32,102 bases of DNA from Deltaproteobacteria bacterium (GTDB lineage Bacteria; Desulfobacterota; Binatia; Binatales; Binataceae), in assembly GCA_003135855.1 (NCBI GenBank), contig PNBD01000102.1:74027-106128 (forward strand). Reading direction: 5' to 3'. The position numbers and the translations under genes are program-made. Below, piece after piece: positions 1 through 32,102 of this stretch. A model generated the notes under the pieces. It did not search any database. It had not been told where the DNA came from and saw only the letters and a list, made by a program, of their open reading frames with translations. Numbering within the stretch: the first letter of the stretch is position 1; every line of letters starts with the position of its first letter.

Positions 1-179
1 GCCGCCTCGACCACCGCGCGCACAGAATCCTTGCCGCGGCGATGACCTTCGTGGCGCGGCAGTCCGTGACTGCGCGCCCAGCGTCCGTTACCGTCCATCA
101 CGATTGCCACGTGACGCGGCAGTCGCGACGGTTCGGTGGACAGTTCGGGAAACTCGCTCAGTGGTAATGAGATGGTCAC
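1..179 (-). CDS. uppS: Isoprenyl (undecaprenyl) diphosphate synthase, N-terminal part, truncated by window edge
   Basis: Minus-strand translation reads [60 protein letters not shown], with the conserved [13 protein letters not shown] motif; GTG start at 179 is inferred. Confidence 0.9.
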
Positions 180-217
180 TTGCTGTTCAGGCTGCTCGGA
201 ACCCCCGCGGGACGAAC

Positions 218-781
218 TCAGACCTCCATGATCTCCGCTTCCTTCCCACTTAAGACCTTGTCGATCTTCTCGATGAAATCGCTGGTAAACTGCTGAACCT
301 TGGCCTCGCCCGCGCGCATCTCGTCCTCGGTCGCCTGCTTGTCCTTGTGCAGTTCCTTCAACATATCGTTGGCGTCGCGCCGATGATTGCGCACGCCGAC
401 CCGGAATTCTTCGGCGATTTTGCGGACGTGCTTGACCAGATCCTTACGGCGCTCTTCGGTCAATTCCGGGATCGGAATCCTGATCAACTTTCCGTCGCTC
501 ATCGGATTGAGTCCCAGGTCTGAAGTCTGAATGGCTTTTTCGATATCGTGCAGCGCGCCTTTATCGTATGGCGTGATCACGATCAGGCGCGGCTCGGGCG
601 CCGACAATCCCGCGAGCTGCCGCAGCGGGGTTTTCGAGCCGTAGTAATTTACCTGGAGATTTTCGACCAACGCGGTCGACGCCCGCCCGGTGCGAACTCG
701 CGCCAGCTCGTGCCGGAAAGCGTCGACCGTCTTCTCCATTTCCTTGCGCGCATCTTCGATTGTTTCTGTGAGCATCGTCAC
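218..781 (-). CDS. frr: Ribosome recycling factor (GTG start at 781 or ATG at 775)
   Basis: 187 aa ORF with typical RRF sequence ([65 protein letters not shown]). Confidence 0.97.
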
Positions 782-1527
782 GTGGCGCTCTCCACCCAGG
801 TTCCGATCGGCTCCCCCATCACGGCTTTTCTTATATTACCCGGTTTGCGCAGATTGAACACGATGATTGGCAGGCGATTATCCATGCACATCGAGATCGC
901 GGTCGAGTCCATCACCTTGAGATTTTTCTGCAACACCTCGATGTAGGTCAGCCGCTCGAAGCGCTTGGCGTTCGGCTCGCGCACCGGGTCGCGATCGTAA
1001 ACGCCGTCCACGGTGTGACTTGCCTTTAGGATCACCTCCGCGCCGATTTCCATCGCGCGCAGACTCGCCGCCGTATCGGTCGTGAAATATGGATTGCCGG
1101 TTCCAGCCGCGAAAATGACCACGCGGCCTTTCTCGAGATGACGCACCGCGCGGCGCCGGATATACGGCTCGCACACGTCCTGCATCTCGATCGCTGACAT
1201 CACGCGGGTCGTGATACCGACTTGCTCGAGGGCATTCTGCAGCGCGAGCGAGTTGATTACCGTCGCGAGCATCCCCATGTGGTCGGCGGCGGAGCGATCC
1301 ATCCCGCGCGCTTCGTAGTCGGTGCCCCGGATGTAATTGCCCGCGCCGATCACGATCGCAAGCTGGAGTCCAAGGTCGGCAACTTCCTTGACTTCGACCG
1401 CGATTTGCCCGAGCGCGTCCAGGTCGAGGCCCGCGGCGGCCGGCGGTGCGAGCGCCTCGCCGGAAAGTTTCAGCAGGATTCGGCTGAAGCGCGGCTTCAG
1501 ATTTGCGGCGCCTTGGACTTCCGCCAT
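778..1527 (-). CDS. pyrH: UMP kinase (start trimmed to MAEVQG from the longer ORF 778..1608)
   Basis: [50 protein letters not shown] and [22 protein letters not shown] are characteristic of PyrH; gene order with tsf and frr. Confidence 0.96.
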
Positions 1528-1567
1528 GAATTGACTGCCCCCACTCCTGACCTGCGATTCTCCCCTA

Positions 1568-2188
1568 TCAGGACGTCGCGGATGATGCTTTGGTTTCGAT
1601 CGCTTCACCCAACTGGAAACGCACGAAGCGGCGAACTTCGATTTTCTCGCGCATCTGTAAGCCCGCTTCAGTCAGCAAGTCGCTGACACTTTTGTTGGGA
1701 TCGCGCACGTAGGCCTGCTCGAGCAGACACGCTTCCCGGTAGAACTTCTCGACCTTGCCCTCGATGATCTTCGACACGACTGCGGCCGGCTTGCCCTCAG
1801 CCAGCGAAGCGTAAATTTGCCGTTCCTGCTCGAGCACCGCCGGTGACAATTCCTCGCGCTTGACGCACTGCGGATTGGTCGCCGCCACTTGCATCGCAAG
1901 TTCCTTGACCAGCGCCTGGAAGGCTTCCGATTTGGCGCAGAAGTCGGTTTCGCAATTGACTTCGATCAACACCCCGAGCTTGCCGCCCGCATGGATGTAC
2001 GAACCAATCGATCCTTCCGATGCGACCCGGTCCGCACGCGCCGCGGCCGCGGCAATTCCCTTTTCGTGGAGCCACACCACGGCCTTCTCGAGCTCGCCCT
2101 CAGTCTCCGCCAGCGCCTTCTTGCAATCCATCACGCCTGCGCCGGTTTTCTCGCGCAGTTCCATGATCGTTTTCGGGTCAATTTTCAT
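1568..2188 (-). CDS. tsf: Elongation factor Ts, short form (206 aa)
   Basis: [35 protein letters not shown] and [15 protein letters not shown] motifs. Confidence 0.97.
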
Positions 2189-2237
2189 CGCTCATCCTGT
2201 ACTCGAACAGTATCGTTCGCCTGCTGACTATCGTGCA

Positions 2238-2265
2238 AGCGGCGATCGCAGTTTCGATCGCCGCT
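2238..2265 (-). promoter_or_regulatory. Perfect 11-bp stem-loop in the rpsB-tsf spacer
   Basis: AGCGGCGATCG (2238-2248), 6-nt loop, CGATCGCCGCT (2255-2265); no U-tract on the minus strand. Confidence 0.6.
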
Positions 2266-2297
2266 CCGGTCATCATCGAACAGAAAAAGGGTTGTCG

Positions 2298-3074
2298 CTA
2301 GACCGTGCTGGGAGAATCGAGCGGCGCACCGCCGTCGCTGGGGGCGTTGCTCGGGCCACTGTCCTGCTGACCCTTTGCGCGCTCCTCGGCGATTTGCTTG
2401 CCATCGATTATCGCGTCGGCCACCGCGGCGGTAAACAGTTTGATAGCGCGGATCGCGTCGTCATTGCCGGGGATTCGATAGGCAATCAGGTCGGGATCGC
2501 AGTTGGTATCGACCACCGCCGCCACCGGGATTCCGAGCCGATTCGCCTCGGCCACCGCGATGTCCTCTTTCTTCGTATCGATCACCCACAGCGCGTCCGG
2601 CAGCTTGCGCATGTTCTTGATGCCGGCCAGCGTGTGCATCAGCTTTTCATGCTCACGCCCGTTGTCGCTCATTTCTTTCTTGGTGAGCGCTTTGATCATT
2701 TCCGGATCGGCCATCACCTCTTCGAGCTTTTTGAGGCGATCGATCGACGCGCGGATGGTCTGGAAGTTGGTCAGCATCCCGCCGAGCCACCGGTTGTTCA
2801 CATAGAACATCCCGCACCGCTCGGCCTCTTCCTTCACGATATCCTGGGCCTGCTTCTTGGTTCCGACAAACAGCATCGTGCCGCCCTGCGCGGCCAGGTC
2901 GCGCGCGAAGTCGAAGGTCGCGCGAAACATCTTCACCGTCTGCTGAAGATCGATAATGTAGATGCCGTTGCGGGCGCCGAAGATGTATTGCTTCATCTTC
3001 GGGTTCCAGCGGCTGGTCTGATGGCCGAAGTGAACGCCGGCCTCCAGTAGCTGCTTCATGCTGATTTCAGTCAT
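2298..3074 (-). CDS. rpsB: 30S ribosomal protein S2
   Basis: [41 protein letters not shown] and [46 protein letters not shown]. Confidence 0.98.
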
Positions 3075-3268
3075 AGAATTTAGTTCCTGCCTCTTGGCCC
3101 GCTAGGGGCAATCTCCCTTAATATCAGTGTGCCGCCGCCTAAGAAAGCGCTCGATTTCCGGATCGTCGCGGCCTGTGATGATGAGCGGACTGCGCGCAGT
3201 CGAAAAATCCCATTTCGGGACTTCTGACCTCGTTCGAAAGAAAACGGAGAAGCGGCCTGGCCCACAAG

Positions 3269-4675
<1,407 letters not shown>

Positions 4676-4964
4676 CCTGAACTCTCTCTTTACCTTGATT
4701 GCTGCAACTGGCGGCCGTTCGCGGCACGGTGCTGCAGGTTATCGACGACGCTGTGGGCGACAGGGCTCGCGATGCGAGCGAGGAATACCCTGATTGGTTT
4801 CGCAAGTGCCCAGGCGGTCGGGATTTGGGACAACTAACGCCTTGAGTTCGGAATTACGGACCGTCTGGAAACGGTACTTACTACTTACCCGACCGTCTCA
4901 GCGTCCTCAGTGCGGAAGCTCAAGCAAAACGCTACTCATCGGAGGCCAGCCTGTCAACGCCCCC

Positions 4965-5966
4965 TCACGCAGATTCGATCCATCGAGCAATTTCGCGATC
5001 GTCGATCGTGCAGTCATGTCCCGCGAGGAACTGCACAAAATCCGGCGGCAATGGTGCGATGAACTCAAGCCGCGTGCCCTTGCGCGGATGATCGATCGAA
5101 AGCGCCAGCGCATGCAGCGCCTGGCGATCGAAGGGCTCGGCTTCATCGCGATGCGCGCCACCGTACAGTTTGTCGCCAAGGCACGGATGCCCAATCGACG
5201 CGAGATGCACTCTTATCTGATGCATCCGGCCAGTCTCAGGCTTGACCCGAGTCAGCGACGCGCCCGCAGATGTTCGAGTCGCCGGAAAGCGGCGGAGCAC
5301 AGTGATGCGGCTGACAGCATCGCGCGGCATGTGTGAGCTGACGGACATTCGTTTGCGCTCCACCGGATGCCGTCCGACGGGGCGCTCGACGGTGACTTGA
5401 TCGCGGGTGACGACGCCCTTGACGATCGCCAGGTAAGTCTTTTTCACGCTGCGCTCCTTGAACTGACGCGACAGCGCCGTGCGTGCGAACGGCGTCCGCG
5501 CGACCACCATGATTCCCGATGTGTCCTTATCCAGCCGATGCACAATCCCGGGACGCAACACGCCGTCGGGCTCCGCCATCGTCGCCAATTCCGGAAATCG
5601 CGCGAGCAGCGCATCGACCAGCGTGCCGTCAGGATGACCCGGCGCAGGATGCACCGTCATGCCAGCGGGTTTGTTCACGATGATGATTTCGTCGTCGGCG
5701 AACACGATCGGAATTTCAGGAGCATCAGCGCCGGGAGAATCGGAATCGTGCGCGATGTTTGCGCTAGGTGCCGCGACGTCGATGCGATCGCCGGTGCGAA
5801 TCCCGCTCGACGCGCGCGCCGCCGCGCCGTTCACCGTCACAAGGCCCGCTTTGATCATGCGCGCGACCTGCGAGCGCGAGTACTCCGGCGCCAGACGCAT
5901 CGAGATGAAAACGTCGAGCCGCATCCGATCGTGCTCAGCGTTCACGGTGATCGTTGCAGGCAGCAT
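4965..5966 (-). CDS. rluD: RluA/RluD-family 23S rRNA pseudouridine synthase
   Basis: S4-like N-terminus and HRLDKDTSGIMVVARTPFARTALSRQFKERSVKKTYLAIVKG catalytic motif; exact paralogue assignment uncertain. Confidence 0.9.
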   Translation of the reverse strand: MLPATITVNAEHDRMRLDVFISMRLAPEYSRSQVARMIKAGLVTVNGAAARASSGIRTGDRIDVAAPSANIAHDSDSPGADAPEIPIVFADDEIIIVNKPAGMTVHPAPGHPDGTLVDALLARFPELATMAEPDGVLRPGIVHRLDKDTSGIMVVARTPFARTALSRQFKERSVKKTYLAIVKGVVTRDQVTVERPVGRHPVERKRMSVSSHMPRDAVSRITVLRRFPATRTSAGASLTRVKPETGRMHQIRVHLASIGHPCLGDKLYGGAHRDEAEPFDRQALHALALSIDHPRKGTRLEFIAPLPPDFVQFLAGHDCTIDDREIARWIESA

Positions 5967-6047
5967 CGCCCATCCCTAGGCGCTTACGCTACGGGACACT
6001 TGATGAAGGGTAACCGGGTAGTCCGCTGCTCCAGATGAGCACCCACT

Positions 6048-6248
6048 CTACAGCGACGGAGACGGTAGTTCAGGCGGCGGCGGATTGCTCGGCGGGCAAT
6101 TGGTGTTGCTGGTCGAGGCGATCGCGACACCGTACGTCGTCGTGCGGCAGCCGGAACCCGGGTCGCCCTCGGGCTTCGAGTAGAACCAGCACGCGCTCAG
6201 CGTCGAGCAAAGCGCGATCAGTCCGATTGCGGCGGTAAGTTTCATCAC
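6048..6248 (-). CDS. Small putative lipoprotein with proline-rich C-terminus
   Basis: 66 aa ORF MMKLTAAIGLIALCSTLSACWFYSKPEG.. with signal peptide and LSAC lipobox; lies just downstream of leuD on the same strand. Confidence 0.55.
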   Translation of the reverse strand: MMKLTAAIGLIALCSTLSACWFYSKPEGDPGSGCRTTTYGVAIASTSNTNCPPSNPPPPELPSPSL

Positions 6249-6259
6249 AGAGATCGCCC

Positions 6260-6865
6260 CTACTCGAATCGATGCGGCAATGGATGCGCCTTCTCGTACG
6301 CAACGATCTTCTCATCGTGCGCGAGCGTCAGCGCGATATCGTCGAGACCTTCGAGCAAGCACTTCTTCTGGAACGGCTCGATTTCGAAATGCGCGGTCCA
6401 TCCGAAATCGTCGGAGACCGTCTGCTCTTCGAGATCGATCGTCAGCCGATACGATTCGTAGTCGCCGGTCGCGCGAAAAATATGCTCGACTTCATCGGGC
6501 TTGAGCGTGATCGGCAGAAAGCCGTTCTTCAGGCTGTTGTTGTGGAAGATATCGGCGAACTGCGGCGCGATCACGGCGCGAAAGCCATGATCCTCCAGCG
6601 CCCATACCGCATGCTCGCGTGAACTGCCGCAGCCGAAATTCGTGCGCGCGACCAGTATCGACGCGCCCTGGTAACGCGGCTTGTTGATCACGAAATCTTT
6701 GTTGTCGCTGCCGTCCGGATTTCGCCGCCAATCGAAAAATAGTCCCTTGCCCAGGCCGGTCCGCACCACCGCCTTCAGGAACTGCTTCGGAATAATCTGA
6801 TCGGTATCGACGTTCGCGCGATCGAGCGGCGCCACCGTGCCCGTGAAATTCTTGAATGCCTGCAT
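6260..6865 (-). CDS. leuD: 3-isopropylmalate dehydratase small subunit
   Basis: [21 protein letters not shown] and [40 protein letters not shown]. Confidence 0.97.
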
Positions 6866-6881
6866 CGTGCGCTACTCCCTA

Positions 6882-6942
6882 GCAGGGTGTTGAAAAACGA
6901 AGGCCGACTGCGTGTATTGATCTCGGTGCTTCAACACCCTGC
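6882..6942. repeat. Inverted repeat GCAGGGTGTTGAA ... TTCAACACCCTGC in the leuD-leuC spacer
   Basis: Perfect 13-bp arms at 6882-6894 and 6930-6942. Confidence 0.75.
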
Positions 6943-7001
6943 GTAAAAACTGGCTTCTTACCTACAACCTCTCCCCCTTTTGGGGGAGACAAGAGAGAGG
7001 G

Positions 7002-7036
7002 AGCAGGCGTTGAAAAATCTCTTTTTCAAAGGCCTG

Positions 7037-7038
<2 letters not shown>
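7002..7038. repeat. Hairpin AGCAGGCGTTGAAAAA-tctc-TTTTTCAAAGGCCTGCT at the leuC 3' end
   Basis: Near-perfect long inverted repeat with a 1-nt bulge; right arm overlaps the leuC stop codon. Confidence 0.7.
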
Positions 7039-8446
<1,408 letters not shown>

Positions 8447-8488
8447 TTAAGTGGACCATCGCCTCCGCAGGATTGGCCGGAAATTCTG

Positions 8489-8516
8489 ATTATGCTTCAT
8501 CGCTGGCGACAAGCAA
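8489..8516 (-). promoter_or_regulatory. Candidate sigma70-like promoter for leuC: TTGCTT-N16-CATAAT
   Basis: Minus-strand -35 at 8511-8516 and -10 at 8489-8494, upstream of the leuC start at 8446. Confidence 0.35.
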
Positions 8517-8613
8517 ACCATCGCTTTAGCAATCCAAAAACTCACCCGCGACGCGATTCTTTTACGCTCCGCTTCTAACAGCGCGTAGCGCGCATCCTAC
8601 TGTCCCAGGAAGC

Positions 8614-8636
8614 CCGAAACCCGTGAGGGGTTTCGG
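8614..8636 (-). terminator. Stem-loop downstream of dinB
   Basis: CCGAAACCC-GTGAG-GGGTTTCGG, perfect 9-bp arms, 41 nt past the dinB stop; no strong U-tract. Confidence 0.5.
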
Positions 8637-8676
8637 AAATCTTCTTCCGCCGATCCGCCGGGTTCTTGTTGCAACG

Positions 8677-9966
8677 TCACTTAATTCGCCGCGACGGCGC
8701 AGCCCGCTCCACGCGTGCGAGGCCGCGCGTCACAGCTTCCTCGCCGAACTTCTTGCTGACCACGTCGAGCGCGCGATTCAAACGATCGCGCTTGCGATCG
8801 TCGCTGACCGCGCCCGCCGCATCGAACAGCCCGAGCTGAGATTCGTCCGCGCGTTCCAACTGATGCACTTGCACGCCCGCGAGCCGAATTTTGTCCTTGT
8901 CGCGCACGCGGCCCAGCAGATGCGTCGCGACTCGCGTGATTTCGGGCCCGTCATTAGTGGGACTATCCAGCGAAAAACTGCGCGTCACCAGCGGATAGCG
9001 TCCGCCGCCGAGCGGCCGCGCGAGCTTGAGTTTCAGCGTGATCGTTCGCGCGCGCACGCCGTCTGCCCGGAGTCGCCGCGCGAGCGCGTCGCCGTGGGCA
9101 ATCAGCGCGCGCCGCAATTCAACTGAATCCTGCGCGAGGTCGTGCGCGAACGTATTCTCCTCACCGTAGGATTTACGCTGCCAGTCCGCGATCACCGGGC
9201 GCGGGTCGTTGCCCGATGCGAGTTCGTGCAGATGCGGTCCCATCGAGCCGAACAGACTCTTCAGCTCTCCCGCGTCACGATTCGCGAGATCCCCGACCGT
9301 CCTGATCCCCGCTTCATTTAATCTCGCGAGCGTGACGCGGCCCACACCCCACAACCTCTCGACCGGCAACGGTTGCAGGAACTCGCTCAGATGCTCAGGG
9401 CCGATCGCGAGCAAGCCGTCAGGCTTCGACATGTCACTCAGAATCTTCGCCGCCATCTTGGTCGGCGCGACGCCCACCGACACGACCAGCCCGGTTTCTG
9501 CGAGCACGCGCCGTTTGAGATCGCGCGCCGCATCGATTGCCGGCCCGAGCAATCGTTCTGTGCCGGTCAGATCGATAAAAGCTTCGTCGAGTGACAGCGG
9601 CTCGACCACCGGGCTGAAACTTTCGAAAACCCGCTGCACGATCCGCGAAATTTCGACGTAGCGATGCATCCGGCCCGGCACGAACACGCCGTCGGGACAA
9701 AGTTTCTGCGCCTGCCCGGTCGGCATCGCAGAGCGGACGCCGAATTTGCGCGCCTCGTATGACGCCGAAGTGACGACGCCGCGCGCGCTGCGCCCTCCGA
9801 CGATTACCGGCAGTCCGCGCAACGCGGGATTGTCGAGAATCTCGACGGCGGCATAAAAGGCGTCCATGTCGGCGTGCGCGATCACGCGCGGCCAATGCGC
9901 GGTTGAGCCTGAGCCTGAGAGTGGGCCTGAAATTGACGCGCGCGTCGATGTGGTTCCGGTACTCAC
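8677..9966 (-). CDS. dinB: DNA polymerase IV (Y-family)
   Basis: VIAHADMDAFYAAVEILDNPALRGLPVIVGG, SYEARKFGVRSAMP, EPLSLDEAFIDLTGTE, KMAAKILSDMSKPDG. Confidence 0.96.
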   Translation of the reverse strand: MSTGTTSTRASISGPLSGSGSTAHWPRVIAHADMDAFYAAVEILDNPALRGLPVIVGGRSARGVVTSASYEARKFGVRSAMPTGQAQKLCPDGVFVPGRMHRYVEISRIVQRVFESFSPVVEPLSLDEAFIDLTGTERLLGPAIDAARDLKRRVLAETGLVVSVGVAPTKMAAKILSDMSKPDGLLAIGPEHLSEFLQPLPVERLWGVGRVTLARLNEAGIRTVGDLANRDAGELKSLFGSMGPHLHELASGNDPRPVIADWQRKSYGEENTFAHDLAQDSVELRRALIAHGDALARRLRADGVRARTITLKLKLARPLGGGRYPLVTRSFSLDSPTNDGPEITRVATHLLGRVRDKDKIRLAGVQVHQLERADESQLGLFDAAGAVSDDRKRDRLNRALDVVSKKFGEEAVTRGLARVERAAPSRRIK

Positions 9967-9969
9967 GAC

Positions 9970-11415
9970 TCAGGAATCCGACGCCAGCGCATCGAAAATC
10001 CGGTCGGCCGCTTGCTCGCCGCTTCTCACGCAATCCGGAATCCCGACGCCGCGATAAGCCGCGCCCGCGATTGCAAACGCCGGAATCTCTGCGACCAGTT
10101 TTTCGATTTCCGCGACGCGGGAGAGATGCCCGACTTCGTACTGCGGCATCGAGTCGGGCCAGCGCCGAAGATCCACAGTCTGCGGCGTCGCGATGATTGC
10201 GAGCAACGTGCGGAATTCGTCGCGCACTGCGGCGACGATCTCATCGTCCGATGAACGCATCATCTCGGTTTGCAGCACGCCGCCGACGAATGCGCGTGCG
10301 AGCACAGCCCCATTCGGAGCACGTCCTTCGAATTTGAGACTTGAAAAACTGCCCGCGATTATTTTGCGCCGTTCGATCGCCGGAACGACGAAACCGAACG
10401 CCTCGGGCGGCGCAGGAAAATCGCTCTCTTTGAATGTGAGATTAACGGTCGCGGCCGACGCATAGCTGATCTGTCCGAGTAGATTCGCCGCGCGTGGCGC
10501 AACCGGCGACAGAATCCGCGCCGCAGCATAAGCAGGCGCCGTGACGATCACCGCGTCCGCCAGGGTCGCGTCGCCAGCCGAGGTCACGAGCCGCCAGCGC
10601 GCGCCCTCTCGCGACATCGCGACGATATCCGCAGATTTGCGAATCGAGCCGCCGAGCTTCGCCGTCAATGCTTCCGGCAAGCTCGCCATCCCGGCTTTGA
10701 AACTCTGGAACATACTCCAGCGCGCGCCGCTCACATCTCGATTCTTCGCCGCACTTGCTTGCTCAGCCGCGCGGAGTCCCTTGATCACGCTGCCATAGCG
10801 CCGCTCCATTTCGACGAAGCGCGGAATCGTCGCCGCGATACTGAGCCGGCGCGGATCGGCGGTGTAGATTCCTCCGGCGAGCGGCTGCGCGACGCGTTCA
10901 AGCACCTCGCGGCCGAGCCGGCGCGTCACGAATGATTCGAGGCTTTCGTCCGCGTCGTCTTTGCGCGCCGGGATAAACGGTTCCAGCGCGATTCTGAGCT
11001 TGCCGAGAATCGAAAACAGTGGACTGCGAAAAACCGGGCCGAGATGCGCCGGCGCGAGCAGCGAGAATCCCGCCGGAATCGCCACCAGCCGGCCCGCGCG
11101 CACCACAAACGTTCGCCGATAAATTTCGCGCGTCGAAATCAATTCCGCGCCAAGCCCGAGGCGGCGCGCAAGCTCGGCGGCCCACAGTTTCTCCGACAAA
11201 AATGAATCGGCGCCGGTCTCGATTACGAAACCGTCGCGGCGAATCGTCTCGAGCGGACCGCCCACGCGATCGCCTCGTTCGAGCAGCGTGACTTCGAGCG
11301 GGATCTCGCGCGTTGCCGCAAGTTCGCGAAGTCGATACGCGGCGCTGAGCCCCGCGATTCCTCCGCCGACTACCGCTGCGCGCTTGATTTGAGATTTGGC
11401 GTTCGTCGAAGGCAC
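9970..11415 (-). CDS. hemG: Protoporphyrinogen oxidase, HemY type
   Basis: RAAVVGGGIAGLSAAYRLRE FAD-binding motif, FVIETGADSFLSEKLWAAELARRLGLG, C-terminal GVGIPDCVRSGEQAADRI; next to hemH and hemE. Confidence 0.93.
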   Translation of the reverse strand: MPSTNAKSQIKRAAVVGGGIAGLSAAYRLRELAATREIPLEVTLLERGDRVGGPLETIRRDGFVIETGADSFLSEKLWAAELARRLGLGAELISTREIYRRTFVVRAGRLVAIPAGFSLLAPAHLGPVFRSPLFSILGKLRIALEPFIPARKDDADESLESFVTRRLGREVLERVAQPLAGGIYTADPRRLSIAATIPRFVEMERRYGSVIKGLRAAEQASAAKNRDVSGARWSMFQSFKAGMASLPEALTAKLGGSIRKSADIVAMSREGARWRLVTSAGDATLADAVIVTAPAYAAARILSPVAPRAANLLGQISYASAATVNLTFKESDFPAPPEAFGFVVPAIERRKIIAGSFSSLKFEGRAPNGAVLARAFVGGVLQTEMMRSSDDEIVAAVRDEFRTLLAIIATPQTVDLRRWPDSMPQYEVGHLSRVAEIEKLVAEIPAFAIAGAAYRGVGIPDCVRSGEQAADRIFDALASDS

Positions 11416-11455
11416 TCCCGCAAGCTATTTCAAAAAACGCAAACGCCCGACGCAA

Positions 11456-12376
11456 TCAGGAACTCACGTGCGCGCAAACGATCGATGCGATCATCTCGAT
11501 GAACGCCGGATGGTCGCCGACTGTGAGCGCCCGCTCCATCCTGACGCCTGCGTCGCGCGCGATTTGCGCCGCTTCGACATCGAGGTCGTACAACACTTCC
11601 ACGTGATCGCAGATAAATCCGATCGGTACTACCACCGCCGTATCGGTGTCGAGGTTCCGAATCGTGTCGCCGATGCCCGGTTCGAGCCATCGATCACGCG
11701 GGCTGCCGCTTCGACTCTGATACGCGAGACTCCACGCTCCGATTCCCAGCTCGGCCGCAACCATCCGCGCCGATTCAGTAAGCTGCTCGACATACGGACC
11801 ACTCTCCGCCATCGCAATCGGGATGCTATGCGCGGTGAAGATCAGCCGCGCGCGCGGTCGAGCCGCACCGTCCAATCGCGCATACGCATCGCGCACCCGC
11901 GCCGCCGTCGCTTTGATGAACAGCGGATGATTGTGCCACGGCTCCGGATATTCGATCGCCGGCGCCGCGTCACCGAGCGCAGCTCGTGCGTCTTCGATCG
12001 TCGCCTGATAGCGCTCCCAACTCGCTTCGCTCCGATGCGCCGCCATGATGAAGCCCAACACCCGCTGCGCGCCCCGGTCGGCCAGCGTTCGCAACGCATC
12101 GACGACCTTGGGCTCCCAGTTTCTCATTCCTACTGCCAGCGGCACTTCAGAATTTTTCGCGCGGAGTGATTCCCGCACGAGCATGGCTTGCCGCATCGTC
12201 AATTCATTGTAGGGCGATTTTCCACCGAGCGCTTCGTAGTGATGGACGACTTCCTCGTATCGCTCGCGCGGCACGGGCCGGCCGCGCAGCACATTGTCGA
12301 GAAACGGACGCACTTCAGCGGCGCGAGTCGGTCCGCCAAAGCCGACCATCAGCACGGCGTCGCATTTCTTGCTCAT
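11456..12376 (-). CDS. hemH: Ferrochelatase
   Basis: AVLMVGFGGPTRAAEVRPFLDNVLRGR, FTAHSIPIAMAESGPYVEQL, YQSRSGSPRDRWLEPGI, VVPIGFICDHVEVLYDLDVEA. Confidence 0.96.
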   Translation of the reverse strand: MSKKCDAVLMVGFGGPTRAAEVRPFLDNVLRGRPVPRERYEEVVHHYEALGGKSPYNELTMRQAMLVRESLRAKNSEVPLAVGMRNWEPKVVDALRTLADRGAQRVLGFIMAAHRSEASWERYQATIEDARAALGDAAPAIEYPEPWHNHPLFIKATAARVRDAYARLDGAARPRARLIFTAHSIPIAMAESGPYVEQLTESARMVAAELGIGAWSLAYQSRSGSPRDRWLEPGIGDTIRNLDTDTAVVVPIGFICDHVEVLYDLDVEAAQIARDAGVRMERALTVGDHPAFIEMIASIVCAHVSS

Positions 12377-12382
12377 CGGAAG

Positions 12383-14350
12383 TCAGGTTCGCGAACTCAA
12401 CACGTGAACCGCATCGATCAGCGCGATCACGTGATCGACGGGAGTCTCCGGCAGGATCCCGTGGCCGAGATTGAAGATGTGTCCGGGCCTGCCGGCCGCC
12501 TGATCGAGGATCGCGCGCGCTCGCGAACGAATCTCGGGAACGTCGGCAAAGAGCGCGATCGGATCGAGATTGCCCTGCACCGCGACGCTGTAATTGAGCC
12601 GCGCCCACGCGTCCGCGAGGTTCACGCGCCAATCGAGTCCAAGCACGTCGCCGCCGGCCTCGCGCATCAGCTCGAGCAGATTCCCGGTCACGGTGCCGAA
12701 ATGAATCACAGGCACTTCCGCGGGAATTGCCGCGATCACCGCCGCGGTATGCGGCAGCACGAAGCGTCGAAAATCGTCCGGCCCGAGGCTCCCGACCCAG
12801 CTATCGAAAATCTGCACGATATCCGCGCCCGCCGCGATTTGCATTTTCAGATAGTCCGCCGTCGTCCGCGCGAGCATCGCCATCAGGCGATGCCACGTCG
12901 CGGGCTGCGTGTACATGAAAGTTTTCGTCGCCTGGTATTGTCGCGACGAGCCCCCTTCGATCAGATACGACGCCAGCGTGAACGGCGCGCCCGCAAATCC
13001 GATCAGCGGCGTCTTGTCGCCGATCGCCGAATGCACCAGCTTGATCGCTTCGCCGACGAAACTGAGCGCATCCGGATCGATCGGCGGAATCCGATCCAGA
13101 TCTTCAGGACTCCGAATCGGACGATCGATGATTGGCCCGTCGCCTTTTTCGAAGTGCAACCCGACCTCCATCGGAATCAGCGGCAGCAGGATGTCCGCGA
13201 AAATGATCGCCGCATCGACGTTCAGCCGCTCGACTGCGGTGACCGTCACCTCGGCCGCAAGCTCCGGCCGCTGGCACATCTCGAGAAATTCGTGACGCTC
13301 GCGGACGCGCCGATACTCCGGCATGTAGCGCCCGGCCTGCCGCATCAGCCAAATCGGCGTGTATGAGGTCGCCTCGCGCCGGCACGCTTTCATCATCGGA
13401 TGATTTGCGAGCGCTGATCTTGTCGCCGCAGCACTCGCGACGCGTTTGTGCGCCGGCGCCTCGACCACTTCGATACGCGACGCTCCACGCTTCGTCGCAA
13501 GGATCGACGCCGCTCTGGCCGCGGTCTCGTTCACCAGATGCCCCAGTTTCGAGTGCTGAGGTTCGATGTCCACTGCGAGTCCGTAGGCGCGCAATTGCTC
13601 CGAGCACACCGGCCCGATCGATCCCACCGCCATCCGCGAAAATCCGCGCTTCACCTCCCCGCCAATTCCCTCCGCCTCGGCCATCTGCATGACGTTGGTG
13701 ACTTGATTCGAGCTGGTAAAGATCGCGACGTCCGCAGCGCCGCTCGCGATCGCATCGAGCGCCGCGCGCAGCGGCGCACGATCCAGCGGCAGCATCCATC
13801 GATAAACCGGCACCACCGTGACGCTCGCGCCGCGCGCCTCCAGACCAGCGGTGAGTTCGTGATTCGACGCGCCGTATTCCTGGATCGCGACGTGCTTGCC
13901 GCCGAGATTGCCGCGCGCCGAAAGCGCGTTCAGAACTTCCCGCCAGGTGTTCGGCTCCGGCACGACGATCGAAGGCTCCATGCCGAGTTCGCGCATCGCA
14001 CGGATCGGCTTCGGCCCGCGCGCGACGGTCGTAATCTTCGCGAGCGCCGTGATCAGCAGCGCACGTGGATGCCGCGTCTCCATTGCCTGAAATAGCGCGC
14101 GCGTGCCGACCCCGGTGAGGAAAATCACAATGTCGAAATCGCCTGCCAGCAGCCGATCCGCGAACTCCAGCGCCGCGTGATTGTCCTCGAGCGGCACTTC
14201 GCGCATCGCCGGCGCGACGATCGCGATTCCGCCGCGCCGCTCGATCATCTTGACGACTTCCGCCGCCATCCGGCTCTCGAACGCAACTACGCGCAGTCCG
14301 CCGAAGCCCGGCGTCACCTCGGGCGCGTTGGGGTCTTTTTCAGGATTCAT
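12383..14350 (-). CDS. hemE: Fused uroporphyrinogen-III synthase (HemD-like, N-terminal) and uroporphyrinogen decarboxylase (HemE, C-terminal)
   Basis: N-terminus LRVVAFESRMAAEVVKMIERRGG..FLTGVGTRALF..FTSSNQVTNVMQ..AVGSIGPVCSEQLRAYGL (HemD-like); C-terminus TPIWLMRQAGRYMPEYR..ADILLPLIPMEVGLHFEKGDGP..FDSWVGSLGPDDF (HemE). Start trimmed to MNPEKD because the longer ORF (to 14443) begins inside the inserted element. Confidence 0.9.
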   Translation of the reverse strand: MNPEKDPNAPEVTPGFGGLRVVAFESRMAAEVVKMIERRGGIAIVAPAMREVPLEDNHAALEFADRLLAGDFDIVIFLTGVGTRALFQAMETRHPRALLITALAKITTVARGPKPIRAMRELGMEPSIVVPEPNTWREVLNALSARGNLGGKHVAIQEYGASNHELTAGLEARGASVTVVPVYRWMLPLDRAPLRAALDAIASGAADVAIFTSSNQVTNVMQMAEAEGIGGEVKRGFSRMAVGSIGPVCSEQLRAYGLAVDIEPQHSKLGHLVNETAARAASILATKRGASRIEVVEAPAHKRVASAAATRSALANHPMMKACRREATSYTPIWLMRQAGRYMPEYRRVRERHEFLEMCQRPELAAEVTVTAVERLNVDAAIIFADILLPLIPMEVGLHFEKGDGPIIDRPIRSPEDLDRIPPIDPDALSFVGEAIKLVHSAIGDKTPLIGFAGAPFTLASYLIEGGSSRQYQATKTFMYTQPATWHRLMAMLARTTADYLKMQIAAGADIVQIFDSWVGSLGPDDFRRFVLPHTAAVIAAIPAEVPVIHFGTVTGNLLELMREAGGDVLGLDWRVNLADAWARLNYSVAVQGNLDPIALFADVPEIRSRARAILDQAAGRPGHIFNLGHGILPETPVDHVIALIDAVHVLSSRT

Positions 14351-14406
14351 TGGTGAATGGCCGGATCCAATCTTGCCGCGCGCGAGGCGTGCAAGTCCAC
14401 TTCCCC

Positions 14407-14414
14407 CGAGAAAC
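14407..14414. repeat. Target-site duplication, left copy (CGAGAAAC)
   Basis: CGAGAAAC directly abuts the left terminal inverted repeat; identical copy at 17641-17648. Confidence 0.9.
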
Positions 14415-14475
14415 GGTAGTGTCTCAGTTTGAAATTCTGGCATCTTGAAAAATCCGTGCGCTCGCGATCCGGCTG

Positions 14476-14484
14476 TGCGATAAT
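14476..14484 (+). promoter_or_regulatory. Candidate extended -10 (TGC-GATAAT) for the 14491 ORF
   Basis: TGCGATAAT ends 7 nt before the A of the ATG; no good -35 seen. Confidence 0.4.
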
Positions 14485-14490
14485 GCGGTC

Positions 14491-14721
14491 ATGCCAAAGG
14501 GACCGCAAGGCCAGAAGCGCCCGGCTGACGTGATCGGCAACGCCGTGCGCGTCATGCAGATCGCCACGGGCGAGATTGCAGAATCGACAGCCCCAAAGAG
14601 CGCGGCGGCCGAGCTGGGCAGCAAAGGTGGAAAGGCTCGCGCGACCGCGCTGTCTAAAAAGCGTCGGAAGCAGATTGCTCAGAAGGCGGCGGCAAAGCGT
14701 TGGAAGGCGCGGAAATCATAA
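14491..14721 (+). CDS. Small basic hypothetical protein (76 aa) with KGGxARAxxLSxxxRxxIAxKAAxxRW motif
   Basis: MPKGPQGQKRPADVIGNAVRVMQIATGEIAE...ELGSKGGKARATALSKKRRKQIAQKAAAKRWKARKS; resembles small conserved basic proteins I recall from bacterial genomes. Confidence 0.75.
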   Translation: MPKGPQGQKRPADVIGNAVRVMQIATGEIAESTAPKSAAAELGSKGGKARATALSKKRRKQIAQKAAAKRWKARKS

Positions 14722-15685
14722 AATCCAATTCTTGCTGCCCGCCGAATCTCTGCACAATTTTTCGTTCGTATTCGTGCTTGTCAGCCGATGATTCGGCCAT
14801 TTCGAGCACTCTGCCTAGATGGATTCTCAGTGCTCGCGCACCTATTTCGTTCAGGAACTGAAATAGCTTTTTTTGTCTGTTGCCGCCTTGAGCCTTTAGC
14901 GCCTTGAGGAGCATCAGAATCTTGCCATAGCTTCGCGCGAGCGGGTGATAAATGTCTCTGACGGTCAAAATTTTGAAATGCCAAGGCTTTCCGCGACCAC
15001 GTACGGGAATCTCGTACAATCGATGCCATTGCATGTATAGTTCGTTTGGAAATTCTGGCGCGTATTTTCTTGCCTCTTCTTGGACGTACAGCTTAAAGGC
15101 CTCGATCACTTCCTCTGTGGAAGGCATGTATCCAGCTAGCGCGTATATCAATCCCCTGATGCCCGATTTGGCAGAAGCGGTCACCACGATTTGCGCCTGC
15201 TTGACCATGTTGTCGTATCTGGAGCCGGTCAATTTTCCGTCAGTGCGCGCCGCCAGGATGGATTTGTAGAGGTCGATTAGAATGGTGGCGTCGTACCCGT
15301 GTGCCCTGTCACTAATCGCATTCCCCGCGGCCGAGCGAAAACGTTGAAAAACAAGGGGATTGTCGATTTTTTCTCGTAACTCGCGGCCGATGTGACCGCT
15401 CATTGTTTTGCTATTAACGAAAACGCTTAGCCTATCTCCGCGCTTACTCAATCCAATTGCCTGCGCCATTCCTCGCTTGCTGATGACCGCCGACTTCTGC
15501 GTATCGTCCAGCACGTAGCAGTCAACATCGATACCGAACTCTTGCTGAAAATTAGCGCTGCGAATCGCGCGTACGCCCCATCGTGCTGCTGCGCCCTTTT
15601 TCGCAATAGAGCGGCGTTCTTCAGGCGACAATACTTCCGCGCGAATCACTCCGCCCTTCGCCCGTCCTGTTATTTCGTCAGCCAT
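14654..15685 (-). CDS. P63C-domain-like protein (start trimmed to MADEITG)
   Basis: IRGLIYALAGYMPSTEEVIEAFKLYVQEEARKYAPEFPNELYMQWHRLYEIP...GKPWHFKILTVRDIYHPLARSYGKILMLLKAL matches the remembered P63C pattern; SD-like AAAGGAG upstream. Confidence 0.75.
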   Translation of the reverse strand: MADEITGRAKGGVIRAEVLSPEERRSIAKKGAAARWGVRAIRSANFQQEFGIDVDCYVLDDTQKSAVISKRGMAQAIGLSKRGDRLSVFVNSKTMSGHIGRELREKIDNPLVFQRFRSAAGNAISDRAHGYDATILIDLYKSILAARTDGKLTGSRYDNMVKQAQIVVTASAKSGIRGLIYALAGYMPSTEEVIEAFKLYVQEEARKYAPEFPNELYMQWHRLYEIPVRGRGKPWHFKILTVRDIYHPLARSYGKILMLLKALKAQGGNRQKKLFQFLNEIGARALRIHLGRVLEMAESSADKHEYERKIVQRFGGQQELDFMISAPSNALPPPSEQSASDAF

Positions 15686-15687
15686 AA

Positions 15688-15798
15688 ATGCAAGCATCTC
15701 CTTTTGAGCTAGTGCTTGCACTGTGCAGGAAATTCGGCCACATTGCAAGCAACGGAGATTTGCAAATGCTTGCTGATAAAGTGATTAAAATGCTTGAC
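15688..15798. repeat. Array of five TGCTTGCA/TGCAAGCA-type boxes in the P63C-transposase intergenic region (candidate operator)
   Basis: TGCAAGCA 15689-15696; TGCTTGCA 15713-15720; TGCAAGCA 15744-15751; TGCTTGCT 15767-15774; TGCTTGAC 15791-15798; centre spacings about 24, 31, 23, 24 bp. Confidence 0.65.
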
Positions 15799-15822
15799 GC
15801 TAAGCAGAAAAGTTCATATACT
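15794..15822 (+). promoter_or_regulatory. Predicted sigma70-type promoter of the transposase gene: TTGACG-N17-TATACT
   Basis: -35 at 15794-15799, 17-bp spacer, -10 at 15817-15822; ATG at 15829. Confidence 0.65.
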
Positions 15823-15828
15823 GGTCGT

Positions 15829-16680
15829 ATGAACAGATTGCCGATTGCCAAGCGCGTTCAGATTCTTTCCCTTCTCTGCGAAGGGTCTTCGATGCGTTCC
15901 ATCTCTCGGCTTGTGGACGTTTCAATCAACACGGTGACGCGCGAGCTAGTGCTTGCTGGTCAGGCGTGCGCCGATTTCCATGATCAGACTGTGCGGAATG
16001 TACAATCGAAACGCGTGCAGGCGGACGAAATTTGGAGTTTCGTCGAAATGAAGGAAAAGCAGGCGAAGCGGAAAGCCGAGCGCCCGATGCACGCCGGAGA
16101 TTGTTGGACGTGGACCGGTATCGATGCCGACTCCAAGTTGATCGTTTCATGGTACATCGGCTCGCGCGATGCAAACGCTGCTTGGGTATTCATGCAGGAT
16201 TTGTCGAGTCGGCTTGCGAATCGCGTTCAGCTAACCACGGATGGTCACAACGCCTATCTCGACGCGGTAGATGGCGCATTCGGAACGTCAATCGATTACG
16301 CGATGTTGATCAAGCAATACGGAACGCCGCCCGAAGCAGAGAAGCGGTATAGCCCTGCGGTTTGTCTTGGAACCGAACGCAGAGTCGTACACGGAAGGCC
16401 GGACCCCGATCATATCAGCACGAGCTACGTCGAGCGCGCGAATCTCACGATGCGCATGCATATGCGGCGCTTCACGCGCCTGACCAATGCGTTCTCAAAG
16501 AAATTTGAGAACCATTGCCACATGGTCGCGCTCTACGCGGTCTGGTACAACTTCGTGCGAATCCACAAGACACTCCGAGTAACGCCCGCGATGGAAGCGG
16601 GCGTCATTGATCATCTGTGTTCGTTCGATGATTTGGTTGGAATCGTCGATGAATGGGAAGCCAGAGAGAAAACACAGTAA
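15829..16680 (+). CDS. IS1-family-like transposase (start trimmed to MNRLPIAKRVQ; ORF track starts at 15688)
   Basis: MNRLPIAKRVQILSLLCEGSSMRSISRLVDVSINTVTREL HTH, VQADEIWSFVEMK, DADSKLIVSWYIGSRDANAAWVFMQDL, HISTSYVERANLTMRMHMRRFTRLTNAFSKKFENHCHMVALYAVWYNFVRIHKTL. Confidence 0.9.
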   Translation: MNRLPIAKRVQILSLLCEGSSMRSISRLVDVSINTVTRELVLAGQACADFHDQTVRNVQSKRVQADEIWSFVEMKEKQAKRKAERPMHAGDCWTWTGIDADSKLIVSWYIGSRDANAAWVFMQDLSSRLANRVQLTTDGHNAYLDAVDGAFGTSIDYAMLIKQYGTPPEAEKRYSPAVCLGTERRVVHGRPDPDHISTSYVERANLTMRMHMRRFTRLTNAFSKKFENHCHMVALYAVWYNFVRIHKTLRVTPAMEAGVIDHLCSFDDLVGIVDEWEAREKTQ

Positions 16681-16929
16681 AGCCCCGCCGCGCCGGCGCG
16701 CGGAAAGAGTTTCAGTGTTGAAACAAAAGCGTAGCGCCAGCGTCTATATAGTGGGTAAGCACGTGATTGCGTAAACCTGTCGCATCGTGGTAGAACACGC
16801 CGCATCAAGGGTTTCCGACATATTCGTCGCATCCGGCACCGTGATTGCTTCGCAATCCCGTGGTGACGTGTGTATTAATGAAACCGTGAGGAAACCGCTG
16901 TGTTTTCTGTTTGGCAAGATGCGACCGCC

Positions 16930-16951
16930 CCAAGAAAATGCGAATTCTTGG
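16930..16951 (+). promoter_or_regulatory. Stem-loop upstream of the 16977 ORF ribosome-binding site
   Basis: CCAAGAA-aatgcgaa-TTCTTGG, perfect 7-bp arms, followed by SD AGGAGGTGA. Confidence 0.4.
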
Positions 16952-16976
16952 ACGGCGCAAGCAGGAGGTGAGTTCG

Positions 16977-17300
16977 ATGGCAGATAACTCCCAACTCCTC
17001 CTGAGTATCCTCTTGTTCAACGAGGGCAATACCTGGATCGCTCAGTGCCTTGAGTGGGATATCGCGGCTCAGGACGATTCTCCGACGAAAGCGCTGCAAG
17101 CGTTTGAAGTCGTGTTTTGGACACGCGTGATGCGTGACGACGAACTTGGACGCCCGCTGTTTCAAAATGTCGAATCCGCACCCGCCGAACTCTGGCAGCA
17201 GTTCCGCGCAGGAATGCCTTTCCGAGATGCGTATCCGTTGCGGCCTCCAGCAGCAATACGAATCAGGGCCGAAGCGACCGAAATCCGACTAGTGGCATAG
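16977..17300 (+). CDS. Small HicB-like protein, possible antitoxin (107 aa)
   Basis: MADNSQLLLSILLFNEGNTWIAQCLEWDIAAQDDSPTKALQAFEVVFW resembles the HicB-like fold; strong SD AGGAGGTGA before ATG. Confidence 0.65.
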   Translation: MADNSQLLLSILLFNEGNTWIAQCLEWDIAAQDDSPTKALQAFEVVFWTRVMRDDELGRPLFQNVESAPAELWQQFRAGMPFRDAYPLRPPAAIRIRAEATEIRLVA

Positions 17301-17320
17301 GCCGGCTTCGGAGCTACGGC

Positions 17321-17620
17321 TTGATCGATCCCAATGCCGATTGGCCGGGGCCGACCTTTGCGGAATTTCGCGAAATCCTGCTGAAACGTCCGAACATTCG
17401 GATCGAACCCCCGCCGAAGAACAATATTTATCGCGGACAACGGCAGATCACTGTCTTTGTGCGCACCGCAGACAACGGACAGGAATTTGACTGGATCGCC
17501 TTCCACAACGACGATGAACTGCTGTCGCGCGGCATGGTCCTGAACGCTTGTCGCAATCTTCACACGATGCCAGAAGTGCTGGACATCGTGCACAATCTTC
17601 GTCGCCCGCCGACGCCCTAA
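17321..17620 (+). CDS. Small hypothetical protein (99 aa), partner of the HicB-like ORF
   Basis: Starts TTG with GGAG 7 nt upstream, 20 nt after the previous stop; ends 2 bp before the right TIR. Confidence 0.55.
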   Translation: MIDPNADWPGPTFAEFREILLKRPNIRIEPPPKNNIYRGQRQITVFVRTADNGQEFDWIAFHNDDELLSRGMVLNACRNLHTMPEVLDIVHNLRRPPTP

Positions 17621-17640
17621 AATCAAACTGAGACACTACC

Positions 17641-17648
17641 CGAGAAAC
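17641..17648. repeat. Target-site duplication, right copy (CGAGAAAC)
   Basis: Directly follows the right TIR and is identical to 14407-14414. Confidence 0.9.
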
Positions 17649-17673
17649 ACCGGCTTTTCGATTCTCGGGCAGC

Positions 17674-17683
17674 GTGGTACCAC
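17674..17683. promoter_or_regulatory. Perfect 10-bp palindrome GTGGTACCAC upstream of the TPR gene
   Basis: Self-complementary sequence in the short intergenic region. Confidence 0.35.
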
Positions 17684-17720
17684 ACTTTCATCGGGGTGCC
17701 CCAAGGGAGTGAACATAGTT

Positions 17721-19448
17721 ATGAGAGCGATCACCGTAACAGCGGCCGCCGTTTTGATTCTCTCGATTGCGCTTGCGACGCCTGCGCGATGCGATCCGTC
17801 GCCCGCCGCGCCATCGTCGACAGCAAACGCTGCGCCGTCTCCAGCTTCGGATGTGACCCATGAGCCGTTGTTCGACGGACTCGGCCACCTGCATCATGCG
17901 GTGACCACCAACTCACCGCTCGCGCAGAAATTCTTCGACCAGGGCCTGACTTTCGTTTATGCGTTCAATCACGACGAGGCTGCCGGATCATTTAAGGAAG
18001 CGGCGCGGCGCGATCCCGATATGGCGATGGCGTATTGGGGAATCGCTTTGTCACTCGGACCGAATATCAATCTGCCCGAGGACGACGAGCGCGGTAAGGC
18101 CGCCTACGAGGCAATTCAAAAGGCGAAGTCGCTCGAGCCCAAAGTCAGCGAAACGGAGCGCGCGTACATCGAGGCACTCGCGCAGCGTTACCAAGCCGAC
18201 GGCAAGATGAACGAGGCGCTCCAGACCGCCTACGCGAACGCGATGCGCCAGGTCGCTCACAAGTATCCCGACGATCCCGACGCCGGCGCGCTGTTCGCCG
18301 AATCAATGATGGATCTCCATCCCTGGAATTTGTGGACCGCCGACGGCAAGCCGGTTCAGGGCACCGACGAAATTGTCGCGACGCTCGAGGCCGTGATGGC
18401 GAAGTATCCCGATCATCTGGGCGCCAACCATTATTACATCCACGCCGTCGAGGCCTCGCCGAATCCCGCCCGCGCAATCCCGAGTGCCGATCGTCTCGGC
18501 CCGATGGTGCCCGCGTGCGGCCACCTGGTGCACATGCCGTCGCACATCTACATCCGCACCGGCGACTACGAAAAATCCGCCGCCGCGAACGAGCGCGCGA
18601 TCAAAGTCGATCGCGTTTACATCCGCGAGCGCAGTCCCAAGGGCGTTTATCCCCTGATGTATTATCCGCACAACATCCAGTTCCTGTGGGCGTCGTGCAT
18701 GATGGAAGGCAACAGCAAGTGCGCGTTCAAGGCCTCGCGCGATCTCGATGCGGTGGTTTACTCGCCCGACTCGCTGCAGATGATTCACGCGATGCCGATG
18801 GGCGAGTTCACGATGCCGTCGCGCTATTTCACCGAGGCTCGCTTCGGCAAATGGGATGCTATCCTCAAGGAAGTCGCGCCCCAGTCCGATTTTTCTTACA
18901 CGACCGGTGTATGGCATTACGCGCGCGGGCTCGCGTTCGTCGCGAAGAAAAAACCGGATCAGGCCGCAGATGAGCGCAAGCAGCTCGACGCAATTGCCGC
19001 TGCGATGCCCGCCGATCGCATCGTCGGATTCAACTCTGGCAAGCGCATGCTGGAACTCGGCTCCGCGACGCTCGCCGGCCAGATTGCCGCATCCAAGGGT
19101 CAGCACGACGAAGCGATCGCGCATCTGCGCGATGCCGTCACGATCCAGGATTCGCTCAGTTACGAGGAACCGCCGCCATGGTATTACCCGGTGCGCGAGA
19201 CGCTCGGCATGGAACTCATCGCCGCGGGCAAAATCCCCGATGCGGAGCAGGTGTTTCGCGAAGATCTGACTCGCAATCCCGAAAACGGATGGTCGCTCGC
19301 GGGACTCGCAGCATGCCTGCGGGCGCGCAACGCCGACGAGACGGCGAGCGTGCAGGATCGTTTCACCAAGGCGTGGGCGCATGCCGACGTGAAGCCGCCT
19401 TCGCCGAACATCCCCGCCGAAAAAACTGCGTCAACCGGCGCGCTATGA
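17721..19448 (+). CDS. Exported tetratricopeptide-repeat protein
   Basis: Signal peptide MRAITVTAAAVLILSIALATPARC; TPR-like SPLAQKFFDQGLTFVYAFNHDEAAGSFKEAARRDPDMAMAYWGIALSLGPN; SD GGGAGTGA before the ATG at 17721. Confidence 0.88.
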   Translation: MRAITVTAAAVLILSIALATPARCDPSPAAPSSTANAAPSPASDVTHEPLFDGLGHLHHAVTTNSPLAQKFFDQGLTFVYAFNHDEAAGSFKEAARRDPDMAMAYWGIALSLGPNINLPEDDERGKAAYEAIQKAKSLEPKVSETERAYIEALAQRYQADGKMNEALQTAYANAMRQVAHKYPDDPDAGALFAESMMDLHPWNLWTADGKPVQGTDEIVATLEAVMAKYPDHLGANHYYIHAVEASPNPARAIPSADRLGPMVPACGHLVHMPSHIYIRTGDYEKSAAANERAIKVDRVYIRERSPKGVYPLMYYPHNIQFLWASCMMEGNSKCAFKASRDLDAVVYSPDSLQMIHAMPMGEFTMPSRYFTEARFGKWDAILKEVAPQSDFSYTTGVWHYARGLAFVAKKKPDQAADERKQLDAIAAAMPADRIVGFNSGKRMLELGSATLAGQIAASKGQHDEAIAHLRDAVTIQDSLSYEEPPPWYYPVRETLGMELIAAGKIPDAEQVFREDLTRNPENGWSLAGLAACLRARNADETASVQDRFTKAWAHADVKPPSPNIPAEKTASTGAL

Positions 19449-19515
19449 AACTTAAGCGGCGTTGCTTTGCCGGTCGCGACGGCGGTGTGTTAGCTCTCGG
19501 CTCTGGAGGATCGCA

Positions 19516-20289
19516 ATGAATGAACCCGTACTGATTCTGGAAAAAGAAAACGGGATTGCCACCGTCACGCTCAATCGCGCGGAAAAACTCAACGCGCTGA
19601 ATCACGAGCTGCGTGCGGAATTCTGCCGCACGATGCGAGCGCTGCGGACCGCGAGCGACGTCGGCGTCGTGATCATTACGGGCGCCGGCCGCGCGTTCTG
19701 CGCCGGCATGGATCTCAAGGAACTCGGCGGCGGACTCCGCGAAGAGGGCAACGTCACCTTCGTCTCGGTGATTGAAGATATGGACGCGCCCGTGATTGCC
19801 GCGGTCAACGGCTTCGCGATCACCGGCGGATTCGAACTGGCGCTCGCCTGCGACATCATTATCGCCGCCGACACCGCGCAGTTCGCCGATACTCACGCCC
19901 GCGTGGGCCTGATGCCCGCCGGCGGGATGTCCGCACGGTTGCCGCGTGCGGTGGGCCTCCGCAAAGCCAAGGAACTTTCGCTCACCGGAAATTATTTGAG
20001 CGCCCACGATGCGGAGCGCATGGGCCTCGTCAATCGAGTCGTGCCGCGCGAACAGCTGATGTCCAGCGCAAAAGAATTGGCCGGACAAATCTTGAGTTGC
20101 GATCCGGTCGTGGTGCGCCAGATGAAACGGCTCTACGATCTCGCGTCGCGCGTCCCGCTCGCCGACGGATTGCAAATCGAACAGGATTTTTCCCGCGCCT
20201 ACAACCTGAGCGGCCACCTGCAGGATATGGAAGCGCGGCGCAAAGCTGCCATGGAGCGCGGACGAGCTCAGTCCGCCGCCAAACGCTAG
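19516..20289 (+). CDS. Enoyl-CoA hydratase/isomerase family protein
   Basis: IATVTLNRAEKLNALNHEL, ITGAGRAFCAGMDLKEL, PVIAAVNGFAITGGFELALACDIIIAADTAQFADTHARVGLMPAGG; SD GGAGGA. Confidence 0.95.
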   Translation: MNEPVLILEKENGIATVTLNRAEKLNALNHELRAEFCRTMRALRTASDVGVVIITGAGRAFCAGMDLKELGGGLREEGNVTFVSVIEDMDAPVIAAVNGFAITGGFELALACDIIIAADTAQFADTHARVGLMPAGGMSARLPRAVGLRKAKELSLTGNYLSAHDAERMGLVNRVVPREQLMSSAKELAGQILSCDPVVVRQMKRLYDLASRVPLADGLQIEQDFSRAYNLSGHLQDMEARRKAAMERGRAQSAAKR

Positions 20290-20334
20290 AGGAAGTTACC
20301 AAAGACCACCAATCGCATCGGAGAAAAAATCACG

Positions 20335-21192
20335 ATGATTCCCAAATCGACCCGCCTGATCGTTCTGATTGCCGCCGCCATCGTCATGACGCCGTGGCTC
20401 TCAGTTTCAACCCGCGCTGAAATTCCGGCCGTTGCCACCGACGTCACCGAGAGCGCGCCGATTCCTCCCGATAAAATCCCCAAGGGGATCAACGACGCCA
20501 TCAACGCACCCGACCGGCCCGCCGCCGACAAGGCGCTCGATGCCGGCCGCAAGCCCGATCAGATCATGGCGTTTTACGAAATCAAGCCGGGCATGAAAGT
20601 CGCCGACATTTTCGCCGGCGGCGGCTACATGACCGAACTTATCGCGCGCGTCGTCGGCCCGACCGGCAAAGTATATTCGCAGAACGGACCGTTCCCGCCG
20701 CAATTTCAGAAAATCGGCGACGCGTGGGGTGAACGCCTCAAAGAGCCCGCGCTCAAAAATGTGATCGCTGTCAGCAAGGCCTATGATGCGCACGACCTGT
20801 TGCCGGTCGAACCCGGCACCCTCGATGCCGTCATTATTCATCTCAATTATCACGACATGGTCGGCTTCAAATTGAATCGTGAGAACGTCAACCAAGCGGT
20901 GTTCAAGGCGCTGCGGCCCGGCGGCGTTTACGGGATTGTCGATCACAGTGCCAAGCCGGGTACCGGCGACAGTGAGACCACCACGCTGCATCGCATCGAC
21001 GAGCAATTTCTGATCAAGGATGTCGAGAAAACCGGATTCAAGCTGATGGCCGCATCAAAAGCGTTGCGCCATCCCGAAGATGATCGCACGTGGAACGTAT
21101 TTAAGAAGCGGGGTGAGACCGATCGCTTTATGCTGAAGTTCGTCAAGGCACCGCGGATGGCGGCCACCGATTCGATGCGATCGCCGCGATGA
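20335..21192 (+). CDS. Exported class I SAM-dependent methyltransferase-like protein
   Basis: N-terminal signal peptide (LIVLIAAAIVMTPWLSVSTRAE) followed by IKPGMKVADIFAGGGYMTELIARVVGPTGKVYSQN. Confidence 0.85.
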   Translation: MIPKSTRLIVLIAAAIVMTPWLSVSTRAEIPAVATDVTESAPIPPDKIPKGINDAINAPDRPAADKALDAGRKPDQIMAFYEIKPGMKVADIFAGGGYMTELIARVVGPTGKVYSQNGPFPPQFQKIGDAWGERLKEPALKNVIAVSKAYDAHDLLPVEPGTLDAVIIHLNYHDMVGFKLNRENVNQAVFKALRPGGVYGIVDHSAKPGTGDSETTTLHRIDEQFLIKDVEKTGFKLMAASKALRHPEDDRTWNVFKKRGETDRFMLKFVKAPRMAATDSMRSPR

Positions 21193-22073
21193 AAGTCGGA
21201 CTGTTCGCGCTCGGCATCGGCACCGGCGCCCGGCCCGGCACGATCCTGACGACCGCTGAAAACGCTGAGCGCGTTGGATTCTCGACGCTCTGGGTCGGAG
21301 AGCACGTGGTGCTTTTCGATCGCCAAAATTCAAAGTATCCGTACACCGCCGGCGGCGAGTTCCCGCTGCCGGGTGGCGCCGACTGGCTCGATCCATTCAT
21401 CACCTTGACCTTCGCCGCCGCGGTGACGAAATCGATCCGTCTTGCGACCGGCATCTGTCTCGTGCCTGAGCACAATCCGCTGGTGCTCGCGAAAGAGGCC
21501 GCCAGCCTTGATTGCGTCGCCCGCGGGCGATTCGCGCTGGGCGTCGGAATCGGATGGTCCGCCGAGGAGTTCGCCGCGCTGGGAATCCCATTCGAGCGGC
21601 GCGCACAACGGACCCGCGAATATATCGACGTGATGCGCCGGCTGTGGAGCGAAGATGCCACCAGCTATCATGGCGAGTTCGTCAACTTCGACGGCGCGAA
21701 GAGTTATCCGAAACCCGCACGTGGCAGCAGGCTGCCGATCATCTTCGGCGGCGAGAGCGGACCGGCGCTGAAGCGCGTCGCCGAATATGGCAACGGATGG
21801 TTCGGCTTCAATCTCGATCCGAATGAGTCGGTCGCCAAGATCAAGCGGCTGCGCGAACTCCTCGATCAGAACAAACGTGATGCGAGCGAGATCGAGATCA
21901 TCGTGTGCCCTTACACGAAAAAGATCACGCCCGATGATTTGAAAAAATACGCCGATGCGGGCGTCGATGAATTGGTGATTCTCGCCAGTCCGCCCGAAGA
22001 CGAATCACAGGTGGTCGGCTGGGTCGAGCGCCTCGCGAGTCAGTGGGTTACTCCGGCTCAGCTCCTGCGCTAG
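21189..22073 (+). CDS. LLM-class (luciferase-like, probable F420-dependent) oxidoreductase
   Basis: MKVGLFALGIGTGARPGTILTTAENAERVGFSTLWVGEHVV..LATGICLVPEHNPLVLAKEAASLDCVARGRFALGVGIGWSAEEFAALGIPFERR; 4-bp ATGA overlap with the previous gene. Confidence 0.92.
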   Translation: MKVGLFALGIGTGARPGTILTTAENAERVGFSTLWVGEHVVLFDRQNSKYPYTAGGEFPLPGGADWLDPFITLTFAAAVTKSIRLATGICLVPEHNPLVLAKEAASLDCVARGRFALGVGIGWSAEEFAALGIPFERRAQRTREYIDVMRRLWSEDATSYHGEFVNFDGAKSYPKPARGSRLPIIFGGESGPALKRVAEYGNGWFGFNLDPNESVAKIKRLRELLDQNKRDASEIEIIVCPYTKKITPDDLKKYADAGVDELVILASPPEDESQVVGWVERLASQWVTPAQLLR

Positions 22074-22080
22074 CTGCATT

Positions 22081-23004
22081 CTAAGCTGCGGCGAGGATTT
22101 CGCGCGCCTTGCTAAGGTCCAGCGCGATCTGATTCTTTAGCGCCTCGGCTGAATCGAATTTTCGCTCGGGACGAATCCGCTCGATCAGATCGATCTTCAC
22201 CCGCTGGCCGTAGATGTCAAGATCGAAATTGAAGATGTGCGCTTCGATCGTTCGTGCCTTCTCCGAAAACGTCGGACGCATCCCGATATTCGTGATCGAT
22301 CCGTACGCACCGTCGTCGAGAACCACCCGCGTCGCATAGACGCCGTCCGGCGGGATGCACTCCGTCTCGCTCTCGATATTCGCGGTGGGAAATCCAATCG
22401 CTCGTCCGCGCTCGCGGCCGTGAATCACGGGGCCATGAATGAAGTGATAGCGCCCGAGCAATTTGGCCGAGTTGCGCAGATCGGCCCCGCGGATCATTTC
22501 GCGGACCTTGGTCGAACTGACCTCGATTCCGCCAACCTTCACCGGCCCGACCACCGTCGTATCGAAGCCGAATTCGCGCCCCAACTCGACCATCACCGCG
22601 GCGTTGCCCGCGCGATTGTGGCCGAAGCTTACGCTGTGCCCGACCACGACCTCGCGCGCCCCGATCTTGCCGAGCAAATAGTCGCGGATGAAATCGCGCG
22701 GCGAAAGCATGCTTAGTTCGAGCGTGAAGTTGAGCACGATCACGCCGTCGATCCCCGAAAGCCTGAGCAGTTCGAGTTTGTCCTCCGGCGTCAAAATCAA
22801 TTGCGGGGCGCGCTCGGGAACCAGCAGTTTCGCCGGCAAGGGATCGAACGTCAGCGCGAACGCGGTGCCGCCGGCGGCGCGCGCGCGATCGATCGCCGCC
22901 TTCAGGATCGCGCGATGCCCCAAATGGACGCCGTCGAAATTTCCGATCGCCGTCACCGGGTACGGATGGCGCGCGAGCGCCTCGAGGTCGCGAATTATCT
23001 CCAT
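22081..23004 (-). CDS. ribF: Bifunctional riboflavin kinase/FAD synthetase
   Basis: TAIGNFDGVHLGHRAILK, VVGHSVSFGHNRAGN, GRERGRAIGFPTANI, GVYATRVVLDDGAYGSITNIGMRPTF. Confidence 0.97.
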   Translation of the reverse strand: MEIIRDLEALARHPYPVTAIGNFDGVHLGHRAILKAAIDRARAAGGTAFALTFDPLPAKLLVPERAPQLILTPEDKLELLRLSGIDGVIVLNFTLELSMLSPRDFIRDYLLGKIGAREVVVGHSVSFGHNRAGNAAVMVELGREFGFDTTVVGPVKVGGIEVSSTKVREMIRGADLRNSAKLLGRYHFIHGPVIHGRERGRAIGFPTANIESETECIPPDGVYATRVVLDDGAYGSITNIGMRPTFSEKARTIEAHIFNFDLDIYGQRVKIDLIERIRPERKFDSAEALKNQIALDLSKAREILAAA

Positions 23005-23048
23005 TTCAAAACGGTCGCCGTGATTTATCGGCCCGTGGATCTCCGCCG

Positions 23049-23921
23049 CTAATCGCTCGCGAGATCTTTCATCATTGTGTTTCCGGCCGTTGCTTGCGGC
23101 GTACCGGCGTGATCGGCGACCAGTTTCTGCAGCGTCAGGCGTGCATCGATCCGATCGTTGAGCTTCAGAAAAGCTTCCGCCTCGCGCAGCAGCGCGGCGC
23201 TGGCGAATTTGCCCTTCGGATAGCGCATCACCAGATCGTTGAACTGCAGGATCGCCTGATCGAACTTGCCGGTTTCATATAGCGCGTTGGCCGCGAAGTA
23301 TTCCGCCGGCTCGCTCAGTGCCGATTTTGGAAACGAATGCTGCAGCTTGGTGAAGTTGGTGACCGCGAGCGGATACTTGCCGGCCTTCATCGCTTCCAGA
23401 CCCTGGCGATACAGCTTGATTCCCGGCTCGCTCGATCCTTTCGCGTCGTCGATCTCCTGATCGAGTTCCTGCTGCCAGGTCGAAGCCGGCTCCGCGGGCA
23501 TCGCCGGCGGCGCACTGTAACCCGAGGACGGCGGTGTCGTCGAAGGCGGCGTCGGGCTCTCCGGACCGATGCTCGTGAGATCTCCGCCCGGTGGCGGATT
23601 GATTCCCGGCGACGCGGTGATTCCGGCGCGAAGTGATTTTACTTCCGACTCGAGTTCGGCAATCCGCTGGTTGGTCGACGACGACGACGATGACCCGCCG
23701 CTCGCATCGTTACCGGCTTGCTTCATCTCGATCATCTGATCGTTCAGCCGATGAATCTGCTGTTGCAGCGAATCGATCTGTTGCCGATCGGCCGCGATCA
23801 TGCCGCGCAGCGTGAACTCGTTCTGATTGAGCTGCTGCAGATCGTTTTGCGAGCTGCATCCGACGATTGTGAGCGCAGCGAGAACTGCGATCGCGCTCAT
23901 TGCCCGGTTGAAAATTCTCAC
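23049..23921 (-). CDS. cpoB: Tol-pal system protein YbgF/CpoB (start trimmed to GTG at 23921)
   Basis: Lipobox IVGC, coiled-coil N-terminus, TPR C-terminus (LYRQGLEAMKAGKYPLAVTNFTKLQHSFPKSALSEPAEYFAANALYETGKFDQAILQFNDLVMRYPKGKFASAALLREAEAF); adjacent to pal/tolB. Confidence 0.9.
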   Translation of the reverse strand: MRIFNRAMSAIAVLAALTIVGCSSQNDLQQLNQNEFTLRGMIAADRQQIDSLQQQIHRLNDQMIEMKQAGNDASGGSSSSSSTNQRIAELESEVKSLRAGITASPGINPPPGGDLTSIGPESPTPPSTTPPSSGYSAPPAMPAEPASTWQQELDQEIDDAKGSSEPGIKLYRQGLEAMKAGKYPLAVTNFTKLQHSFPKSALSEPAEYFAANALYETGKFDQAILQFNDLVMRYPKGKFASAALLREAEAFLKLNDRIDARLTLQKLVADHAGTPQATAGNTMMKDLASD

Positions 23922-23932
23922 TACGCTGGTCC

Positions 23933-24502
23933 TTATTGGTTCACCACGAAATGGTCGCGCCGGTTTTGCGACCAGCAACTCTCGTCGTGTTCGGTGCAAA
24001 CGGGAAGCTCCTTGCCGTAGCTGATCGTTGAAATTCGGTCACCGGGAATTCCGAGCGTCACCAGGTATTCCTTCGCTGCCTGCGCGCGCTTGGCGCCGAG
24101 TGCGATATTGTATTCCTCAGAACCGCGGTCGTCGCAATGCCCCTCGACTTGCACCCGGCTCGACGCGTTCTTCTGCAGCCAGCTCGCGTTGCCGCGGAGT
24201 ATCGAGCCGTCCTGCGGCTGGATTGTGTATTCGTTGTACGCGAAATGGATGTCGGTCAGCGGGCCCTGTTGCCCCTGGCCGAGTGTTCCTTTCGTCAGCT
24301 GCTCGAGCGAACCCTGGCCGCTGCCGTTGACGCCGCCTTCGCCCAACGCATTGGGATTATTCCCATCATTGAGGCCCTGCGTTTTCTTCGACGAGCATCC
24401 CGCGAGCGCGAGCATCGCGCCGAGACTCACCACCGCCACCGCTCTTGCCAATTTTCCGCCGCTACTCACCCAACCACCACGACCACGCTGGACACGAATC
24501 AT
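23933..24502 (-). CDS. pal: Peptidoglycan-associated lipoprotein Pal (start may be GTG at 24469)
   Basis: LALAGCSSKK lipobox and OmpA-like VQVEGHCDDRGSEEYNIALGAKRAQAAKEYLVTLGIPGDRISTISYGKE. Confidence 0.96.
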   Translation of the reverse strand: MIRVQRGRGGWVSSGGKLARAVAVVSLGAMLALAGCSSKKTQGLNDGNNPNALGEGGVNGSGQGSLEQLTKGTLGQGQQGPLTDIHFAYNEYTIQPQDGSILRGNASWLQKNASSRVQVEGHCDDRGSEEYNIALGAKRAQAAKEYLVTLGIPGDRISTISYGKELPVCTEHDESCWSQNRRDHFVVNQ

Positions 24503-25811
24503 TGCCTATACCCTCCGTCAGAGTGGAAATAATCTTCCGGTTGCTCACCATCATTATATAGATTTGTGAATGACCGCTGCGCGTCGAGCTGAACGCAATA
24601 TATCGGCCGTCGGGCGACCAGCTCGGATATTCATTCGAGCCGTTGCCGTCAGTCAGTTGCGCGGGCGTGCCGCCAGCCAGCGCGATCGTCCAGATATCGA
24701 AGCGTCCCTTCGCCCGGCTTTGATAAACGATTCGATCGCCCTTGGGCGAGTACGAGGGCGTGGTGTTGTAGTCGCCCTTGAATGTAATTCGCCGCGCCGC
24801 GCCGCCCCCGAGCGGCATCACCCAGATTTGCGGCGTGCCCGATCGATCCGACGTAAATGCCAGCATCGAGCCGTCCGGCGAGATTGCCGGGCTCACGTTG
24901 ATTCCATTGCCGTCGGTGAGCTGGCGAAGCTCCCCGCCCTCGCGCGCGAGCAGGAACAGATTGGTCGCGCCATTGCGCTCGATCGCCGCTACGACCCGCG
25001 TCCCGTCGCTCGAGATCGTGCCGCCAATCACCCGTCCGTGCGGACTGCCGAGCTTGATTTCGCGCTGCGCCTTCAGGTCCGCGAGATACAGCGACGGCTC
25101 CATGCTCTTGTACGACAGGTACAGCACGGAGTTCGTGGTGCGATCGAAACTCGGGAACAAGTTGATCGTTGGATTGTCCGTCAGCTTGAACAAATCTTCG
25201 CCATCGATCGACTGCGTGTAGATTTCCTTGAACCGTCCGCCGCGCGTGGACACGAACGCGAGCTTGCTGTCGAATGGACCCTTCTGCCCGGTTGACGCTT
25301 CCAGCACCGCATCCGCAAATCGCCGCGCCATGCGCCGCACGTCGCCTGGAGCGCCAGTGTAATTTTTGCCCATCATGCGCCGCTGCTGTGCGACGTCGTA
25401 CAGGTAGGCCGTCAACTTGATCGACGAACTCTCCTGCGCGATCGATCCCTTGACCACGAAGTCCGAGTTAATCGATCGCCAATCGGCGAAGTTGAACTGA
25501 CCCAGCTCGAAGCCCGACGTTTGCGGGTCCTCGATAAATGCGTGCGGATCGATATTTCGAAAATATCCCGACAGGTCGAGATTGCGCCGCAGCGTGGTTA
25601 CAAAATCGCTCGACGTGCGATGGTCGTCGTCGCCGCCGAGATTCTTGAGCCCCGAGACCGCGATCGTCGAAAGCTGCGAGCCCGGGCCCTCGATCGTCAT
25701 CCTGAGCGGCCCAGCGCCGGCCGCGGGCGGCGGCTGCGCCGAAACCGGAAGCAACATCGCGAACCAAACGATCGCGAACAGGATCGCGCCAGCGGTACTC
25801 GATCGTTTCAT
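24462..25811 (-). CDS. tolB: Tol-Pal system beta-propeller protein TolB
   Basis: Signal peptide and repeated propeller motifs (SPDGSMLAFTSDRSGTPQIWVMPLGGG, YSPKGDRIVYQSRAKGRFDIWTI, WSPDGRYIAFSSTRSGHSQIYIM). Confidence 0.97.
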   Translation of the reverse strand: MKRSSTAGAILFAIVWFAMLLPVSAQPPPAAGAGPLRMTIEGPGSQLSTIAVSGLKNLGGDDDHRTSSDFVTTLRRNLDLSGYFRNIDPHAFIEDPQTSGFELGQFNFADWRSINSDFVVKGSIAQESSSIKLTAYLYDVAQQRRMMGKNYTGAPGDVRRMARRFADAVLEASTGQKGPFDSKLAFVSTRGGRFKEIYTQSIDGEDLFKLTDNPTINLFPSFDRTTNSVLYLSYKSMEPSLYLADLKAQREIKLGSPHGRVIGGTISSDGTRVVAAIERNGATNLFLLAREGGELRQLTDGNGINVSPAISPDGSMLAFTSDRSGTPQIWVMPLGGGAARRITFKGDYNTTPSYSPKGDRIVYQSRAKGRFDIWTIALAGGTPAQLTDGNGSNEYPSWSPDGRYIAFSSTRSGHSQIYIMMVSNRKIISTLTEGIGNDSCPAWSWWLGE

Positions 25812-25881
25812 GTTTTTATTTCACTACACAGCCGACGATCATCATAATGCCTGCCACCGCCGCCCTACGCCTCACCCGCGT

Positions 25882-26952
25882 TCAGGATTTGAGCTCGCCG
25901 AGCTTGAACAGCGCCTCGATACCCGCGCTGAAACGATCGCGAAACTTGTCCGGCGGCGGCGCGAACGGCGCGGCGCGGCGAATCGCGCGAATTACCGAAT
26001 CGTCGAACGCCGAGTCCTTGGAACTCGTGCCGATCTTGACCGCCGTCAGCGCACCGTCGGGACCGATCGAGAAATCGACGGTCGCGGCCAGCTCGTTGCT
26101 GCCGCCGTTGAAACTCCACGCTTTCTTAATTCGATCCTGCACCGTCTGATAGTAGAGCAGAAAATCGAGGTCCTGTTGAATCCCCGCGCTGCCGGTGCCC
26201 GGTCCAATTCCCATCCCGGCGCCCGCGCTCGCGACTTTGCCTGCGACCGGACCTCCTCCCGTGGGGCCTGGCGGCGTATCTTCATCCGTCTCCTCCGAAT
26301 CGTTTTCGTCCTCTTCCGCCTGCTTCTTCGCGTTCTTCAGATGCTCCTCGAGCAGCTTGCGCTTGATCGATGCGAGCCTGTCCTCGACGCTCGGCGTCGC
26401 GTCGGCCTTCGCGATCATTACCGAGGGCGGCGCTTTTGGCGCACGCTTGGCCGGATGCGGCGTCAACTCCGATGACGGCGCGGGGCGCGGCGTATGCGTC
26501 CGCTTCGGCGACGGCTTGGGCTTTTCGGTCGGCACCGGCGTCGGCTCGGGCGTCATCTCGATAGTCGGCTCCGGCGTGGGCGTCGGGGTCTCTTCGATCT
26601 TCTTGGTATTCAGCGCGATCGCGTTCTTGTCATCGGCGGGCGCCAGCTCCGGCGGCTTTGGCGGCTCGACTTTGACCTTCGGCTCCTCGGGTTTCGGCGC
26701 CTCCGCCTTCGCTTGCGCAGTCTTGTGCCGATTGATCCGCGGCAGATGCGTCCCCAAATCGCCCGCCGGAATATCATCGACGATCTTCACCGTGTATGCC
26801 GGCGGCGCAGCTTCCGGCGCCTTCAGGTAGTTCGGCGCGACGAAAAATACCAGCGCGAAGATCGCAACATGACCGGCCGCCGAGGTCAGGATCGCCGCCA
26901 GGTATCCAGTTCGCGACGGCTGCTGGTCCCCGTTATGGTCCCGCGCTGCCAC
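25882..26952 (-). CDS. tolA: TolA/TonB-like energy-transducing protein
   Basis: Single N-terminal TM, long Pro/Lys/Glu/Thr-rich linker, TonB/TolA C-terminal domain (VQDRIKKAWSFNGGSNELAATVDFSIGPDGALTAVKIGTSSKDSAFDDSVIRAIRRAAPFAPPP); TolA position in the cluster. Confidence 0.85.
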   Translation of the reverse strand: MAARDHNGDQQPSRTGYLAAILTSAAGHVAIFALVFFVAPNYLKAPEAAPPAYTVKIVDDIPAGDLGTHLPRINRHKTAQAKAEAPKPEEPKVKVEPPKPPELAPADDKNAIALNTKKIEETPTPTPEPTIEMTPEPTPVPTEKPKPSPKRTHTPRPAPSSELTPHPAKRAPKAPPSVMIAKADATPSVEDRLASIKRKLLEEHLKNAKKQAEEDENDSEETDEDTPPGPTGGGPVAGKVASAGAGMGIGPGTGSAGIQQDLDFLLYYQTVQDRIKKAWSFNGGSNELAATVDFSIGPDGALTAVKIGTSSKDSAFDDSVIRAIRRAAPFAPPPDKFRDRFSAGIEALFKLGELKS

Positions 26953-27388
26953 TCTTGCGCTCGCTCGCCGCGCCCGTGCCTTCGCTCGGCATCTCGGTCA
27001 CCATCCCGACGTTTTCGATCCCGGCCGCCTTGATTGCCGCCATCGTGCGAATCACATCGCCGTATGGAACCTGGTCGTCGGCGCGAATAAATACCTCGCG
27101 GTCAGGACGCTCCTGCGAGATTGCTTTGAGTTTGTCGGTCAGTTCCGCGGCACTTAGCTTCGCGTCGTTCAGGTAAATCTCGCCCGGCTTGGTGATCGAC
27201 ACCACGAATTGATCTTCCTTGCCCGCCAGCGCCTGTGCCTTGACCTTCGGCAGCGTCACAGCGACGCCTTGCTGGATGATCGGCGCGGTGACCATGAAGA
27301 TCACCAGCAGCACCAGCATCACGTCCACCAGCGGAGTGACGTTGATCTGCGAGACGAATTGTCCGCGCTGTCCCGGTTCGAACGCCAT
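26933..27388 (-). CDS. tolR: TolR/ExbD family protein
   Basis: SQINVTPLVDVMLVLLVIFMVTAPIIQQGVAVTLPKV. Confidence 0.95.
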   Translation of the reverse strand: MAFEPGQRGQFVSQINVTPLVDVMLVLLVIFMVTAPIIQQGVAVTLPKVKAQALAGKEDQFVVSITKPGEIYLNDAKLSAAELTDKLKAISQERPDREVFIRADDQVPYGDVIRTMAAIKAAGIENVGMVTEMPSEGTGAASERKSGSAGP

Positions 27389-27400
27389 CAGGGCGCCTCT

Positions 27401-28114
27401 CTACGAAAGGAAATGACGTTCGGCAATGTTTAAAAATTCGGAAGTGAAATTATCCATCTCGGTCGCGAGCACGCGAATCCGCGCGACGAAATAATTGTAG
27501 AACATTTGCGCCGGTATCGCGGCCACCAGTCCGACCGCCGTCGTGATCAATGCTTCCGCTATTCCCGGCGCGACCGCTTGGATACTCGAGGTGTGCGAGG
27601 CCGAGAGCCCGAGAAACGCCGTCATGATCCCCCACACCGTGCCGAACAGCCCGATAAACGGGCAGGTCGAGCCCGTGGTCGCGAGGAACGTGATACCCGC
27701 CTCGAGCTTGGTCAGCTCGACGTTCTCCTGCCGCTTCATCGCGCGCGTGACGTTCGCCACTCCGCCCAAGTCGGTCGAGAATCCGCCCTCGGCGCCGACC
27801 GCTTGCCGCTTCGCGCGCGTGAGTTGCAGCAGTTCCTGGTAACCGGCGCGAAAGACCTGCGCGACCGGACTTTGCTGCAAGCCGACGCTCGCGGTATGAA
27901 TCGCCGCCAGGTTTTTCGATTCCCAGAAAATCGAGATGAAGCGCTCGGTTTGGCGCCGCGCGCGCGAAATCTGGAAGAGTTTGTAGAGAATTATTCCCCA
28001 GCTCCCGATCGAAAAAGCGACCAGGGTCCAGAGCACAGCGGCGACCACCGGGCCGGTGCCCAGCACCAGTTCCACCACCCCCAACCCACCCGCGCCGCTC
28101 ACCTGATGGAGCAT
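27401..28114 (-). CDS. tolQ: TolQ/ExbB family proton channel protein
   Basis: ELTKLEAGITFLATTGSTCPFIGLFGTVWGIMTAFLGLSASHTSSIQAVAPGIAEALITTAVGLVAAIPAQMFYNYF. Confidence 0.95.
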   Translation of the reverse strand: MLHQVSGAGGLGVVELVLGTGPVVAAVLWTLVAFSIGSWGIILYKLFQISRARRQTERFISIFWESKNLAAIHTASVGLQQSPVAQVFRAGYQELLQLTRAKRQAVGAEGGFSTDLGGVANVTRAMKRQENVELTKLEAGITFLATTGSTCPFIGLFGTVWGIMTAFLGLSASHTSSIQAVAPGIAEALITTAVGLVAAIPAQMFYNYFVARIRVLATEMDNFTSEFLNIAERHFLS

Positions 28115-28369
28115 AAAACCGCCACCCGGAAAAAAAGAAGTCCAAGTATTATAAGGGTATCGCGCGCGCTAAAACCAGCCGCCCCACTATTTCCCTCACT
28201 GTGCGCGAATCAAGCAAACATCCCGCCGCCAATCCTCGATTGATCCTGCTGATTCGCGCGCTGTCCCCACATACAATCTCTGTCAGCCCGCACTTGAATA
28301 CCGCACCCGGAATTTCTAAGGTTCGAGGATCACTCTTTTAGCGCGAGGCTCACGAGGGAGGATTGATCG

Positions 28370-29374
28370 GTGGCGATTAAAGTTGGAATTAACGGCTTCG
28401 GCCGAATTGGCAGGATGTTCATGCGCGCCGCTCTCACCAAGAGCGACCTCGAGGTCGTCGCCGTCAACGACATCACCGACGCGCCCACCCTCGCGCATCT
28501 CCTCAAATACGATTCCATCCACGGCCAACTCAAACATGAGGTCAAGGTCGAAGGCGGGAGCATCATGCTCGACGGCAAAGCATTCCAAGTGCTTGCCGAG
28601 CGCGATCCCGCCAAGCTTCCTTGGGCCAAACTCGGCGTGCAGGTCGTCGTCGAATCGACCGGACTCTTCACCGCCCGCGACAAAGCCGCACTGCATCTTG
28701 CCGCCGGCGCGAAAAAAGTCGTTATCAGCGCGCCTGCCGATGGCGCCGACGTGACGCTCTGCCTCGGCGTCAATCAGGATGTCTTCGATCCGAAAAAGCA
28801 CGACGTCATCTCCAACGCGTCGTGCACCACCAATTGCCTTGCGCCCGTCGCAATGGTGCTGCACCAGCATTTCGGGATCGTGCACGGCCTCATGACCACC
28901 ATTCACAGCTACACTTCGGACCAGAGCCTGCAGGACGGTCCGCACAAGGATCTCAGGCGCGCGCGCGCCGCCGCGGTCTCGATGGTTCCGACGTCCACCG
29001 GCGCCGCCAAGGCCATCGGCCTCGTGCTGCCCGCGCTCAACGGCAAGCTCGACGGGTTCGCCATTCGGGTGCCGACGCCCAACGTATCGATTGTCGATCT
29101 CACCGCCACGCTCGAAAAGGATGCCGACGAAAAATCCATCAACGCCGCGATGAAGGCCGCCGCGCTTGGCCCGCTCAAAGGCATTCTCCAGTATAGCGAG
29201 GCGCCGCTCGTTTCGGTCGATTTGAACGGCAATCCGCATTCGTCGATCTTCGACGCGCCGCTTACCAAAGTCATCGGCAAGCGGCTGGTGAAAGTGTTTT
29301 CCTGGTACGACAACGAATGGGGCTATTCGAATCGCCTTGCCGACGTCACCGCATTCGTCGCCGACCGGCTGTAA
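28370..29374 (+). CDS. gap: Glyceraldehyde-3-phosphate dehydrogenase, type I (GTG start)
   Basis: KVGINGFGRIGRMFMRAAL, SNASCTTNCLAPVAMVLHQHFGI, SWYDNEWGYSNRLADV; SD GGGAGGA. Confidence 0.98.
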   Translation: MAIKVGINGFGRIGRMFMRAALTKSDLEVVAVNDITDAPTLAHLLKYDSIHGQLKHEVKVEGGSIMLDGKAFQVLAERDPAKLPWAKLGVQVVVESTGLFTARDKAALHLAAGAKKVVISAPADGADVTLCLGVNQDVFDPKKHDVISNASCTTNCLAPVAMVLHQHFGIVHGLMTTIHSYTSDQSLQDGPHKDLRRARAAAVSMVPTSTGAAKAIGLVLPALNGKLDGFAIRVPTPNVSIVDLTATLEKDADEKSINAAMKAAALGPLKGILQYSEAPLVSVDLNGNPHSSIFDAPLTKVIGKRLVKVFSWYDNEWGYSNRLADVTAFVADRL

Positions 29375-29416
29375 CCCGCTTCGACCAAAGGAGAGCCGTA
29401 TCCCGGGACCGCTGCG

Positions 29417-30592
29417 ATGCCTGTTAAACCGATCACGAGCCTCGACCTGAAAAACAAAAAGGTGCTCGTGCGATGCGATTTCAACGTGCCGATCCAGGAC
29501 GGGAAAATCCAGGACACCGGCCGCATCGATGCCAGCCTCGATACGATTCGCCACATCCTCCAGCACGGCGGCAGCGCCGTGATTTGCTCGCATCTTGGAC
29601 GGCCCAAAGAGCGCAGCGCCGAGCTCAGTCTCAAGCCGATTGCCGAATATCTCTCGACCGCGCTTGCTCAGAAAATCGTGCTCGCGCCCGACTGCATTGG
29701 CGATCACACCGGCAAGATGGTCGATGCGCTCAAGCCGGGCGAAGCGCTGCTGCTCGAAAATTTGCGCTTTCATCGTGAGGAAGAGGCCAACGATCGCGAC
29801 TTCTCCCACGAACTCGCGCGCCACAAGCAGGTCTATGTCAACGACGCCTTCGGCACTGCTCATCGCGCGCACGCCTCGACCGTGGGCGTCACCAAATTTC
29901 TCGCCGAGCGCGCGGCCGGCTTCCTCATGATGCGCGAGCTCGACGCGCTCCGCGCAGTCACCGAGAATCCTGAGCACCCTGCGATTGCGATTCTCGGCGG
30001 CGCCAAAGTCTCTGATAAAATCGGCGTGATCAAAAACCTGATCACTAAAGTCGATTCGATTCTGATTGGCGGAGCGATGGCCTACACGTTTCTGAAAGCC
30101 AAGGGCATCCCGGTCGGACGTTCACGCGTCGAAGACGACAAAGTCGAACTCGCGCGCGAATTGCTCGCCCTGGCCGACAGCAAGCAAGTCAAAATTCTGC
30201 TGCCGTCGGATCACATCGTCTCCGCCGAGCCGGAGGCCACCACCAGCATCTACACCGTCAACGACATTCCGTCCGCGATGATGGCCCTCGATATCGGTCC
30301 GCGCACCGTCGAATCGTTCATTGCCGAGATCGCGCGCGCGAAAACCGTCATCTGGAACGGACCGCTCGGATTTTTCGAAATCCCCGCCTTCGCCGAAGGC
30401 ACCATGAAAGTCGGCGAGGCGCTCGCCAATCAGACCGGAGTCAAATCGATCATCGGCGGCGGCGACACTGCCTCGGCGATCGCGCACGCACCGTGGGCGA
30501 ATAAGTTCACGCACATCTCGACCGGCGGCGGTGCGACGCTGGAATACCTTGAAGGCCGCGAATTGCCGGGTGTGAAAGCGCTCGGATCATGA
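29417..30592 (+). CDS. pgk: Phosphoglycerate kinase
   Basis: [97 protein letters not shown]. Confidence 0.98.
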
Positions 30593-30633
30593 AGCGTCGC
30601 GGCCGCGCGGCTTGAGCATCAGTTCGATTTCGC

Positions 30634-30674
30634 CAAGACCTAATCAAGATCGAATCAGGCAAGACCGAATCAGG
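30634..30674. repeat. Short tandem repeat upstream of tpiA (unit about CAAGAYCGAATCAGG)
   Basis: CAAGATCGAATCAGG (30645-30659) and CAAGACCGAATCAGG (30660-30674) adjacent, preceded by a shortened copy CAAGACCTAAT (30634-30644). Confidence 0.65.
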
Positions 30675-30686
30675 ACGGACATCTCG

Positions 30687-31460
30687 ATGCGAAAAAAATT
30701 ACTCGCGGGCAATTGGAAAATGAACCTGGTGCCGACCGAGGCGCGCGCGCTGATCGCTGCGCTGCGCGCGGAAATCGATCGCGACTCCGCGACGCTCGCG
30801 AAAGATCGCGAGGTGATGGTCGCGCCGCCCGCGATTCTGATTCCCAGTGTCGCGCAGGCGCTGGCCGGCTCCTCGATCTTCCTCGGCGCGCAGAACATGC
30901 ACTTCGAGGACAAGGGCGCCTTCACCGGCGAAGTCTCGCCCCCGATGCTCAAATCATATGGCGTGACACACGTGATTCTCGGTCACTCGGAGCGCCGCCA
31001 CGTGTTCAATGAATCCGATGAACTGATCAACAAAAAGGTCCTTGCCGCATTGAAGCATCGCCTCGTCCCGATTCTCTGTGTCGGCGAGACCCAGGAAGAG
31101 CACGACGGCGGACGCGCGCTCGAGGTGGTGCTGCGACAACTGGAGCGCGGACTCGAGGGCGTCAGTAGTGAGGCGGTCGCGGGCGTGATTCTCGCCTACG
31201 AGCCGGTCTGGGCGATCGGCACCGGCCGCACCGCGACGCCCGAGCAGGCCGAGTCGATTCACGGTGCGCTGCGCGGAGTAATTCTCGAGCGCTACGATCG
31301 CGCGCACGCCGATCAGGTGCGAATCCTTTACGGCGGCAGCGTCACCGCGGATAATGTTGACTCGCTCATCTCCAAACCCGATATTGACGGGGCTCTGGTC
31401 GGCGGGGCAAGCTTGAAGGCTGACTCGTTCGCGCGCATCGTGAAGGCGCGGACTCACTGA
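30687..31460 (+). CDS. tpiA: Triosephosphate isomerase (start trimmed to MRKKLLAGNWKMN)
   Basis: LLAGNWKMN, GAQNMHFEDKGAFTGEVSPPMLKSYGVTHVILGHSERR, AYEPVWAIGTGRTATPEQA, ILYGGSVTADN. Confidence 0.98.
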   Translation: MRKKLLAGNWKMNLVPTEARALIAALRAEIDRDSATLAKDREVMVAPPAILIPSVAQALAGSSIFLGAQNMHFEDKGAFTGEVSPPMLKSYGVTHVILGHSERRHVFNESDELINKKVLAALKHRLVPILCVGETQEEHDGGRALEVVLRQLERGLEGVSSEAVAGVILAYEPVWAIGTGRTATPEQAESIHGALRGVILERYDRAHADQVRILYGGSVTADNVDSLISKPDIDGALVGGASLKADSFARIVKARTH

Positions 31461-31469
31461 AGAATCAAG

Positions 31470-31844
31470 ATGGTTACAGTCGTCATAACGGTTCATGTGA
31501 TCGTGTGCGTCACGCTTTGCATCGTCATCCTGCTGCAGCACGGCAAGGGCGCGGATATCGGCGCGGTGTTCGGCGGCTCGAGTCAGACGGTGTTCGGCGC
31601 GGGCGGCGCGGGCAACGCGCTCACCAAGGCAACCTGGTCGCTCGCCGCGATTTTTTTCGCGACGTCGATTTTTCTCGCGTTTTCATCGGCGCGTCGCGTG
31701 ACCGGCAGCATTTTCGATCGGCCGTTCTCGTCCGCGCCGTCGAGCGTGATGCCGGCCTCAAAAGCCCCGGCGAAATCAGCGCCGCTCAACGCAGCGCCTG
31801 CGATTCCTGCTCCAGCCGGCGGCGCTACGCCGGCCAAAAAGTAG
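31470..31844 (+). CDS. secG: Preprotein translocase subunit SecG
   Basis: Two hydrophobic segments with HVIVCVTLCIVILLQHGKGADIGAVFGGSSQTVFGAGGAGNALTKATWSLAAIFFATSIFLAF; downstream of tpiA. Confidence 0.95.
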   Translation: MVTVVITVHVIVCVTLCIVILLQHGKGADIGAVFGGSSQTVFGAGGAGNALTKATWSLAAIFFATSIFLAFSSARRVTGSIFDRPFSSAPSSVMPASKAPAKSAPLNAAPAIPAPAGGATPAKK

Positions 31845-31965
31845 CGGGTCGGCCAGCGTTAGGACTTTAAGACGTCGCGATTCGTTCTTGGCTCGCGATG
31901 TGACCGTTTGAGAACCCGGCGTTCAACCCCTCAGCGACGCCGAGTGTGCACCGGGTTCGTCGAGT

Positions 31966-32051
31966 GCGCGGGTGGTGGAATGGCAGACACGCCAGTTTGA
32001 GGGGCTGGTGGTAGCAATACCGTGCGGGTTCAAGTCCCGCTCCGCGCACCA
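31966..32051 (+). tRNA. tRNA-Leu, anticodon GAG, CCA encoded
   Basis: Acceptor stem GCGCGGG/TCCGCGC, anticodon loop TTGAGGG, long variable arm, T-loop GTTCAAGTC, ends ACCA. Confidence 0.95.
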
Positions 32052-32053
32052 AC

Positions 32054-32076
32054 GTGAAACCCCTCCTGGGTTTCAC
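32054..32076 (+). terminator. Stem-loop immediately downstream of tRNA-Leu
   Basis: GTGAAACCC-CTCCT-GGGTTTCAC, perfect 9-bp arms, followed by a weakly T-rich stretch. Confidence 0.55.
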
Positions 32077-32102
32077 ACTTCCTTGGGCAGGGGTGACCCC
32101 TG

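Follow-up and report, generated by a model that had tools for sequence, protein, structure and literature searches.

A four-box TGCTTGC array as a candidate autoregulatory operator of P63C genes in phages, plasmids and IS1-like transposons

Short repeated boxes between a P63C gene and a divergent transposase gene raise the question of which protein reads them and which of the two genes they serve to control. We addressed this question in a window of 32,102 nt (the whole stretch of DNA analyzed here) from a Deltaproteobacteria bacterium (GenBank assembly GCA_003135855.1, contig PNBD01000102.1, positions 74,027 to 106,128). The original prediction had described five cooperative sites through which a regulator encoded by a mobile element would control both promoters and so limit transposition. 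Sequence inspection located all five sites at the predicted places and spacings (24, 31, 23 and 24 bp from start to start), and the site said to lie just upstream of the P63C ATG does so. Four of the sites constitute the array unit (15690-15773; Table 1). They alternate in orientation, forming two inverted pairs that end just before the P63C start codon and that read, towards P63C, GCAAGCA, TGCTTGC, GCAAGCA and TGCTTGC (boxes 1 to 4); the fifth site matches the box 8-mer at only six of its eight bases. The existence of the boxes is confirmed, and their clustering goes far beyond what chance would give. Within the window, all three exact copies of the 8-mer fall in the array, and the 4.5 Mb genome has 70 copies. 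The inverted pair GCAAGCA-N11-18-TGCTTGC is found at two places in the whole genome, both in the array, as opposed to none for a control pattern. Among 20,000 simulated stretches of 151 bp that had been matched for first-order base statistics, none held three or more boxes.

Table 1. Features of the transposon and of the box array, in window coordinates.
Feature	Position	Strand	Remarks
Target-site duplication CGAGAAAC (8 bp), left copy	14407-14414		Identical 8-mer flanks both element ends
Terminal inverted repeat GGTAGTGTCTCAGTTTGA, left	14415-14432	+	Perfect 18-bp inverted match to 17623-17640
KGG small protein gene, 76 aa	14491-14721	+	Accessory gene of transposon group
P63C gene, 343 aa	14654-15685	-	Pfam PF10546, PHROG 2384, AF2 model
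Box 4, 8-mer TGCAAGCA (15689-15696)	core 15690-15696		TGCTTGC towards P63C; between P63C GGAG and ATG
Box 3, 8-mer TGCTTGCA (15713-15720)	core 15713-15719		GCAAGCA towards P63C; abuts predicted P63C -10
Box 2, 8-mer TGCAAGCA (15744-15751)	core 15745-15751		TGCTTGC towards P63C; holds most of predicted -35
Box 1, 8-mer TGCTTGCT (15767-15774)	core 15767-15773		GCAAGCA towards P63C; outermost, transposase-promoter side
Predicted P63C promoter	15720-15748	-	TTGCAA (15748-15743), 17 bp, weak CACAGT (15725-15720)
Fifth 'box' TGCTTGAC (15791-15798)	palindrome 15791-15806		TGCTT-GACGCT-AAGCA over transposase -35
Predicted transposase promoter	15794-15822	+	TTGACG-17-TATACT
Second dyad GTTCATA-N9-TATGAAC	15812-15834		Spans transposase -10 and start codon; similar in L012, L018
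IS1-like DDE transposase, 283 aa	15829-16680	+	Pfam DDE_Tnp_IS1
Cargo ORF, 107 aa	16977-17300	+	Inside inverted repeats; no match in Pfam or NCBIfam
Cargo ORF, 99 aa	17321-17620	+	Inside inverted repeats; no match in Pfam or NCBIfam
Terminal inverted repeat, right	17623-17640	-	Perfect pair of left repeat
Target-site duplication CGAGAAAC, right copy	17641-17648

The array has a fixed geometry and contains a promoter consensus. Among 65 non-redundant complete arrays, spacings are mostly 21-23 bp for the outer pair, 32-33 bp for the inner spacing and 22-23 bp for the inner pair. In the same arrays box 2 contributes a TTGC at -35 distance, and the six bases before box 3 follow the pattern TAnnAT, with frequencies of 0.80, 0.82, 0.82 and 0.95 for its four defined positions. 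A sigma70-type P63C promoter is hence predicted inside the array, with box 4 between ribosome site and ATG. The promoter of the window was positioned by analogy with this consensus, and its -10 element is a weak promoter match. Across the 65 arrays the candidate sites overlap the predicted promoter of P63C itself and, because this promoter is embedded in the array, negative autoregulation by P63C would be the best and simplest reading.

The boxes had been assigned to a mobile element, and this element is an intact IS1-like transposon of 3,226 bp (14415-17640), bounded by perfect 18-bp terminal inverted repeats (TIRs) and flanked by a target duplication of 8 bp. The element is absent from a genome of the same genus (G004), in which the sequences matching its two flanks are separated by about 200 bp. 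The same TIR type was present on both sides in all 20 related transposase loci examined, and a perfect 8-bp target duplication in most related loci (the window and at least 15 relatives). Conservation in homologous elements, proposed as a check on the boxes, was found in 12 relatives with such TIRs, which also bear P63C and the array. At least three boxes lie within the 170 bp that precede the transposase start in 14 of 16 P63C-bearing loci (window included), the remaining two being L162, which has a variant box, and L183. P63C-free relatives have zero or one box before the transposase, and at those that are annotated another gene, often of HTH or XRE type, adjoins the transposase. The KGG gene is present in most relatives, P63C-free ones included.

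Several further features of this transposon group and of the window were observed. Relatives in Pseudomonadota, Acidobacteriota and other groups share the TIR type, and the regulator genes between KGG and transposase differ by member. Some P63C-free members lie near or bear defense or toxin-antitoxin-like genes (RES/Xre in L018, a Shedu nuclease near L019). In the window, the KGG and P63C genes are convergent and overlap by 68 bp (14654-14721), with a similar convergent overlap in L012. The 107-aa cargo ORF has a HicB-like look (WIAQCLEWDIAAQDDSPTKALQAFE), as judged by eye only, and the ORF at 12383-14443 is a fusion of uroporphyrinogen-III synthase (HEM4) and uroporphyrinogen decarboxylase (URO-D) domains.

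The fifth site overlaps the transposase -35, as predicted, but it is separate from the array. The transposase promoter has a conserved palindrome of its own (TGCTTGACnnTAAGCA or TGCTTGACACTCAAGCA), which P63C-free members share, and palindromes related to that of the fifth site occur in the P63C-free loci L222-L225; the site was thus rejected as an array member, being part of a transposase-promoter palindrome that is retained where P63C is missing. Two dyads can be discerned at the transposase promoter of the window (15791-15834), one over the -35 and the other over the -10 and start; they are probably the transposase's own control.

Phages, plasmids and transposons from across many bacterial phyla have the array ahead of their P63C gene. 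It lies before the ATG of P63C genes that are roughly 30-60% identical and have other neighbors (L012, L013, L016, L017, L020), and L021 and L022 carry a P63C array with different spacing. The gene adjoining P63C is a transposase in the window and in L012, other genes in L013, L016 and L017, and an upstream cI in phage ST104 (L020); phage and plasmid P63C genes without any transposase carry the array too. Since the neighbors of P63C vary, we assign the array to P63C. In phage ST104 (L020, 2950-4029) the P63C gene sits directly downstream of cI, which hints at expression in lysogens; in lambda, rexAB occupies this place.

Viral contigs were scanned with the box pattern alone (three boxes of alternating orientation), applying no protein criterion. 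The scan returned at least 120 loci and, among the matches listed, 104 of 120 had a P63C domain in the right orientation starting at most 330 bp behind the array, many of these 120 loci being from phages related to one another (the 118 hits comprise 58 distinct proteins when a coarse cut-off is applied). A reversed control pattern returned two loci. The 16 listed loci without an adjacent P63C domain match are mostly coincidences inside coding frames of a few recurrent phage gene families; L036 lies at a contig edge and L091 holds a partial P63C. A further one, L071 (IMG/VR 3300046512_000152), is a cI-cro-like control region in which TGCTTGC boxes (535-610) lie between divergent cI-like and Cro-like genes, with P63C absent, and where an unrelated repressor may read the same TGCTTGC core.

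Conversely, P63C genes were collected through protein similarity, using C-terminal queries for genomes and viral contigs and adding phage and plasmid cases. A closer C-terminal alignment (A2) was used for the scan, a mixed C-terminal alignment being too divergent. In the resulting 61 non-redundant cases, two or more exact boxes precede 43 of 51 P63C genes that encode the KGG motif versus none of the only four intact genes available that lack it (L005, L150, L151, L198; Fisher p 0.0015), six further motif-less entries having been left out as fragments. Box density upstream of KGG-bearing P63C genes is about 3.0 per 200 bp, versus 0.04 in the background. Most of the eight KGG-bearing exceptions, with fewer than two exact boxes, bear a variant repeat, identified by eye: GTTAGCA in L209, L210 and the near-copy L211, with SKAGKARL-type N-termini; TGCTTAGCA/TGCTTGACA in L183 and L023, with IGGARRA N-termini; GCACGCA in L162 and L152; and GCAAGTA in L178. 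No variant repeat was recognized in the KGG-bearing L204. Site and N-terminus thus appear to change together, which suggests P63C as the binder.

On a tree of 73 P63C proteins the association with a transposase changes eight times, and at least six of these changes are forced by well-supported branches, indicating that P63C has moved repeatedly between transposon and other settings and that the array has moved with it. Further paired sites were found neither elsewhere in its own genome nor in 12 records of phages, plasmids and viruses, among which 11 contain the array itself. A wider P63C regulon was rejected on these grounds, and P63C would seem to act locally rather than as a global regulator.

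The P63C protein of the window belongs to its family by both Pfam PF10546 (35.5 bits, cut-off 26.1) and PHROG 2384 (E 1.2e-72). Its N-terminus is a KGG helix pair (residues 7-37) that is followed by a P63C-type body. In the AF2 model (pLDDT 85.1) the motif, with block means near 93, forms two helices, at 8-18 and at 21-36, ahead of a mixed body. Sequence and fold searches of the PDB gave no match, so that structure does not back DNA binding by the KGG segment. The best named match in a BFVD fold search was p63 of Myxococcus phage Mx8, followed, with weak scores and low TM-scores, by phage repressor-domain, antirepressor and Bro-N proteins. No KilA-N or Bro-N domain was detected in the sequence, P63C being the only Pfam match at E 0.1. 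The KGG small protein matches PHROG 2384 over residues 43-73, its C-terminal part resembling the P63C N-terminus. P63C was reportedly described in a 2002 paper. In the literature searched, subscription papers aside, the P63C domain is mentioned only in passing and no DNA site for it was found, nor was the box sequence found in print.

We regard it as quite probable that P63C uses the four-box array as its autoregulatory operator, binding it via the KGG helix pair and shutting off its own synthesis. The main competing account, which we consider possible and less probable, is a shared operator that serves P63C chiefly to repress the divergent transposase and so to limit transposition. It draws on the position of the array between both start codons in the window and in the 12 related TIR-bounded transposons, and on the outer pair, whose distance upstream of the transposase -35 is 0-20 bp in several members. 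This last position, however, would fit activation of the transposase as well as repression, the fifth box is linked to the transposase and not to P63C, those members of the transposon group that have no P63C lack the array, and the array is equally kept where the transposase is absent. As it accompanies P63C in phages and plasmids that have no transposase, the notion of an operator dedicated to the divergent promoter pair is not supported, and the constant job of the array would be control of P63C itself. In the transposons, P63C may plausibly control the transposase as well.

As to the element-encoded regulator of the original prediction, P63C is the likely binder, as judged from the linkage between boxes and N-termini, and its other candidate, the KGG small protein, is not linked to the boxes. 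Although this protein has the KGG helix motif in common with P63C and is encoded by most of these transposons, the array is missing from those that carry the KGG gene but not P63C, and phage P63C loci have the array with no KGG small gene seen beside P63C (e.g. L013, L017, L020), making it an improbable binder. We give slightly less credence still to binding by the divergent neighbor, the transposase, or by a host factor: the transposase N-terminus is helix-turn-helix-like, just under the Pfam cut-off, and the boxes of L071 suggest that unrelated repressors may read the core, but the array tracks P63C across phyla and differing neighbors, and transposases without P63C have no array. Location within a transposon might also point to end-binding or transposition sites of the transposase. 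This is highly unlikely, and was rejected, because the transposon ends are the 18-bp TIRs, both devoid of TGCTTGC, and the array is internal to the transposon and occurs in phages as well.

Under autoregulation, P63C, probably as a dimer or higher oligomer, would recognize TGCTTGC half-sites through its N-terminal KGG helix pair and bind two inverted pairs, the sites of a pair being about 22 bp apart and the pairs themselves about 54 bp. These distances are near two and five DNA turns, and the sites would therefore lie on one face. The box pairs cover the -35, start region and ribosome site of the predicted P63C promoter, so that P63C binding would stop its own synthesis; with the outer pair near the divergent transposase promoter, the P63C level may also affect transposase expression.

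More tentatively, and with somewhat less than even confidence, we propose that the KGG helix pair represents a novel, small module for DNA recognition whose code can be read, and that P63C and its operator form a self-contained switch moving between phage and transposon. If so, TGCTTGC, TGCGTGC and TGCTAAC variants that track N-terminal changes would make up the code, the module would be shared by phage P63C regulators and the small protein of an undescribed IS1-like transposon group, and members of this group would exchange the regulator in a single slot. P63C proteins, which have no assigned function, are frequent in phages, plasmids and transposons; one such P63C region was matched in 87 of 5,426 complete E. 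coli genomes, and over most of its length in 45. The proposed operator, the predicted promoter inside it, the candidate 30-residue recognition segment and the natural site variants make this function testable. The analysis also exposes a widespread transposon group that appears to exchange control genes with phages.

The IS1 family is characterized by TIRs and a target duplication of 8-9 bp. The transposon resembles this family in its short TIRs, its 8-bp target duplication and its DDE_Tnp_IS1 domain (28.3 bits, cut-off 24.1). It differs in its transposase, which scores below the cut-off of the NCBIfam transpos_IS1 equivalog (62.9, cut-off 100) and is one continuous 283-aa frame, the InsA/InsB' frameshift layout of classical IS1 being absent, as well as in its own TIR sequence, KGG gene, regulator slot and cargo. 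The gene beside the array is a member of the P63C family, the function of which PHROG lists as unknown. The operator of lambda CI at OR is that of an autoregulated phage repressor, and the putative P63C operator is alike in having several half-sites, in phased inverted pairs, over the regulator's own promoter and beside a divergent promoter. On the P63C side, by contrast, the two half-sites of a pair stand 22 bp apart, unlike a single compact dyad, and the part predicted to recognize them, a KGG helix pair of 30 residues, has no Pfam match.
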